Assembly (NCBI RefSeq): GCF_902506195.1
Contig: NZ_LR732817.1
Coordinates: 1,378,909 to 1,442,908, forward strand
DNA length: 64,000 nt
Origin: Citricoccus sp. K5
GTDB lineage: Bacteria; Actinomycetota; Actinomycetes; Actinomycetales; Micrococcaceae
Direction of reading: 5' to 3'
The notes beneath the pieces were generated by a model. It saw only the letters and a program-made list of their open reading frames with translations. It made no database searches and was not told the origin of the DNA. This document shows, in pieces, positions 1-64,000 of this stretch (position 1 is the first letter of the stretch; each line of letters starts with the position of its first letter). The position numbers were made by a program, and so were the translations under genes.

Positions 1-288
1 CTGCGCGAGCGGATTCCGGCATTGCAGGAACGGGGGATCGGCTTCGTGGTGGTGTCCGGGGACATGATCGAGGGGACCATCACGGCCACCATGCTCAACC
101 GTGCCGAGCCCGGTGCCCTCGAGGCCCGCCGCGAGGCCGCCGGCAGGCTCTACTCGGTGGCCGAGTTCGCAGCGGAGATCGCCGCTGTGGTGGGTTCGGC
201 CGGCCGGGATCTGCCGGTCGGCCACACCGAGTACGTCGGCGGGGCCCAGGACTTCCTCGACGTGGCCGGAGACCCGGACCACCGCTAG
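1..288 (+). CDS. C-terminal part of an SDR-type oxidoreductase (5' end outside window)
   Basis: The reading frame is open from base 1 and ends in TAG at 286-288, so only the last 95 residues are present. The visible part starts with an LRERIPALQERGIGFVVVSG-type strand followed by a DMIEGTITATML stretch and a short acidic C-terminus. This looks like the tail of a short-chain dehydrogenase/reductase used in Micrococcaceae, but the nucleotide-binding and catalytic residues lie upstream and cannot be checked. Convergent serB begins 20 bases downstream on the other strand. Family assignment is tentative; that it is a real coding tail is more certain because codon use matches its neighbours. Confidence 0.5.
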   Translation: MRERIPALQERGIGFVVVSGDMIEGTITATMLNRAEPGALEARREAAGRLYSVAEFAAEIAAVVGSAGRDLPVGHTEYVGGAQDFLDVAGDPDHR

Positions 289-308
289 ACAGAGGGCGGT
301 GCGGGCGG

Positions 309-1217
309 CTAGAGGCCGGCCAGCACGCGCAGGACGTCCAGGGAGGGCAGGTCCAGCTCGACGTGTGCGTGGGCGCGAAGAGCCGGCTTGGCACAGAACG
401 CCACGGCCAGTCCCGCGGCCTGGAGCATATCGATGTCATTCGCACCGTCCCCTGCGGCGATGACGCCGTCGGCGTGGACCCCGGCCGCCGCGGACCAGGC
501 ACGCAGCATCTCGGCCTTCACGGCCCGGTCCACCACCGTGCCCAGCACCCGGCCGGTGAGGCGGCCCTCCACGATCTCCAGGTCGTTCGCCCGGTACTGG
601 TCCAGGCCGAGGTCGGCCGCGAGGGGCGCGAGGACCTGGGTGAAGCCGCCGGACACGGCACACACCTGCCACCCGGCCGCCTGGAAGGCACCGATGACCT
701 CTCGCGCGCCGGGCTGGGGCTCGACGGCGGCCACCACCTGGTCGATGACCGCGGCGTCCAGTCCCGCCAGAGCCTTGACCCGGTGATGGAGCGATTGAGT
801 GAAGTCCAGTTCACCGCGCATCGCGGCCTCGGTCACGGCGGCCACCTCAGCCTCGCGGCCCGCGTGGGCGGCCAACAGTTCGATGACCTCCTGGCGGATG
901 AGGGTCGAGTCCACATCCATGACCAGCATCTTCGGCCGGGCCGCCAGTGCGGCCGCCGGGACCACCGCGGCGGCGTGCCCCTCCGGGAGCAGTCCGAGAT
1001 CGGGGCGGCCCGCCGTGTCACCGGCCTGCACGTGCCACCGCCAGCCGTGGAAGCCGACGCCGGCCACCGGCTCGGCATGGGCCGGCACCACCGGCGGGGT
1101 CGAGATCGGGTCGGAGTCTGCCCCGCCGGAACCCGGAGCATAGACCAGGACCAGGTCTGTCCCGATGGAGGAGGGGACGATGTCCGGACCGGTGGACGGG
1201 GAAACAATGGGCGGCAT
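309..1217 (-). CDS. serB: Phosphoserine phosphatase SerB
   Basis: This gene encodes the last step of serine biosynthesis, the hydrolysis of O-phosphoserine to serine, in the cytosol. The 302-residue protein has the HAD nucleophile motif MDVDSTL with Asp101 and Asp103, followed by IRQEVIELLAAHAG, a signature typical of SerB. Later come the VSGGFTQVL motif (motif II) and GDGANDIDML (motif IV, metal binding). The N-terminal 95 residues form the variable region that in other actinobacterial SerB proteins holds an ACT-like fold; here it is Pro/Gly-rich and not obviously ACT. The ATG at 1217 gives a full-length protein. It is divergent from the ABC ATPase gene that begins 50 bases away, so the two share one promoter region. 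Confidence 0.93.
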   Translation of the reverse strand: MPPIVSPSTGPDIVPSSIGTDLVLVYAPGSGGADSDPISTPPVVPAHAEPVAGVGFHGWRWHVQAGDTAGRPDLGLLPEGHAAAVVPAAALAARPKMLVMDVDSTLIRQEVIELLAAHAGREAEVAAVTEAAMRGELDFTQSLHHRVKALAGLDAAVIDQVVAAVEPQPGAREVIGAFQAAGWQVCAVSGGFTQVLAPLAADLGLDQYRANDLEIVEGRLTGRVLGTVVDRAVKAEMLRAWSAAAGVHADGVIAAGDGANDIDMLQAAGLAVAFCAKPALRAHAHVELDLPSLDVLRVLAGL

Positions 1218-1267
1218 GCCGTGGCCTTTCGTGCTTCAAGGGGTGTTTCTAGCCTAGTGTTTGAATC

Positions 1268-2113
1268 ATGACCAGCCCCTCTTCCCAGCCCCTGCGCGCC
1301 GCCACGGACCACGAACTGTTCACCCCCTCGGGCGAGTCGGTCGTGGAGATGGCCGGGGTCGGTGTCCGGAGGGGCACCAAGGACCTGCTGTCCGAGGTCA
1401 GCTGGCAGGTCCGGGAGGATGAGCGCTGGATCATCATGGGCCCCAACGGGGCGGGCAAGTCGACGCTGCTGCAGGTCGCCTCCACCCGAATGCACCCGAC
1501 CACCGGCATGGTGGGCATCCTCGACGAGGTGCTCGGCGCCGTCGACGTGTTCGAGCTGCGCCCGCGCATCGGGCTGTCCTCCGCGGCCCTAGCCCAGCAG
1601 CTCCCGGACGGGGAGACGGTGCTGAACGCCGTGCTGACCGCGTCCTGGGGCGTCATGGGCCGCTGGAACGAGGCCTATGACACCGTGGACGAGGAGCGAG
1701 CCCGCCGCCTGATCTGGCAGTGGGGCCTGCGTAGCTACGAGGACCGCCGGTTCGGCACCCTGTCCGAGGGCGAACGCAAGCGTGTCCTCGTGGCCCGGGC
1801 GCTGATGACCGACCCGGAGTTGCTGCTCCTGGACGAGCCGGCCGCTGGTCTCGATCTGGCCGGACGTGAGACTCTCGTCCGGGCGCTGACGCGGCTGGCC
1901 TCTGACCCCGCAGCTCCCGCCCTCGTGCTGGTGACCCACCACGTGGAGGAGGTCCCGCCCGGATTCACCCATGCGTTGCTCATGCGCCAAGGACGGGTGG
2001 TGGCCGCGGGGCCCCTGGAGCAGACGCTGACCGAGGACCATCTCTCGACCGCGTTCGGTCTGCCCCTCAAGGTCACGCGAGTCGACGGCCGCTACACGGC
2101 CGTCGCCCGCTGA
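1268..2113 (+). CDS. Cytosolic ABC transporter ATP-binding protein
   Basis: This is a single nucleotide-binding domain of 281 residues. Visible motifs are Walker A GPNGAGKST (about residues 58-66), signature LSEGERKRVLVARAL, Walker B LLLLDEP and the switch histidine in VTHHVEE. The overall form is like the YlmA/ModF-type ATPases that often stand alone: there is no membrane partner gene next to it. The substrate cannot be deduced. The next gene, a TauE-type membrane protein, begins 21 bases after the stop and is probably co-transcribed, but that family does not normally use an ATPase. The leader is very short, with a TAGCCT-like -10 only about 15 bases before the ATG, so leaderless or near-leaderless translation is possible. 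Confidence 0.85.
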   Translation: MTSPSSQPLRAATDHELFTPSGESVVEMAGVGVRRGTKDLLSEVSWQVREDERWIIMGPNGAGKSTLLQVASTRMHPTTGMVGILDEVLGAVDVFELRPRIGLSSAALAQQLPDGETVLNAVLTASWGVMGRWNEAYDTVDEERARRLIWQWGLRSYEDRRFGTLSEGERKRVLVARALMTDPELLLLDEPAAGLDLAGRETLVRALTRLASDPAAPALVLVTHHVEEVPPGFTHALLMRQGRVVAAGPLEQTLTEDHLSTAFGLPLKVTRVDGRYTAVAR

Positions 2114-2134
2114 CCGGCCCCGGGGGTATACCGC

Positions 2135-2968
2135 GTGGACGTACTGGGCCTCAATGTCATGGGTCTGGACCTGTGGCAGGTCATCGTCATCCTGCTGGCG
2201 GGTTTCTGGGCCGGCACCATCAATACCGTGGTGGGTTCGGGCACCCTCGTGACCTTTCCCGTGCTGGTGGCGATGGGTTTTCCGCCCGTCACCGCACAGA
2301 TCTCCAATGCCATGGGCCTGGTGGCCGCGGGCGTCTCCGGAGTCTTCGGTTTCCGCCGTGAGCTGGCGGCCTCCAAGGCCGTGCTGCCGGCCCTGACGAT
2401 CGCCTCCCTCCTCGGCGGCCTCGTGGGAGCGTTCCTCCTGATGGTGTTGCCGGAAGAGGTCTTCGGCGTCGCCGCCCCGATCCTCATCGCCGTGGCCATC
2501 TGCTTCGTGGTCTTCCAGCCCGCCCTGTCCCGGTGGGTCCGCCGGCGGAAGGCCGGCGCAGACCACATCGAGGAGCCGGAGACCCCCACGGGGCCGGTGT
2601 CTCCCGTGCTCTGGGCACTCATCTTCGCCGCGGGCATCTATGGTGGGTACTTCGTCGCCGCCCAGGGTGTCCTGCTGCTGGGCATCATGGGGGTGTTCCT
2701 GTCCGGAGCCCTCGTCTACGCGAACGCCATCAAGACCTGGCTGTCCCTGGCGGTGAACCTCATCGCCGCCGTGTCCTACCTGATCTTCGCCTTCGACCGC
2801 ATCGATTGGCGGGCCGTGCTGCTGATCGCGGTGTCCTCCATGATCGGTGCCTCCCTCGGGGCCAAGATCGGCCGCCGCATCAAGCCGTTCTGGCTCCGCG
2901 TGGTCATCGTGGTCGTCGGGGTGGCGGGCCTCGTGAACCTGGCGTGGCCGCTGCTGACCAGTGGGTGA
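2135..2968 (+). CDS. TauE/SafE family membrane transporter (predicted sulfite/organosulfonate exporter type)
   Basis: The product is a 277-residue integral membrane protein with about eight hydrophobic segments arranged in two halves, as in the TauE/SafE (DUF81) family. It has the early GFWAGTINTVVGSGTLVTFP motif (residues ~22-41), characteristic of the family, and the second-half counterpart GIYGGYFVAAQGVLLLGIMG. The family exports or imports small anions such as sulfite and sulfoacetate; the substrate here is unknown. The GTG at 2135 is chosen because it sits just after the upstream stop and gives a hydrophobic N-terminus. The last 8 bases overlap the start of the following methyltransferase gene, which indicates translational coupling. 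Confidence 0.85.
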   Translation: MDVLGLNVMGLDLWQVIVILLAGFWAGTINTVVGSGTLVTFPVLVAMGFPPVTAQISNAMGLVAAGVSGVFGFRRELAASKAVLPALTIASLLGGLVGAFLLMVLPEEVFGVAAPILIAVAICFVVFQPALSRWVRRRKAGADHIEEPETPTGPVSPVLWALIFAAGIYGGYFVAAQGVLLLGIMGVFLSGALVYANAIKTWLSLAVNLIAAVSYLIFAFDRIDWRAVLLIAVSSMIGASLGAKIGRRIKPFWLRVVIVVVGVAGLVNLAWPLLTSG

Positions 2969-3800
2969 ACCCCTCGGGCCCCTCAGCGCGAGCGGAGCCA
3001 ACGGCGCCATCGAGGTGACCGACCCCGCGGATCCGCGGGTGGAGGTCTTCAGCGGCCTCACCGATGCCGCCCTGCGCCGCCGGCAGGACGCCGCCCACGG
3101 AATCTACCTCGCGGAGTCCTCACTGGTGGTCCGCCGCGCCCTGGACGCAGGCCACCGGCCACGCTCGTTCTTCCTGGCGCACCGGTATCTCGACTCGATG
3201 GCCGATGTCTTCGCCGCCCATCCGGGCGTCCCTGTCTACACGGGCACGGACGCCATGCTCGAATCGATCTCCGGCTTCCACCTGCACCGCGGTGCCCTGG
3301 CCGCCGTGGAACGGCCCGCACCCCGCACGGTCGAGGAGCTGCTGACCGGGGCCCGCCGCATCGCCGTGCTGGAGAACGTCTCCGACCACACCAACATCGG
3401 GGCCATCTTCCGTTCTGCTGCGGCGATCGGCATCGACGCCGTGCTGGTGACCCCGCTCTGCGCGGACCCGTTCTACCGCCGCTCCATCCGTGTCTCGATG
3501 GGGGCCGTGTTCCAGGTGCCGTGGACGCGAGTCGACCCCTGGCCAGCTGGTATCGAGATGTTGAAGGATGCCGGCTTCACAGTGGCGGGGATGACCCTGG
3601 GGCACGGTGCCATCACGCTGGACGACCTGGTCGCCGAGGATCACGGGAGACTCGCCCTGGTGTTCGGCCACGAGGGTGACGGGCTGGCGGCCGAGACGGA
3701 GCAGCGGCTCGACAGGAGAGTCACCATTCCCATGATGAACGAGGTCGATTCGCTCAACGTCGCCGCCTCCTCGGCCATCGCCTTCTACGCGACACGGTAA
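2961..3800 (+). CDS. SPOUT (TrmH/SpoU) family RNA 2'-O-methyltransferase
   Basis: This is a predicted S-adenosylmethionine-dependent 2'-O-methyltransferase acting on rRNA or tRNA. The N-terminal ~110 residues resemble the SpoU substrate-binding domain, with a run of charged residues and the AESSLVVRRAL segment. The C-terminal SPOUT knot shows motif 1 NIGAIFRSA, motif 2 LALVFGHEGDGL and motif 3 IPMMNEVDSLNVAASSAIAF, all three in the correct order. Length 279 residues is normal. The GTG start at 2961 lies inside the end of the transporter gene (8-base overlap), so the two are coupled. The exact RNA target is not visible from sequence. An alternative start further in would cut the binding domain. 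Confidence 0.9.
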   Translation: MGEPLGPLSASGANGAIEVTDPADPRVEVFSGLTDAALRRRQDAAHGIYLAESSLVVRRALDAGHRPRSFFLAHRYLDSMADVFAAHPGVPVYTGTDAMLESISGFHLHRGALAAVERPAPRTVEELLTGARRIAVLENVSDHTNIGAIFRSAAAIGIDAVLVTPLCADPFYRRSIRVSMGAVFQVPWTRVDPWPAGIEMLKDAGFTVAGMTLGHGAITLDDLVAEDHGRLALVFGHEGDGLAAETEQRLDRRVTIPMMNEVDSLNVAASSAIAFYATR

Positions 3801-3856
3801 GGGCTCATGGTGAGGCGGCAGCCGTCTCCTGGGTCGGTTTCGCCGTCGGGTGTCGG

Positions 3857-3886
3857 ATGACGCTCCAAGGGGCCATGCGTTATAGT
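3857..3886 (+). promoter_or_regulatory. Candidate promoter of rpmE2
   Basis: A TATAGT -10 hexamer occupies 3881-3886, with an ATGACG -35-like hexamer at 3857-3862 and an 18-base spacer. Transcription would begin near 3893 and give a leader of about 78 bases before the rpmE2 ATG. The call rests on position and hexamer match only. Confidence 0.45.
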
Positions 3887-3930
3887 AGGTAGCTGGCCGT
3901 ACTGCGGTCGCCCACACACGTTCCTCATCA

Positions 3931-3952
3931 GCCGCTGGCAAAATCCAGTGGC
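3931..3952 (+). promoter_or_regulatory. Hairpin in the rpmE2 5' leader (possible ribosomal-protein leader)
   Basis: GCCGCTGG at 3931-3938 pairs with CCAGTGGC at 3945-3952 (one G·U pair) around a 6-base CAAAAT loop. The stem ends 6 bases before the GAAGG ribosome binding site at 3959-3963. L31 leader RNAs have been predicted in Actinobacteria; whether this is a member would need a covariance search. Confidence 0.4.
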
Positions 3953-3970
3953 GCCACCGAAGGATTCCCC

Positions 3971-4228
3971 ATGAAGACTGACATCCATCCCGATTACCAG
4001 CTGGTGATCTTCAACGATCTGGCCTCCGGCGAGAAGGTCCTGACCCGCACCACCACCACGTCCCAGAAGACGATGGAGTGGGAAGACGGCAACACTTACC
4101 CGGTCATCGACGTGGAAATCTCCGCGGCCTCGCACCCCTTCTACACCGGCAAGCAGCGGATCATGGATACCGCCGGCCGCGTGGAGCGCTTCAACGCCCG
4201 CTTCAAGGGCTTCGGCGGCAAGAAGTAA
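3971..4228 (+). CDS. rpmE2: Ribosomal protein bL31 type B
   Basis: This 85-residue protein begins [16 protein letters not shown], typical of the zinc-free (type B) bL31 form: the CxxC pairs of type A are absent. The C-terminus carries the conserved [20 protein letters not shown] block and a basic tail ending GFGGKK. It sits at the subunit interface of the ribosome. In many bacteria the type B paralogue replaces the zinc-binding form when zinc is scarce and is repressed by Zur; I see no clear Zur palindrome upstream. The gene stands alone with its own candidate promoter, a leader hairpin, a GAAGG ribosome binding site and a strong downstream terminator. Confidence 0.96.
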
Positions 4229-4258
4229 GGCCTACCGCCTACTGGATGCCCCAGCACA

Positions 4259-4319
4259 CCGGGGCCGATCCGCGACCTCCCCTCGGGGACGAGTCCGGAT
4301 CGGCCCCGGTTTTGTTTTT
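4259..4319 (+). terminator. Rho-independent terminator after rpmE2
   Basis: A perfect 14-base stem, 4259-4272 against 4296-4309, encloses a 23-base loop and is followed by a T-rich tract at 4310-4319 (one G inside). It lies 30 bases after the rpmE2 stop. Confidence 0.92.
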
Positions 4320-4431
4320 AATCCGATGCCGTAAGCGATATCAGTGTTCCTGATGTCAAGGAGAGTGCGCCGCTCTCGTTTCCGGCGTCCGCCTCCGGAA
4401 TACCACTTTCTCCCAGCGCCTTCCGCCGATA

Positions 4432-4466
4432 CCTTCTGCTTGGTATCTTGGTATACCAACAGAAGG
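4432..4466. promoter_or_regulatory. Operator-like palindrome upstream of the RraA-like gene
   Basis: A perfect 12-base palindrome TTGGTATACCAA is at 4448-4459. It is embedded in a longer inverted repeat: CCTTCTGCTTGGTAT at 4432-4446 against ATACCAACAGAAGG at 4453-4466, with one unpaired base. GntR regulators of the FCD subgroup commonly bind TGGTATACCA-like dyads, and such a regulator is encoded next to the downstream gene. The site ends 22 bases before the GTG at 4489. Binding is inferred, not shown. Confidence 0.6.
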
Positions 4467-4488
4467 CCATGATCGAGAGGGATTCAGG

Positions 4489-5253
4489 GTGTCGATAGAA
4501 GCAACAGACCAGGCGGCGAAGAATGCGACGGCGGACCCATCGGTGGACGCACACGCACCGCTCAGTGAACCGGCAATGAGCGCGCTCCTCTCCGTGGGTA
4601 CAGCGACCATCACCACCCAATTGCTTTCCCGGGGGTTCCGGAACACGTTCTTGGAGGGACTGTTCGTCTCCAACCCCTCACGGCAGCGCATGGTCGGTGA
4701 GGCTTTCACCATGCGGTCGATCCCCGCCCGGGAGGACATCGACGTTCCGGCCATCTTCCAGGACTACGACCATCCCCAGCGCAAGGGGGTCGAATCCGTA
4801 CAACCGGGGCAGGTCCTCGTGATCGATTCGCGAGGGAAGAAGCGTGCCGCCTCTCTGGGACACATCCTGGCCACCCGACTGCGTGCGCGCGGCGCGGCCG
4901 GTGTCGTCACGGACGGATCCCTGCGAGATATGGAGGGTTTCGAAACACTGGACCTGCCGACATTCTCGGCGGGGCCGTCCCCCACCACCAACTTGGCGCA
5001 ACACCACGTCGTCGACTTCCAGGTGCCCATCGCCTGCGCCGAGGTGGCTGTCTACCCGGGTGACATCATTGTCAGCGACCGGGACGGTGTGGTTTGCATC
5101 CCTCGGCACCTGGCGGAATCCGTGGCGATCGACTCGGCGGAACAAGAGAGGTTGGAGGAGTTCGTGCTGGCCCGGATCGAGGACGGCAAGCCTCTGCGCG
5201 GTACGTATCCACCGAATGAGGAGACGATGCGGGCCTACTGGGAGCAGCGTTGA
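4489..5253 (+). CDS. RraA-like family protein, probable HMG/CHA-type aldolase
   Basis: The 254-residue protein contains the RraA/HMG-aldolase core. It has a GHILATRLRARGAAGVVTDG segment (residues ~120-140) followed by SLRD, the family's metal- and substrate-binding Arg-Asp pair, and the GDIIVSDRDGVVCIPR strand near residue 190. Class II pyruvate aldolases of this family cleave 4-hydroxy-4-methyl-2-oxoglutarate or related oxo-acids, or decarboxylate oxaloacetate; E. coli RraA inhibits RNase E. The presence of the SLRD pair and the setting beside a GntR regulator and a solute-binding protein favour a catabolic enzyme. The GTG at 4489 follows a purine-rich GAGAGGGA site. The N-terminal ~45 residues are an extension not seen in short RraA proteins. 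It converges with the regulator gene, 5 bases apart. Confidence 0.8.
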   Translation: MSIEATDQAAKNATADPSVDAHAPLSEPAMSALLSVGTATITTQLLSRGFRNTFLEGLFVSNPSRQRMVGEAFTMRSIPAREDIDVPAIFQDYDHPQRKGVESVQPGQVLVIDSRGKKRAASLGHILATRLRARGAAGVVTDGSLRDMEGFETLDLPTFSAGPSPTTNLAQHHVVDFQVPIACAEVAVYPGDIIVSDRDGVVCIPRHLAESVAIDSAEQERLEEFVLARIEDGKPLRGTYPPNEETMRAYWEQR

Positions 5254-5258
5254 CGCCG

Positions 5259-5957
5259 CTAGCTCCCCGCACGTTCGCCCGCGGCGGCCCGATCGATCGA
5301 CGTGGTGATGTGCCGCCGCATCAGCTCAGCGGCGCGCTCGGGATCCCCGCGACGGGCGGCCTCAAGGATCGCCTCGTGCTCGGCTCCCTCTGCCTCCCAC
5401 TGCGGCCAGTGTTCCCACAACACGCCCACCACGGCCAGCGCTGTCAGGTCCTGCAAGCTGTCCAGGGACTTGACGATGATCGTGTTCTCACTGTTCGCGT
5501 ACATTCCGCGGTGGAACTGACGGTTGGCCAGTGCGCGTACCGCCGCGTCGCCCGCGGCCGCATGCCGGCGTGCCTCGTCGAGAGCACGTTTCGCCGCCGA
5601 GAAGTCGGGGTCGACCCTGGCGGCATCGATGATGGCCCACGGCTCCAACAACACCCGCTCCTCGTAGACGTGCCGGATGTCGGTGAAGCTGAGACTCCGG
5701 ACGGCAATGCTTCGGTGGCCAACGACGACCAGACCGGAACGTTGGAGCACGATCAGCGCCTCGCGGACGGGCGTCTTCGAAACCCCGAGCTGCTCGGCGA
5801 TCTTCCGTTCCACCAGTACTTCGCCCGGCTTCAGCCTGCCCGAGAAAATCGCTTCCTTGAGGGATTGGACGATCAACTCAGTGCGCGTGGGGGCCGCATC
5901 CAGAGCAGGAAGGGGGGTCAGGAATCCGGCATCCGACGACAACGTCATGGTCGTCAT
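5259..5957 (-). CDS. GntR family transcriptional regulator, FCD subgroup
   Basis: This is a 232-residue regulator. Residues ~20-85 form the GntR winged helix, with LVERKIAEQLGVSKTPVREALIVLQRSGLV as the classic helix-turn-helix and wing (written here in two parts: LVERKIAEQLGV and SKTPVREALIVLQRSGLV). The C-terminal ~140 residues are all-helical FCD type, with metal-site-like histidines (for example NRQFHRGMYANSEN and EHEAILEAARRGD). The ATG at 5957 is chosen over an upstream ATG at 6062 because the winged helix then starts at the usual distance and an AGGGTG ribosome site precedes it. It is the likely controller of the RraA-like gene and of the binding-protein gene on its other side. The effector is probably a small organic acid, as in other FCD regulators. 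Confidence 0.88.
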   Translation of the reverse strand: MTTMTLSSDAGFLTPLPALDAAPTRTELIVQSLKEAIFSGRLKPGEVLVERKIAEQLGVSKTPVREALIVLQRSGLVVVGHRSIAVRSLSFTDIRHVYEERVLLEPWAIIDAARVDPDFSAAKRALDEARRHAAAGDAAVRALANRQFHRGMYANSENTIIVKSLDSLQDLTALAVVGVLWEHWPQWEAEGAEHEAILEAARRGDPERAAELMRRHITTSIDRAAAGERAGS

Positions 5958-6060
5958 GATATGCCACGCACCCTGTGAGACGGCCCGTAGGGGCGCGCGC
6001 GGCTCCGTGACTCCAGCACAGACTTCGCCCACGATCGCCCACCACATTCCAGAGGAACCC

Positions 6061-7638
6061 ATGATGACATCTTCTTACAGTACGACGCCGGGGCTGATCC
6101 GGCGCCTCCGGACCCCGCTCACGCTGGCCGCCGCGTCGTCCGTGCTGCTCGGCGGTTGCGGTGTCGCCAACTCGGAGCCGGACACGGCCGCAGAGAGCCC
6201 CGACACCCTGCGCATCGCCCTGGCCATCGAACCGACAACACTCGAGCCGTGCGATTCGACTCTGTCTTCCACCGGCATGCTGGTCCGCTCCAACGTCACC
6301 GAGCCGTTGGTCGAGCGCAATCCCTCCACGGGTGACCTCGAGCCGCTCCTCGCGACCAGCTGGGAGGCGATCGATGATTTGGAGTGGACCTTCACCCTGC
6401 GCGACGACGTCACCTTCCACGATGGCACGCCATTCAACGCCCAAGCTGCCGCTGCCGCCATCGACCGAGCCGTCAATGGCCAGCTCGGTTGCGATGTCGA
6501 GGGCCAGATCTTCGGCGACGCCGACGTCGTCGTGGAGGCCATCGACGACACCACCCTGAAGGTGTCGACCGAGCAACCCGATCCGGTCCTTCCGCTGCGC
6601 CTATCGTTCATCGAAATCGGTGCGCCGACCGAAGGTTCGGTTGACGCCAAGGTCCGCGAACCCGTCGGCACCGGACCGTACTCCATCGGATCCTGGGATT
6701 CCGGAATCAAGATCTCACTGGACCGCAACGATTCCTACTGGGGTGAGGCGTCCGCCTACCCTGCTGTCGACTACCTGTGGCGTTCCGAGGGTACCGTGCG
6801 TGCGGCCATGGTGGCGGGCGATGAGGCGGACATCGCCACCGGCCTCAGCTCCGCCGACGGTGCCGGCGACCTCGCCGAGGCCTATCCCAACAACGAGACC
6901 GTCGCGCTGCGCTTCAGCGGGGACATCGCCCCCTTGAATGACATCCGGATCCGGCAGGCCATCAACTATGCGATCGACCGGGACGGCATCACGGATTCCC
7001 TCTACGCCGGCGAGAGCGAGCCCGCCGAGCAACTGGTCCCTCCGGGCGTCGTGGGCTTCAACGAGTCACTCGAGCCGTGGGAATCAGACGTGGAGATGGC
7101 CAAGGAGCTGGTTGCCGCAGCCCAGGCGGACGGGGTGGACACGAGCGCCAAAATCACGATCGTGGCTCGCAACGGGCAGTTCCCCAAGATCTCGCAGCTG
7201 ACCGAAGTGCTGCAGGATCAACTGGCGCAGGTGGGGCTGAACGTTGAATCGAAGGTCGTCGAGACCTCTGTCGGCCTGCAATACCAGGTCGAGCCGTTTA
7301 TCAAGGACGAGGGGGCGATCGCCATGTTGGTCCAGCACGGCAATCAGGCAGGAGACGCGTCCTTCAGCGTGGACTCCTACATGGTCAGCGACGGCTCCAT
7401 GAGCATGTTCGGCACCCCGGAGTTCGACGCGATCCTTGAGGAGGCCGCTGCAAAGACCGGCGACGATCGCCAACAGGCATACGCCGACGCATTCAAGTAC
7501 GAGCGCGAAAACCTGGTGCAGTTCGCATACGTAGCCCGGATGACCGGCCTGATGAGCAAATCGCCCACGGTGGACTACACACCGAACTCGTCGACGAACG
7601 ACGAACTGCGGTTGTCGGAGATCCGCCCGGCTCAATAG
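6061..7638 (+). CDS. ABC transporter substrate-binding lipoprotein, family 5 (peptide/nickel/opine type)
   Basis: The protein of 525 residues begins with a twin-Arg/hydrophobic signal ending in the lipobox LLGGC, with the lipid-modified cysteine at residue 33. The mature part has the family 5 (DppA/OppA/NikA) hallmarks: TLRIALAIEPTTLEP at the first strand, TEPLVERNPSTGDLEPLLATSWE, the VTFHDGTPFNA loop and VGTGPYSIGSWD. It would be anchored outside the membrane and deliver a peptide or other small ligand to a permease, but no permease or ATPase gene is adjacent. The ATG-ATG pair at 6061 follows a GAGGAA ribosome site. It is divergent from the GntR gene, so joint regulation is likely. The ligand may be the substrate of the RraA-like enzyme's pathway, but this is inference. 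Confidence 0.9.
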   Translation: MMTSSYSTTPGLIRRLRTPLTLAAASSVLLGGCGVANSEPDTAAESPDTLRIALAIEPTTLEPCDSTLSSTGMLVRSNVTEPLVERNPSTGDLEPLLATSWEAIDDLEWTFTLRDDVTFHDGTPFNAQAAAAAIDRAVNGQLGCDVEGQIFGDADVVVEAIDDTTLKVSTEQPDPVLPLRLSFIEIGAPTEGSVDAKVREPVGTGPYSIGSWDSGIKISLDRNDSYWGEASAYPAVDYLWRSEGTVRAAMVAGDEADIATGLSSADGAGDLAEAYPNNETVALRFSGDIAPLNDIRIRQAINYAIDRDGITDSLYAGESEPAEQLVPPGVVGFNESLEPWESDVEMAKELVAAAQADGVDTSAKITIVARNGQFPKISQLTEVLQDQLAQVGLNVESKVVETSVGLQYQVEPFIKDEGAIAMLVQHGNQAGDASFSVDSYMVSDGSMSMFGTPEFDAILEEAAAKTGDDRQQAYADAFKYERENLVQFAYVARMTGLMSKSPTVDYTPNSSTNDELRLSEIRPAQ

Positions 7639-7698
7639 CCGAGGGGCAGCGCGGCGGGGCCCGTGGATGCAGCGGTGTCCGAGGGTCCCGCCTGGAGG

Positions 7699-8256
7699 CT
7701 AGACATCCAGCACGGGAAAGAAGCCGGTGCCCTGCGCGTCGTCCTCGTCCGAATCCCGCGACCGTCCGTTGCCCTCGCCGTGGGCGCTGTGGCGGATGGA
7801 CACCACGCACCCCATGACGGCCATGAACAGCATGATGATCCCCAGGGGATTGGACAACGCCGCTGCGGCACCCTCCGCTCCCGGCCCCGCCCAGGCCCCC
7901 AACACGGACGACGCCCCCGCACCGGTATCCGGCAGGGTGAACCCGAGGGCGATCCCGCACCCCCAGGACAGCAGCAGGATCGTGCAGGCCCGGACGGAGG
8001 GGTAGCGCGCTGGACGCCGCGCCGGCACGGCGAGGGCGACGACGGACAGGACCAGCAGCACCGGGGCCAGGGTGGCCGCGTAGACGGGCGTCAGGTCCCC
8101 GGTGCTGTCCGTGAGGACACGCCCACCGGCCAGCCAAACCGGAACGGCCACGGCCAGGACCCAGCCGATGCGGGCCGCCCACCGGCGGAATCCCTGCCCA
8201 CTGTTCGGACGGTGGGAACCAGGGATTGGTGAGGATGAGACGAGCGGGGAGGTCAT
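7699..8256 (-). CDS. Hypothetical four-helix membrane protein
   Basis: The 185-residue product has about four hydrophobic segments (residues ~30-48, ~60-80, ~92-112 and ~135-155), separated by short Pro/Arg-rich loops. It ends in a charged cytosolic-looking tail containing GNGRSRDSDEDD. I do not recognise a named family. Codon use and frame integrity match the neighbours, and the antisense frames lack such hydrophobic periodicity. It is followed (in genome order) by the DNA glycosylase gene on the same strand, 9 bases from that gene's stop, so it could be the last member of the sigma-ogt-tag transcript. Confidence 0.7.
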   Translation of the reverse strand: MTSPLVSSSPIPGSHRPNSGQGFRRWAARIGWVLAVAVPVWLAGGRVLTDSTGDLTPVYAATLAPVLLVLSVVALAVPARRPARYPSVRACTILLLSWGCGIALGFTLPDTGAGASSVLGAWAGPGAEGAAAALSNPLGIIMLFMAVMGCVVSIRHSAHGEGNGRSRDSDEDDAQGTGFFPVLDV

Positions 8257-8265
8257 GCCCCGATC

Positions 8266-8907
8266 CTAGCCAGCGGACCAGACTCCCGAGGTGCCACGAC
8301 GGTGCGAGCCGAGCAGGTGCGTGTCCACGATGCCGACGGCCTCCATCAGGGCGAACACCGTGGTGGGGCCCACGAAGGAGAACCCCTTGGAACGCAGGGC
8401 CTTGGCGGCTGCGACCGACTCGGGGGACCGGCTGGGGATCTCGTCCAGGGTCCGGGGCCGTGGCGTCGCCTCCGGTTGGAAAGACCAGATGAACTCCGCC
8501 AGCCCTTCCTCATCTCGTAGGGCGACCGTCGCGCGGGCGTTGCCGATCGTGGCCAGGATCTTGGCCCGGTTGCGCACGATGCCGGCATCCCCGAGTAGAC
8601 GTTCCACGTCACCGTCGCTGAAGGCCGCCACCACGTCCGGGTCGAAGTCCGCGAAGGCCAGCCGAAAAGCCGGTCGCTTGCGGAGGATGATGGCCCAGGA
8701 CAGGCCGGACTGGAAGGCCTCCAGGCTCAGGCGCTCGAACAGGCCCCGTTCGTCCCGGACGGGCAGACCCCATTCCCCGTCGTAGTACTCGCGCAGCATC
8801 AGGTCCTTGGAGGCCCATACGGGCCGGACCAGGCCGTCCTCGCCGACCACCAGACCCGCATCACGAGCATCAGTGGTGGGGTCCACCGTCCGTGTCTCGT
8901 CACTCAT
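8266..8907 (-). CDS. tag: DNA-3-methyladenine glycosylase I (Tag), zinc-ligand-less variant
   Basis: The product removes 3-methyladenine from alkylated DNA. The 213-residue protein shows the Tag core: EWGLPVRDERGLFERLSLEAF, QSGLSWAIILRKRPAFR, LLGDAGIVRNRAKI and GFSFVGPTTVFALMEAVG. In E. coli Tag a zinc 'snap' is made by Cys and His near the N-terminus (RCxW, YHDxEWG) and His and Cys near the C-terminus. Here these read RPVW, YYDGEWG and THLLGS, so the Cys residues and one His are replaced, and metal binding is probably lost. The ATG at 8907 is used because it overlaps the ogt stop in an ATGA arrangement; the frame continues upstream without support. It is the third gene of a likely alkylation-repair operon. 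Confidence 0.88.
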   Translation of the reverse strand: MSDETRTVDPTTDARDAGLVVGEDGLVRPVWASKDLMLREYYDGEWGLPVRDERGLFERLSLEAFQSGLSWAIILRKRPAFRLAFADFDPDVVAAFSDGDVERLLGDAGIVRNRAKILATIGNARATVALRDEEGLAEFIWSFQPEATPRPRTLDEIPSRSPESVAAAKALRSKGFSFVGPTTVFALMEAVGIVDTHLLGSHRRGTSGVWSAG

Positions 8908-9602
8908 GCCGTGGCATTCTCCTTCTCGAGCTTCAGCAACAGGGTCTTGGCCTCCAGGCCGCCGAGGTAACCGCCGAGGCTGCCGTCCGAGCGCAGCACC
9001 CGGTGGCAGGGGACCACCACGGGCAGCGGATTGGTGGCACACGCGGTACCCACCGCACGCACAGCTTTAGGGTTCTCGAGCCGTTCGGCGAGCTCCCGGT
9101 ACGTGGCGGTCTCCCCGTAACCGATGCCAGGAAGTTCCCGTTGGACGGCCAGCCGGAACCCCGAGGAGAGGACGAAGTCCACGGGGACCTCGAAACGGCT
9201 GCGGTGTCCGGTGAAGTACTCCTCGAGCTCGCGGGCCACCGCCTCCAGCTTCCAGGGGGCGTGCAGCAACCGGGGGCTGATCCTCTCGGCCAGTCCGGCC
9301 AGCACCTGTGAGAATCCCTCGCTTTCGAAGGCCACGCGAACCAGGCCGCGGGGGCCGGTCACGAGCAGGAGCCGGCCCACAGGGCTGTCCACGATGCGGT
9401 AGGCCAGGTCCAGCAGCTCTGCCTCCTCGGCGCGATGGGACAGCCGGTCTCGCAGGGTCGTCAGGTCAGCCTCTGCCACCGAGAAACGTCCCTGTAGCCC
9501 GGTCCCTGCCAGGGAATCCGACTGCTCGGGAGGGCGCGCAGTAGTCGCGGGTGCCGTGGTGGAGGGTGTGGTCGGTGGTGTGGTCATGGGCTTCGTCATC
9601 AT
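8904..9602 (-). CDS. ogt: Methylated-DNA--[protein]-cysteine S-methyltransferase (Ogt/MGMT)
   Basis: This suicide repair enzyme transfers the alkyl group from O6-alkylguanine to its own cysteine. The active site PCHRV is present with Cys199, followed by LGGYLGGLEAKTLLLKLE. The preceding helix-turn-helix YGETATYRELAERLENPKAVRAVG binds DNA. The first ~35 residues form a low-complexity Thr/Pro tail (MMTKPMTTPPTTP), an odd extension. The start at 9602 overlaps the sigma-factor stop (ATGATGA), and the stop overlaps the tag start by 4 bases, so the three genes are translationally coupled. Total length 232 residues is longer than the usual ~170-190 because of the N-terminal tail and an expanded N-domain. 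Confidence 0.92.
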   Translation of the reverse strand: MMTKPMTTPPTTPSTTAPATTARPPEQSDSLAGTGLQGRFSVAEADLTTLRDRLSHRAEEAELLDLAYRIVDSPVGRLLLVTGPRGLVRVAFESEGFSQVLAGLAERISPRLLHAPWKLEAVARELEEYFTGHRSRFEVPVDFVLSSGFRLAVQRELPGIGYGETATYRELAERLENPKAVRAVGTACATNPLPVVVPCHRVLRSDGSLGGYLGGLEAKTLLLKLEKENATA

Positions 9603-10144
9603 CGTGGTCCTCCCGGTCCTCCCGGTCCTGTCGTCAGTGACGATGCGGTGTGAACCGGCGTCCTCTCGTCCTCCTCGAGAATCCGCCGCAGCGCCCGGAC
9701 GCCATCCGAGGAGGCACGCCGGACTGCTTCCACGCTGCCGCCGATCAGCGCGGCCGTCTCGGCATGGGGAAGCCCGCCGAGGTAGTGGTAGGCCACGGCC
9801 AGACGTTGACGCTCCGGGAGGGATGCCACCACGGACCAGAGCCCGTCCGCCCCGGTGCCCGGCAACCCGTCCGTGGCCGGGTGTTCGGGAAGGGTCTCCA
9901 TCGGCACCGCACCGCGTCCCCGGGCACGGAGGACGTCGATCGCCTTGCGGCCGGCCACGCGCACGAGCCACGCCTCCACATTCGTCCCCGGCGCCAGGTC
10001 CGGCCACTGCCGCAGCGCTGCCAGGAAGGTCTCCTGCCACGCGTCGTCTGCATCCGGGCCGGGACCCAGCACGGCTCGGCACACCCGCAACACGGTGGCC
10101 CCGTGCCGCTGGACGGCCTGTTCGAACGGTTCTGTCATCGTCAT
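9599..10144 (-). CDS. ECF-type RNA polymerase sigma factor
   Basis: The 181-residue protein has a region 2 near residues 8-75 (RVCRAVLGPGPDADDAWQ, ETFLAALRQWPDL, WLVRVAGRKAIDVLR) and a region 4 near residues 105-155 (LPERQRLAVAYHYLGGLPHAETAALIGG then SVEAVRRASSDGVRALRR; shown in part). This is the two-domain layout of sigma-70 ECF proteins. No anti-sigma gene is next to it. The ATG at 10144 is preferred; a GTG at 10147 and an ATG at 10138 are alternatives. It overlaps ogt by 3-4 bases and probably controls its own operon with ogt and tag. It is divergent from the lipoate ligase-like gene, with only 51 bases between the starts. Confidence 0.88.
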   Translation of the reverse strand: MTMTEPFEQAVQRHGATVLRVCRAVLGPGPDADDAWQETFLAALRQWPDLAPGTNVEAWLVRVAGRKAIDVLRARGRGAVPMETLPEHPATDGLPGTGADGLWSVVASLPERQRLAVAYHYLGGLPHAETAALIGGSVEAVRRASSDGVRALRRILEEDERTPVHTASSLTTGPGGPGGPR

Positions 10145-10195
10145 CACACAGTAGACGCGTCAGCTCCCCGGAACGTGAGGTGTGAAGATGGAATC

Positions 10196-11269
10196 ATGAA
10201 CACCCCTCTCGGATCCTCCCACCATGGCGAGTACAAAGTCACCGGCGGCAAACTGGTCATCGCGGACCTGACGGTCTCCGACGGGGCCGTCGCCACGGCC
10301 AGCATCAACGGGGACTTCTTCCTCGAGCCGGACGAGGCGCTGCAGGACATCAACCGCTCGCTCCGGGGGCTGGACCTCAACGCACCCCACGGGACCATCG
10401 CCGAGACGGTGCGCGCCGCCGTCGGGCCCGAGACGGTGATGTTCGGCTTCGATCCGGCCGCCGTGGCCACGGCAGTGCGCCGCGCCCTGGGCCACGCGAC
10501 CACGTGGGAGGACCATGAGTGGGAGATCCTCGCGCCGCAGCCCCTGCCCATCACCACCCAGGTGGCGCTGGACCAGATCCTCACCGAGGACGTGGCCGCG
10601 GGCCGGCGGCGGCCCGCGCTGCGGCTGTGGCAGTGGACGGAGCCGGCGGTCGTCATCGGCTCGTTCCAGTCCCTGGCCAATGAGGTGGATCCGGAGGGCG
10701 TCGCGCGGCACGGGATCACGGTCGCGCGCCGCATCTCCGGCGGCGGTGCCATGTTCATGGAGGCGGACAACTGTGTCACCTACTCGCTCTACCTGCCGCA
10801 GTCCCTCGTGGATGGGATGAGCTTCGCGGACTCCTACCCGTTCCTCGACGCCTGGGCCATGGACGCCCTCGCCAGGACCGGCGTGGAGGCGTTCTATCAG
10901 CCGCTGAACGACATCGCCACGCCGGAGGGCAAGATCGGTGGCGCGGCGCAGAAGCGGCTGGCCAGCGGGGGACTGCTGCACCACGTCACCATGAGCTATG
11001 ACATCGACGCGGACAAGATGACCGACGTCCTGCGCATCGGCCGGGAGAAGATCCGGGACAAGGGCATCCGCTCCGCCAAGAAGCGGGTCGACCCGTTGCG
11101 GCGACAGACCGGCCTGACGCGCCCAGAGATCTGGGAGACCATGATGTCCACGTTCACGGACCGCTATGGGGCCACCCGGACGCACCTCACCGAGGACGAG
11201 ATCTCCCGCGCAGAGACCTTGGCCACCGCGAAGTTCACGACGCCGGCCTGGACGGCCCGGGTGCCGTAG
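10196..11269 (+). CDS. Lipoate-protein ligase A-like protein with N-terminal accessory domain
   Basis: The 357-residue protein has two parts. The first ~100 residues (SSHHGEYKVTGGKLVIADLT, INGDFFLEPDEALQDINRSL) match the small domain that in LplA-type ligases normally sits at the C-terminus. Residues ~115-350 form the biotin/lipoate ligase fold with LRLWQWTEPAVVIGSFQ, the RRISGGGAMFMEADNCVTYS substrate loop and the lysine motif GKIGGAAQKRL. It should attach lipoate or a related acyl group to the E2 or H-protein of 2-oxo acid dehydrogenase and glycine cleavage complexes in the cytosol. The domain order is swapped compared with E. coli LplA. The ATG at 10196 lies in a short divergent promoter shared with the sigma factor. 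Confidence 0.85.
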   Translation: MNTPLGSSHHGEYKVTGGKLVIADLTVSDGAVATASINGDFFLEPDEALQDINRSLRGLDLNAPHGTIAETVRAAVGPETVMFGFDPAAVATAVRRALGHATTWEDHEWEILAPQPLPITTQVALDQILTEDVAAGRRRPALRLWQWTEPAVVIGSFQSLANEVDPEGVARHGITVARRISGGGAMFMEADNCVTYSLYLPQSLVDGMSFADSYPFLDAWAMDALARTGVEAFYQPLNDIATPEGKIGGAAQKRLASGGLLHHVTMSYDIDADKMTDVLRIGREKIRDKGIRSAKKRVDPLRRQTGLTRPEIWETMMSTFTDRYGATRTHLTEDEISRAETLATAKFTTPAWTARVP

Positions 11270-11301
11270 TCCCGGAGCGCTCGGGTTGGCTCAGGACCGA
11301 C

Positions 11302-14067
<2,766 letters not shown>

Positions 14068-14103
14068 GAGAGATATTCAACCACTCTTTCACGAAATTGT
14101 GAT

Positions 14104-14137
14104 CGGGGAGTCTCGAGGAGAACCGGGGAATCTCGAC
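14104..14137. repeat. Two imperfect 14-base direct repeats upstream of pepN
   Basis: CGGGGAGTCTCGAG at 14104-14117 and CGGGGAATCTCGAC at 14124-14137 repeat with a 20-base period, about two helical turns, 37-70 bases upstream of the pepN start. A small CTCGAC/GTCGAG hairpin follows at 14132-14146. This could be a regulator site; no protein is suggested by the sequence. Confidence 0.35.
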
Positions 14138-14172
14138 GATGTCGAGGAATCCCGAGGCTGACGCGGCCGTCC

Positions 14173-15552
14173 TCAGTTGCTGGGCGGCATCTCCACATGC
14201 ACGACCTTCACCTGGGTCATCTCGTCGAGCAGCTCTGGTCCATAGCCGAATCCCGCGCCGCTGTCCCGCCGGGGCTGGGCCGCGCCGCCCGGGGCACCGC
14301 CGAAGACGTTGTTGACCTTGACGGTGCCCGCGGGCAACTCTGCGATGGCCCGCTGGGCGTGGGCGATCCGGCCCGTCAGGACCGACGCCGCCAGGCCGTA
14401 GCGATCCCGGGACGCGAGGTGCAGGCCTTCGGCGAAACTGTCCACCACTCTGACCGGAGCGACCGGGCCGAAGGTCTCCTCGGTCATCACCTGCATGGCG
14501 TCGGTACAGTCCCGCAGGACTGTGGCGGGGTAGAACGAGCCGGCCCCCTCGGGAACCTCTCCACCTTCCAGGGCAATGGCCCCGTCCTGAAGCGCCGCCC
14601 GGACGTGACCGTGCACCGCGTCCCGCATCCGGCGGTCCACCAGCGGGGCCAGGGCGGCCTCACGGTTGCGTTGACGGGCCTCGGCGGCCAGCGCGTGCAG
14701 GAACGGTTCCGCCACGGCCCGGTGGACGTAGATGCGTTCCACGGAGGTGCAGATCTGACCCGCGTTCGTGAACGCGCCGATCGCCGCCTGCTCGGCGGCC
14801 CACGCCGGGTCGACGTCGTCATCCACCACGAGGGGGTCGTTGCCGCCGTTCTCCCGGATCACGTGGGCTCCGGTGTCCAGCGCGGCCCGGGCGATGGCGC
14901 GGCCGGTCTCGGTTGAGCCCACATGGGCCAAAACATCGAGGTCAGCCTGATCGGCCAGCACCCGTCCGGTCTCCGGGCCGCCGGTCACGGTGACCAGCAC
15001 GCCCTCGGGCAGGGCCGCCGCGAGGATCTCGCCGAGGCGGGCACCGGTGTGCGGGCAGCGTTCGCTGGGCTTGTGCACCACGGTGTTGCCGGTGACGAGG
15101 GCGGCGCCCAACAGGCCCGCGGCGACGGCCACCGGGTCATTCCAGGGGGTGATCGCCGCCACGACGCCGCGCGGTTCGGCCACGGTGTAGTCGGACGCCA
15201 GGGCACCTCCGCGCAGGGCATGGCCACGGTGCACCGGGCCGACTTCCGCATACTGGTGCAGGGTCCCGACCCCGGCCAGGACGCCGCCGAGGGCTTCATG
15301 CGCCAGCTTGCCGGTCTCGCGGGTGTTGAGGGCGGCCACCTCCTCGGCATGCTGGGCCAGCGCGTCGGCCGCGGCCCGCACCAGCCGGCCCCGCTCCTCG
15401 GGACTGGTGCCGGCCCAGTCCTGGCTGGCCTTCCTGGCCGTGGCGATGGCCCCGCGGACCTCCTCCGCTCCCGCGCAGGGCAACGTGCCGACGGGCGTGC
15501 CGTCATGGGGGCTCAGGACCGTCAACTCGGCTGGTGGGATCGATGTCGTCAT
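14173..15552 (-). CDS. NAD(P)-dependent aldehyde dehydrogenase family protein
   Basis: The 459-residue enzyme belongs to the aldehyde dehydrogenase superfamily and would oxidise an aldehyde to the acid. The cofactor strand shows GVVAAITPWNDPVAVA (in place of the usual PWNxP), the Lys of VVHKPSE, and VGSTETGRAIA. The catalytic base glutamate is in RENGGNDP, and the nucleophilic cysteine is in FTNAGQICTSVERIYVH. The C-terminal EETFGPVAPV motif is also present. The particular substrate is not clear. The ATG at 15552 lies 80 bases from the divergent SDR gene, so the pair may form one unit of aldehyde/alcohol metabolism. Confidence 0.9.
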   Translation of the reverse strand: MTTSIPPAELTVLSPHDGTPVGTLPCAGAEEVRGAIATARKASQDWAGTSPEERGRLVRAAADALAQHAEEVAALNTRETGKLAHEALGGVLAGVGTLHQYAEVGPVHRGHALRGGALASDYTVAEPRGVVAAITPWNDPVAVAAGLLGAALVTGNTVVHKPSERCPHTGARLGEILAAALPEGVLVTVTGGPETGRVLADQADLDVLAHVGSTETGRAIARAALDTGAHVIRENGGNDPLVVDDDVDPAWAAEQAAIGAFTNAGQICTSVERIYVHRAVAEPFLHALAAEARQRNREAALAPLVDRRMRDAVHGHVRAALQDGAIALEGGEVPEGAGSFYPATVLRDCTDAMQVMTEETFGPVAPVRVVDSFAEGLHLASRDRYGLAASVLTGRIAHAQRAIAELPAGTVKVNNVFGGAPGGAAQPRRDSGAGFGYGPELLDEMTQVKVVHVEMPPSN

Positions 15553-15632
15553 GGTTCCGACCCTAACGGTCTGAGGTTACGGTGGGGGAACAGGCTGCCC
15601 GCAGGCGGTCATCCCAGTGAGAGGAAGAGTGC

Positions 15633-16334
15633 ATGGTTTCTCCAACCTTCGGTCCCGGACGAGTCCTGATCACCGGTGGTGGCTCCGGTCTCGGTGCTGC
15701 CGTCGTGGAGGCGGTTCGGACCCGTGGCGGCCAGCCGATCGTCCTCGACCGGGACATCAGCTCGCTGAGCGGCGTCACCGCATACCAGGTGGACGTGACG
15801 GACACCGCCGCGGTGACCGAGACCGTCGAACGTGCTGCCGCGGAGGCGGGCGGACTCGATGCCGTGGTGACGGCCGCGGGGATCGACCGCTGCGGTCGGC
15901 TTGAGGACGTCTCGATCGAGGACTGGGAGCTGGTGGTCCGGGTGAACCTCTTCGGCACCGTCTCCACCGTGCGGGCGGCTCTGCCCGCACTCAAGGCCTC
16001 GCGCGGGCGCGTCATCACGGTGGCCTCCACGCTCGCCCTGAAGGGTGCCTCGGACGCCACCGCCTACTGCGCCTCCAAGTTCGGCGTCCTCGGTTTCACG
16101 CAGGCCCTGGCCGCGGAGCTCAAGGGGGAGGTCGGAGTCACCCAGCTCATCCCCGGGGGCATGAAGACCCGGTTCTTCGACGACCGGACCGAACAGTACA
16201 AGCCCCAGGACGACTCCCAGCTCAACGATCCGTCCAACGTGGCCAACGCCGTGCTGTTCGCGCTGTCCCAGCCTGCTGGCTGCGAGGTGCGTGAGTTGTT
16301 CATCGCCCATGCGGAAGAGCCCTCGTGGCCCTGA
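15633..16334 (+). CDS. Short-chain dehydrogenase/reductase
   Basis: This is a 233-residue classical SDR oxidoreductase. The Rossmann motif is TGGGSGLGAAV near residue 12, the central VTAAGID motif replaces NNAG, the catalytic Ser lies in VASTLALKG, and the Tyr-Lys pair in YCASKFG. Catalysis would be NAD(P)-dependent oxidation or reduction of a small alcohol or ketone. The ATG at 15633 follows a GAGAGGAAG ribosome site. The gene is divergent from the aldehyde dehydrogenase, 80 bases apart. Downstream comes a large hairpin shared with the convergent glgC gene. Confidence 0.9.
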   Translation: MVSPTFGPGRVLITGGGSGLGAAVVEAVRTRGGQPIVLDRDISSLSGVTAYQVDVTDTAAVTETVERAAAEAGGLDAVVTAAGIDRCGRLEDVSIEDWELVVRVNLFGTVSTVRAALPALKASRGRVITVASTLALKGASDATAYCASKFGVLGFTQALAAELKGEVGVTQLIPGGMKTRFFDDRTEQYKPQDDSQLNDPSNVANAVLFALSQPAGCEVRELFIAHAEEPSWP

Positions 16335-16411
16335 GCCGGTGAGTGGGTGAGTGGGTGACTCTGAGCCGTTCCGGTCGGCTCTGCCCGGCCCATCGGCAGG
16401 CACTTCATCGT

Positions 16412-16459
16412 TACAAAACGAGCACCTTGTACCTCTGGGTACAAGGTGCTCGTTTTGTA
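16412..16459. terminator. Perfect 22-bp inverted repeat between convergent SDR and glgC genes (bidirectional terminator candidate)
   Basis: Bases 16412-16433 pair without mismatch with 16438-16459 around a 4-base TCTG loop. The outer arm contains AAAA/TTTT, so the transcript from either side ends the stem in a U-containing run, as expected for a two-way terminator of convergent genes. The stem is unusually long and perfect for that role. Confidence 0.7.
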
Positions 16460-16506
16460 TATGATGAGCTACGTCGTCAAACCGTGGGCGGGCTCAGGCT
16501 CTCCGC

Positions 16507-17751
16507 TCAGTCCAGGGGCGGGACGAATTGCCCCTTCGAGGTCACGGTCAGACCCGATTCGGTGACGGTGAAGCCGCGCGCCTCGTCCTCGGCTCGGTCG
16601 AAGCCGATCTGCACGCCCTCCGGGACCACCACGTTCTTGTCCAGGATCGCATTGCGGACCTTGGCGCCCTTGCCCACCACCACGCCGTCGAGCAGGACGG
16701 ACTGCTCCACCCAGGCCTCGTTGTGCACCCGCACGTCCGTGGACAGCACGGACTGGGCCACGGTCCCGCCGGAGATCACCACCCCTTGGGAGAGGATGGA
16801 GTCCACCGCGGTGCCCGGGCGTTTCGTCGCCGACCTCACGAGCTTGGCCGGAGGCGAGACGGACTGACGGGTGAAGATGGGCCACTCGGGGTTGTACAGG
16901 TTGAAGTCGGGCCACGGTTTGACCAGGTCCATGTGCGCGTCGTAATACGAATCCAGGGTGCCGACGTCCCGCCAATAGTGCGTGCGGTCGGTCTCCTCGG
17001 GCAGCACGTTCGTCGTGAAGTCGTAGACGCCGCAGTCGTTCTGCTCCACGAACCACGGGACGATGTCTCCGCCCATGTCATGATCCGTGTCCTCGGCTTC
17101 GGCGTCCGCGTTGAGGGCGTCCACCAGCGCATCGGCGGTGAAGACATAGTTCCCCATGGACGCCAGGAACTGCGTCGGGTCGTCGGCAAGCCCCTCCGTC
17201 GTCGCGGGCTTCTCCACGAAGCGCTCGATCATGGTCGGATCGGACCGCTGGGTCTCGATGACCCCGAAGGACGACGCCAGTTCCAGCGGCTGCCGGACGG
17301 CGGCGACGGTGGCCGAGGCCCCCGAATCGATGTGCTGCTCCACCATCTGCTGGAAGTCCATCCGGTAGACGTGGTCCGCCCCGATCACCACCACGATGTC
17401 TGGGCGCGCGTCGTGGATGAGGTTCATCGACTGGTAGATGGCGTTGGCGCTGCCGAGGAACCAGTCCTTGCCACGGCGCTGCTGCGCCGGGACCGAGGCC
17501 ACGTAGTTGCGCAACAGGGTGGACATCCGCCAGGTCTCGGAGATGTGCCGGTCCAGGGAGTGCGACTTGTACTGTGTCAGCACCACGATCCTCAGGTACC
17601 CCGAATTCACCAGGTTCGAGAGGGCGAAATCGATCAACCGATAGCTGCCCGCGAACGGAACGGCGGGTTTGGCCCGGTCCGCCGTCAGCGGCATCAACCG
17701 CTTGCCTTCACCGCCGGCCAGTACGACCGCCAGCACCTTCTTCTGTGGCAT
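16507..17751 (-). CDS. glgC: Glucose-1-phosphate adenylyltransferase GlgC
   Basis: This enzyme makes ADP-glucose from ATP and glucose-1-phosphate, the committed step of bacterial glycogen synthesis. The 414-residue protein has the nucleotidyltransferase N-terminus [18 protein letters not shown] followed by the conserved Lys in [10 protein letters not shown], then SLDRHI and the [10 protein letters not shown] motif. The C-terminal ~120 residues are the left-handed beta-helix with hexapeptide-like repeats (for example [20 protein letters not shown]). Length matches the family. It is divergent from glgA with 81 bases between starts, as in mycobacteria. Its partner probably uses the ADP-glucose product. 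Confidence 0.96.
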
Positions 17752-17832
17752 CTGAAGCGTCCCGTTCCCTTGGAGGAGTGTCCCGTGCCTTCACACTAAC
17801 GGGAGTCCTCCGTACTCGACTACGTTGATGTC

Positions 17833-19029
17833 GTGCGCATCGACATCGTGACCAAGGAATTCCCGCCAGCCATCTATGGGGGCGCCGGCGTCCACGTCGC
17901 CGAGCTGTCCCGGGTGCTGGCCGGCCGGGTCGATCTGCGTGTCCATGCCTTCGGCGAGGCGCGGGATCCCGACTTCCACGGGGCAAGGGTGACCAGTCAC
18001 GGCATCCCCGGCGGCCTGGAAGCCTCCAACGCTGCCGTCCAGACCCTCGGCACCGATCTGGCCATCCTGGATGACCTGGCCGGCACGGACCTGATCCACA
18101 CCCACACCTGGTATGCGAACCTGGCCGGCCATCTCGGCGGCCTCCTCCACGATGTTCCGCATATCCTCTCCGCCCACTCCCTGGAACCCCTGCGGCCCTG
18201 GAAGGCCGAGCAGCTCGGCGGCGGCTACCGCATGTCCTCCTGGGCAGAGGCCACGGCCTACGCCTCAGCGGCGGCCGTCATCGCGGTCTCCGAGGGGATG
18301 CGGCGGGACATCCTGGCCGCCTACCCGAACGTGGACCCGAACAAGGTGCACGTCGTCCACAACGGCATTGACACCGAATTGTGGACTCCCCAGCACGACG
18401 CCGGCACCCTCGAGCGCCATGACATCGATCCGGGGCGCCCGATGGTCGCCTTCGTGGGCCGGGTGACCCGGCAGAAGGGCGTGCCCTACCTCCTGCGGGC
18501 GGCGGCCCGGCTTGACCCCGAGGTCCAGTTAGTACTCTGCGCCGGTGCGGCCGACACTCCGGAACTGGCCGCCGAGGTGGCAGGCCTGGTGGCCGAGTTG
18601 AAGGCCACTCGGGACGGTGTGACCGTCATCGAAGGCATGCTTCCCCGGGCGGACATCATGCAGATCCTGTCCCGCGCGACCGTGTTCGCCTGCCCCTCCG
18701 TCTACGAGCCGCTCGGCATCGTCAATCTCGAGGCCATGGCGTGCGGCACGGCCGTGGTCGCCTCCGCCGTGGGCGGGATCCCGGAGGTCGTCCAGCACGG
18801 CGAGACAGGCCTTCTGGTGGATCTCGAGCAGAACGCCGACGGCTCGGGGACGCCGCTCGACGAGGAGCGCTTCGTCACCGATTTCGCCGCCGCCCTGACG
18901 GCCGTGCTCAAGGATCCCGCCGAGGCAGATCGGATGGGCAGAGCGGGCCGCCAGCGGGCGATCGACCATTTCTCCTGGGATTCCATCGCCGATCGGACCC
19001 TCAACGTCTACGAGTCCGTCCTCCGGTGA
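17833..19029 (+). CDS. glgA: Corynebacterium-type glycogen synthase / alpha-maltose-1-phosphate synthase (GlgA/GlgM, GT4)
   Basis: The 398-residue protein is a GT4 glycosyltransferase of the actinobacterial GlgA family, shorter than E. coli GlgA. The first lobe begins with KEFPPAIYGGAGVHVAELSR, the ADP-glucose binding glycine loop. The second lobe has VAFVGRVTRQKGVPYLLRAA and the E-x7-E element VYEPLGIVNLEAMACG. The mycobacterial homologue Rv1212c makes maltose-1-phosphate from ADP-glucose, feeding the GlgE route; here either role is possible because no glgE is in view. The GTG at 17833 lies in the glgC intergenic region. The stop overlaps the start of the pyruvyltransferase gene in a GTGA arrangement, so the two are translationally coupled. 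Confidence 0.93.
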   Translation: MRIDIVTKEFPPAIYGGAGVHVAELSRVLAGRVDLRVHAFGEARDPDFHGARVTSHGIPGGLEASNAAVQTLGTDLAILDDLAGTDLIHTHTWYANLAGHLGGLLHDVPHILSAHSLEPLRPWKAEQLGGGYRMSSWAEATAYASAAAVIAVSEGMRRDILAAYPNVDPNKVHVVHNGIDTELWTPQHDAGTLERHDIDPGRPMVAFVGRVTRQKGVPYLLRAAARLDPEVQLVLCAGAADTPELAAEVAGLVAELKATRDGVTVIEGMLPRADIMQILSRATVFACPSVYEPLGIVNLEAMACGTAVVASAVGGIPEVVQHGETGLLVDLEQNADGSGTPLDEERFVTDFAAALTAVLKDPAEADRMGRAGRQRAIDHFSWDSIADRTLNVYESVLR

Positions 19030-19958
19030 CCGACGCGCGGGTCCTCGTGGTCGGTTGGCCGTCGGTCCTGCACGGGGAGGCCACCGCAGGAGACGTGCTG
19101 GCCATGCGAACGGTCGAGCACGCCCTGTCCGGGGCCGGGATCCGGCACCACACGGCCTGGAGCCCCGTCATGTGTCCGCCGGGCGGACTCCTCCTGGATG
19201 AAGCGGAACCCGGCCTCTACTCGCACCTGGTCTTCGCCTGCGGCCCAGCCACGGGGACACCGCTGGTGGAATTGCATGAACGCTTCGCCCACTGCACTCG
19301 GATCGCCATCGGTGTCAGCGTCATCGATCCCGCCGATCCCGCCGTGACCGGGTTCCACCGGGTCTTCGCCCGGGACAGCCCGGGATCACCTCCACAGCCG
19401 GACCTGGCCACAGTGGCACCGATGGCACGCGAGGCAAGCCTGCCACCGGTGCTGGGAGTGTTCCTGACTGCCGGCCAGCGGGAGTATGGGACCAGGCGCC
19501 GGCACGACGCGGTGAAGGACACGCTGGAGACGTGGCTGGCCCGCGTCGACGCCGGCCGGCTGGACCTGGACACGCGCCTGGACCCGCGGGACTGGCGCCT
19601 GCCGACCTCGCCGGAACAACTGCAGTCGGTGATTCGGCGCCTGGACGCGGTGGTGACCATGAGGATGCACGGCCTCGTCCTGGCGCTTCGGGCCGGAGTC
19701 CCGGCCCTTGCCCTGGACCCCGTCGAGGGCGGCGGCAAGGTGACGGCGCAGGCGCGCGCTCTCGGCTGGCCGGCCGTTCGGCCCGCCGTCGCGGTCTCGG
19801 AGTCCGCCCTCGATCACCAGTTGGAGTGGTGCCTGACCGATGGGCGGGCCGTCGCACGGCAGTTGGCGTCCTGGATGGGATCCGGACGTGGCGAGTGGAC
19901 TGAGGGCCCGGTCAATGCAGGGTTGAGCAAGCTCATTCAGCACCTGCGGAGCGATTGA
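19026..19958 (+). CDS. Polysaccharide pyruvyl transferase family protein
   Basis: The 310-residue protein shows the C-terminal hallmarks of the polysaccharide pyruvyltransferase (CsaB/WcaK) family: the VVTMRMHGLVLALRAGVPAL stretch (residues ~213-232) and the ALDPVEGGGKVTAQARALG loop that follows it. The N-terminal segment VLVVGWPSVLHGEATAGDVLAM is a Rossmann-like start. The family adds a ketal-linked pyruvate from phosphoenolpyruvate to glycan sugars, giving a negative charge. The GTG at 19026 overlaps the glgA stop by 4 bases; longer upstream starts would lie deep inside glgA. It is therefore placed at the head of the glycan cluster, or co-transcribed with glgA. Confidence 0.82.
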   Translation: MTDARVLVVGWPSVLHGEATAGDVLAMRTVEHALSGAGIRHHTAWSPVMCPPGGLLLDEAEPGLYSHLVFACGPATGTPLVELHERFAHCTRIAIGVSVIDPADPAVTGFHRVFARDSPGSPPQPDLATVAPMAREASLPPVLGVFLTAGQREYGTRRRHDAVKDTLETWLARVDAGRLDLDTRLDPRDWRLPTSPEQLQSVIRRLDAVVTMRMHGLVLALRAGVPALALDPVEGGGKVTAQARALGWPAVRPAVAVSESALDHQLEWCLTDGRAVARQLASWMGSGRGEWTEGPVNAGLSKLIQHLRSD

Positions 19959-20014
19959 CAGGAACGCGCCAAAGTGTGTCCTCCATCACAGGTGAATTAT
20001 GTCAGACTGACCGC

Positions 20015-21652
20015 GTGCGCTACTTGGGAATCAATGCAACGTTCCATGATCCGGCCGCCGCCCTGGTCGTCAACGGGGAGGTCGTGGCGGCCGCTGAGGA
20101 GGAAAGGTTCTCACGCCGCAAGCACGGAAAGCGGCCGGTGCCATTCTCCGCGTGGGAGTTGCCCGAGCAGTCCATGCGCTGGGTGCTGGCCGAGGCCGGC
20201 GTCGCCCCCGAGGAGCTGGACGGCGTGGCGTACTCCTTCGACCCCGAGATCGCCGTGGACATCCCCGACGATCCCTATGACCACCTCCGCCTGGACTACG
20301 TGCGCCGGGCTCCGAGCTTCATCGCCGAAGCCCTGCCCGGCCTCGACCCGGCCAAGGTCACGTACGTCCAGCACCACGTGGCCCATGCCGCCTCCTCCGG
20401 GCTCGCCGGGCCGTACCGCACCGGTGCGGTCCTCGTCTCCGACGGACGGGGAGAGGGCCACTCCCACCTGGCGGGGGAGTACGTCGACGGCGAGCTGTCC
20501 ATCCTGGCCCGCCAGGAGCTGCCCGATTCCCTGGGCCTGGTCTATGAGTCGCTGACCGATCACCTCGGCTTCCTGCGCTCGTCCGACGAGTTCAAGGTCA
20601 TGGCCTTGGCCTCCTACGGGACTCCGCGGTTCCTGGAAGAACTTCGCGAGTACGTCAACGCCACCGGGGACGGCGGCTTCACCGCCCGCGCCCCCCAGTG
20701 GGAGCGCTTCGCCCCCCGGCGCATCGACGACGGCACCTGGGGCGGCGCCCACGCCGACCTCGCGGCCTCCGTCCAGTGTGTGGTCGAGGAGACCCTGGTG
20801 GAACTGGCCCGTTGGCTACGGGAGCAGACCGGCCAGCGCGTGCTGACCATGGCCGGGGGCACCGCCCTCAATTGCGTGGCCAATTCCCGGATCTGGCGCG
20901 AGGCCGGCTTCGAGGACGTCTGGGTCCAACCGGCGTCGGGAGACTCCGGCACGGCGCTGGGAGCTGCCCTGACCCTGGCCCAGCAGGCCGGGGACCTCGC
21001 CGCGCCGGAACCGACGGCGGCCCTGGGACGCAGCTGGGACGATGAGGAGCTGGCCCAGTGGCTCACCACCGCCCAGGTGCCCTTCACCACGCCCGGCTCC
21101 CGCGAGGCGCTGGCCACGGAGGTGGCCGGCATTCTGGAGCAGAACGGGGTCATCGCCTGGTTCGACGGCCGCAGCGAGTTCGGGCCCCGCGCCCTCGGGT
21201 TCCGGTCGCTGCTGGCGAACCCGATGCACGCCGAGAACCTGGAGCTGCTCAACGACGTCAAGGGACGGGAGCAGTTCCGCCCGGTGGCGCCGATGGTGCT
21301 CGAGGACCGTGCCGCCGAGATCTTCAGCGGCGGCCCCATCCCCAGTCCCTACATGCTCTTCACCCACGAGGTCGCGCCGGAATGGCGTGACCGCATCCCC
21401 GCCGTCACGCACGTGGACGGTTCGGCCCGCATCCAGACGGTCTCCGACCGGGACAACCTCGGCATCGCCGCCCTGTTGCGCGCCTTCGACGAACGTACGG
21501 GCGTGCCGGTGGTTGTCAACACCAGCCTCAACACGGCCGGGCGCCCCATGGTCGACGACCCCCGCGACGCCCTCGAGCTGTTCGGCTCGGCCCCCGTGGC
21601 GGCGCTGGTCCTGGGCCCGCACCTCGTCCGCAGGGCGGCACTCTTCGCATGA
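20015..21652 (+). CDS. Carbamoyltransferase (NodU/TobZ family)
   Basis: The 545-residue protein belongs to the O-carbamoyltransferase family, which uses carbamoyl phosphate and ATP to carbamoylate a hydroxyl group of a sugar or antibiotic. It begins RYLGINATFHDPAAALVVNG, the Kae1/HypF-like start, then AAAEEERFSRRKHGKRPVP, with the VTYVQHHVAHAASSG histidine motif near residue 110 and SDEFKVMALASYG. The C-terminal YrdC-like region has WFDGRSEFGPRALGFRSLLA and FRPVAPMV. The GTG at 20015 gives the conserved N-terminus; an ATG upstream at 19955 would add 20 unsupported residues. It overlaps the next gene by 4 bases. The acceptor is probably a surface glycan made by the neighbouring transferases. 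Confidence 0.93.
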   Translation: MRYLGINATFHDPAAALVVNGEVVAAAEEERFSRRKHGKRPVPFSAWELPEQSMRWVLAEAGVAPEELDGVAYSFDPEIAVDIPDDPYDHLRLDYVRRAPSFIAEALPGLDPAKVTYVQHHVAHAASSGLAGPYRTGAVLVSDGRGEGHSHLAGEYVDGELSILARQELPDSLGLVYESLTDHLGFLRSSDEFKVMALASYGTPRFLEELREYVNATGDGGFTARAPQWERFAPRRIDDGTWGGAHADLAASVQCVVEETLVELARWLREQTGQRVLTMAGGTALNCVANSRIWREAGFEDVWVQPASGDSGTALGAALTLAQQAGDLAAPEPTAALGRSWDDEELAQWLTTAQVPFTTPGSREALATEVAGILEQNGVIAWFDGRSEFGPRALGFRSLLANPMHAENLELLNDVKGREQFRPVAPMVLEDRAAEIFSGGPIPSPYMLFTHEVAPEWRDRIPAVTHVDGSARIQTVSDRDNLGIAALLRAFDERTGVPVVVNTSLNTAGRPMVDDPRDALELFGSAPVAALVLGPHLVRRAALFA

Positions 21653-23286
21653 GCACCCTGTCCGCACAGAGCCCGTACGCCCTCGTCATCCCCTCGCTCG
21701 GACGCCCCTCCCTGGATCGGCTCCTCGAGACGGTGGCCGCCCTGGACACGGACGCGGCCCATCCCGGCCCGGTGGAGATCGTCGTGGTGGACGACCGACG
21801 CGAGTCCGCGGCGGCCGGCACCCGGCTGGCCCCCTTGGCGCCCACGGTGGACGGTGAGCCCGTACGCGTGGTGCGCGGCTACGGCCGCGGCCCAGCGGCG
21901 GCGCGCAACCGTGGCTGGCGTGCCGTCGACCGTTCCGTGGAGTGGATCGCCTTCCTGGACGACGATGTCGAACTGCCCACCACCTGGGCCCGCGACCTGG
22001 CCGCTGACCTAGCAGACTGCCCGCCCGACGTGGCCGCCACCCAGGGCCGCATCACGGTGCCTCTGCCGGTGGACCGACCACCTACCGACTGGGAGCGCAA
22101 TACCGCCTCGCTGCAGGAGGCCGACTGGGCGACGGCCGACATGGCCTATCGCGGATCAGTGCTCGAGGAGGTCGGGGGACTGGACGAGCGGTTCCCGCGC
22201 GCCTACCGAGAGGATGCCGACCTGGCCCTGCGAGTCCGCCTCGCCGGCTATCGGCTGGTGCGCGGACACCGCCACATCCTCCACCCCGTCCGCCCGGCGG
22301 ACGACTGGGTCAGCCAGCGCGTGCAGGCCGGCAACGCCGACAACGCCTTGATGCGCCGGCTGCACGGCCCGCACTGGCGTGAACAGGCCCAGGCACCCGC
22401 TGGTGCCTTCGGCTGGCACCTGGCCACGACGTCGGCCGCGGCCACCGCGGCGATCGGCACCGTGGGCCGGTTGGCCGGCTCACGCGGGGCCGCCCGCCTG
22501 GCGGGAGCCGGCGCCCTGACCTGGACCATCCTGTACGGCCGCTTCCTCGGCAGGAGAGCCGCCCCCGGCCCGCGTCCTGGCGACCCCGGATTCACCGGCG
22601 AACTGCGCCGGATGGCCCTGACCAGCGCAACGATCCCGCCGACCGCAGTCTGGCACCGCTTCCGCGGCTGGAGGCAGCACCTGGCCACCGGTCCCTGGCC
22701 GGTCCGCCCCCGCGCCGTGCTCTTCGACCGTGACGGCACCCTGGTCCACGACGTGCCGTACAACGGCGATCCGGACCAGGTCGATCCCGTGTTCGGCGCC
22801 CGGGACCTGGTGGACCGCGTCCGCGCGGCCGGTCTGGCCACGGCCGTGATCACCAACCAGTCCGGGATCGCCCGCGGACTGGTGACCCGAGACCAGGTGG
22901 ATGCCGTCAACGAACGGATCGACCGATTGCTCGGCCCCTTCGACTCCTGGCAGATCTGTCCCCATGGACCGGGGGAGAACTGCCCGTGCCGCAAGCCGCA
23001 GCCCGGTATGGTGCTCGCCGCCGCGCAGGCCCTGGGCGTACGCCCCGAAGAATGCGTGGTCATCGGGGACATCGGTGCGGACATCGAGGCCGCGCAGGCC
23101 GCCGGGGCCCGTTCGATTCTGGTTCCCACCCGCGTCACCCGGACCCAAGAGGTCGCCGACGCCCCGGCCACCGCGCCAGACCTGGCCACCGCCGTGGAAC
23201 TCGTGCTCGACTGGTCCTCCGGGCGGCAACCCGACCCGACTCTGACGTCGACCCCCACCCAGGACGGTGAGCAATCCACCACATGA
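21649..23286 (+). CDS. Fusion: family 2 glycosyltransferase + GmhB-like heptose bisphosphate phosphatase
   Basis: The 545-residue protein joins two enzymes. Residues ~1-330 are a GT2 domain: VIPSLGRPSLDRLLETVAAL, the metal-binding region FLDDDVELPTTW, the acceptor-site segment AYREDADLALRVRLAG, and two Ala/Gly-rich near-hydrophobic stretches around residues 262-300. Residues ~352-520 are a HAD-IIIA phosphatase of the GmhB/HisB-N type: FDRDGTLVHD with Asp360 and Asp362, TNQSGIARG, a zinc loop CPHGPGENCPCRKP, and GDIGADIEAAQAAG. GmhB removes the C7 phosphate of D-glycero-manno-heptose-1,7-bisphosphate. The fusion places a step of nucleotide-heptose synthesis on a glycosyltransferase. Start ATG overlaps the previous stop by 4 bases, and the stop overlaps the next gene by 4. 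Confidence 0.9.
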   Translation: MSTLSAQSPYALVIPSLGRPSLDRLLETVAALDTDAAHPGPVEIVVVDDRRESAAAGTRLAPLAPTVDGEPVRVVRGYGRGPAAARNRGWRAVDRSVEWIAFLDDDVELPTTWARDLAADLADCPPDVAATQGRITVPLPVDRPPTDWERNTASLQEADWATADMAYRGSVLEEVGGLDERFPRAYREDADLALRVRLAGYRLVRGHRHILHPVRPADDWVSQRVQAGNADNALMRRLHGPHWREQAQAPAGAFGWHLATTSAAATAAIGTVGRLAGSRGAARLAGAGALTWTILYGRFLGRRAAPGPRPGDPGFTGELRRMALTSATIPPTAVWHRFRGWRQHLATGPWPVRPRAVLFDRDGTLVHDVPYNGDPDQVDPVFGARDLVDRVRAAGLATAVITNQSGIARGLVTRDQVDAVNERIDRLLGPFDSWQICPHGPGENCPCRKPQPGMVLAAAQALGVRPEECVVIGDIGADIEAAQAAGARSILVPTRVTRTQEVADAPATAPDLATAVELVLDWSSGRQPDPTLTSTPTQDGEQSTT

Positions 23287-24395
23287 CGCGCATCCTCGCG
23301 GTACGACTCGATTCGGACGGTGACGTCCTGCTGACCGGACCAGCGATCAGGGCCCTGTCCGAGATCGGCACGGTGGACCTGCTCGCCTCTCCCTCTGGAG
23401 CGGCCGCGGCACGGCTGTTGCCGGGTGTCCACACGGTCCTGGAGTTCGACGCCCCGTGGTCCGGTTTCCGTCCGCCGGCGCTCGACACGGAGGCCACGCT
23501 CGACCTGGTCGAACGGTTGCGCACCACCGGATACGACCAGGCGGTGATCTTCACGTCCTTCCACCAGAGCCCCCTGCCGATGGCCCTGCTGGCGCGGATA
23601 GCCGGCATCGGACACATCGTGGGCACCAGCATGGACTACCCCGGCTCGTTGTTGGACGTGCGATTGAAGCGCGCCGACCCGCCCGGCGGCGGTCACGAGG
23701 TCGAGGCCGCTCTGGAGGTCGCCGTTGCCGCCGGTGCCTCCCAGCCGCAGCATCCAACGCTGCGGGTGCGCCACCCCCTGCCACCACCGCCGGACCGACT
23801 GCCGGCCGACCTGCGCGCGGGCGGGTACGTGGTTCTGCACCCGGGAGCATCCGTCCCGGCCCGTGGACTGCAGGCAGATCACGCAGCGGCCATCGCGGCG
23901 GCTCTGGCCGCCGCCGGACACGCCGTCGTCGTCACCGGGGGGCCCGCCGAACGCGAACTCGTTGCCGAGACAGTGGCCCTGGCGCGCCAGCACTGCCCGG
24001 ACGCCACCGTGCTGGACCTGGCCGGTGCCACGGATCTGGCCGGCCTGGCCGCCGTCCTCGAGGCCGCCTACTGCACGGTGGTCGGCAACACCGGCCCGGC
24101 GCACCTCTCGGCCGCCGTCGGCACACCGGTCGTCTCCCTGTTCTCGCCGGTGGTCCCGGCCGCGCGATGGAGACCCTACGGGGTCCCGGTCCGTCTACTC
24201 GGAGACCAGCACGCCCCGTGCCGGGACAGCCGGGCGCGTGACTGCCCCGTCCCCGGACACCCCTGTCTGAGTGGAGTCACCGGCGCCGCCGTGGTCGCCG
24301 CCGTGGCCGAGCTCACCCAGCCCACCGAAGCGCGGGTCCGCATCGCCCACGAGGCCGGCACCGGACCCCTGAGCACCTCCCGAGGAGACCGATGA
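23283..24395 (+). CDS. Glycosyltransferase family 9 (heptosyltransferase-like)
   Basis: The 370-residue protein has the GT9 fold signs. The start RILAVRLDSDGDVLLTGPAIRAL is the acceptor-binding Asp loop seen in WaaC/WaaF. The C-terminal donor-binding region holds VVLHPGASVPARGLQADHA, the GGPAERELVAETV segment and CTVVGNTGPAHLSAAVGTPVV. GT9 enzymes of Gram-negative bacteria transfer heptose from ADP-heptose to lipopolysaccharide; here the cluster supplies the heptose enzymes, so a heptose donor is likely. A LFSPVVPAARWRPYG loop follows. The ATG overlaps the upstream stop in ATGA form. A second GT9 is encoded five kilobases downstream, so two transfer steps are expected. Confidence 0.88.
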   Translation: MTRILAVRLDSDGDVLLTGPAIRALSEIGTVDLLASPSGAAAARLLPGVHTVLEFDAPWSGFRPPALDTEATLDLVERLRTTGYDQAVIFTSFHQSPLPMALLARIAGIGHIVGTSMDYPGSLLDVRLKRADPPGGGHEVEAALEVAVAAGASQPQHPTLRVRHPLPPPPDRLPADLRAGGYVVLHPGASVPARGLQADHAAAIAAALAAAGHAVVVTGGPAERELVAETVALARQHCPDATVLDLAGATDLAGLAAVLEAAYCTVVGNTGPAHLSAAVGTPVVSLFSPVVPAARWRPYGVPVRLLGDQHAPCRDSRARDCPVPGHPCLSGVTGAAVVAAVAELTQPTEARVRIAHEAGTGPLSTSRGDR

Positions 24396-25351
24396 GAATC
24401 CTGATCTGGCACGTGCACGGCTCCTGGATGACCGCGTTCGTCCAGGGCCAGCACGAATACCTACTGCCGATGGACGACCGCCGGGGACCGGACGGCCGTG
24501 GCCGGGCCCAGACCTGGGACTGGCCCACCTCGGCGCGGGAGCTGACCGCCGCACAGATGGCCGGTGAACGACCGGACCTGGTGGTGCTGCAACGGCCGCA
24601 CGAGGTGGACCTGCTGGAGAGCTGGACCGGGCTGCGGGCCGGGACCGACGTCCCGGCCGTGTACCTGGAGCACAACGCGCCGACCGGGACCGCGATGGCC
24701 TCCGGCCACCCCTATGCCGACCAGGACACCATCCCAGTCGTGCACGTCACCCAATTCAACCGCGTCATGTGGGACACCGGCACGGCCCGCACCGAGATGA
24801 TCGAGCACGGCGTCACCGATCCCGGCCACCTGTACACGGGAGAGCAGGCCTCCCTCGCCGTAGTGGTGAACGAGCCCGTGCGCCGCACCCGCGTGGCGGG
24901 CACCGACCTGGTGCTGCAGCTGTCCCGGGACCTGCCGATGGAGGTCTACGGCATGGGCATGGACCGCCTGGCCGAGGTCGCACCCTGGCTCGAGGGCCGC
25001 CTGCACGAGAACTACCGGCAGTCCGAGCTGCACCGGGCACTGGCCGCACACCGCGTGTACTTCCACCCGTACCGGTGGACCAGCCTGGGGCTGGCCCTGC
25101 TCGAGGCCATGACGCTCGGCATGCCCGTGTTGGCCCTGTCCACCACCGAGGCGCCACGGGCCGTGCCGCCCTCCGCCGGCCTACTCAGCAACGACCTCGG
25201 CGAATTGGCGCACCGTGGCCGGCAGTGGCTCCAGGACCCGGAGCTCGCGGCCCAGGCCGGGGCCGCGGCACGCGCCCACGCGCTGGACCGGTACGGACTC
25301 GAGAGGTTCCTGGCCGACTGGGACGCACTGATCGGGCGGGTGGTCGCATGA
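24392..25351 (+). CDS. GT1/GT4-like glycosyltransferase
   Basis: The 319-residue protein resembles short single-GT4 proteins. It begins MRILIWHVHGSWMTAFVQGQ and has the acceptor-lobe segment VYLEHNAPTGTAM. The donor lobe holds HRVYFHPYRWTSLGLALLEAM, which provides the conserved glutamate of the E-x7-E element, followed by GMPVLAL. A WDALIGRVVA C-terminus ends the protein. No signal peptide or membrane segment is seen, so it acts at the cytosolic face. It overlaps both neighbours by 4 bases and lies inside the heptose operon. The donor sugar cannot be deduced. Confidence 0.82.
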   Translation: MRILIWHVHGSWMTAFVQGQHEYLLPMDDRRGPDGRGRAQTWDWPTSARELTAAQMAGERPDLVVLQRPHEVDLLESWTGLRAGTDVPAVYLEHNAPTGTAMASGHPYADQDTIPVVHVTQFNRVMWDTGTARTEMIEHGVTDPGHLYTGEQASLAVVVNEPVRRTRVAGTDLVLQLSRDLPMEVYGMGMDRLAEVAPWLEGRLHENYRQSELHRALAAHRVYFHPYRWTSLGLALLEAMTLGMPVLALSTTEAPRAVPPSAGLLSNDLGELAHRGRQWLQDPELAAQAGAAARAHALDRYGLERFLADWDALIGRVVA

Positions 25352-27249
25352 GCACCGACCGGAGGGACACCGGCCTCCTGGATATAGCGCTGGTGTCCGA
25401 GCACGCCTCACCCCTGGCCGCCCTCGGCGGCGTGGACGCTGGCGGCCAGAACGTCTTCGTGGCCGCCTTGGCCACCGGACTGGGTCGCCGCGGCCACCGG
25501 GTCCGGGTCTACACCCGGCTCGACGACGCGTCCCTGCCCGAGCAGGTGGAGGCCGCCCCGGGCGTGACCGTGGTGCACGTCCCCGCCGGTCCGGCCGAGC
25601 AGTTGCCCAAGGACGAACTCGCGCCGTACATGGATGAGTTCGCCCGCTGGATGTCCGCCCAGTGGCGCCGGGACGGCGTCCCGGACCTCGTGCACGCGCA
25701 CTTCTGGATGTCCGGGATGGCCGCGACCACGGCCGCGGAGGCCGCCCGCATCCCGGCCGTCCAGACCTTCCATGCCCTGGGCTCGGTCAAGCGCCGGCAC
25801 CAGGGACTCGCGGACACCAGCCCGGCCGACCGGCTCGGGATCGAGGCCCGTCTCGTGGGGCAGAACGAGCTGGTCCTGGCCACCTGCCGCGACGAGGTGG
25901 ACGAGCTCATGGGCCTCGGCGCTGACCCGGACCGGATCCGCATCGTGCCCTGTGGCGTGGACGCCGGGGCCTTCGCCCCGCTCGTGGATGGCGGTCCGCG
26001 GCGCACCGCCGACGAGCCGGTGCGTCTTGTGGCGCTGGGCCGGATGGTCGAGCGCAAGGGCGTGGACGTCGTCGTGCGCGCCCTCGCCCAGGTTCCCCGG
26101 GCGTGCCTGACCGTGGCCGGCGGACCGGACCGCGCCGTGCTCCATGAGGACCCCGAGGCCCGCCGCCTGCTGGCGTTGGCCGAGGAGTACGGAGTCGCGG
26201 ACCGGCTCACTCTGACCGGCCGGGTCAGCCGCGACGAGGCCGCCCGACTGCTGGCCTCCGCCGACATCGTCACCTGCACCCCGTGGTACGAGCCCTTCGG
26301 CATCGTGCCGCTGGAGGCCATGGCCTGTGGCCGTCCGGTCGTCGGCTCAGCCGTGGGGGGCCTGCTGGACAGTGTCGACGACGGCACCACCGGCCTGCTC
26401 GTCCCGCCCCGGGACGTGGACGCCACGGCCACGGCCATCCGCCGCCTCACCGAGGACCCGGAGTTGGCCGCCTGCATGGGCCGGGCCGGACGCGAGCGGG
26501 TGCAGCGGCTGTTCAGCTGGGAGCGGGTGGCCGAGCTCACCGAGACGGCCTACCGGCAGGCCCTGACCGGATACGCACGGACGCACCCGAGCCGGCCCGG
26601 GGCCACCCGTCGGCAACTGGCCGAGCATCGGGAAGAGCTGGACCGGGCGCTGACCACCCTGGAAGATGACGCGGAGCGGCTGGACCGGTGGGGTCGCCGT
26701 CTGTCGGAGCTCCTGGCCGGCGGGGGACGCGTGCTGGCCGCCGGCAATGGCGGCAGCGCGGCCGAGGCCCAGCATTTCACCGCCGAGCTGGTCGGCCGCT
26801 TCCAGGGCGAGCGGCGCCCCCTGGCGGCCGTGTGCCTCTCGGCGGAGACCTCGTCCCTCACGGCGATCGTCAACGACTACGGCGCCAACGAGGTGTTCGC
26901 CCGTCAGGTCCAGGCACACGGGCGTCCGGGCGACGTGCTGATGCTGCTCTCCACGAGCGGTGCCAGCCCCAACGTGCTGGAGGCGGCGCGCCGTGCCCGG
27001 CAGTCCGGGATGCTGGTGTGGGCGTTGACCGGTCCGGGGCCCAACCCGTTGGCCGACCTGGCCGATGAGTCCATCTGCGTGCCGGGTCCGTCCACCTCGG
27101 TGGTGCAGGAGGCACACCTGGTCCTGTTGCACGCACTTTGTGCCGTGATGGACGAAGGATTCAACCGTTGCCAACCGGGTCCGGCGACCGTTCCGGGCAC
27201 GCACAGAACCAACAGGACCAACAGGACCAACAGGGAGGACACGCCATGA
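25348..27249 (+). CDS. Fusion: family 4 glycosyltransferase + GmhA-like sedoheptulose-7-phosphate isomerase
   Basis: This 633-residue protein is a fusion. Residues ~1-410 are a complete GT4 enzyme: SPLAALGGVDAGGQNVFVAA glycine loop, FHALGSVKRRHQ, VRLVALGRMVERKGVDVVV and CTPWYEPFGIVPLEAMACGR. Residues ~430-610 are a SIS-domain isomerase of the GmhA type: VLAAGNGGSAAEAQHFTAEL (GNGGS at 466-470), LSAETSSLTAIVNDYG, and LLSTSGASPNVLEAA. GmhA converts sedoheptulose-7-phosphate to D-glycero-manno-heptose-7-phosphate, the first step of nucleotide-heptose synthesis. A Thr-Asn-Arg triplet repeat closes the C-terminus. It overlaps hldE by 4 bases. The ATG at 25348 overlaps the upstream stop; a longer frame upstream is not supported. 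Confidence 0.92.
   Translation: MSTDRRDTGLLDIALVSEHASPLAALGGVDAGGQNVFVAALATGLGRRGHRVRVYTRLDDASLPEQVEAAPGVTVVHVPAGPAEQLPKDELAPYMDEFARWMSAQWRRDGVPDLVHAHFWMSGMAATTAAEAARIPAVQTFHALGSVKRRHQGLADTSPADRLGIEARLVGQNELVLATCRDEVDELMGLGADPDRIRIVPCGVDAGAFAPLVDGGPRRTADEPVRLVALGRMVERKGVDVVVRALAQVPRACLTVAGGPDRAVLHEDPEARRLLALAEEYGVADRLTLTGRVSRDEAARLLASADIVTCTPWYEPFGIVPLEAMACGRPVVGSAVGGLLDSVDDGTTGLLVPPRDVDATATAIRRLTEDPELAACMGRAGRERVQRLFSWERVAELTETAYRQALTGYARTHPSRPGATRRQLAEHREELDRALTTLEDDAERLDRWGRRLSELLAGGGRVLAAGNGGSAAEAQHFTAELVGRFQGERRPLAAVCLSAETSSLTAIVNDYGANEVFARQVQAHGRPGDVLMLLSTSGASPNVLEAARRARQSGMLVWALTGPGPNPLADLADESICVPGPSTSVVQEAHLVLLHALCAVMDEGFNRCQPGPATVPGTHRTNRTNRTNREDTP
27208..27234 (+). repeat. Three tandem 9-base repeats near the end of the GT4-GmhA gene
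   Basis: ACCAACAGG is repeated exactly three times and encodes Thr-Asn-Arg three times at the extreme C-terminus. The unit is a multiple of three, so copy-number change keeps the frame. The ribosome site for hldE (GGGAGG) follows directly. Confidence 0.85.
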
Positions 27250-28709
27250 GTGCGCGGATCGTCGTGGTGGGGGATGTGTTGCTGGACCGTGACATCACGG
27301 GCAGCTCCGAGCGACTGAGCCCGGACGCCCCGGTCCCCGTGGTGGACGTCCAGCACATCCACGCCAGTCCGGGCGGTGCGGGCCTGGCCGCGCTGTTGTG
27401 CGCCGGTCGGGCCGGCGGCCTGCCCGGCGAGCCGCCCACCGTGGTCCTGGTCGCCCCACTGGCCGAGGACGACGCCGCGGCCGAATTGCGCGCGGAACTG
27501 GCCGGTATCGACATCCACGCGCTGGGTCATGACGGCGCCACCCGAACCAAGACCCGGGTCCGTAGCGCGGGACAGACCCTCGTGCGCATCGACGACGGCG
27601 GGCCGGGGACACCGCTGGACGTCGACCCCGGCGGGCTCTCCGCCGTGCTGGGCGACGCCGACGTCATCCTCGTCTCCGACTACGGCGGTGGTATCACCCG
27701 GGACGAGTCCGTACGGGAAGTCCTCACCGAGACGGCGACTCGCGTGCCGATGGTCTGGGACCCGCATCCGCGCGGGGGAGAGCCGGTGCCCGGTTGCACC
27801 GTGGTCACCCCCAACCTGGCGGAGGCCCGCGCAGCGTTGGGCCGGCTGGACACGAGGCGGGCCGAACCCCCTGAGACCGCGGCCGGCGTCCCGGACGACC
27901 GGCTGGCCGAAGCGCTGCGGGTGGGATGGGACGCCCGTTCTGTCTCCGTGACCGCCGGGGGCTGCGGGGCATTCCTCGCCACCTCCGGCACCGCCGAGCT
28001 TCTGCCGACCGTTCCGGTGGACTCATCCGACCCCTGCGGTGCGGGTGACCGGTTCGCGGCCGCTGTCGCCGTCCAATTGGCTGCCGGTGGGTCGGTCCAC
28101 CGCTCGGTCGAGGCCGCGGTCGCGGCCGCCGCCCAGTGGGTGGAGGCCGGAGGCGCCGCTGCGTTCCGTGACGGACGCATCGGGCCGGATGGCCCCGCGG
28201 CTCCCCGGCGGTCCGCACCACGCGCGCTCGCGCAGGACCCGCAGGAGGCGGCCATCCACGCGGTGGCTGCCACCCGGGCTCGCGGTGGCACCGTGGTCGC
28301 CACCGGCGGGTGCTTCGATGTGCTGCACCCCGGCCACCTGGAGACGCTGCGCCGGGCCCGTGACCTGGGTGACGTGCTGGTGGTCCTGCTCAACTCCGAC
28401 GACTCGGTCAGCCGTCTCAAGGGGCCGAGCCGGCCGGTGGTGGTCCAACAGGACCGGGCGGCCCTGCTCATGGGGCTCCGAGATGTCGACGGCGTCCTGG
28501 TCTTCGACGAGGACGATCCGTGTGCCGCCCTGGACCGGCTGCGCCCGGACATCTGGGTCAAGGGCGGGGACTACACCGCGGACCTACTCCCCGAGACGCC
28601 ACTGGTCCGCAGCTGGGGCGGACGCGTGGAGGTGCTGTCCTACCTGCCCGGCCACTCCACCACCGGCATTGTGGAACGCATCACCGCCGGGAACGTGGAT
28701 GTCCGCTGA
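27246..28709 (+). CDS. hldE: Bifunctional heptose-7-phosphate kinase / heptose-1-phosphate nucleotidylyltransferase HldE
   Basis: The 487-residue protein has the HldE layout. Residues ~1-310 are a PfkB/ribokinase-type kinase: VVVGDVLLDRDITGSSERLS, SDYGGG and CGAGDRFAAAVA with the catalytic Asp268 in the GAGD motif. Residues ~345-487 are the cytidylyltransferase-like domain: VATGGCFDVLHPGHLETLRR with HPGH at 361-364 and the VKGGDYT loop. It would phosphorylate D-glycero-manno-heptose-7-phosphate at C1 and then add AMP to give ADP-heptose. GmhA and GmhB activities are supplied by the two fusion proteins of the same operon. No HldD epimerase gene is seen here. The next gene starts 11 bases before the stop. 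Confidence 0.93.
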   Translation: MSARIVVVGDVLLDRDITGSSERLSPDAPVPVVDVQHIHASPGGAGLAALLCAGRAGGLPGEPPTVVLVAPLAEDDAAAELRAELAGIDIHALGHDGATRTKTRVRSAGQTLVRIDDGGPGTPLDVDPGGLSAVLGDADVILVSDYGGGITRDESVREVLTETATRVPMVWDPHPRGGEPVPGCTVVTPNLAEARAALGRLDTRRAEPPETAAGVPDDRLAEALRVGWDARSVSVTAGGCGAFLATSGTAELLPTVPVDSSDPCGAGDRFAAAVAVQLAAGGSVHRSVEAAVAAAAQWVEAGGAAAFRDGRIGPDGPAAPRRSAPRALAQDPQEAAIHAVAATRARGGTVVATGGCFDVLHPGHLETLRRARDLGDVLVVLLNSDDSVSRLKGPSRPVVVQQDRAALLMGLRDVDGVLVFDEDDPCAALDRLRPDIWVKGGDYTADLLPETPLVRSWGGRVEVLSYLPGHSTTGIVERITAGNVDVR

Positions 28710-29829
28710 GGCCCCCGAGCCCTATACGGCCGCCTGGCTAGCTGCCGGGCGCGGCGAGGCGCCGGGCCATAGGCCAGGTGGCGCGATGGGCGCAGCACAG
28801 GCCGGTCCGGACGGGGCCACTCCCGTGGCACTGCGCCCGGATGACGTCCTCGTGCTCCGCGCCCTCGGTCTGGGCGACGCCCTGACCGGCGTCGCCGCCC
28901 TCCGCGGGGTGCGGCGGCGGTACCCGGACCGCCGCCTCGTGCTGGCAGGCCCCGCCGCGACCGGCCGCTTGCTCCGGGACCTGGGCATCGTGGACGAGGT
29001 GCTTCCGCTCCCCGGACTGGTTCCGCTGCCGGAGTGCAGGCCCGGATCGGTGGCGGTGAACCTGCACGGCCGGGGTCCCGCCAGCCACCGACTGCTGCAG
29101 CGGGCACGACCCGCGCGGCTGATCGCCTACGGCGCCCCGGAGGCCGGGCACGCCGGGCCGGGCTGGCGGACGGACGAACACGAGGTGGACCGTTGGTGCC
29201 GCCTGGTGCGTGAGGCCGGGGGCGAATGCTCCCGCGCCGACCTGCGGCTGAGGTCCCGGGACACTGCCGCGGATGAGCGCCGGGCCAGTGCCGCGCCCGG
29301 GCCGGTTCTGGTGCACCCGGGGGCGGCCTCGGCCTCTCGGCATTGGCCGGTGGAGCGTTGGCGCCAGGTGACCGCCGCACTGGCAGCGGACGGTCACCGG
29401 GTTCTGATCACCGGATCGGCGACCGAGTCCGGTCTGGGACACGCCGTGGCCAGTGGACTGGCCGGCGTCGAGGACCACACGGGTGGCCAGGGGCTGAGTG
29501 GCCTCTCCACAATGGTGCGTGAAGCCGCACTCGTCCTGAGCGCGGACACCGGAGTCGCCCACCTGGCCACGGGTTGGTGCGTTCCCTCCGTGGTGCTGTT
29601 CGGCCCGGTGCCCCCGGCACGGTGGGGGCCGGCAATCGACCCGGACCTCCACACCGTCCTCTGGCACGGCGACCCCGACGCCGGCTCATGGGGCGACCCG
29701 CACGGCGACACCCTGGACCCCCTGCTGGAGAAGGTGTCCGTCGACGAGGTTTTGGACGCCGCCCGCGTCCTCCTCCGCCCGTACCCGTCTCTGTCCCCGT
29801 CCCTCGAAAGGATCCATCGTGAACCCTGA
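28699..29829 (+). CDS. Glycosyltransferase family 9 (second heptosyltransferase-like protein)
   Basis: The 376-residue protein is a second GT9. After a ~45-residue Ala/Gly-rich extension comes [21 protein letters not shown], the standard GT9 start with its conserved Gly-Asp. Donor-lobe signs are [36 protein letters not shown] and [24 protein letters not shown]. The ATG at 28699 overlaps hldE by 11 bases; an internal ATG at 28786 is possible and would remove part of the extension. Its stop overlaps the next start by 11 bases. With the GT9 at 23283 it points to at least two heptose transfers, or transfer to different acceptors. Confidence 0.87.
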
Positions 29830-30838
29830 GAACCGCCAGAGCGATACCGGAGCCGGACCGCGGCGCCCGATCCGCCGCGCCGTCGTCACCGGAGGCGCGG
29901 GCTTCCTCGGCAGTCACCTGTGCACCGAGCTGCGGCGGCGCGAGGTCGAGGTGGTCTGCCTGGACAACTTCCTCACCGGCAATGCCGTCAACATCGAGCA
30001 CCTGATCGGCGATCCCGGCTTCCGGCTGGTCCAGTGCGACGTCACGGACTACATCCATGTCCCCGGCGAGGTGGACCTCGTGCTGCACTTCGCCTCACCG
30101 GCCTCCCCGATCGACTACCTGAAGCTGCCCATCCACACCCTCAAGGTGGGCTCGATCGGCACCCTGCACGCTCTGGGTCTGGCCAAGGACAAGGGGGCCC
30201 GCTTCATCCTCGCCTCCACCTCGGAGGTCTACGGGGATCCGCAGGTGCATCCCCAGTCCGAGGACTACTGGGGACACGTCAACCCGGTGGGGCCCCGCGG
30301 GGTGTATGACGAGGCCAAGCGCTTCGCCGAGGCCATGACGGTGGCCTATCAGGGGCAGCACGCGGTGGACACGGGCATCGTCCGGATCTTCAACACCTTC
30401 GGCCCGCGGATGCGCCCCTTCGACGGCCGGGCGATCCCCACCTTCATCCGGCAGGCGCTGGCCGGCGAGCCGTTGACCGTCACGGGTGACGGCGCGCAGA
30501 CGCGCTCGGTCTGTTACGTCTCCGATCTGGTGCGCGGGATCCTGGCCCTGGCATGGAGCAGCCATTCCGGGCCGATGAACATCGGCAACCCCCACGAGCT
30601 CTCCGTGCTGCAGATCGCCCGGGACGTCGTGGCCGCCACCGGATCCGACTCGGCGATCGAGTTCATCGACCGCCCGGTGGACGATCCCATGGTCCGCCGC
30701 CCGGACACGACCCTGGCCTCCCACGAGCTGGACTGGACCCCGGAGGTGCCCTGGACAGAGGGCCTCGCGCGCACCGTGGAATGGTTCCGCACGGCCGTGG
30801 ACGAGGACAGCCTTGAGGCGGCCACCCGCCAGGACTGA
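29819..30838 (+). CDS. NAD-dependent SDR of the UDP-glucuronate decarboxylase (UXS) type
   Basis: The 339-residue extended SDR has the Rossmann motif [14 protein letters not shown] near residue 22, then the acidic strand end [11 protein letters not shown], the [16 protein letters not shown] segment typical of UDP-glucuronate decarboxylase, and the catalytic STSEVYGDP and [10 protein letters not shown] (Tyr-x3-Lys). [19 protein letters not shown] and YVSDLVRGI also match. It should turn UDP-glucuronate into UDP-xylose, or act on a related NDP-sugar. It is not an HldD heptose epimerase by these motifs. The GTG start at 29819 overlaps the upstream gene by 11 bases. It closes the operon; a hairpin follows. 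Confidence 0.85.
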
Positions 30839-30855
30839 CTGTGGGCTGACAACCT

Positions 30856-30881
30856 CCGTCGTCCCACAGCCGGGACGACGG
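30856..30881. terminator. Hairpin between convergent SDR and GT2-GT2 genes
   Basis: A perfect 10-base stem, CCGTCGTCCC at 30856-30865 against GGGACGACGG at 30872-30881, with a 6-base loop. There is no T tract. Its place between two convergent genes suggests a shared terminator. Confidence 0.6.
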
Positions 30882-30889
30882 CGGCCGGC

Positions 30890-32704
30890 TCAGCTGACGT
30901 ACTGACGCGCCTTGCTGCGGCGCTGGGAGTCCTCCAGCGCGAGGAAGCGCTCCTCGACGCGCGGGGGCAGCACCCGGCGTTCGCGCAGCACCCAGCCGGC
31001 GCCGGCCAGGGCGTCGGTGATGCCGGCGGCGGTGGTGCGGTCCCGCGGCGCCGTGCTGAGCACGTCGCGCGTGCGGCGCACCGCGGCTCCCACCGGGCGG
31101 CGCAGCCAGATGAACCAGAGGGTGTTGCGCAGGCCGTGACGCCGGCGCAGGTGCGGATCACGGACCGTCGACGCCTGGTGGTGCACCAGCATGTCCGGCA
31201 GGTGGCACAGTTCCCAGCCCGCCGTGGCGAGGTCCGCCGCCATCAACTCCTCCTCGCCGCCGAGCCAGAGCCGCGGACTGAAACCGCCGACGTCGCGGAA
31301 GGCCGCCGTGCGCATCACCGAGGCCCCGGCCAGGAAGCTGCCGAGCGCCGGGCCCGGGAGCCACTCCGGGCCGGACACGGGGGAATGCAACAACTCGGCG
31401 TTGATGGGATCCTCCCGGCCGCCGGGCTCCACGAGGATCCGGCCGGTGACCACGCCCAGCAGGGGATGGGCGGACAGCGCCGCCACGGCCAGGTCCAGGG
31501 CGCCCGGCTCCCACCACGTGTCGTCGTCGCAGAACGCCACGAACTCGGTGGTCACCTGCTCCATGGCCAGGTTGCGTCCCACGGCACCCAGGTTGTCGGG
31601 GCTGGCGACCAGCACGACCTGAGGGTCTCCCGAGTACCGCTCCTGGATGGCTGGCGCCGTCCCGTCAGAGGACCCGTTGTCCACGACGACCACGCGGGGC
31701 CGCTCCGGCAGGGATGTCAGGCGTTCCAGCGACTGCAACGCTTCCGCCCGGCGGTTGTAGGTGATCATCACCACGGACAACCGAGCGTGAAGGGCCCCGG
31801 GTCCGCCGGGCGGCGGCGCCGGCGTGGCGGACACCATCACCTGGGGGCGCAACCGCGCGAGGTCGGCCTCGACGGAGGCGGGGACCGGTTGGCGGCGGCG
31901 CACCGCCGCCGGGATCCTCGGGAGGGCGGAGGCCAGCGCTCGTCGCCCCCTGGACCCGGCTGTCGCCGCCGTGCGGGCCTCGTGCCCCACGGACGCCCAG
32001 GGCCGACGCATCACCGTGGTCAGCAGCCGGCTCCGGAGCAGTTCCCGCTGGCGGGTCTCGTTCGGCTCCCTCAGACTCGAGGGATGGTGGTGGACCCACA
32101 GCTCCGGGGCATGGGCGAGCTCCCAGCCGGCGGCCGCCAGGTCCAGCGCCACCCGCTCCTCCTCGCCGGGGAATCGGACCACGGGGTCGAACCCACCCAC
32201 CTGAAGGAATGCCGATCGGCGCACCATGGCGGCACAGGCTACGAAGCCCAGGAGCCGAGGTCCCGATCCGGTCGAGGCCGGCCCCAAGGGGGAGTCGGCC
32301 AGCACCGCATTGATGGGGTCCGGCACCTCGTCCGGCCCCACCGCGATGGAAGCAGCCAGCAGCCCCAGGCGCGGATGGTCCGCGAAGTGCTCCTCGCCGC
32401 GCCGCAGGGCGCCGGGCGACCACCAGGAGTCGTCATCGGCGAAGGCGACGAATTCCGTCTCCGCCAGCCGGGCACCCACGGATCGGGCCTCCGCGCCGTG
32501 GTTCCGCGAGAGCCGTACCACCCGCACACTCGGGAAGGCGGCCTCGATGGCCTCGGGCGACCCGTCCGTGGAGGCGTTGTCCACCACGATCACAGGCGCC
32601 TCGTGGTGTCCGAGGTAGGCCAGGAGCTCTTCACGGCGGTTGCGGGTGGCCACCACCACAGTGGTGCGTTCAGGTTTCCGGGATGCGGCCCCTGGTCCCG
32701 TCAC
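30890..32704 (-). CDS. Tandem double family 2 glycosyltransferase
   Basis: The 604-residue protein contains two complete GT2 domains. The first spans ~residues 13-260 (VVVATRNRREELLAYLG, VIVVDNASTDGS, FADDDSWWSPGAL). The second spans ~310-560 (LSVVMITYNRRAEALQSLE, VVVVDNGSSDGTAP, FCDDDTWWEPGALDLAV). Both keep the Asp-x-Asp type metal site and a WELxH block with following HHxxS (VHHHPSS and VHHQASTVRD), so both look active. The two copies are clearly related to each other, which indicates internal duplication. It would extend a glycan with two sugars or in two steps. It is convergent to the heptose operon and probably acts on the same glycan, with its own promoter. Confidence 0.88.
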   Translation of the reverse strand: MTGPGAASRKPERTTVVVATRNRREELLAYLGHHEAPVIVVDNASTDGSPEAIEAAFPSVRVVRLSRNHGAEARSVGARLAETEFVAFADDDSWWSPGALRRGEEHFADHPRLGLLAASIAVGPDEVPDPINAVLADSPLGPASTGSGPRLLGFVACAAMVRRSAFLQVGGFDPVVRFPGEEERVALDLAAAGWELAHAPELWVHHHPSSLREPNETRQRELLRSRLLTTVMRRPWASVGHEARTAATAGSRGRRALASALPRIPAAVRRRQPVPASVEADLARLRPQVMVSATPAPPPGGPGALHARLSVVMITYNRRAEALQSLERLTSLPERPRVVVVDNGSSDGTAPAIQERYSGDPQVVLVASPDNLGAVGRNLAMEQVTTEFVAFCDDDTWWEPGALDLAVAALSAHPLLGVVTGRILVEPGGREDPINAELLHSPVSGPEWLPGPALGSFLAGASVMRTAAFRDVGGFSPRLWLGGEEELMAADLATAGWELCHLPDMLVHHQASTVRDPHLRRRHGLRNTLWFIWLRRPVGAAVRRTRDVLSTAPRDRTTAAGITDALAGAGWVLRERRVLPPRVEERFLALEDSQRRSKARQYVS

Positions 32705-32794
32705 GGCTGTCTCCCTTGGCTTGCTTGGCTTGCCCTGCAGATGCCTCCGAGCCTAGGGGGTACTCCGTGTACCGGGCCACAGAGGGGCCACCGA

Positions 32795-32827
32795 TAGGCC
32801 AGCCGGACGACCTTCCGCTCTGGCCTA
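32795..32827. other. Weak inverted repeat in the gap between acyl-CoA oxidase and GT2-GT2 genes
   Basis: TAGGCCAG at 32795-32802 pairs with CTGGCCTA at 32820-32827 around 17 bases. It lies just after the stop of the acyl-CoA oxidase-like gene and could be its terminator. The rest of the 137-base gap shows nothing recognisable. Confidence 0.3.
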
Positions 32828-32841
32828 CCTGCTGCTCCGGC

Positions 32842-35013
32842 CTATTTCCTGTCCTGGTTTCTGCCGTTTCTGCGCTTGGCCGCGTTCTTCTCCCGCTGGT
32901 GCAGGACCTTCTCGTGGATGGGGGCATCCGCCGAGGCACGCAGCTTGCGGTAGTACTCAGCGGCCTCGTCCTGACGCCGCGCCTCGTCCCCGGTGGTGAT
33001 GTCCATCCGCAGATGCTCCTGCTCGTAGCCGAAGGCATCGACCAGGGTCTGCGCGTGCGGACGCAGGCGGGCCGCCAGACGGTTGATGTAGGTTCGCAGG
33101 GTGCGTGCACGTTGCGGGGAGATCCGGCCGGTCTCCAAGAACCAGCCCAGGTCGTCCTCGATCACCCGCAAGGCGAAGAGGTTGCGCATCCAGGTCATGA
33201 CCTGGCGGGTGTGATCGTCCTCGATCTGCTCGATCGCCCGCGTGAACGCCTCCCATTCGAGCAATTCGCCGTGATTGCGGGCGGCATCGATCAGGTCCGC
33301 CTGGTGCAGGTTGAAGGTGGCGGCCTGTTCGGCCTGGGACTTCCGAGCCACCGGCATCAGGGCCTGGGCGACGGCCCCGGTCTTGGTCCGCACCCGATCC
33401 TCGAGCAGAGCCCTCTGGACCTCGGCATCCTTGAACCAACTGGCGCTCTTGCGCTCCGAGCCCGCATCCTGCACTGACTGCACCACGCGGCGCAGGCCGG
33501 ACCGGTACACGACGGCCTCGGTGGCCTGGCCCCGGACGTAGCGGGACAGGGCTCCGATGGAGAGGTTGGTCAGGTCCTTGGAGTAGTCAGAGAGCAGTCG
33601 TTTGCCGACCAGCTGGAGCAAGACGTTGTTGTCTCCCTCGAAGGTCACGAAGATGTCCAGGTCGTGGCGCAGCGAGGCGAAGCGGTTCTTCGCCATGTAT
33701 CCCGCACCACCACAGGCCTCACGGGATTCCTGCAGCGTGTCCAGTGCGTTCCAGGTCGCCAGTGGCTTGATGGCCGCGGCCAGTGTCTCGAGTTCCTGCC
33801 GGTCCTCGTCGGTGTCTGACTCCCCGGAGAACACGGCGTCGAACTTCTCCAGCAACTCGTTGGCGGCGAAGGTGTCGGCATAGGTCCGGGCGAGGCGATC
33901 GATCAGGCGGCGCTGGTGGAGCTGGTAGTCCATCAGCACCTCCTCGTGCGTGTCCGAGGTCGCGTTGAACTGCCGGCGCTGATTGCCGTAGGTGATGGCA
34001 CCGGTCAGGGCCAGGGCGGAGGCGGAGGCACCGGACAGAGCGAGGGAGACCCTGCCCTGGACCAGGGTGCCGATCATAGTGAAGAACCGGCGGCCGGGGG
34101 AGGCGATGTCCGAGGAATAGCCGCCCTTCTCGTCCACGGAGCCGTAGCGGTTCAGCAGGTTGGTACGGGGGATGCGCACGTGGTCGAAGTGCAGCCGGCC
34201 GTTGTCGATGCCGTTGAGCCCGCCCTTGTATCCATCGTCCTCGCCACCGATGCCCGGCAGGAAGCCGCCGGTCTCATCACGGAGCGGGACGTAGAAGGCG
34301 TGCACCCCGTGGTTGACCCCGCTGGTGATCAGCTGGGCGAAGACCACCGCGGCCTTGCCGTGGAGTGCGGCGTTGCCCAGGAACTCCTTCCAGGCCGCCT
34401 TGAAGGGCGTGTGGATCTCGAACTCATCGGTCTCCGGGACGTACGTCGCCGTGGTCGCCAGCGAGGAGACGTCCGAACCGTGGCCGATCTCCGTCATGGC
34501 GAAGGCACCCGGCACCTCCAGGCTCATGACGGCGGGCAGGAGGCGCTCGTGGTGCTCCTCCGTGCCCAGGTGCAGGATGGCGGAGCCGAACAGGCCCCAC
34601 TGCACCCCGGCCTTGATCTGGAGCGACGGGTCGGCACTCACCAGTTCCGCGAACGTGGCGATGTTCCCGCCGTGGTTGTCACTGCCACCGAGATGCCGCG
34701 GGAACGCCTTGTTGACCTGACCGCGGTCCACGAGGATGCGCAGCTGACCCAGCACCCGCTCACGGTGGTCCTCCATGGTGAGGTTCTCGATCTTGTGCAG
34801 CTCCGGGTCCTTGACGTTCTCCCGTCCCTCCAGCCGGTCCGCGGCCCACCGACCGAGCAGCAGCTGCTGGACGGAGTCCAGGTCCAGTCCGCCGGGCTCT
34901 GCCGCGGAGATGGCGCTGAAGGCGCCCTGCGGTTCGGTGTCCGGATTCGCCTGGGTGGGCGGCACCGCGCCGGCCGGTACCGCGGTGGTGCTGGAATCAG
35001 AGGTGGTGGTCAT
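32842..35013 (-). CDS. Acyl-CoA oxidase/dehydrogenase-like flavoprotein
   Basis: The 723-residue protein is larger than a normal acyl-CoA dehydrogenase (~390 or ~600 residues) and matches the acyl-CoA oxidase type. Seen are PGAFAMTEIGHGSDVSSLAT (FAD/substrate loop), the conserved EACGGAGYMAKNR segment with the glutamate region, and RHDLDIFVTFEGDNNVLLQLVGKRLL, the ACOX C-terminal signature. It would introduce the 2,3-double bond in acyl-CoA in fatty acid breakdown. It starts 4 bases inside the TetR stop (ATGA) and so forms an operon with that regulator. The thiolase, reductase and hydratase of the same pathway are divergent next to it. Confidence 0.88.
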   Translation of the reverse strand: MTTTSDSSTTAVPAGAVPPTQANPDTEPQGAFSAISAAEPGGLDLDSVQQLLLGRWAADRLEGRENVKDPELHKIENLTMEDHRERVLGQLRILVDRGQVNKAFPRHLGGSDNHGGNIATFAELVSADPSLQIKAGVQWGLFGSAILHLGTEEHHERLLPAVMSLEVPGAFAMTEIGHGSDVSSLATTATYVPETDEFEIHTPFKAAWKEFLGNAALHGKAAVVFAQLITSGVNHGVHAFYVPLRDETGGFLPGIGGEDDGYKGGLNGIDNGRLHFDHVRIPRTNLLNRYGSVDEKGGYSSDIASPGRRFFTMIGTLVQGRVSLALSGASASALALTGAITYGNQRRQFNATSDTHEEVLMDYQLHQRRLIDRLARTYADTFAANELLEKFDAVFSGESDTDEDRQELETLAAAIKPLATWNALDTLQESREACGGAGYMAKNRFASLRHDLDIFVTFEGDNNVLLQLVGKRLLSDYSKDLTNLSIGALSRYVRGQATEAVVYRSGLRRVVQSVQDAGSERKSASWFKDAEVQRALLEDRVRTKTGAVAQALMPVARKSQAEQAATFNLHQADLIDAARNHGELLEWEAFTRAIEQIEDDHTRQVMTWMRNLFALRVIEDDLGWFLETGRISPQRARTLRTYINRLAARLRPHAQTLVDAFGYEQEHLRMDITTGDEARRQDEAAEYYRKLRASADAPIHEKVLHQREKNAAKRRNGRNQDRK

Positions 35014-35819
35014 GACTGCTCCTGTTCGGGAGTGGGCGGTTCGGTGGACGTGGCTCGTACGGGTTGTACACGGTGATCAGGCGGATCAGGCAGATCGACA
35101 GCGGCATAGGTGCCGGACAGGCCCACTGTGAGCCACGCGGTGATCTTGCGGGCCAGCCGACCCGCATCCGGCCGGTCGGCGCCGGATGGGGTGGACAACC
35201 AGGATTCTCCGGCCGAGCGGACCATGCCGATGGCGGCCCGCGGCCAGTACCAGGTGGCGGAGGCCGCGGAGGGACGACGGCCCTGCTGGCGCAGGTAGTC
35301 GCGGAAGTGGACATCCATGACGGCGGCGATCCGCTCGAAGAAGTCGGCCATCGCGGCCGGCTGCCCACCAGTGGCGCTGGGGCCGCCGGGCCCGCCGGAC
35401 GGGCCGGACGGGCCGGACCCCTCGGTGGCCTCGGAGGTCTCCGGCGGCAGTCGCGTCGAGAAGGCATAGACATGGGGCGAGGACTCGGCCAGCCTGAGGT
35501 ACACGGAGACCATCGCGTACAGACCCTCCAGGGCGTTGTCCGAGGTCTCCGCGGCGGCCAGCAGCTCACGTTCCATGAAGTCGATGGCGCGTTCGCCCAC
35601 GGCGGCCTGCAAACCGTTCTTGTCCCCGAAGTACCGGTAGAAGACGCTCTTGGAGGTTCCGGCATGCGTGGCGATGTCGCCCATGGACGCCTGGGGTCCG
35701 AGATCGTGGACGGCGTGGCGGGCGGCCCGGATCAGTTCTGCGCGCCGCTGCAGGCGGTGCTCGTCCCAACGGGTGGCGCGGCCATCCGGCGTATCGGCGT
35801 CCTTGACTGCGGTATTCAC
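35010..35819 (-). CDS. TetR family transcriptional regulator
   Basis: The 269-residue regulator has a TetR helix-turn-helix near residues 28-75 (LIRAARHAVHDLGPQASMGD, IATHAGTSKSVFYRYFGDKN) and a ligand-binding C-terminal region with a Gly/Pro-rich insertion around residues 135-160 (GPSGPSGGPGGPS). The GTG at 35819 directly abuts a candidate operator, so its mRNA is probably leaderless. Its operon includes the acyl-CoA oxidase-like gene. Fatty acid-sensing TetR regulators (FadR/KstR-like) control such loci, so an acyl-CoA ligand is the most plausible effector. Confidence 0.9.
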   Translation of the reverse strand: MNTAVKDADTPDGRATRWDEHRLQRRAELIRAARHAVHDLGPQASMGDIATHAGTSKSVFYRYFGDKNGLQAAVGERAIDFMERELLAAAETSDNALEGLYAMVSVYLRLAESSPHVYAFSTRLPPETSEATEGSGPSGPSGGPGGPSATGGQPAAMADFFERIAAVMDVHFRDYLRQQGRRPSAASATWYWPRAAIGMVRSAGESWLSTPSGADRPDAGRLARKITAWLTVGLSGTYAAVDLPDPPDHRVQPVRATSTEPPTPEQEQS

Positions 35820-35852
35820 GATACCGAGCGTATCAGGTACTCTGGGTATCAG
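35820..35852. promoter_or_regulatory. Candidate TetR operator between the regulator and the thiolase gene
   Basis: GATAC at 35820-35824 and GTATC at 35830-35834 form a dyad with a 5-base spacer. A further GTATCAG at 35846-35852 repeats the GTATCAG at 35830-35836. The array sits at the TetR start codon and 54 bases before the divergent thiolase ATG. Binding is inferred from position and symmetry. Confidence 0.5.
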
Positions 35853-35905
35853 TAAGCCCCGTCACGTTGCATCCACGGCCCGCCGTGAAACCCGAAGGGA
35901 TCACC

Positions 35906-37285
35906 ATGACCGAGAAGACCTCCCCGACCTCCGCGAACATCTCAGCCGCTCCGCAGGACTCACCGCGGATCGCGTCCGGCCAGCCCGCCATCGCCGGGGG
36001 CGAGGTGCGGCAGGCCGTCATCATCGGTGGAAACCGCACCCCGTTCGCGCGGTCCCATGGCGCCTATGCCAAGGCGACCAACAAGGACCTGCTGACCTCC
36101 GCCCTGAACGGACTCATTGCCCGGTTCGGGCTGCAGGGGGAGCGGATCGGGGAGGTCGCGGCCGGCGCGGTCATCAAGCACAGCAAGGACTTCAACCTGA
36201 CCCGGGAATCCGTCCTCGGCACCTCGCTGGACCCGGCCACGCCGGCTCACGAGGTCCAGATCGCCTGTGCCACGGGCATGGAGGCCATCGGGGGGCTCGC
36301 CAACAAGATCCGACTGGGGCAACTCGACTCGGCCATCGGCGGTGGCGTGGACAGCATCTCCGACGCCCCCATCGTCTTCAACGACGCCGCGCGCGCCGTG
36401 CTGATGGAGCTCAACCGCGCCCGCACCACGCAGGACCGGATCAAGGCCGTCCTGAAGTTCCGTCCCGGCCACCTCGCTCCGGAGGCCCCGGGCACCGAGG
36501 AGCCCCGCACGGGGCTGTCCATGGGGGAACACCAGGCCCGGACCACACACCAGTGGGGAATCACCCGGCAGGCTCAGGACGAGCTGGCCCTGGCCAGCCA
36601 CCACCACCTCGCAGCCGCCTATGACCGTGGCTTCTTCGACGATCTCGTGACGCCTTTCGGCACGCTGACCCGGGACAACAACCTGCGTGGGGACACGACG
36701 CTCGAGAAGCTCGGCAAGCTCAAGCCCGCCTTCGGCCGCGACCTCGGGGACGAGGCCACCATGACCGCCGGAAACTCCACCCCGCTGACGGACGGGGCCT
36801 CGACGGTCCTGCTCGGTTCCGAGGAATGGGCCGCCGAGAGGGGCCTGCCCGTGCTCGCCGACTTCGTGGACTTCGAGACCGGTGCCGTGGACTTCGTGGA
36901 CGGCAAGGAGGGCTTGCTCATGGCACCGGCCTACGCCCTGTCCCGGCTCCTGCAGCGCCAGGGACTGTCCTTGCAGGACTTCGACTACTACGAGATCCAT
37001 GAGGCCTTCGCCGGAACAGTCCTGTCCACCCTGAAGGCCTGGGAGGATGAGGACTTCTGCCGAGACCAGCTGGGTCTGGACGCGCCACTGGGAGCCATCG
37101 ACCGATCCAAACTCAACGTCAACGGCTCCTCGCTGGCAGCCGGTCACCCGTTCGCCGCCACCGGCGGGCGGATCACCGCCACCCTGGCCACGATGCTCCA
37201 CGAGAAGGGGCCGGGCTCCCTCGGCCTGATCTCGGTCTGCGCAGCCGGCGGCCAGGGCATCGTCGCGATCGTCCGGGGGCGCTGA
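35906..37285 (+). CDS. Acetyl-CoA C-acyltransferase (thiolase, FadA2/FadI-like)
   Basis: This 459-residue thiolase cleaves 3-oxoacyl-CoA in beta-oxidation. The nucleophilic cysteine lies in QIACATGMEAIGG (Cys121). The YYEIHEAFAGTVL histidine motif and the C-terminal VCAAGGQGIVAIV motif with the second cysteine are in place, with VNGSSLAAGHPFAATGGR between them. Length and the DTTLEKLGKLKPAF segment match the long FadI/FadA2 type. The ATG at 35906 follows a GAAGGGA ribosome site; a longer GTG/TTG-type start upstream is less likely. The reductase gene follows 4 bases later. Confidence 0.93.
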   Translation: MTEKTSPTSANISAAPQDSPRIASGQPAIAGGEVRQAVIIGGNRTPFARSHGAYAKATNKDLLTSALNGLIARFGLQGERIGEVAAGAVIKHSKDFNLTRESVLGTSLDPATPAHEVQIACATGMEAIGGLANKIRLGQLDSAIGGGVDSISDAPIVFNDAARAVLMELNRARTTQDRIKAVLKFRPGHLAPEAPGTEEPRTGLSMGEHQARTTHQWGITRQAQDELALASHHHLAAAYDRGFFDDLVTPFGTLTRDNNLRGDTTLEKLGKLKPAFGRDLGDEATMTAGNSTPLTDGASTVLLGSEEWAAERGLPVLADFVDFETGAVDFVDGKEGLLMAPAYALSRLLQRQGLSLQDFDYYEIHEAFAGTVLSTLKAWEDEDFCRDQLGLDAPLGAIDRSKLNVNGSSLAAGHPFAATGGRITATLATMLHEKGPGSLGLISVCAAGGQGIVAIVRGR

Positions 37286-37289
37286 GCAC

Positions 37290-38666
37290 ATGGCCAAGGC
37301 ACCGCAGACCGATACCTACACCGCACTCGTCAACCAGCCGCTGGGCCAGAAGCTCGCCGGGGCCCTCGGACTGCCCCGGCCGGCTGTCCTCCGGCGCTAC
37401 GAGCCCGGCCAGACACTCGTGGAGGGCTCCGTGCTCGTCCTCGGCGGCGGCCATGCCGCCGACGAGGCCGCAGCCGTCCTGCTGGACTGGGGACTGGACG
37501 TCCGCCGGCAGTCGGCTCCGGCCGACCGCTATGGCGCCGTCGTCGTCTGTTATGACGACGCCGTCACTCCGGCCGACCTGTCCGCCACCACCCTGCAGCT
37601 CGGGGCCGTGCAGCGGAAACTGGGCCCGTCGGCCCGCGTGGTCACCGTCTACCGTGATCCGCTCGGATCGGGCCAGCCCGCCGTCCGGGCCGCCCGCCGG
37701 GGCGTCGAAGGCCTGACCCGTTCACTCGCCCACGAGATGCGCCGCGGGGCCACCGCCAACGGGATCGTGCTGGGCGAGAACACCGCGCTGTCCACCCCGG
37801 GGGCCACCGGGGCGCTGCGCTTCCTGCTCTCGGCCAAGAGCGCCTTCGTCTCCGGCCAGTTCATCCCCGTCTCCTCCGATGCCGGCGCCCTGCCACGAGA
37901 CTGGGAGAAACCCCTGGCGGGCAAGGTGGCCGTGGTGACCGGTGCCGCCCGGGGCATCGGTGCCGCCATCGCCGCGACCCTGCACCGCGATGGAGCGACC
38001 ATCGTCGGGGTCGACGTACCGGCCGCCGGCGAGGCCCTGGCCGGCGTCGTCAACTCAATCAACGGCACCGCACTGCAATTGGACATCACCGCGGCCGATG
38101 CCGGGGAGCGGATCCTCGCGCACTGCGCTGAGCGCCATGGGCGGCTGGACATCGTGGTGCACAACGCCGGGATCACCCGGGACAAGAAGCTCGCCAACAT
38201 GGACGCTGCCCGGTGGGACTCCGTGCTCGCCGTGAACATCGAGTCCCAGCTGGCGATGAACCGAGTCTTCCTGGCAGCGACCGGCCAGGGTGTCGTGGCG
38301 GACGAGCTGCGGATCGCCTCGCTCGCCTCGACGTCCGGGATCGCGGGCAACGCCGGCCAGACGAACTACGCGGCGTCCAAGGCGGGGGTCATGGGGATGG
38401 TCTCCGCCACAGCGGAACTGATGGGCCCCGCCGGAACGGCCGGCGGAGGCACCGTCAACGCGGTGGCCCCCGGCTTCATCGAGACCGAGATGACCGCCCG
38501 GATGCCGATGGCCACCCGTGAGGTCGCTCGCCGGTTGAACTCCCTCCAGCAGGGAGGCCGGCCCGTCGACGTGGCGGAGGCCATCGCCTACCTGGTCTCC
38601 GATGCGGCTGGCGGGACCTCCGGGGCCACGCTGCGTGTCTGCGGCCAGGGCATGATGGGAGCCTGA
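37290..38666 (+). CDS. High-molecular-weight 3-oxoacyl reductase (FabG4-like SDR)
   Basis: The 458-residue protein is a double SDR like mycobacterial FabG4: residues ~1-205 are a degenerate Rossmann domain (RYGAVVVCYDDAV, TRSLAHEMRRGATANG) and residues ~210-458 the active one. The active half has VAVVTGAARGIGAAIAATLH, HNAGITRD, and STSGIAGNAGQTNYAASKAG with the Ser-Tyr-Lys triad. FabG4 reduces 3-oxoacyl-CoA or the reverse with NAD(H), unlike ordinary NADPH-dependent FabG. Its position between a thiolase and a MaoC hydratase supports the fatty acid role. It begins 4 bases after the thiolase stop, and the next gene starts 1 base after its stop. Confidence 0.9.
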   Translation: MAKAPQTDTYTALVNQPLGQKLAGALGLPRPAVLRRYEPGQTLVEGSVLVLGGGHAADEAAAVLLDWGLDVRRQSAPADRYGAVVVCYDDAVTPADLSATTLQLGAVQRKLGPSARVVTVYRDPLGSGQPAVRAARRGVEGLTRSLAHEMRRGATANGIVLGENTALSTPGATGALRFLLSAKSAFVSGQFIPVSSDAGALPRDWEKPLAGKVAVVTGAARGIGAAIAATLHRDGATIVGVDVPAAGEALAGVVNSINGTALQLDITAADAGERILAHCAERHGRLDIVVHNAGITRDKKLANMDAARWDSVLAVNIESQLAMNRVFLAATGQGVVADELRIASLASTSGIAGNAGQTNYAASKAGVMGMVSATAELMGPAGTAGGGTVNAVAPGFIETEMTARMPMATREVARRLNSLQQGGRPVDVAEAIAYLVSDAAGGTSGATLRVCGQGMMGA

Positions 38667-38667
38667 G

Positions 38668-39675
38668 ATGGAACGCGAGACCATGACCCCACTGAGCTCG
38701 AGCTACCGGTCCGCCCTGTCCACGGCAGCCAAGGACGCGCTGGTCAGACGGAGCCGCCCACAGCAGCTGCCGGGACGGACCGTGGTGGTCCACGACCACG
38801 AGATCAGTGCTGAACTCGCCGCCCGGTACGCCCGGATGTTCCACCGGAACGGTCCGGCCCTGGACACAGCCGACCTGCCTTCGGTGCTCGTGCACGTCGC
38901 CTCCTTCCCGGCGGCCATGGAACTCATGGCCGATCCGGATTTCCCGCTGCCACTGCTCGGCATGGTCCACCTCCGCAACCGCGTGGTCCACCATGCCCCG
39001 GTACCGGCCGGCACCCCGGTGGAGGTGGCCGCCTCGGCCACCCGCCTGAGCGCCCATCCGTCGGGCACCACCGTGGACCTCGTCGTCACCGTCCACGGCC
39101 CGGCGCGCGTTGACCGCCCCGCTTACGGCACTGTCAGCGACCCGAGCGACGGGACCGGGGAGCTGCAGCTGTTGTGGGAGGGCACGTCCACGTACCTGGC
39201 CGCCGGAGTCCACCTGCCGGCCCATGAGCGCCCGGCCAAGGCCGGTCACCCGCCGTTCACGGCACCGCAGCTGACCGCACAGTGGCGCCTCCCCGCGTCC
39301 ACCGGTCGGGAGTATGCCGCCGTGTCCGGGGACTTCAACCCGATCCACCTGAATCCGGTGACCGCGAAGCTCCTGGGGCAGAAGGGCATGATCGCCCACG
39401 GGATGTACCTGGCCGGGCGGATGCTCGCGGGCCGGGAGCCGGCGGGTGCCGGTCACGAGTGGGAGATCTCCTTCGCCACCCCGGTGCTACTCCCGGGCAC
39501 GGTGTCCCTGGGCGTCGTCCACGCGGATCGCCGCAACGCTGAAATCACCACCGAGCTCACGACCGAGGTCACGGCGTGGAATGGCCGCACCGGCAGGCCG
39601 CACTTCACCGGCTCGATCACGGTCCCGGGCTCAGGTCCGGGACACAGATCGGGGCCGGGGCAGGGCAGGGCGTAG
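38668..39675 (+). CDS. MaoC-like (HtdX-type) acyl-CoA hydratase
   Basis: The 335-residue protein is a double hot-dog hydratase. The C-terminal half has the MaoC catalytic motif in GDFNPIHLNPVTAKLLG (Asp and His) and KGMIAHGMYLAGRML. The N-terminal half (VVHDHEISAELAARYARMF, LPLLGMVHLRNRVVHH) is a second hot dog without the catalytic pair. The pair hydrates 2-enoyl-CoA or dehydrates 3-hydroxyacyl-CoA. Mycobacteria carry the same set (htdX-fabG4-fadA2-fadE5, Rv0241c-Rv0244c), which supports the role. It closes the four-enzyme set and converges with mshA. Confidence 0.9.
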   Translation: MERETMTPLSSSYRSALSTAAKDALVRRSRPQQLPGRTVVVHDHEISAELAARYARMFHRNGPALDTADLPSVLVHVASFPAAMELMADPDFPLPLLGMVHLRNRVVHHAPVPAGTPVEVAASATRLSAHPSGTTVDLVVTVHGPARVDRPAYGTVSDPSDGTGELQLLWEGTSTYLAAGVHLPAHERPAKAGHPPFTAPQLTAQWRLPASTGREYAAVSGDFNPIHLNPVTAKLLGQKGMIAHGMYLAGRMLAGREPAGAGHEWEISFATPVLLPGTVSLGVVHADRRNAEITTELTTEVTAWNGRTGRPHFTGSITVPGSGPGHRSGPGQGRA

Positions 39676-39692
39676 AGGACAGGAGCACGGCC

Positions 39693-40937
39693 CTACCGGT
39701 CGGCGGAGAGCACCTCGTACGCCTCTGACATGTGGGCCGCCATGGCGTCCCAGCCGAACGTCCCGGCCCGGCGCGCCGCCGCCTGGCCCATCCGCCGCCA
39801 CGCGGGCAGGTCTGCCACGATGCGCTCCAGCTCCTGTGCCCAGGTCTCCGGGTCCAGGCCGTCCACCAGCCGGCCGGTCTCACCGTCCGCCACGGCGTAG
39901 GCGAGCCCGCCCACCCGGTGCGCCAGCACGGGGGTCCCGCAGGCCTGGGCCTCGAGGGCTACCAGGCCGAAGGACTCCGAGAAGCTCGGCACGACCACCA
40001 CGTCCGCAGCCCGGTAGACCTCCGCCAACTCCTGCGCGGACACGGGACCGGAGTCCGCGCACTGACCCTCCAGTCCGGCGGCCGAGACCAGGGCGGGGAG
40101 GTCGAGCTCATCCGCGCCCGAGTGGGCACCGGTCAGGTGCAGCTGCACCGGCGGAACACCGGAGGCCCGCCGATTCACCAGGCCTGCGGCCCGAATGGCC
40201 ACCTGCGGGCCCTTGTGCCCTTGGATACGCCCGGCGAACAGGACCTTGAGCCCGTCCGGCCGACCGGGCCAGTGGGCGCCGCCGTCGGGATGGAAGACGG
40301 ACGTGTCCACGCCCGGCGGGACCACCCTGATCCGGGCTGGATCGGCTCCGTAGTGGCCCCTCAGCTCGTCCCGCTCGGCCGGGGTGTTGGCCACCAGCAG
40401 GTCGGCCGCCGCGGCGATCTGCTGCTCGGCGGCCTCCCGTTCCTCCGACTCGCTGGACCGCGCGTCCCGGGCGTTCTTGACGGCCGCCATGGTGTGCATG
40501 GTGTGCACGATCGGTGCGTTCAGGTCTCCGGCCACCGCCATTCCGGCCAGTCCGGAGAGCCAGTAGTGGGAATGCACCACCCAGCGACAGTCGTCCCCGT
40601 GGCATCCGCCCGCGGCAGTCAGGGCACCGGGGGCCGCGGCGGCGAAGTCGTCCACCCACCGCGGCAGCTCCTCCTTGGGGACGTCTGCGGCCGGGCCGGC
40701 GGGGACCGGGACCACCCGGGCCCGGGCCGCTCCCGGCACGTCGGGCACCGTCAGGTCCTCGACGCGCTGGCCGGTCCGGTCGCGGCGCGTGAGGACCCAG
40801 ACCGGATGCCCAGCAGCGGCCAGGGTGATGGCCAGCTGACGGACGTAGACGTTCATGCCACCGGCATCACCCTGGCCCGGCTGTGCCAACGGTGAGGTGT
40901 GCAGGGACACCATCACCACGCCGAAGGGCCGCGTCAC
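39693..40937 (-). CDS. mshA: D-inositol-3-phosphate glycosyltransferase MshA
   Basis: The first mycothiol enzyme adds N-acetylglucosamine from UDP-GlcNAc to inositol-3-phosphate. The 414-residue GT4 protein starts VVMVSLHTSPLAQPGQGDAG with the typical GGMNVYVRQL loop, then SHYWLSGLAG, MHTMAAVKN, LFAGRIQGHKGPQV and VVPSFSESFGLVALEAQACG. This N-terminal signature is specific to MshA. Mycothiol is the main low-molecular-weight thiol of Actinobacteria. The start overlaps the malQ stop by 4 bases (ATGA), so mshA is the second gene of a malQ-mshA transcript. mshC is encoded in this window too, nine kilobases away. Confidence 0.93.
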   Translation of the reverse strand: MTRPFGVVMVSLHTSPLAQPGQGDAGGMNVYVRQLAITLAAAGHPVWVLTRRDRTGQRVEDLTVPDVPGAARARVVPVPAGPAADVPKEELPRWVDDFAAAAPGALTAAGGCHGDDCRWVVHSHYWLSGLAGMAVAGDLNAPIVHTMHTMAAVKNARDARSSESEEREAAEQQIAAAADLLVANTPAERDELRGHYGADPARIRVVPPGVDTSVFHPDGGAHWPGRPDGLKVLFAGRIQGHKGPQVAIRAAGLVNRRASGVPPVQLHLTGAHSGADELDLPALVSAAGLEGQCADSGPVSAQELAEVYRAADVVVVPSFSESFGLVALEAQACGTPVLAHRVGGLAYAVADGETGRLVDGLDPETWAQELERIVADLPAWRRMGQAAARRAGTFGWDAMAAHMSEAYEVLSADR

Positions 40938-43168
40938 GGTGTGGGACGCCCGTGGTCGGACTGCCGGCCCGAGGTCGGGCGGGAGTTCAGCTCGTGGTGC
41001 ACCGCGTCCAGTAGTCGGGCGAACCCGGGGACGGAGTCCAGGTCGTCGATGAGCACGGCCCGCCCGGCTGCGTCCGCGAGCGGGATCTCCCAGTTCGGGT
41101 ATTCGTGCTGCTGGGTGCCCGGCTGGTTCTGGATGCGCCGTTCGCCCACGGCGTCCACCAGCGCGATGCCGTGCAGCAGGGAGGGTGCCTGGGCCAGGTA
41201 GCGGTGCAGGGCCACCACAATGTCCGCCACCGCGGTCGGATCGGCTGGGTCAGCCGAGCCAGCTGGGCCAGTCGGGGTGAGGGGTGCCGCGGCCTCGGCG
41301 GACAGGAATCCCGCCTCCACGACGGCCTGGAGGAACGCCCGGCGCTCGGCACCGGCCCGGTCCCGCTCGGCGTGGGGATCGCCGGCCACCAGGTCGAGGC
41401 GTTCACGCAGGTCCAGGTGCGTGCCGGCCAGGTACCCGGCGGTCGGGGGCAGGTCATGGGTGTTCACGGAGGACAGGCACTGGACCCGGTAGTCCTGGGG
41501 CGGCCGGGGCCGGCCGTCCTCCTGCTCGAACCACAGGATCGAGGTGCCCAACAGCCCGCGGTGCGCCAGGTAGTCCTGGACCCACGGTTCGAAGGTGCCC
41601 AGGTCCTCGCCCACGACGACGGCCCCCGCGCGTTCCGCCTCGAGCGCCAGGATGCCGATCATCGCCTCGTGATCGTAGGTGACGTACGCGCCCTCGGTGG
41701 GGGACTGGCCCACCGGGATCCACCACAGCCGGAACAGCCCCAGGATGTGGTCAACCCGGATGCCGCCCGCGTGGCGCAACACCGAGCGGAGCATGTCGCG
41801 GTACGCGCGGTAACCGGTCTCGGCCAGCCGTTCGGGGTGCCACGGTGACTGGGACCAGTCCTGGCCGCGTTGGTTGTACATGTCCGGTGGGGCGCCGACG
41901 GACATGGACGAGACGAGCTGGTCCTGCAGCATCCAGGCGTCCGCGTTGTTGCGGTCCGCCCCGACGGCCAGGTCCTGCATCAGTCCCAATCGCATACCCG
42001 CCTCCCGGGCCGCCTGCTGCGCCGTGGCCAACTGCGTGTCACACAACCACTGCATCCAGCGGTGGAAGTCGACGTCCTCGGCCAGCTCCTGGCGATACCG
42101 CTCGGCCAGCCGACCCCCCGGCGTGAACTCGGGGTCCTGCCAGACAGGATCGGTGGCGTCAAAGACGCTGCGCAGGGCACACCACAGCGCGAAGTCCTCC
42201 AGCCCCTGGCCTTCCTGCTCCCGGTAGGCGCGGTAGGCGTGCGCCCGCTCCGGCGGGGCAGTGACCTGATGGAGCCGGCGCAGGGCCGTCAACTTGGCGG
42301 CGATGGTGGCGTTGCGGTCCAGGGACTCGGCGTTCGCGTTGTCGGCCTGGCGGGCGGTGGCCAGAGCGTCCACCTCGCGGCGATCACGCGGGTCAAGGGC
42401 AGCGTACTCGGCGAGTTCCTCGATGCGCAGGTACATCGGGTTGGTGAACCGGCGGGTCGAGGGGGAGTACGGCGAGGACACCACCGGCGGTCCCGGCGCG
42501 GTGGCATGCAGGGGGTTGGACAGGACGTAGTCACCGCCGTGCACGGCGGTCTGGACCGCCAGTGCCGCCAGGTCCCCGAAGTCGCCCACGCCCCAGGAGG
42601 CTGAGGACCGTGCCGAGTACAGCTGGACGGACAGCCCCCAGCCGCGCTGATGGCGGTAGGGGTCTGCAGTCGTGAGACGTTCCGGCGTCACGACGAGGGC
42701 GGCCTCGACCTCGTTGCCGTCCTCCACCCTGGCGACCAACCGGTGCCATCCCACCGGCAGGTCCCGGGGGAGGCGGAAGGTGACCTGCCCGATCAGCTCG
42801 CCGTCGATGTTCTGAGGTTCTGTGAAGTCCTCGAGTTGTTCGAGGGGACTGGTCTCTCCGGTCTCCAGCAAAACCGCGACCGTGATGGCACTCCCGTGGG
42901 GGACGTGGACCTGGACCGAGGATCCCGATCCCGCGTGGGAGACCGTGGTGTGCGGCAGCATGCGGCGCCACGGGGCCAACCGCCGTCGCTCCAGTGCCAC
43001 CTCCAGCCCCGCCGTGCCGTCAGGTTCGACGGTGCAGCCCAGGGCTGCCAGCACCCTGGTCAGCGTGAGGTCGGAGACCAGGTGTTCGTGACCGTCATGA
43101 CCCCGGTAGGAGGTCTGGATGCCATAGGCGTGGGCCAGCCGCTGGAGCAGGTCGCGGGCTTCGGTCAT
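40934..43168 (-). CDS. malQ: 4-alpha-glucanotransferase MalQ
   Basis: This amylomaltase (GH77) moves alpha-1,4-glucan segments between maltodextrins in glycogen and maltose metabolism. The 744-residue protein has an N-terminal beta domain of about 150 residues, then SVQLYSARSSASWGVGDFGD, IRVDHILGLFRLWWIPVGQS with the catalytic aspartate, GEDLGTFEPWV with the acid/base glutamate, and NTHDLPPTAGYLAG with the stabilising aspartate, in the right order. A GAAAGAGG ribosome site precedes the ATG at 43168. It overlaps mshA by 4 bases. Its products link to the glgA/glgC pair elsewhere in the window. Confidence 0.94.
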   Translation of the reverse strand: MTEARDLLQRLAHAYGIQTSYRGHDGHEHLVSDLTLTRVLAALGCTVEPDGTAGLEVALERRRLAPWRRMLPHTTVSHAGSGSSVQVHVPHGSAITVAVLLETGETSPLEQLEDFTEPQNIDGELIGQVTFRLPRDLPVGWHRLVARVEDGNEVEAALVVTPERLTTADPYRHQRGWGLSVQLYSARSSASWGVGDFGDLAALAVQTAVHGGDYVLSNPLHATAPGPPVVSSPYSPSTRRFTNPMYLRIEELAEYAALDPRDRREVDALATARQADNANAESLDRNATIAAKLTALRRLHQVTAPPERAHAYRAYREQEGQGLEDFALWCALRSVFDATDPVWQDPEFTPGGRLAERYRQELAEDVDFHRWMQWLCDTQLATAQQAAREAGMRLGLMQDLAVGADRNNADAWMLQDQLVSSMSVGAPPDMYNQRGQDWSQSPWHPERLAETGYRAYRDMLRSVLRHAGGIRVDHILGLFRLWWIPVGQSPTEGAYVTYDHEAMIGILALEAERAGAVVVGEDLGTFEPWVQDYLAHRGLLGTSILWFEQEDGRPRPPQDYRVQCLSSVNTHDLPPTAGYLAGTHLDLRERLDLVAGDPHAERDRAGAERRAFLQAVVEAGFLSAEAAAPLTPTGPAGSADPADPTAVADIVVALHRYLAQAPSLLHGIALVDAVGERRIQNQPGTQQHEYPNWEIPLADAAGRAVLIDDLDSVPGFARLLDAVHHELNSRPTSGRQSDHGRPTP

Positions 43169-43258
43169 GGCTGGTGGGCCTCTTTCACGTGCGGGTGCGG
43201 CCGGGCCACCGGATCCGGTGCCCCGGTCCGATTATGGCAGGCCATCGCCGGTGGCGGC

Positions 43259-44164
43259 TCAGCCGCGAGCCAGGGCCGGAGGCAAACAGGCCAGCTGGCG
43301 TCCGGACAGTCCCGAGCGGATGCGCCGGGCCTGGTCCGGAGTGTAGTCCGGGGCCACTTCCGTCTTCATCGGTGTGCGCGAGGACCAGGTAAAGGTCACC
43401 GAGAAGCGGTCCCGGGCGATCGGCGGTGTAGCCCGGTGGAGCAGACGGCAGTTGTCCGCCACCACGGCCGTCCACTTCGGCCCGGTCGCCGCGGTCACGG
43501 CACCCGCGGGGACCATGTCCGCCACCCGGGCATCGTCCACGAAACCGGCCACGTAGTGCAGCCGATCCACGGCGTACAGCGTCTCGGCCAGTGGAATGTA
43601 GGCGTACGGCCCACCCTGGTCGTCGACGTCGTTGAGCCACACCAGGATCTTCACGGTGCGCCGGTCCTCGGCATCCCGGTGCCAACGGCGCACGCCCACC
43701 GTCTGGTTGTTACCGATCTCGCGTCGTACGTCCGCACCGTAGTAGCGGGCCGGCACACCCAGGTAGTTCTCGACGATGTCCAGCATGCGGTCCTGCAACC
43801 CCCACTGCCAGAGAGACAGATCCGCCAGCAGGTCGTCAGTGGAGGGCCGCAGCGTACTGGCACCACCCGTGGGCAGGGCCGCCAACGGGGCCACGAGGCG
43901 GTCCAGGGCGGGCTTGAGCGCATCCGTGGTGGGGATGGCGAGATCGTCCAAGGGTCCGATGCGGACACCCTGCCGCTGCAGGGTGGAGACCAGCCCGGCC
44001 TGGGCCAGGTCGAGCGGAGGCAGATGCGGCGCCCAATTGCGGCGGCGCTCCTCATGCTTGCCGTCGGCGGCCCAGCGGACCGGCGTGACATTGGTCAGGA
44101 TCTCCCGCTTGAGTCGATTCGCGAACCGTCCCAAGGGGCCCGCCACGGTCTCGGATGTGATCAT
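43259..44164 (-). CDS. 2-oxoglutarate/Fe(II)-dependent dioxygenase, phytanoyl-CoA hydroxylase-like
   Basis: The 301-residue protein has the iron-binding HxD motif in VGVRRWHRDAEDRRTVK, then WLNDVDDQGGPYAYIPLA. The distal histidine is probably in NCRLLHRATPP, followed by RDRFSVTFTW, which provides the 2-oxoglutarate-binding arginine. These match the PhyH/phytanoyl-CoA dioxygenase superfamily. The substrate is unknown; no biosynthetic neighbours help. The ATG at 44164 is used; an ATG at 44188 adds eight residues, and neither has a good ribosome site. It lies alone between malQ and a broken acetyltransferase gene. Confidence 0.72.
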   Translation of the reverse strand: MITSETVAGPLGRFANRLKREILTNVTPVRWAADGKHEERRRNWAPHLPPLDLAQAGLVSTLQRQGVRIGPLDDLAIPTTDALKPALDRLVAPLAALPTGGASTLRPSTDDLLADLSLWQWGLQDRMLDIVENYLGVPARYYGADVRREIGNNQTVGVRRWHRDAEDRRTVKILVWLNDVDDQGGPYAYIPLAETLYAVDRLHYVAGFVDDARVADMVPAGAVTAATGPKWTAVVADNCRLLHRATPPIARDRFSVTFTWSSRTPMKTEVAPDYTPDQARRIRSGLSGRQLACLPPALARG

Positions 44165-44280
44165 GCGACTGAGGTTACAAGCGTGCATCGGCGGTGACGA
44201 CGGCCATGGTGGCCGACGAGTAGTGGTGGGGTACCAGAGCGTCCGGTCACGTCCCCTATCACGTAGGAACAGCAGGTGCC

Positions 44281-44296
44281 CAGGTCCGTGGACCTG
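44281..44296. other. Short near-perfect palindrome in a gene-free 150-base gap
   Basis: CAGGTCC and GGACCTG flank a 2-base GT center. The gap 44165-44315 otherwise shows nothing recognisable. The dyad may be a regulator site or chance. Confidence 0.25.
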
Positions 44297-44315
44297 AAAA
44301 GACTGCAGTAGACCG

Positions 44316-44875
44316 TCAGAGCCGGTCGAAGGGCGCCGCGTACCGAAAGCGGCCGGTGTGTTCGTCGGATGTGGTGAGGGTCCTGACCTGGAAATAGTCG
44401 CCCCACGAAGGATCCGGCCCGATCACTCCGGCCAACGCCGCCGGCACGAAGCCGAAACGGGAGTAGTAGGCGGGTTCGCCCAGCAGTCCCACGAGAGACT
44501 CGCCCCTCGCCTCAGCGGCACCGAGGACCGCATGCATCAAGGCCGAGCCGATGCCGGAACCCTGCCGGTCCGGGCGAACACTCAGTGGCCCGAGACCGAG
44601 CACGGGCCGGCCACCCACAGAGGCACGGGCCGGCCACCCACAGAGGCACGGGTCGCGACGACATGGCCCACCACCAGACCGTCTTCGACGGCGACGAGGG
44701 ACAGACCGGGGATCCATCCGGCGTCATCGCGTAGCCAACCGACCAGCACGGCCTCGCCCGGGTCTCCGCCGGGCTCCGGGGATGGCGCATGATGTTCGAC
44801 GCCGCGGAAGGCAGCAGCTGTGACGGAGCGGATCGCCTCACGGTCCTCGGCGCGTTCCGTTCGAATGATCACCAT
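44316..44875 (-). pseudogene. GNAT N-acetyltransferase gene broken by a 23-base tandem duplication
   Basis: The first part (start ATG 44875) reads VIIRTERAEDREAIRSVTAA and continues through GLSLVAVEDGLVVGHVVATR. The frame then shifts, and the second part resumes in another frame as LGLGPLSVRPDRQGSGIGSA, ending in a typical GNAT C-terminus (AYYSRFGFVPA). The acetyl-CoA site QGSGIGSAL is intact. Taking out one 23-base unit from the duplicated block at 44601-44646 joins the two frames into one 178-residue GNAT protein. The gene is therefore disrupted by a recent duplication. A sequencing error is possible but would have to be an exact repeat. The missing function would be N-acetylation of an unknown substrate. 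Confidence 0.85.
44601..44652. repeat. 23-base tandem duplication inside the GNAT gene
   Basis: Bases 44601-44623 and 44624-44646 are identical copies, and a third partial copy (CACGGG) follows to 44652. The unit is not a multiple of three, so it shifts the frame. Repeat-mediated slippage could restore or re-break the gene. Confidence 0.95.
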
Positions 44876-44924
44876 GGATGCCTCCTTGGGGACATGCCCC
44901 AGAAACTCGTCCCACCATGGCAAA

Positions 44925-44952
44925 AACGGGGCTGGTTGTCACCAGCCCCGTT
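44925..44952 (-). terminator. Terminator of the tRNA-Leu gene
   Basis: A perfect 12-base stem, 44925-44936 against 44941-44952, with a 4-base loop. On the minus strand it is followed by a run of five T. It lies 31 bases after the tRNA 3' end. Confidence 0.85.
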
Positions 44953-44982
44953 CCTGTTCGCCCCTGAGGTGGGCGTTCGATG

Positions 44983-45066
44983 TGCGCGGAGGGGGACTTG
45001 AACCCCCACGCCCTTGCGGGCACAGCGACCTCAACGCTGCGCGTCTGCCAATTCCGCCACCCGCGC
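44983..45066 (-). tRNA. tRNA-Leu (anticodon GAG)
   Basis: The 84-base sequence folds as a class II tRNA: acceptor stem GCGCGGG with TCCGCGC, D-arm with GGCGGAATTGGCAGACGCG, anticodon loop TTGAGGT with GAG, a long variable arm and a T-arm with GGTTCAAGTCC (class II leucine form). CCA is not encoded. It reads CUC (and CUU) codons, common in this genome. Confidence 0.96.
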
Positions 45067-45070
45067 GCAC

Positions 45071-45090
45071 AATCCGGTTCGCACCGGATT
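45071..45090 (-). other. 8-base hairpin just 5' of tRNA-Leu
   Basis: AATCCGGT at 45071-45078 pairs with ACCGGATT at 45083-45090 around TCGC. It falls in the precursor leader of the tRNA, 4 bases from its 5' end. A TAGGAT -10-like hexamer for the minus strand is at 45119-45124, with no clear -35. Confidence 0.35.
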
Positions 45091-45191
45091 TCCGCCGCCT
45101 CGAAAGGCAGCGCTGACAATCCTAACACCCTTTTCGCGTGCCTCCGTACACGGTCCGGACACGGGCCGATCCACCTCGCTAGGGTGGCACC

Positions 45192-46505
45192 ATGAGCGCC
45201 ACCTCCAGCCACGACTTCACGGACGACGTCGTCCGCATCTGCCGAGACCTGATCCGGATCGACACCTCGAATTACGGAGGCAACGATTCCCGGGGAGAAC
45301 GCGAGGCCGCCGAGTACTGCGCGGCCCTGATGCGGGACGCCGGAATGGAGCCGACGGTCTACGAATCGTCCCCCGGCCGGGCCAGCGTGGTGGGTCGCGT
45401 CGCGGGGTGGGACACCCAGGCTCCCGCCCTGATCCTGCACGGCCACCTCGACGTGGTCCCCGCGGACGCCAGCGAGTGGACGGTGGACCCGTTCTCGGCC
45501 GAGCTGAGGGATGGGATGATCTGGGGCCGGGGTGCCGTGGACATGAAGGGCATGGATGCCATGATCCTCGCCGTCCTGGGCCACCTGCACCGCACCGGAC
45601 AGCAGCCGCGCCGGGACCTCATCGTCGCCTTCTTCGCGGACGAGGAGGCCGGCGGCGTCTACGGCGCCCGCTGGATGGTGGACCACCATCCCGAGGTCTT
45701 CGCCGGGGCGACGGAGGCCATCAGCGAGGTCGGCGGTTTCTCCACGGACATCCGCGGGCAACGCGCCTACCTCCTGCAGACCGCCGAGAAGGGCCTGGCC
45801 TGGCTCAACCTGACCGCCACGGGAGCACCGGGCCACGGATCATCCGTGCATCCCGACAATGCCGTGACCCGGCTGTCCGGAGCCATCGAACGGATCGGCA
45901 ACCACGCCTGGCCCCTGGACTACACGAAGACCACGCGCGCCCTGCTGGAGCAGGTCGCAGAGATCTGCGGGGTGGATTTCGACGAGGCGGATCCCACGCC
46001 CCAGCTCGAGGCCCTCGGCACGGCCTCCCGGTTCGTGGGCTCCACGCTGCGCAACAGCACCAACCCCACAGGACTGACTGCCGGCTACAAGCACAATGTG
46101 ATCCCGGGCAAGGCGCAGGCCACCGTGGACGTCCGTTTCCTGCCGGGGCAGGAGGAGGAGGTCATGACCACCCTGCGTGAACTCGCCGGCGAGGGAGTGG
46201 ACTTCAGTCATGAGCACCGGGACATCTCCCTGGAGGTCCCGTTCTCCGGCGACCTCGTGGATCTCATGGTCGACTCCCTCCAGGCGGAGGATCCCGGCGC
46301 TCCGGTACTGCCGTTCATGATGTCCGGCGGCACGGACAACAAGTCCCTGTCCCGGCTCGGGATCGCCGGCTACGGCTTCGCCCCCCTGCGGCTCCCCGCC
46401 GACCTCGACTTCACCGGGCTGTTCCACGGCATCGACGAGCGCGTCCCCGTCGAGGCCCTCGACTTCGGCTGCCGCGTGCTGCACCGGATGCTCGAACCCC
46501 GCTGA
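45192..46505 (+). CDS. M20 family metallopeptidase (ArgE/DapE/carboxypeptidase type)
   Basis: This di-zinc hydrolase of 437 residues removes an acyl or amino acid group from peptides or acyl-amino acids. The metal and catalytic residues appear in ILHGHLDVVPADASEW (His and Asp), IWGRGAVDMKGMDAM (Asp), VAFFADEEAGG (catalytic Glu and metal Glu), TEAISEVGGFS, and NNLFH-like GLFHGIDERVP near the end (His). The lid domain lies around residues 200-310. A signal peptide is absent, so it is cytosolic. The exact substrate cannot be told from sequence. The ATG at 45192 follows GGTGG, and the acyl-CoA dehydrogenase gene begins 66 bases after its stop. Confidence 0.92.
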   Translation: MSATSSHDFTDDVVRICRDLIRIDTSNYGGNDSRGEREAAEYCAALMRDAGMEPTVYESSPGRASVVGRVAGWDTQAPALILHGHLDVVPADASEWTVDPFSAELRDGMIWGRGAVDMKGMDAMILAVLGHLHRTGQQPRRDLIVAFFADEEAGGVYGARWMVDHHPEVFAGATEAISEVGGFSTDIRGQRAYLLQTAEKGLAWLNLTATGAPGHGSSVHPDNAVTRLSGAIERIGNHAWPLDYTKTTRALLEQVAEICGVDFDEADPTPQLEALGTASRFVGSTLRNSTNPTGLTAGYKHNVIPGKAQATVDVRFLPGQEEEVMTTLRELAGEGVDFSHEHRDISLEVPFSGDLVDLMVDSLQAEDPGAPVLPFMMSGGTDNKSLSRLGIAGYGFAPLRLPADLDFTGLFHGIDERVPVEALDFGCRVLHRMLEPR

Positions 46506-46571
46506 CATCCGCCATGGCGGAACCGTCACCACCGAGCCGACCGGCCGCCCGAACCCCAGGAGGACCCCCTC

Positions 46572-47756
46572 ATGCCGACCTCGCAGAATCCCCAGCTGGC
46601 CGCCGTGGGGACCATCCTGACGGACGACCTCCTCGCCGGGATCCGCGACCGCGCCCCCGGTTTCGACGAGACGAACGCCTTCCCGCAGCAGGACCTGGAG
46701 GTCCTGCGGGAGGCGGGGTACCTCGGGGCCCTCGCCCCCACAGCGGCCGGCGGACTGGGCTGGGACGTCTCGACCGTCGTCGCCGCCCAGAGGGTACTGG
46801 CCATGCATGCACCGGCGACCGCGCTGGCCGTGAACATGCACCAGATCTGGAACGCCGTGGCCTTCGTCCTGGGACGCCAGGGAGATGACTCCCTGGGCTT
46901 CATCCACCGCGAGTCGGCAGCGGGGGAGGTCTTCGCCTTCGGCATCTCCGAGGCGGGCAATGACGCGGTCCTGTTCGACTCGGACACCATGGCCGAGCCC
47001 CAGGGTGACGGCTCCTACCGGTTCACCGGGACCAAGATCTTCACCACCCTGTCCCCGGTGTGGGGCCGGCTCGGAATCTTCGGCAAGACGCCCGACGGCG
47101 GCCAGCTGGTCTTCGGCTTCCTCGATCGGTCAGCGGGTGGCTGGGAGGCCGACGCCTCCTCCTGGGACATGTTGGGAATGCGGGCCACTCACTCTCACAC
47201 CACCCGGCTGCAGGGTGCCCTCGTCCCCGCCGACCGGATCGTGAGGCACATCCCCACCGGGCCGAACGCCGACCCGCTCACATTCGGGATCTTCGCGTCC
47301 TTCCTGACGTTGGTCGCGGCCGTCTACACGGGAATGGGGGACCGGGCCGTGGAACTGGCCACGCAGAGCCTGGCCCGGAGGACGTCCAAGGTCTCGGGGC
47401 GGGCACTGTCCCAGGATCCGGTACTGCGGTACAAGACCGGAGAGGCCGCCCTGCGGCAGCTGGCCGTGGACACCCACTTGCGGTCGGTGGCCGCGGACAT
47501 CGACGCCGGTGCAGACCTGGGTGCCGAGTGGTTCCCCCGACTGGTGGCGAACAAGACCATGGCCGTCCGTACGGCCAAGGCCCAGGCGGACTTCGCACTC
47601 GAGGCCTCCGGGGGCGCCTCCTACCACCGCGGCAACGAGCTGTCCCGCATCTATCGCGATGTCATGGCCGGGGTGTTCCACCCCTCCGATGACGAGTCGG
47701 CGCACCAGACTCTCGCGAACCACCTCCTGGGGCCGGTCCAGGGTCCGGAGGCGTAG
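46572..47756 (+). CDS. Acyl-CoA dehydrogenase
   Basis: The 394-residue protein is a standard-size acyl-CoA dehydrogenase with FAD. Visible are FAFGISEAGNDAVLFDSDT (FAD contact loop), YRFTGTKIFTTLSPVWGRLG, DMLGMRATHSHTTRLQGALV and the ALEASGGASYHRGNELSRIYRD helix near the C-terminus. The order is the usual N-terminal helical, beta and C-terminal helical domains. It acts in lipid or branched-chain acid oxidation. The catalytic base cannot be assigned with certainty, as the family varies its position. It converges with the small conserved gene that follows, 2 bases apart. A GGAGGA ribosome site precedes the ATG. Confidence 0.9.
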   Translation: MPTSQNPQLAAVGTILTDDLLAGIRDRAPGFDETNAFPQQDLEVLREAGYLGALAPTAAGGLGWDVSTVVAAQRVLAMHAPATALAVNMHQIWNAVAFVLGRQGDDSLGFIHRESAAGEVFAFGISEAGNDAVLFDSDTMAEPQGDGSYRFTGTKIFTTLSPVWGRLGIFGKTPDGGQLVFGFLDRSAGGWEADASSWDMLGMRATHSHTTRLQGALVPADRIVRHIPTGPNADPLTFGIFASFLTLVAAVYTGMGDRAVELATQSLARRTSKVSGRALSQDPVLRYKTGEAALRQLAVDTHLRSVAADIDAGADLGAEWFPRLVANKTMAVRTAKAQADFALEASGGASYHRGNELSRIYRDVMAGVFHPSDDESAHQTLANHLLGPVQGPEA

Positions 47757-47758
47757 GT

Positions 47759-48001
47759 TCAGGCCCGCACGGCCAGGGTCGACCGGACGCGGATGATCCG
47801 ACGGCGCAGCCAATAGCGCCGGGCGCCGCCGCGATAGAGGACCGTGCGCTGCAATTCCCACTTGCCGTACTCAGCATGCTCCACCACCCGACGCCGGGCC
47901 TCGGCCACGGAGTCCCTTGGGGCGACGGTCATCACCAGGTACTCCCAGTGGTCCCGCTGCTCCAGCGACTCCAGACCGCTGGTGATCTCCTGTTCGCGCA
48001 T
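47759..48001 (-). CDS. DUF5703-type small conserved actinobacterial protein
   Basis: The 80-residue protein begins MREQEITSGLESLEQRDHWE and continues YLVMTVAPRDSVAEARRRVV, EHAEYGKWELQRTVLYRGGA and RRYWLRRRIIRVRSTLAVRA, a basic protein conserved among Actinobacteria (DUF5703). Function is unknown. The ATG at 48001 is preceded by AGGAGAAGGA. The longer frame upstream is not supported. Confidence 0.8.
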   Translation of the reverse strand: MREQEITSGLESLEQRDHWEYLVMTVAPRDSVAEARRRVVEHAEYGKWELQRTVLYRGGARRYWLRRRIIRVRSTLAVRA

Positions 48002-48140
48002 CCTTCTCCTTGGGGAACTGACGGGACAACGGACCCGGTCTCCGTGGATCGTGGCCGGTCCTCGACCAGTATCCGGCACGAGCGGGCCCGCTTCCGTGAA
48101 ACCCTATGCCAGGCCGGGAAAAAACGGCTACCGTGGTGCC

Positions 48141-48380
48141 ATGAGCATCGACCCGCGCGTGGCCCTTGAGGCCCTGGTTTCCGCATTCGAAGAACATCTG
48201 GCGGCCGCCACCGGCAAGCGTGACGATGACGATCCCGCGGTCGAGTCGGCTTTCTTCAACGTGGCCGACTCCTTCGAGGCCTACGAGGACGCCCTGTATG
48301 CCGCCACCGGTGAGTTCACCCCGCTGGACGTCTATGACGAGGATGACGACGACGAGGACGATCAGGACTCCGGCAGCTGA
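48141..48380 (+). CDS. Small acidic conserved protein of unknown function
   Basis: The 79-residue protein starts MSIDPRVALEALVSAFEEHL and is strongly acidic, with a long DDDEDDQD tail after VADSFEAYEDALYAATGEF. Homologues occur in Micrococcaceae and are sometimes mislabelled 'primosomal protein'; nothing in the sequence supports that name. It is helical in the first two thirds. The ATG at 48141 lies in a short gap after DUF5703 on the other strand. The following 145 bases before uppP hold no recognisable signal. Confidence 0.75.
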   Translation: MSIDPRVALEALVSAFEEHLAAATGKRDDDDPAVESAFFNVADSFEAYEDALYAATGEFTPLDVYDEDDDDEDDQDSGS

Positions 48381-48525
48381 CGGATCTGCCAGCAGGACGG
48401 CGAGCACACCTGAGAGCGGATCCAGGAGCGGAACTACGACCACGGGATGATCTTCGTCCCGTTCTTCCAGCGCGGGTGCGTCGCGAAGACAGGGTCCTCG
48501 AGCCTGTGACGTAGGGTTCTCTGAT

Positions 48526-49359
48526 GTGAACTGGTTAGAAGCGATCATCCTGGGCCTGGTCCAGGGCTTGACGGAATTCCTTCCCATCTCGTCCTCGGCG
48601 CACCTGCGCATCGTCGGCGAATTCCTGCCCGGGGCCGCCGATCCGGGGGCGGCGTTCACCGCCATCACCCAGATCGGCACGGAGCTCGCGGTCCTGATCT
48701 TCTTCTGGAAGGACATCGTCCGGATCATCTCGCGCTGGTTCGGCTCCCTGGTCGGCAAGGTGGAACGCAACGACCCGGACGCCCGCATGGGCTGGCTGAT
48801 CATCATCGGGTCGCTGCCCATCGCCGTGGCAGGCCTGCTCTTCGAGGACTACATCGACACCTCGTTCCGGTCCCTGTGGATCGTCGCCACGATGCTGATC
48901 GTCTTCGGCCTGCTGCTGGCGGTCGCCGACGCGCTCGGGCGGCAGACCAAGCCCTTGGAGAAGCTCACGCTCAAAGACGGCATCCTGTTCGGATTGGCGC
49001 AGATGATGGCCCTGATCCCCGGTGTCTCCCGGTCCGGCGGCACCATCACGATGGGCCTCGCCCTGGGCTTCACCCGCGAGGCCGCCGCCCGGTACGCCTT
49101 CCTGCTGGCCGTTCCGGCCGTCTTCGCGTCCGGCTTCTACAAGCTGTTCCAGGCTCTGGGCGAGCCAGGCGCCTCCGCCGCCTATGGCATGGGGGAGACC
49201 CTGGTCGCCACCCTCGTCGCCTTCGCGGTCGGCTATGTCGTCATCGGCTGGCTCATGAAGTTCATTTCAACCCACTCGTTCAGGCCCTTCGTCTGGTACC
49301 GCATCGGACTCGGCCTGCTCCTCTACATCCTGCTCGGCTTCGGAGTGATCAACGCCTGA
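48526..49359 (+). CDS. uppP: Undecaprenyl-diphosphatase UppP (BacA)
   Basis: This integral membrane enzyme recycles undecaprenyl diphosphate to the monophosphate, the carrier for peptidoglycan and surface glycan building. The 277-residue protein has the two BacA motifs: [18 protein letters not shown] at the N-terminus and [20 protein letters not shown] near residue 165, with about eight membrane segments. The GTG at 48526 is used because it gives the family N-terminus ([17 protein letters not shown]). Its TGA overlaps the mshC ATG by one base, so translation is coupled. Confidence 0.95.
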
Positions 49360-50645
49360 TGGAATCCTGGAACACCCCCCTCCCGGCTCGCCTGCCCGTC
49401 CAGCCGGACCGGCTCAAGATCCATGACACCTCCTCCCAGGCGGAACGCCATCCGGGCAATCTGGCCGAGGCGTCCCTGTACGTCTGCGGGATCACGCCCT
49501 ACGACGCGACCCACCTCGGCCACGCGAACACGTACGTGACCTTCGACCTGCTCAACCGCTACTGGCGCGCCTGTGGCCTGCCGGTCACCTACGTGCAGAA
49601 CGTCACCGATGTGGACGATCCGCTGCTGGAACGGGCGACCGCCACCGGCGTGGACTGGCGGGACCTGGCGGCGGACCAGACCGAGCTGTTCCGCTCGGAC
49701 ATGGAGGCCCTCAATGTCCTGGCCCCGGACCACTATGTCGGCGCCACCGAGACCGTGGACTGGGTGGTCCAGTCCGTCGAGGCCCTCGTGGACAACGGGA
49801 CCGCCTACGCCGTGCCAGGTGTGGACGGAGGGCCCGACGGCGACGTCTACTTCTCGATCGACGCCGCCGAGGCGGCCACTGACTGGACCCTCGGCAGCAT
49901 CGGACGCCTCGGGTCCGAGGAGATGTCCGCGGTCTTCCCGGACCGCGGCGGTGACCCGGAGCGCCCAGGAAAACGGCACCCTCTGGATCCCCTGCTGTGG
50001 CGCGTGGCCCGCCCCGGCGAACCGACCTGGGACGGCCGCTCCCTGGGCGCCGGCCGGCCGGGTTGGCACATCGAGTGCTCCGCCATTGCCCGGCGGCTGC
50101 TTCCGGCGCCCTTCACCGTCCAGGGAGGAGGCTCGGACCTGCGTTTCCCGCACCACGAGTTCAGTGCGGCCCACGCCACCGCCGCGGACGGGAAACCACT
50201 GGCCGGTACCTTCGTCCATGCCGGGATGGTCGGCTACGAGGGCGAGAAGATGTCCAAGTCCCTGGGCAACCTCGTCCTGGTCTCCCGGTTGCGCCAGCAG
50301 GGCATCGAGGCGGTGGCCATCCGCGCTGCGCTGCTCTCCAACCACTACCGTGCCGACTGGGAGTGGACCCCTGAGCTGTTGCGGCAGGCGATGGACCGAG
50401 TGGCCCGGTGGCGCCAGGCCCTCGGACTCGAGACGGCCGAGGACGGTTCCGCCGTACTGGCCGCCGCCCACCGCGCGCTGTCCCACGACCTGGATGCTCC
50501 GGCCGCATTGACCGAACTGGACCGCTGGGCGGAACGAGCCCTGGACCGGAATGCCGTGGATCAGTACAGCGCGGCGCCCTCCTCGGACCTTTCGGCCCCG
50601 GACGTCCGGACGGTGGCCAACGGCCTGCTCGGCCTGATGCTCTGA
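49359..50645 (+). CDS. mshC: Cysteine--glucosaminyl-inositol ligase MshC (mycothiol synthesis)
   Basis: This class I aminoacyl-tRNA-synthetase-like ligase joins cysteine to glucosamine-inositol. The 428-residue protein carries [20 protein letters not shown], with a zinc-type Cys and the HxGH motif, and [10 protein letters not shown] plus [10 protein letters not shown] for zinc and amino acid binding. The KMSKSLGN motif follows ([15 protein letters not shown]). It resembles cysteinyl-tRNA synthetase but lacks the C-terminal anticodon domain, as expected for MshC. The ATG at 49359 overlaps the uppP stop. With mshA in this window it indicates mycothiol production; mshB and mshD are not seen here. 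Confidence 0.95.
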
Positions 50646-50665
50646 GTCGACCTGATGGGGTACGG

Positions 50666-51553
50666 CTAGTCCCGGCCGCGCCGGCGCAGGTACCGCTCGA
50701 ACTCCTGGGCGATGGCCTCGCCAGAGGCCTCGGGCAGTTCCTCGGTGTCCCGCGCGCGCTCCAGCTGTTCCACGTAGGCGGCCACGTCGGGGTCCTCACC
50801 GGCGAGTTCGTTCACGCCGCGTTCCCAGGCCTCGGCGTCCTCGACGAGCGGCGTGAGGTCCAGGTTCACCTGGACGAGGTCCTCGATCCGGCGCAGCAGG
50901 GACAATTCCGCCTTGGGGGAGGGCGCCTGGGAGACATAGTGGGGGACCGTGGCCCACACGGACACCGTCGGCAGTCCCGCCCGCGCGGCCGTGTCCGTCA
51001 CCACGCCGACGATCCCGGTCGGGCCCTCGTACGTCGGCCGTTGGGCGCCCAGGGCCTCCCGGAGCTCTGGATCCGCGCTGGAGGGCTTGGCCGGCAGTGG
51101 CCGGGTGTGCGGGACGTCGGCCAGCAGCGCCCCCAGCATGATCACGGCGTCCACGTTCTGCTCTGCGGCATGGGTCAGCAGTTCGGCCGTGAAGGCCTGC
51201 CACCGATAACTGGGCTCGGCTCCGGACACCAGGATGATGTCGAGGCCCTCCACGTCGGTCACCCGGAACATGCGCGTCTGCGGCCAGCACAGCGTGCCGA
51301 GCCCATCAGCGTCGCGCACCACCGTGGGTCGGGTGAACTGGTAATCGTAGTAGTCGCCGTCCGTCAGGGAGCCGGCCGCGGCCGCACCCCATTGACGGCG
51401 CAACAGTTCGATCGCGCTGGTAGCCGCCTCGCCAGCGTCGTTCCAGCCCTCGAAGGCCGCGACCATGACCACTGGCCGGCGTCCGGAGACCATTCCGGCC
51501 AGATGGTCGCGCAGCCCCGACTGCCGGGCTGGTGTTCCGTCCATCTCTGCCAT
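50666..51553 (-). CDS. PAC2 family protein
   Basis: The 295-residue protein belongs to the PAC2 family, named after a eukaryotic proteasome assembly chaperone. Seen are VVMVAAFEGWNDAGEAATSA, LDIILVSGAEPSYRWQAFTA, ALLADVPHTRP and YEGPTGIVGVVTDTAA. Actinobacterial members often sit near the pupylation locus. Their function is not established. The ATG at 51553 is preferred because an AGGGTGG ribosome site lies before it; a GTG at 51562 is possible. It converges with mshC, 20 bases apart. Confidence 0.88.
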   Translation of the reverse strand: MAEMDGTPARQSGLRDHLAGMVSGRRPVVMVAAFEGWNDAGEAATSAIELLRRQWGAAAAGSLTDGDYYDYQFTRPTVVRDADGLGTLCWPQTRMFRVTDVEGLDIILVSGAEPSYRWQAFTAELLTHAAEQNVDAVIMLGALLADVPHTRPLPAKPSSADPELREALGAQRPTYEGPTGIVGVVTDTAARAGLPTVSVWATVPHYVSQAPSPKAELSLLRRIEDLVQVNLDLTPLVEDAEAWERGVNELAGEDPDVAAYVEQLERARDTEELPEASGEAIAQEFERYLRRRGRD

Positions 51554-51697
51554 GATGGCCACCCTAGACCCGTGTGAACGTGGGGTGCCAGACGTGTCCC
51601 GGACGTGAGCTGGACGTGAGCCCGACCAGAACCGGACTTGAGCTCTCCGGGCCGGCCCCCGTCAGGAGCCCGGCCGTCCGCCACTAGACTGGCAGGC

Positions 51698-52459
51698 ATG
51701 CCCATCCGATCCTCCGCAGGCGCTCCGCGCCCCCAGGACCGCCCGACGACCCCGATGCCCGAGCCCGGCCCCGGCGGGGAGGCTGTGCCCGCAGCGGTCC
51801 TCTGGGACATGGACGGCACCCTCGTGGACACCGAACCCCTGTGGAACGAGAGCCAGCGTGCCCTCGTGGAGGCCGCCGGTGGGCGCTGGACCACAGAGCT
51901 GGCTCACGGGCTGGTGGGTCAGGCGCTGGACCACGGGGCCCGCCTGCTCCAGGAAGCCGGGGTCACGCTCAGCGTGGGGGAGATCATCGAACACACCATG
52001 TCGGACGTGGTCAACGGAGTGCGACGATCTGTGCCGTGGCGCCCAGGTGCCCGGGAACTGCTCACCTCGTTGCGGGATGCCGCCGTGCCGTGTGCCCTCG
52101 TCACCATGTCCCACGCCCCGCTGGCCGCCGTGGTCGCCGAGTCCGTTCCCACCGGTTCACTCGAGTTCCTCGTCACGGGGGACATGGTCCTGCGGGGCAA
52201 GCCGGACCCGGAGCCCTATGTGACGGCACTGGATGTCATGGCGCGCCGCCACGAGAGCCTGGACCGGAGCGGCTGTGTCGCGGTCGAGGACTCGATGCCC
52301 GGATTGCTGTCCGCGACCGGCGCGGGCCTGGCCGTCGTGGCGGTCCCGCATGTCCTGGCGCTGCCCGATGACCCACGGTGGGAGAAATGGACCACCCTCG
52401 CCGGCCGCACCCCCCGTGACCTCGCCACGGTGGCGGCGCGGATGTCGGCTGCCTCGTGA
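51698..52459 (+). CDS. HAD superfamily hydrolase, beta-phosphoglucomutase/sugar phosphatase-like
   Basis: The 253-residue protein has the HAD subfamily IA motifs: nucleophile WDMDGTLVDTEPLW near residue 38, SHAPLAAVVAESV (motif II region, ALVTMSHAPLA), Lys in LRGKPDPEPYVTALD, and AVEDSMPGLLSATGAGL for magnesium. It has the cap domain inserted after motif I. Such enzymes dephosphorylate or isomerise sugar phosphates; the exact substrate is not visible. The 30-residue N-terminal Pro-rich stretch is an extension. The start at 51698 follows GGCAGG. The downstream protease gene overlaps its stop by 4 bases. Confidence 0.85.
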   Translation: MPIRSSAGAPRPQDRPTTPMPEPGPGGEAVPAAVLWDMDGTLVDTEPLWNESQRALVEAAGGRWTTELAHGLVGQALDHGARLLQEAGVTLSVGEIIEHTMSDVVNGVRRSVPWRPGARELLTSLRDAAVPCALVTMSHAPLAAVVAESVPTGSLEFLVTGDMVLRGKPDPEPYVTALDVMARRHESLDRSGCVAVEDSMPGLLSATGAGLAVVAVPHVLALPDDPRWEKWTTLAGRTPRDLATVAARMSAAS

Positions 52460-53595
52460 GCAGCGACACCCTCGAGCCCGGTTCCGACCGCCGCGGGAAG
52501 CTCCGCCTCGGCTCACTGATCGGGGTTCCGGTCTACCTGTCCTGGAGCTGGTCGCTCATCGCCCTGTTCGTGGTGGTGCTGTTCGGGCCTCAGGTCCAAC
52601 GGCTGTTCCCCGAACTGGGTATCGGAGCCTATGGGATCGCCTTCCTCTACGCCGTACTCCTGTTGCTCTCGGTCCTCGTACACGAGTTGGCCCATGCCGC
52701 CACCGCCAAGGCGTTCGGCTGGCCCACCACGGAGATCGTCCTCAACCTGTGGGGCGGCCACACCCAGTTCGGCAGTTTCCAGGCCACGCCGGGCCGCTCC
52801 CTCGTGACGGCGCTGGCGGGACCCGCCGCCAACGTGCTGCTGGCCCTCGGCGGCCAACTGCTCATGGTCACGTGGGCCCCCGACGGCGTCGGGAGCCTGC
52901 TGCTCGGCATCTTCACCTACGCGAACTGGCTGGTGGCGGTCTTCAACGCGCTCCCGGGCCTTCCCCTGGACGGTGGGCGGATCGTCGAATCAGCCGTGTG
53001 GGCGGCCACGGGGGACCAGGACAAGGGCACCATCGCCGCGGGCTGGGCCGGGCGCATCATCGTGCTGGCCCTGGTGGTCGGGGTGGTGGTGGTGCCCCTG
53101 GTGCAAGGTCGGCCGGCCGACATCCCGCTGATCGTCATCCTGGTGATGGTCGGCTATTTCCTCTGGACCGGCGCCACCGAATCCATCCGTGGCGCCCAGC
53201 TCCGGCTGCGGGTCCCGGGCCTGACCGCCGCCCAGCTCATGCACCCGGCCATCGGCGTGCTCCACACCGCCACCGTGGCGGACGTCCGGGGCCGGCCCTC
53301 GGGCACGCTCGCGGTGCTCGTGGCCCCCACCGGCCAGCCGGAGGCCATCGTCGACGAGAACGCTCTGGCCCGCGTCCAGGACCAGGACGCCTCGTCCGTC
53401 CTGGCAGCGGCCACCGCCCGGGCCCTGACGCACGGCGCCGTAGTCCGCGCCAGCGATGCCGGCCGCCCCCTGGTGGACCGGCTCGCCGCAGTGGACGGCT
53501 CGGAATACGCTGTACTGGCGCCGGACGGCACCGTCTGTGGCGTACTCCGCCAACCCGATGTGGTCCAGTGGCTCACCACGGGCCGCCGTCGCTGA
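52456..53595 (+). CDS. Site-2 protease family (M50) membrane metallopeptidase with C-terminal CBS-like region
   Basis: The 379-residue protein has about six membrane segments with the zinc motif HELAH (in VLVHELAHAATAKAFG) and the third ligand region NALPGLPLDGGR. These are the S2P/SpoIVFB signature. The last ~150 residues after TAAQLMHPAIGV look like CBS domains (VADVRGRPSGTLAVLVAPT, VCGVLRQPDVVQWL), as in the SpoIVFB-CBS branch, which may sense nucleotides. The protease cleaves substrates within the membrane. The GTG at 52456 overlaps the HAD stop by 4 bases. The tRNA methyltransferase gene follows 32 bases later. Confidence 0.9.
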   Translation: MSSDTLEPGSDRRGKLRLGSLIGVPVYLSWSWSLIALFVVVLFGPQVQRLFPELGIGAYGIAFLYAVLLLLSVLVHELAHAATAKAFGWPTTEIVLNLWGGHTQFGSFQATPGRSLVTALAGPAANVLLALGGQLLMVTWAPDGVGSLLLGIFTYANWLVAVFNALPGLPLDGGRIVESAVWAATGDQDKGTIAAGWAGRIIVLALVVGVVVVPLVQGRPADIPLIVILVMVGYFLWTGATESIRGAQLRLRVPGLTAAQLMHPAIGVLHTATVADVRGRPSGTLAVLVAPTGQPEAIVDENALARVQDQDASSVLAAATARALTHGAVVRASDAGRPLVDRLAAVDGSEYAVLAPDGTVCGVLRQPDVVQWLTTGRRR

Positions 53596-53627
53596 CCCTC
53601 ACCACCCACCAGAAGGACCACCGCCGC

Positions 53628-54737
53628 ATGACCGACATCCCCAGCCCCACCGGCGTCAACGAACGCCGTGGCCCCCTGCGCCCCGGCCAGCGGGTCCAGC
53701 TCAAGGACGCCAAGGGACGTCTGAACACCATCACCCTCACGGAGGGCGGGCAGTTCCACAGCTATCAGGGCGTCCTGCACCATGACGATCTGATCGGGGG
53801 TCCGGACGGCGTGGTGGCGAGGAACTCGGCTGGTCACGAATACCAGGTCCTGCGCCCGTTGATCAGCGACTTCGTCCTGTCCATGCCGCGCGGGGCCACC
53901 GTCGTCTATCCCAAGGACTCCGGTCAGATTGTGCAGATGGCGGACATCTTCCCCGGTGCGCGGGTGGTGGAGGCCGGCGTCGGCTCAGGCGGCCTGTCCA
54001 TCTCCCTGCTGCGCGCGGTGGGTGACGCGGGGGAACTGCACTCCTACGAACGCCGCGAGGAGTTCGCGGACGTGGCCCGCGCCAACGTCCAGACCTTCTT
54101 CGGCGGGGAGCACCCGGCCTGGCAGATCCACCTCGGCGACGCACAGGAGGAGATGACCGCGGTCCATGAACCTGGTTCCGTCGACCGCGTGGTGCTGGAC
54201 ATGCTCGCCCCGTGGGAGTGCCTGGACGCGGTCGCGACGGTGCTGGCGCCGGGCGGTGTGTGGATCAACTACGTCGCCACGGCCACCCAACTCTCCCGCG
54301 TGGCGGAGGCGATCCGTGAGGACGGACGGTTCACCCAGACCGAGGCCTCGGAGACCATGGTTCGCGGATGGCACCTCGACGGCCTGGCCGTGCGTCCCGA
54401 TCACCGCATGGTCGCCCACACCGGCTTCCTGCTGGTCTGCCGCCGCCTGGCCACCGGCCAGGAGGCCCTGGCCCTGAAGAAGCGCTCCAAGGTCTCCGAG
54501 TTCAAGGCCGTGGACGTGGAGGCCTGGCAACCGGAGGACGAATCACGCTGGACCCCGCAGGCACTGGGCGAACGCCCCGTGACGGACAAGAAGGCGCGTA
54601 AAGCGGCCCGCGAGGCGGCGTCCATGGAGCAGAGGGGCGCGCGACGCCACCTTGCGGACACGGATCCCGGTGAGGGCCCGGCCGCCGCTGCAGATCCGAC
54701 GGCGCCGGTGGAGCCGGTCGACCCGGCGGATCTCTGA
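53628..54737 (+). CDS. trmI: tRNA (adenine-58-N1)-methyltransferase TrmI
   Basis: This SAM-dependent enzyme methylates A58 in tRNA. The 369-residue protein has the N-terminal barrel with [20 protein letters not shown], then [40 protein letters not shown] (SAM motif I), [19 protein letters not shown] and [21 protein letters not shown] (motif IV). This is the class I fold typical of bacterial TrmI. The C-terminal ~90 residues are charged and low-complexity ([18 protein letters not shown]). The same order TrmI-Mpa is found in mycobacteria (Rv2118c-Rv2115c). A promoter-like gap with an iron-box match follows. Confidence 0.93.
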
Positions 54738-54819
54738 CCGACGGACCGTCCACCGGCCCAGCCCTTGGTTACGCCACCAGCCAAGCGCACCACAGCGTTC
54801 GTGGACAGGCCTAGGATGG

Positions 54820-54838
54820 ATAGGTAAGGCTGACCTCA
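54820..54838. promoter_or_regulatory. DtxR/IdeR iron box candidate in the mpa promoter
   Basis: The 19 bases ATAGGTAAGGCTGACCTCA match the IdeR/DtxR consensus TTAGGTTAGGCTAACCTAA at 15 of 19 positions by my count, with a central AGGTNAG-G-CTNACCT dyad. A TAGGAT -10-like hexamer lies just upstream at 54812-54817. The box ends 35 bases before the GTG of mpa. No other such box was seen in the window. Binding is inferred. Confidence 0.65.
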
Positions 54839-54873
54839 GGTATTCCCCGATCCGGTTGGCCGGAAAGGTATCC

Positions 54874-56685
54874 GTGAGCGATCCCACCACTGCCGGAACC
54901 ACGCCGATGGAGTCCGGCCTGACGCAGCAGCTGGATGCGGCGAAGCGTCGCGCCTCCACCCTCGTGGAGAAGAACCGGACGCTCGAATACCAGTTGCAGA
55001 CCGCCGCACGGAACAACCGCCGCATGGTCGACCTGCTGGAGGAGACCCGGGACGAGATCACCACGCTCAAGGCCGCCCTGGAGCTCGACGGGGAGGCCCC
55101 GTTCGCCTTCGCCACGGTCCTGGAGGTCCACCCGGCCCGCGAGCCCGTCGAGGGCGTCGAGATCGCGGCGACGGTGCAGGGTGGCGTGGACGTCGTCCAC
55201 AACGGCCGCCGGATGCGGGTGACCGCATCCCCCCTGTTGGAGCCCGCCCGGATCACCCCCGGCTCCGACGTGCTGCTGAACGAGTCCCTGACCATCGTGT
55301 CCGTGCTCGAGGCCGAACGGGCCGGGGAGCTGGTCCGGGTGAAGGAGACCTTGGACGACGGCCTGCTGGTCGTCGTCGGGCGCGGAGACGAGGAACGCGT
55401 GGTGCGCCGGTCGCACCGCCTCTCGGGTCAGCGCATCCGCGTCGGGGACGCCGTCACCTATGACTCGCGCACCGGCCAGGCCCTCGATGTCGTCCCGCTG
55501 AACGAGGTCCAGGACGTGGTTCTCGAGGAACTCCCCGATGTCAGCTACGAGGACATCGGGGGCCTGCGGGACCAGATCGAACAGATCCGCGACTCCATCG
55601 AGATGCCCTTCCTGCACCCGGGCCTGTACCGCGAGCACGGGCTCAAGGCCCCCAAGGGCATCCTGCTCTACGGGCCTCCGGGAACCGGCAAGACCCTGAT
55701 CGCCAAGGCCGTGGCCTCCTCCCTGGCCGCACGCTCCACGGAGGAGCGCCGCTCCTACTTCCTCAACATCAAGGGCCCCGAGCTGCTGAACAAGTATGTG
55801 GGGGAGACGGAACGGCACATCCGCACCATCTTCGCCCGCGCCCGCGAGAAGGCCTCCGACGGGTACCCGGTCGTGGTGTTCTTCGACGAGATGGAGTCGC
55901 TGTTCCGCACCCGCGGCTCCGGCGTCTCCTCGGACGTGGAGACCACGATCGTTCCCCAGCTGCTGGCTGAGATCGATGGCGTGGAACGACTGGACAACGT
56001 CATCGTCATCGGCGCCTCGAACCGCGAGGACATGATCGACCCGGCAATCCTCCGCCCCGGCCGCCTGGACGTGAAGATCCGTGTCTCCCGGCCGGACGCC
56101 GAGGGCGCCGCGGACATCTTCGGCAAGTACCTCACCACCGCCCTGCCCCTGCACGCCGCCGAACTGGAGCGTCACGGCAGCCGGGCGGACACCGTCGCTG
56201 CGATGATCGCCACCGTCACGGACCACCTGTTCACCCGGGGCCCGGAGACCGAGTACCTCGAGGTCACCTACGTGGACGGCACCACTCGGACGCTGTACTT
56301 CGCCGATTTCACCTCCGGTGCCGTCATCGCGAACATCGTGGACCGGGCCAAGAAACAGGCCATCAAGGACTACCTGACCGCCGGCTCCACCGAGGAGGCC
56401 AAGGGGCTGCGCACCGCGCACCTGCTGCAGGCCGTCCAGGACGAGTTCACCGAGCAGGAGGATCTCCCGAACAACACCTCACCCGAGGAGTGGGCCCGGG
56501 TCTCCGGTCACCGCGGCGGACGCGTCGCCGGGATCCGGATGCTGGTCCGCCATGGTTCCCCGAATTCCGCAGAGTCCAGGACCTCGAATGAGGGCCCCGG
56601 CAACTCCGGCGCCCCTGGCATCACTGGGATCCCGGTGGGCCCCGGCACGACGACGGCGAGCGCCTCCCAGCAGGGGGCACGGTGA
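54874..56685 (+). CDS. mpa: Proteasome-associated AAA ATPase (Mpa/ARC)
   Basis: This ring ATPase recognises pupylated proteins and unfolds them. The 603-residue protein has an N-terminal coiled coil (residues ~12-70, [20 protein letters not shown]), then two OB-like beta domains (~75-230), and the AAA domain with Walker A GPPGTGKT at 267-274, Walker [12 protein letters not shown] and an arginine-finger region [15 protein letters not shown]. In mycobacteria the C-terminus ends in a Gly-Gln-Tyr-Leu-like tail that docks on the 20S core. Here it ends SASQQGAR, with no such tail. The GTG at 54874 follows GGAAAGG. The dop gene overlaps by 4 bases. It resembles ARC of 20S-less Actinobacteria. Confidence 0.95.
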
Positions 56686-58409
56686 CGCACGTGCCCCCAC
56701 CCCCGGACAGTGCGGCCGGCGTCGGGCCCGTGGTGGCGGACCGGCACGGGCTGGTCCCGGCCGATGCCGTGCTTCCGGCGGGCCGCGACACCGCCGGCTG
56801 GGGAGTTCACCGGGTGATGGGGCTGGAGACCGAGTACGGCGTCCATGCCCCCGCCAACCCCGGTGCCGGCCACTCCGTGCTCTCTGTGGAGGTGGTCAAC
56901 GCCTATGCGGACCTCGTGACGTCCCAGGGCGGGACCGTGGCGGGCACGGAATGGGACTACGGGGAGGAATCCCCGCTCGTGGACGCCCGCGGCTGGCAGC
57001 TGCCCCGCTCGGCGGCCCATCCCACGCAGTTGACGGATCAGCCACTGATGGGCGAGGACGGCAGTCCCGTGCACCTGCTGACGAACCTGGTGCTGCCCAA
57101 CGGGGCCCGCCTCTACGTGGACCATGCCCATCCCGAGTACTCCTCACCCGAGACCACGAACCCGTTGGACGCCATGGTGTGGGACCAGGCGGGTGACTTG
57201 GTGGCGTTGGCCGCCTCGCAGCGCATCGCCGCGGCACCGGGGGAGCCCCAGGTGCTGCTGTACAAGAACAACACGGACAACAAATCGGTGTCCTACGGCG
57301 CCCACGAGAACTACCTGGTGGCCCGCAGCCTGGACTTCGAGGAACTCGCACAGCGCCTGGTGCCGTTCTTCACGGCCCGGCAGGTGATCTGCGGGGCAGG
57401 TCGCGTCGGGCTTGGCGTCACCGGGTCGAGCCCCGGGTTCCAGATCAGCCAGCGGGCGGACTTCTTCGAGGAGCAGGTCGGCCTGGAGACCACAGTGCGG
57501 CGGCCCATCGTGAACACGAGGGACGAGCCGCATGCCGACGCCGACCGGTACCGCCGGCTGCACGTGATCATCGGGGACGCCAACCTCTCGCAGTACGCGA
57601 CCTGGCTGCGCTGCGGGATGACCGCCCTCGTGCTCTCCATGATCGAGCTCGGCACCGCGCCGGAGGTGGAGCTCCTGGACCCCGTGACGGCCCTGCAGCG
57701 GATCAGCCACGATCCCACCCTGCAGGCCACCGTCCCCCTGGTGCGTCCCCTGGAGGGTGCCGTCCCGGGCGGTCGCCGTGAGGCCACCGGGCTGGAGATC
57801 ATGCGCGTCTATCTCGAGGCCGCCGAGCGGCATGTCCACCGTTTCGGCATGGGGGACCAGGCCACGCTGGACGTCCTGAATGCCTGGCGGGAGTCCGTCG
57901 AGACTCTCGGGACTGATCCGGCCGCCATGGCCGACCGGCTGGACTGGGTGGCCAAGTACCAGCTGCTGTCCGGGTACCGGCAGCGCCACGGCCTGGGCTG
58001 GGACGATCCCCGCGTCGGCATGATGGACCTGCAGTATGCGGACCTGCGGCCGGACAAGGGGCTCTACCAGGCGATGCTGCGCCGTGGCTCGCTCCGCAGG
58101 CTGGTGCCGGACGAGAGGATCCGCGACGCCGTCGGCTCGCCTCCGCGGGACACCCGGGCCTGGGCACGCGGCCGGACGGTGGACGTGTTCGGACGCCACG
58201 TGGTCGGAGCCAGTTGGGACACCCTCCTGGTGCGTGAGGACGGCGAGGGCCCCCTCTACCGGTTCCATCAGCGAGAGCCGCTGGCCGGCTCGGCAGAACA
58301 AATGTCCGGGGTGTTCGAGGAGCCGGTGGCGGAGGGTTCCTACGGACGGCTGCTCGAGGCCCTGTCCCGGGTGCAGGCCGGCCCGCAACGGCATCACGGA
58401 CACCCCTGA
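56682..58409 (+). CDS. dop: Pup deamidase/depupylase Dop
   Basis: Dop converts the C-terminal Gln of Pup to Glu and can remove Pup from proteins. The 575-residue protein is of the glutamine-synthetase/Dop/PafA fold. It has [19 protein letters not shown] (ATP/metal glutamate region), [42 protein letters not shown] and [20 protein letters not shown]. The HENYL region binds Pup and metal. The GTG at 56682 gives a ~45-residue N-terminal extension before the fold; an in-frame GTG at 56691 also exists. It overlaps the mpa stop by 4 bases. Pup follows 53 bases later and needs Dop because it ends in Gln. Confidence 0.95.
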
Positions 58410-58462
58410 CTCCGCTGACTCCCCTCACCGACAGACAACCATCACCACCATCAGGAGCGACC

Positions 58463-58666
58463 ATGTCACAGCAGTACGGCTCATCCTTCGAGCGCGAGGA
58501 AGACTCCGCCAACGGTCCGGACGCGGATCCCACGCCGGCGCCCACGGGCGCCGCGGGCCAGACCAGCACCGCTGACCTGGACAGTCTGCTCGACGAGATC
58601 GACTCGGTGCTCGAGACGAACGCCGAGGAGTTCGTCAAGGGCTTCGTCCAGAAGGGCGGCCAGTAG
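58463..58666 (+). CDS. pup: Prokaryotic ubiquitin-like protein Pup
   Basis: This 67-residue, intrinsically disordered modifier ends in Gly-Gly-Gln, the form that must be deamidated by Dop before PafA can attach it to lysines. The C-terminal half is [20 protein letters not shown] then [10 protein letters not shown], which forms the Mpa-binding helix. The N-terminal half is acidic with Asp and Pro. The ribosome site TCAGGAG precedes the ATG. In mycobacteria prcB and prcA follow pup; here pafA begins 5 bases after the stop. So a 20S core is not encoded at the expected place. Confidence 0.97.
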
Positions 58667-58671
58667 CCCGC

Positions 58672-60144
58672 ATGGATCGCAGGATCATGGGCGTCGAGAC
58701 CGAATTCGGCGTGCACTACTCCCATCCGGGATCACGGCCGCTGACGCCCGAGGAGGTCGCCCGGTACCTGTTCCGTCCCGTGGTCGAGTGGGGACGCTCC
58801 TCCAACGTGTTCATCAGCAACGGCTCCCGGCTGTATCTGGACGTGGGCTCCCACCCGGAGTACGCCACGGCGGAGTGCTCCACCCTGGATGAGCTCGTGG
58901 CAGTGGACAAGGCCGGAGAACGGGTCATGCAGGAGTTGATCGACGAGGCCACCGGGCACATGAGGGCTGACGGCTTCACCGGGACCATCTACCTGTACAA
59001 GAACAACGCCGACTCCGCGGGCAACTCCTACGGTTCCCACGAGAACTACCTGCTGAACCGCCGGACCGAGTTCCGCCGGCTCTCCGAGGCACTGATCCCC
59101 TTCCTGATCACCCGGCAATTGGTCACCGGGGCGGGCAAGGCCATCGGAGTCCGCACCGGGACCGGCGACGGGGGCCTGCACGGGGCCACTGGGACGGAGG
59201 CACCCATTTCCGGCCCTCCGGAACCCCACTTCGCCTTCTCCCAACGGGCCGACCACGTGATGGAGGGCATCTCCTCCGCCACCACCCGTTCCCGGCCCAT
59301 CATCAACACGCGGGACGAGCCCCACGCGGACGCCGCCGAGTACCGCCGCCTCCACGTGATCGTGGGGGACTCGAACATGTCCGAGACGACCCAACTGGTC
59401 CGGTTCGGGGCCACCGACCTGCTGCTGCGCATGATCGAGGCCGGCCGGACCCTGGGCGACCACCAGTTGGCCAATCCCATCCGGGCCATCCGGCAGGTGT
59501 CCCACGACCTCACCGGTACTGCCGAACTCGAACTGCGCAACGGCGGCCACCGTTCGGCCCTGCAGCTGCAGCGGCACTACCTGGAGCATGCCACCGCCTT
59601 CGTGCGGGAGAACGGGCCCCACCATGATCGGGTTCCGGCCGTGCTCGATCTGTGGGAGCGCACTCTGGATGCCGTGGAGAGCGGCGACTACTCCCAGATC
59701 GACACCGAGATCGACTGGGCCATCAAGCACCGCTTCCTGTCCCGGTACGCCGCGAAGAACTCCCTGGACTGGGATGCGCCACGGATCGCCCAACTCGACC
59801 TCTCCTACCACGACATCACGCCCCAGCGGGGCCTGTTCTCGCTGTTGCAGTCGCGCGGGGCCGCCGCCCGATTCCTGGACGATGCCGCCATCGAGGACGC
59901 AGTCGACAACCCGCCGCCGTCCACCCGGGCCACCCTGCGGGGCCGGTTCATCCGGGCTGCACGGAAGGCTGACCAGACCTATTCGGTCGACTGGACCCAC
60001 CTGAAGCTCAACGACCGACCGCTCCAGGCCATCAGCATCAAGGACCCGTTCCAGACCGAGTCCGATCGGCTCGATGCGCTCATCGGTCATCTGCCTCACG
60101 CGGCTGGCGGGGAGTCCGACTCATCCAGCGTCCATCCAGTCTGA
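58672..60144 (+). CDS. pafA: Pup--protein ligase PafA
   Basis: PafA joins the C-terminal glutamate of deamidated Pup to lysine side chains of target proteins with ATP. The 490-residue protein starts RRIMGVETEFGVHYSHPGSR, followed by NVFISNGSRLYLDVGSHPEY, LYKNNADSAGNSYGSHENYL, FSQRADHVMEG and [19 protein letters not shown]. These are the metal- and ATP-binding stretches shared with Dop, in normal order. The short loop and the length separate it from Dop, and the VGSHPEYATAECS stretch is as in PafA. The ATG at 58672 is directly downstream of pup, so the two are co-transcribed. Confidence 0.96.
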   Translation: MDRRIMGVETEFGVHYSHPGSRPLTPEEVARYLFRPVVEWGRSSNVFISNGSRLYLDVGSHPEYATAECSTLDELVAVDKAGERVMQELIDEATGHMRADGFTGTIYLYKNNADSAGNSYGSHENYLLNRRTEFRRLSEALIPFLITRQLVTGAGKAIGVRTGTGDGGLHGATGTEAPISGPPEPHFAFSQRADHVMEGISSATTRSRPIINTRDEPHADAAEYRRLHVIVGDSNMSETTQLVRFGATDLLLRMIEAGRTLGDHQLANPIRAIRQVSHDLTGTAELELRNGGHRSALQLQRHYLEHATAFVRENGPHHDRVPAVLDLWERTLDAVESGDYSQIDTEIDWAIKHRFLSRYAAKNSLDWDAPRIAQLDLSYHDITPQRGLFSLLQSRGAAARFLDDAAIEDAVDNPPPSTRATLRGRFIRAARKADQTYSVDWTHLKLNDRPLQAISIKDPFQTESDRLDALIGHLPHAAGGESDSSSVHPV

Positions 60145-60159
60145 CGTGACAGACTGAAA

Positions 60160-60181
60160 AGGCCGGGTGAAGGCCCGGCCT
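60160..60181 (-). terminator. Hairpin after pafA, weak terminator candidate
   Basis: AGGCCGGG at 60160-60167 pairs with CCCGGCCT at 60174-60181 over a 6-base loop. A T run follows only on the minus strand, where no gene ends. It may still pause transcription from pafA, as G+C-rich hairpins do in Actinobacteria. Confidence 0.3.
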
Positions 60182-60245
60182 GGGTGTCGCCCCTCCGCCC
60201 TCCTCGGCCGGGAGCTGGCCCCGTCCCGTACTACCGAAGGATCCC

Positions 60246-61292
60246 ATGTCCCGCTCTGTGCCCCGTCAGCAGTCTCGATCGCGCCGGTCCCGCGCCGCCG
60301 CGCCCCTGTCCCTCTCCCTCGTCGGCGCCCTGCTTCTGGCCGGTTGTGCCGCCCCGGAGCCGCGTGGCGCCGGTGACATCGAGGCACTGGAGCCAGTGTC
60401 CATGGAGGTCAACGAAGAGGGCGTCCCCGAGGTCACCGTGGACGGAGAGATCCAGGCTGAGGAGGTCTCCTCCCGCGTGCTGAAGGACGGCGACGGCGCG
60501 GACGTCAACGACGGCGACATCGCCCTGGTGCAGACCGCCATCGTGGATCCGGCCTCCGGCGAGGTCACCGCTGAGAACTTCACCCAGGGCTCTGAGGCCG
60601 TGTTCCTCAACGACACGCTGAAGGAGGGCAATGACGTCCTCTACAACATGCTCGACCAGAACAAGGTCGGCGCACAGATCTCCTTCTTCATGCCCGGAGC
60701 CCAGATGGGCCAGGGGGCCCCGGACCAGCTGATGGTCTTCCAGATCTCTGACGTCCGGCCGGCGCGCGCCGAGGGTGAGTCCGTGGAGGTCACGGATGAG
60801 GCCCTCCCTGAGGTGACCCTCAACGAGGACTCCGGCGAGCCCACCATCGCTGCGCCCGAGGGCGACGCCCCGACCGATCTCGTCGTGCAGCCGCTCATCG
60901 AGGGCGACGGCGAGGAGGTTGGCGAGGGGGACCACGTCACCGTCCAGTACAAGGGCGTGAAGTGGTCCGACGGCGAGGAGTTCGACTCCTCGTGGTCGCG
61001 CGGCGAACCTGCAGGATTCCCGCTCAGTGGCGTCGTCGCCGGCTGGTCAGAGGGACTGCAGGGCCAGAAGGTCGGCTCCCAGGTGCTCATCGTCGTGCCG
61101 CCCGCGAAGGGTTACGGGGATTCCGAGGGCCATGAGCTGCAGGAGGAGACGCTCGTCTTCGTCGTGGACATCCTGCACACCATGCCACCGGCCCAGCCCG
61201 CCGAGGCACCGGAATCGACCGAGTCTGCACCCTCAGAATCGGCACCGGCAGAGTCGGCCCCCGCGGAGTCGGCGTCCCCTGAGTCTGAGTAG
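60246..61292 (+). CDS. FKBP-type peptidyl-prolyl isomerase lipoprotein
   Basis: The 348-residue protein has a basic signal peptide (RQQSRSRRSRAAAP) followed by a lipobox, LLLAGC, with the modified Cys34, so it is anchored outside the membrane. Residues ~40-185 are an unassigned beta-rich region, and residues ~215-315 are an FKBP domain: DHVTVQYKGVKWSDGEEFDS, SWSRGEPAGFPLSGVVAGWS and ETLVFVVDILHT. The C-terminal 30 residues are a Ser/Ala/Glu/Pro repeat tail (SAPAESAPAESA). It probably folds secreted proteins. It lies in the pafA-pafBC interval, conserved in position in Micrococcaceae. An FKBP without signal peptide follows. Confidence 0.9.
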   Translation: MSRSVPRQQSRSRRSRAAAPLSLSLVGALLLAGCAAPEPRGAGDIEALEPVSMEVNEEGVPEVTVDGEIQAEEVSSRVLKDGDGADVNDGDIALVQTAIVDPASGEVTAENFTQGSEAVFLNDTLKEGNDVLYNMLDQNKVGAQISFFMPGAQMGQGAPDQLMVFQISDVRPARAEGESVEVTDEALPEVTLNEDSGEPTIAAPEGDAPTDLVVQPLIEGDGEEVGEGDHVTVQYKGVKWSDGEEFDSSWSRGEPAGFPLSGVVAGWSEGLQGQKVGSQVLIVVPPAKGYGDSEGHELQEETLVFVVDILHTMPPAQPAEAPESTESAPSESAPAESAPAESASPESE

Positions 61293-61357
61293 GCTGGGAC
61301 GGACCGCAGAACCGACCCGAACTGATCTGAGCCCTACCTTCTGGAAGGAAGAAACCC

Positions 61358-61753
61358 ATGTCCTTCGGACAGCGCAATTACGACCGCACCCGCCCGGAGA
61401 TCGAGTTTCCCGGTGACAACCCGCCGGAGGAGCTGGTCATCGAGGACATCGCCGAGGGCTCCGGCCAGGCCGTCCAAGCCGGCGACCGGGTCTCCTGCCA
61501 CTACCTCGGGGTGGCCTGGTCCACCGGTGCCGAGTTCGACGCCTCCTGGAACCGCGGCCAGCCGCTGGACTTCCAGGTCGGCGTCGGCCAGGTCATCAAA
61601 GGCTGGGACGACGGCCTGCTGGGAATGAAGCTCGGCGGCCGCCGCCGTCTCGAGATCCCACCGCACCTGGCCTACGGGGACGCCGGTGCCGGCGGCGAGA
61701 TCGGTCCGGGCGAGACCCTGATCTTCGTGGTGGACCTCGTCGGGATCAACTGA
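61358..61753 (+). CDS. Cytosolic FKBP-type peptidyl-prolyl cis-trans isomerase
   Basis: The 131-residue single-domain FKBP catalyses proline isomerisation in protein folding. It has the EELVIEDIAEGSGQAVQAGD start and GDRVSCHYLGVAWSTGAEFD, WNRGQPLDFQVGVGQVIKGWD and RRLEIPPHLAYGDAGAGGEI, the FK506-binding pocket residues. No signal is present. The ATG at 61358 follows AGGAAG. It is 65 bases after the lipoprotein FKBP and 7 bases before pafBC, so it is likely part of the same transcript as pafBC. Confidence 0.93.
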   Translation: MSFGQRNYDRTRPEIEFPGDNPPEELVIEDIAEGSGQAVQAGDRVSCHYLGVAWSTGAEFDASWNRGQPLDFQVGVGQVIKGWDDGLLGMKLGGRRRLEIPPHLAYGDAGAGGEIGPGETLIFVVDLVGIN

Positions 61754-61760
61754 ACCCACC

Positions 61761-63845
61761 GTGTCCGCCGCATCGCCAGCGCGCTCCACGGAGCGCATCG
61801 TCTCCCTGCTGTGGGTGCTCTTGGCCAGCGGCCGCCGCGGGGTCACCCGCGAGTATCTGATGACCTCCGTGGACGCCTACTCGCTGTCCCCGTCCGCCGC
61901 GGCGTTCGAGAAGATGTTCACCCGTGACAAGGAAGTCCTGAAGGGCATCGGCGTGCCGTTGGAGTCCTTCACGGTCCAGGACGAGTCCGGCTTCGAGTCC
62001 TCGGAACCGGGCGGGGAGACCCGCTACCGGATCGACGAGGACCGGATGTACCTGCCGGCCGTCCCCTTCACCAACGGGGAGCGCCTGGCCCTGATGCGGG
62101 CGGAATCCGCCTGGGCCGGTTCAGAGATCGGCCATGCCGTGGTCCGGGCCCTCGGCCGGGTGGACGCGGGGGAGGACTGGCTCGAGGCCAGGTCCGGCTC
62201 TGACCACGAGGCCTTCGGAGTGCGCCTGGCGGGAGCGGACCGCTACCTGACAGAACTCGGGGACATGGTCCGCGACCAGTCGGTGGTGCGCTTCAGCTAC
62301 CGGACAGTGAATGCCGAGCGCGCCGAGGACAGGACCGTCCGCGTCTGGGCACTGACCAATCCGACGGGCGTCTGGTACCTCGTCGGATGGGACCTCGACC
62401 GGCAGCAACAACGCACCTTCCGGCTGACCCGCATCGAGTCCGAGCCCCGGGTGGCTGCGGCCGGCCCCGGCCATGACCGCGCCCCGCGCCGGCCCGCCGA
62501 CTTCGACGTCCAGGCGGTCCACGACGTGGTTTCCGGGCAGCGGCAGCCGGCGTCCACCGTGCTGCACCTGGCCGCCGGCCGGGCCGTCCACCTGCGGATC
62601 GGTGCCGAGCCCACCGGGAACCCCACCACGGTGCCGAAGGGCTGGGACGAGGTCCGGGTGACCTACACTCGCCCGGCGGAACTGGCGGGGAGCATCGCCG
62701 CGGCGGGACCCCTGGCCAGGGTTCCGGACATCGGGGACCCGCTGCGGGCCGCCGTCGTGACGTTGATCGAGGGCGCCCTGACCTCCCATGCAGCCCCGCA
62801 GCCGGAATACACTCTCAGCACGCCGAAGCGGCGCCGCAACCGCCGGACCGACCGAGACAAGGTCGCTGCCGTGGTGGACGCCATCGGACTGGCGAACCGG
62901 CGTGGCGGGATCAGCCGCACTGAACTGGCCGAGCGGCTCCACGTCGGCGACCGCGAGCTCACCGCCATCCTCGACGAGCTCTGGTTCTGCGGCATGCCCG
63001 AGCGGCAGTTCGCCGGGCAGCAGTTCGAGGTCTTGGAGCAGGACGGCCGGATCCGCATCACCCAGGCCGAACGACTCTCCGGGCCTCTTCGCCTCAGTGT
63101 CCCAGAGGCCGCCGCCCTGGCCATCGGCCTCCGCGCCGCAGCGGGCATCCCGGGACTCACGGACACCGACCGGCAGGACACGGCGTCGGCGCTGGACAAG
63201 ATCCTGGCCGCATCCGGTCCCGAGGTGGAGCAGGCCGGCGCCGGGATTGTGGCCGGATTCGACTTCGGTCCCTTCACTGAGCTGGCCGGCCGGCTGCACG
63301 CCGCCGTCCGCGAACGGACTCTGCTCTCGATCGACTACCACTCCGCGACCAGGGACGAGACCTCCACCCGCACCGTGGAGCCGCTGCGCATCACCAGCGA
63401 GGGGGGCCACGGGTACCTGCAGGCCTGGTGCCGCTCGAGCGACGGCCGGCGGAACTTCCGTCTCGACCGGATCGCCGCCGTCCGCGAGACAGGTGAGACC
63501 TTCGAAACCCGTCACCTGCCTGCGGACGACCGCCTGTTCACCCAGCACGGTGACGAGGCCGCCGTGACCATCCACTTCGCCCACCGCATCCGTGACCTGG
63601 CCGCCGGATTCGATCCGGAGAGGACCGCCGTCCTGGGGGACGGCTCGGTGATCGCGGAGGTCAGGCTCGCCCACCCCGACTATGCCCACGCCCAGGCGGC
63701 CCGCTTCGGAGGGGAGTTCCGGGTGCTGGCCCCCCAGGACCTCGTCGAATCGACAGTCGACTGGCTCCAGCGCGCCCGAACCGGATACGTCACCGGGAAT
63801 TCACCGTCACCGGGTGTCTCCTCGGGCTCCGGCCCAGCGGCGTGA
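61761..63845 (+). CDS. pafBC: PafBC, fused WYL-domain transcriptional regulator
   Basis: The 694-residue protein is the natural fusion of PafB (~1-340) and PafC (~345-694). Each half has an N-terminal helix-turn-helix, then a WYL domain and a WCX domain. The first HTH region is SLLWVLLASGRRGVTREYLM, and its WYL is near VRFSYRTVNAERAEDRTVRV. The second HTH region is ANRRGGISRTELAERLHVGD, and its WYL is near TRTVEPLRITSEGG. In Mycobacterium PafBC is the activator of the RecA/LexA-independent DNA-damage regulon, and fused versions occur in Arthrobacter. The GTG at 61761 is 7 bases after the FKBP stop. The damage signal is not visible from sequence. Confidence 0.92.
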   Translation: MSAASPARSTERIVSLLWVLLASGRRGVTREYLMTSVDAYSLSPSAAAFEKMFTRDKEVLKGIGVPLESFTVQDESGFESSEPGGETRYRIDEDRMYLPAVPFTNGERLALMRAESAWAGSEIGHAVVRALGRVDAGEDWLEARSGSDHEAFGVRLAGADRYLTELGDMVRDQSVVRFSYRTVNAERAEDRTVRVWALTNPTGVWYLVGWDLDRQQQRTFRLTRIESEPRVAAAGPGHDRAPRRPADFDVQAVHDVVSGQRQPASTVLHLAAGRAVHLRIGAEPTGNPTTVPKGWDEVRVTYTRPAELAGSIAAAGPLARVPDIGDPLRAAVVTLIEGALTSHAAPQPEYTLSTPKRRRNRRTDRDKVAAVVDAIGLANRRGGISRTELAERLHVGDRELTAILDELWFCGMPERQFAGQQFEVLEQDGRIRITQAERLSGPLRLSVPEAAALAIGLRAAAGIPGLTDTDRQDTASALDKILAASGPEVEQAGAGIVAGFDFGPFTELAGRLHAAVRERTLLSIDYHSATRDETSTRTVEPLRITSEGGHGYLQAWCRSSDGRRNFRLDRIAAVRETGETFETRHLPADDRLFTQHGDEAAVTIHFAHRIRDLAAGFDPERTAVLGDGSVIAEVRLAHPDYAHAQAARFGGEFRVLAPQDLVESTVDWLQRARTGYVTGNSPSPGVSSGSGPAA

Positions 63846-63883
63846 CGTAAACTCGACAACGTTCAATCGAAAGGACGCCCCCC

Positions 63884-64000
63884 ATGGCTGGACTTCAGGG
63901 ATGGCAGCTCGTCATCATCATCGCCATCGTGCTGTTGCTGTTCGCGGCCCCCAAGCTGCCCGCGATGGCCCGCAACCTCGGCCAGTCGATGCGGATCTTC
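63884..64000 (+). CDS. tatA: TatA twin-arginine translocase subunit (3' end outside window)
   Basis: The visible 39 residues start [20 protein letters not shown] then [19 protein letters not shown], an N-terminal membrane helix followed by the conserved Phe/Gly-hinge and amphipathic helix of TatA/E. It forms the pore for folded protein export. In mycobacteria tatA also follows pafC. A GAAAGGA ribosome site precedes the ATG at 63884. The gene is cut by the window edge. Confidence 0.93.

Follow-up and report, generated by a model that had tools for sequence, protein, structure and literature searches.

In Corynebacterium glutamicum, an actinobacterium without a 20S proteasome, pupylation was reported to be required for the mobilisation of iron from ferritin, with ferritin described as a substrate under iron limitation and the ATPase ARC proposed to disassemble the ferritin cage with no degradation (Kuberl et al. 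2016). In Mycobacterium, IdeR has been described as an inducer of the ferritin gene bfrB. To our knowledge, iron is not known to regulate transcription of the pupylation operon in C. glutamicum.

The locus described here lies in a window of 64,000 nucleotides (the whole stretch of DNA that was analysed) from Citricoccus sp. K5, in which mpa, dop, pup and pafA form one tight cluster on a single strand, a predicted operon. Its features, all on the forward strand, are:

54812-54817, forward strand: predicted -10 element TAGGAT of the mpa promoter, read from the sequence, with TAGGATGG kept in seven of the eight genomes of the genus, not in G006
54820-54838, forward strand: DtxR/IdeR-type iron box ATAGGTAAGGCTGACCTCA, a 19-bp imperfect palindrome, found by sequence, pattern scan, matrix and simulation
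54862-54868, forward strand: predicted ribosome-binding site GGAAAGG of mpa, read from the sequence
54874-56685, forward strand: mpa/ARC, a proteasome-type AAA ATPase with a GTG start (NCBIfam TIGR03689, 738 bits, cut-off 504.75)
56682-58409, forward strand: dop, depupylase/deamidase, overlapping mpa by 4 bases (TIGR03688, 598 bits, cut-off 492.3)
58463-58666, forward strand: pup, 67 amino acids, with a C-terminal GGQ read from the sequence (PF05639, 70.6 bits, cut-off 27)
58672-60144, forward strand: pafA, Pup ligase (TIGR03686, 677.5 bits, cut-off 551.3)

The nearest named relative of the Mpa of the window is that of C. zhacaiensis, at 96% identity. Elsewhere in the window (61761-63845), PafB and PafC are apparently fused in one frame of 694 amino acids, with HTH_PafC and two WYL stretches.

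The box matches the IdeR box TTAGGTTAGGCTAACCTAA at 15 of 19 positions, with mismatches at positions 1, 7, 13 and 18. An earlier note on this DNA had described a 19-base IdeR-like site of just this quality before mpa, adjoined in the manner of a repressor site by a -10-like TAGGAT; its sequence and coordinates were exact, and the box does begin 2 nt past TAGGAT. With this spacing, the box overlaps the predicted start point of mpa-dop-pup-pafA, some 7 bases past TAGGAT, and thus occupies the place of a repressor. It lies within a gap of 136 bases between the end of a TrmI-like methyltransferase gene (54737) and the start of mpa (54874), and a divergent neighbour as the target of the box was rejected, since that upstream gene runs in the same direction. 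Judged by eye, a -10-like hexamer likewise ends two bases ahead of the box at L005 (TACATT) and L007 (TAGATT), making, with mpa, three of the eight own promoters that have this spacing and five without it. A scan for sigma-70-type promoters found none at mpa, where the -10 assignment rests on position and on its conservation within the genus.

The strength of the mpa site was assessed against the rest of the genome. The plain consensus, scanned across the window with up to 3 mismatches, gave no match because the mpa site carries 4, and a degenerate consensus is needed. Based on TWAGGTWAGSCTWACCTWA with up to 3 mismatches, eight sites were found in the 3.88-Mb genome, including that at mpa, and none with the reversed pattern; over eight genomes of the genus there were 1 to 9 sites each (51 in total, three of them at mpa), and the reversed control again returned 0 in each. 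Of the 48 matches in these eight genomes that do not lie at mpa, 46 were used to build a matrix, two shifted, overlapping ones being excluded. By this matrix, whose training matches were picked by the consensus itself, the mpa site scored 23.35 and the other seven own sites 23.0 to 34.6 (identical copies left out of the matrix), which makes the mpa box the second weakest of the eight. Such a score is expected by chance 0.03 times per 3.88 Mb with independent bases and 0.16 times at 60% G+C, and in 25.6 Mb of simulated first-order Markov sequence none reached it, the maximum being 17.4. The proposal in the earlier note that the site be ranked by matrix against known targets thus came out in its favour, seventh of eight and far above background, and so did its statement that no other such box exists in the window, the runner-up position there scoring 7.93.

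The genes beside the other seven own boxes, where the flanking gene was chosen by hand from reading frames and third-position G+C, are clearly iron-related in six cases and encode a CobW_C protein in one:

One box: heme oxygenase; a TIG-domain protein is encoded on the opposite side
One box: a siderophore-type enzyme resembling diaminobutyrate decarboxylase (389 bits, short of the NCBIfam cut-off of 900), with an aldehyde-dehydrogenase gene on the opposite side
Three boxes: three Peripla_BP_2 binding proteins of iron-siderophore type
One box: siderophore-interacting protein
One box: CobW_C-type protein at L003:314-1369, downstream of one of the stronger boxes, with a zinc metallochaperone GTPase as its best NCBIfam match, below the cut-off

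The CobW_C protein aside, to which no metal is assigned, the mpa operon is the sole clear candidate target of such a box beyond iron acquisition. The genome encodes two DtxR-family proteins, of which the one on contig C1 (L010:1306-2016) matches the NCBIfam model of the actinobacterial iron repressor DtxR (NF053665, 302 bits, cut-off 290) and aligns with solved IdeR/DtxR-type repressors, its helix-turn-helix being almost identical to theirs. Because a DtxR equivalog is encoded, the other seven boxes mark iron-type genes (one uncertain) and the position is repressor-like, the assignment of the mpa box as a predicted DtxR/IdeR-type operator, well above background, is well supported.

We infer, and as a whole consider likely, that DtxR binds this operator and represses the mpa operon in iron, that the products of the operon unload ferritin, and that DtxR also activates the ferritin gene ftn. 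With iron present, DtxR would be bound across the start point of mpa-dop-pup-pafA, where it would obstruct RNA polymerase, and the operon would be low; as iron falls, DtxR would leave and the four genes would be expressed. Once induced, Mpa/ARC, Pup and PafA would tag and unfold proteins instead of degrading them, there being no 20S core. The proteasome family PF00227 had no match in any of the eight genomes of the genus, while a control search did detect it in 10 of 14 known genomes, which did not include that of C. glutamicum, and Mpa is therefore without a known 20S core to feed, in keeping with the 20S-less actinobacterium on which the earlier note had built its argument. The most likely substrate would be ferritin, from which stored iron would be released, and by analogy with C. 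glutamicum such a role for the mpa operon is plausible, with some indirect backing from the ftn promoter.

The ferritin gene provided a second place at which this explanation could be read against the sequence:

L127:1477-1989: ftn, ferritin (PF00210)

Upstream of it, in L127:1402-1440, two weak sites resembling DtxR boxes lie at -75 and -55 relative to the start codon, with scores (7.8 and 6.9) far below those of the uptake-gene boxes; in simulated sequence, sites of at least 6.9 arise about 0.0015 times per 300 bases. The proximal site ends 1 base before a -35-like GTGACA, which is followed after 17 bases by TACTGT and, six bases further on, by ATG, and the promoter is probably leaderless. 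In C. diphtheriae, DtxR was reported to activate ftn directly, from a promoter whose -35 element lies downstream of DtxR site 3, at a distance of one base, and whose transcript was predicted to have no 5' UTR (J Bacteriol 2026); the layout at Citricoccus ftn matches these DtxR boxes directly upstream of a -35 element. DtxR is accordingly predicted, from this layout, to activate ftn via the two weak upstream boxes: DtxR-Fe would turn ftn on, iron shortage would turn ftn off and Mpa and Pup on, and one regulator would thereby drive the storage and the release of ferritin iron in opposite directions.

It could be argued that DtxR does bind the mpa box and that the iron regulation of the operon serves other ends, such as general proteostasis or iron enzymes in starvation, with ferritin not the main substrate. 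More than 100 pupylated proteins have been reported elsewhere, and G003 and G006 both keep an Mpa gene with no match of the ftn kind, each having a single weaker PF00210 match, which by score is of a second kind. Against this, all three genomes with the mpa box carry ftn, and DtxR-like boxes stand at its promoter, the same two in G001 and both in G007, where the distal one has one base changed (score 5.2); ferritin, moreover, is the substrate described for iron limitation in 20S-less C. glutamicum, and we judge this alternative unlikely. Weighing against the explanation by DtxR and ferritin, the mpa box is missing from three other genomes that do have ferritin, G002, G004 and G005, which carry one ftn site each, with a score of 7.4. 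Also against it, by plain count, unaligned, residue 78 of the Citricoccus ferritin, the position named for C. glutamicum (Lys78), is Val.

The explanation by DtxR and ferritin was also weighed against the history of the box, which is identical in three of the eight genomes of the genus (G000, the genome of the window, G001 and G007), representing three species. The check proposed in the earlier note, conservation of the box in related Micrococcaceae, came out mixed and mostly negative: the box is shared unchanged with two further species of the genus, and absent from five of the eight genus genomes and from 140 other genomes of the family. In G002-G005, TAGGATGG is kept, and the 19 bases that follow it agree with the IdeR consensus at no more than 8 or 9 positions. 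G006 is also without the box; there, in Micrococcus terreus (L014), mpa has a seemingly leaderless promoter (TAGGCT, GGATCC, ATG). In a search near mpa at 80 named loci, allowing up to 5 mismatches, the box was found at one, that of C. zhacaiensis. Outside the genus, a matrix scan of 140 of the 141 family genomes (G133 left out) gave best scores of 12.7, 11.4 and 9.6, none comparable, and at the level of the class, where 80 of 89 genomes have Mpa, the best score among 69 loci scanned, G000 and 10 further ones being excluded, was 4.3. These comparison sets overlap, 4 of the 80 named loci being genus members and G015 occurring in two sets. The sequence that scored 12.7 upstream of mpa in G140 shares bases with a ribosome-binding site (GGAGGT) and a TTG start and is not a box in six genus mates of that genome, and those of G120 (11.4; in L274, some 74 bases ahead of the Mpa match) and G027 (9.6) are isolated weak box-like sequences, probably due to chance. 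On these comparisons of genomes, 20S-less actinobacteria do not generally have the iron box, and it was probably gained recently in one clade, which is the simpler reading because the box is so widely absent.

So narrow a distribution raises the question of whether the sequence does anything at all, since a conserved, initially transcribed region could have drifted to a box-like sequence in one clade, with little or no regulatory effect. The restriction of the box to three of the eight genomes would fit such drift, as would the partial retention of the region in boxless relatives (TAGGATGGACGGGCAAGGCCGAC in G002-G005) and the conservation of the entire leader: across the three box species, 1 of 62 positions varies from the -10 element to the start, against 11 of 75 just upstream of this stretch. 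The box itself varies at 0 of 19 positions. Third codon positions of mpa vary at 99 of 560, a difference short of significance (Fisher p 0.056), and the identity of the box in three species despite that variation speaks against drift; as the whole stretch from the -10 element to the start is conserved, the box does not stand out by its invariance. Compared with the orthologous stretch of the relatives, 8 positions differ for each of G002, G004 and G005 and 7 for G003; the consensus base stands on the side of the box clade in 7 of 8 and 6 of 7 cases and on that of the relatives in none, whereas drift would favour no such base. This pattern favours selection for the box, with gain and loss not separable on these differences alone. 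Together with a matrix score of 23.35, where 0.03 such sites are expected per genome, it renders drift improbable as the origin of the box.

The second DtxR-family protein (PF02742; L009, on the 16-kb contig C2), which has a FeoA domain, is encoded beside an Nramp-like transporter gene and is probably an MntR-like manganese regulator. That its presence means that it reads the mpa box and places the operon under manganese control is very improbable, as the boxes mark iron-type genes and no position within the 3.2 kb surrounding the MntR-like gene scored above -1.0, a weak point given that the 3.2 kb surrounding the iron-type dtxR also reached only -2.5.

If operator and ferritin boxes are read together as iron control by DtxR, a bolder extension can be put forward, tentatively and in the knowledge that it may well prove wrong, namely that the two form a two-sided ferritin switch in which DtxR-Fe activates ferritin and represses Pup and ARC, and that pupylation was recently rewired, through point changes beside an existing -10 element, into a dedicated system of iron mobilisation. 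Should control of the operon by the master iron repressor prove true, it would constitute regulatory evidence for an iron-release role in proteasome-less bacteria that is independent of the C. glutamicum mutants. The box clade and its relatives, which share the -10 element and are boxless, amount to a natural comparison with and without the box.

With this box a known regulon would gain a new target, and the new idea is the wiring of the operon, opposed to that of ferritin. In the main text of the genome-wide DtxR study of C. glutamicum, the names pup, mpa and pafA, the gene number cg1691 and the stems pupyl and proteasom are absent and the lone 'arc' is a data archive, a silence that is weak evidence because ftn is also unnamed there. 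Pupylation genes were similarly without a match by gene name in the main text of the C. diphtheriae DtxR literature, titles and opening lines of abstracts on IdeR, mpa, the proteasome and iron contained no report of IdeR control of mpa, and those of the open-access literature none of DtxR, IdeR or iron control of pupylation genes, which is not proof of absence.

With the DtxR regulons of C. glutamicum and C. diphtheriae, as described in these papers, Citricoccus shares the consensus of its 19-bp box, targets among iron-uptake and heme oxygenase genes, and ftn boxes upstream of the promoter; it differs in that its mpa operon is boxed, where pupylation gene names have no match in the main text of the papers. 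Its box has 15 of the 19 positions of the IdeR consensus of Mycobacterium, where ferritin induction was described. Mycobacteria possess a 20S proteasome, whereas Citricoccus has no PF00227 match. Closest is the pupylation- and ARC-dependent release of ferritin iron in C. glutamicum, as reported by Kuberl et al. (2016), with which Citricoccus has in common the lack of a 20S core and the presence of mpa/ARC, dop, pup, pafA and ferritin, and from which it differs in that its operon bears an iron box.
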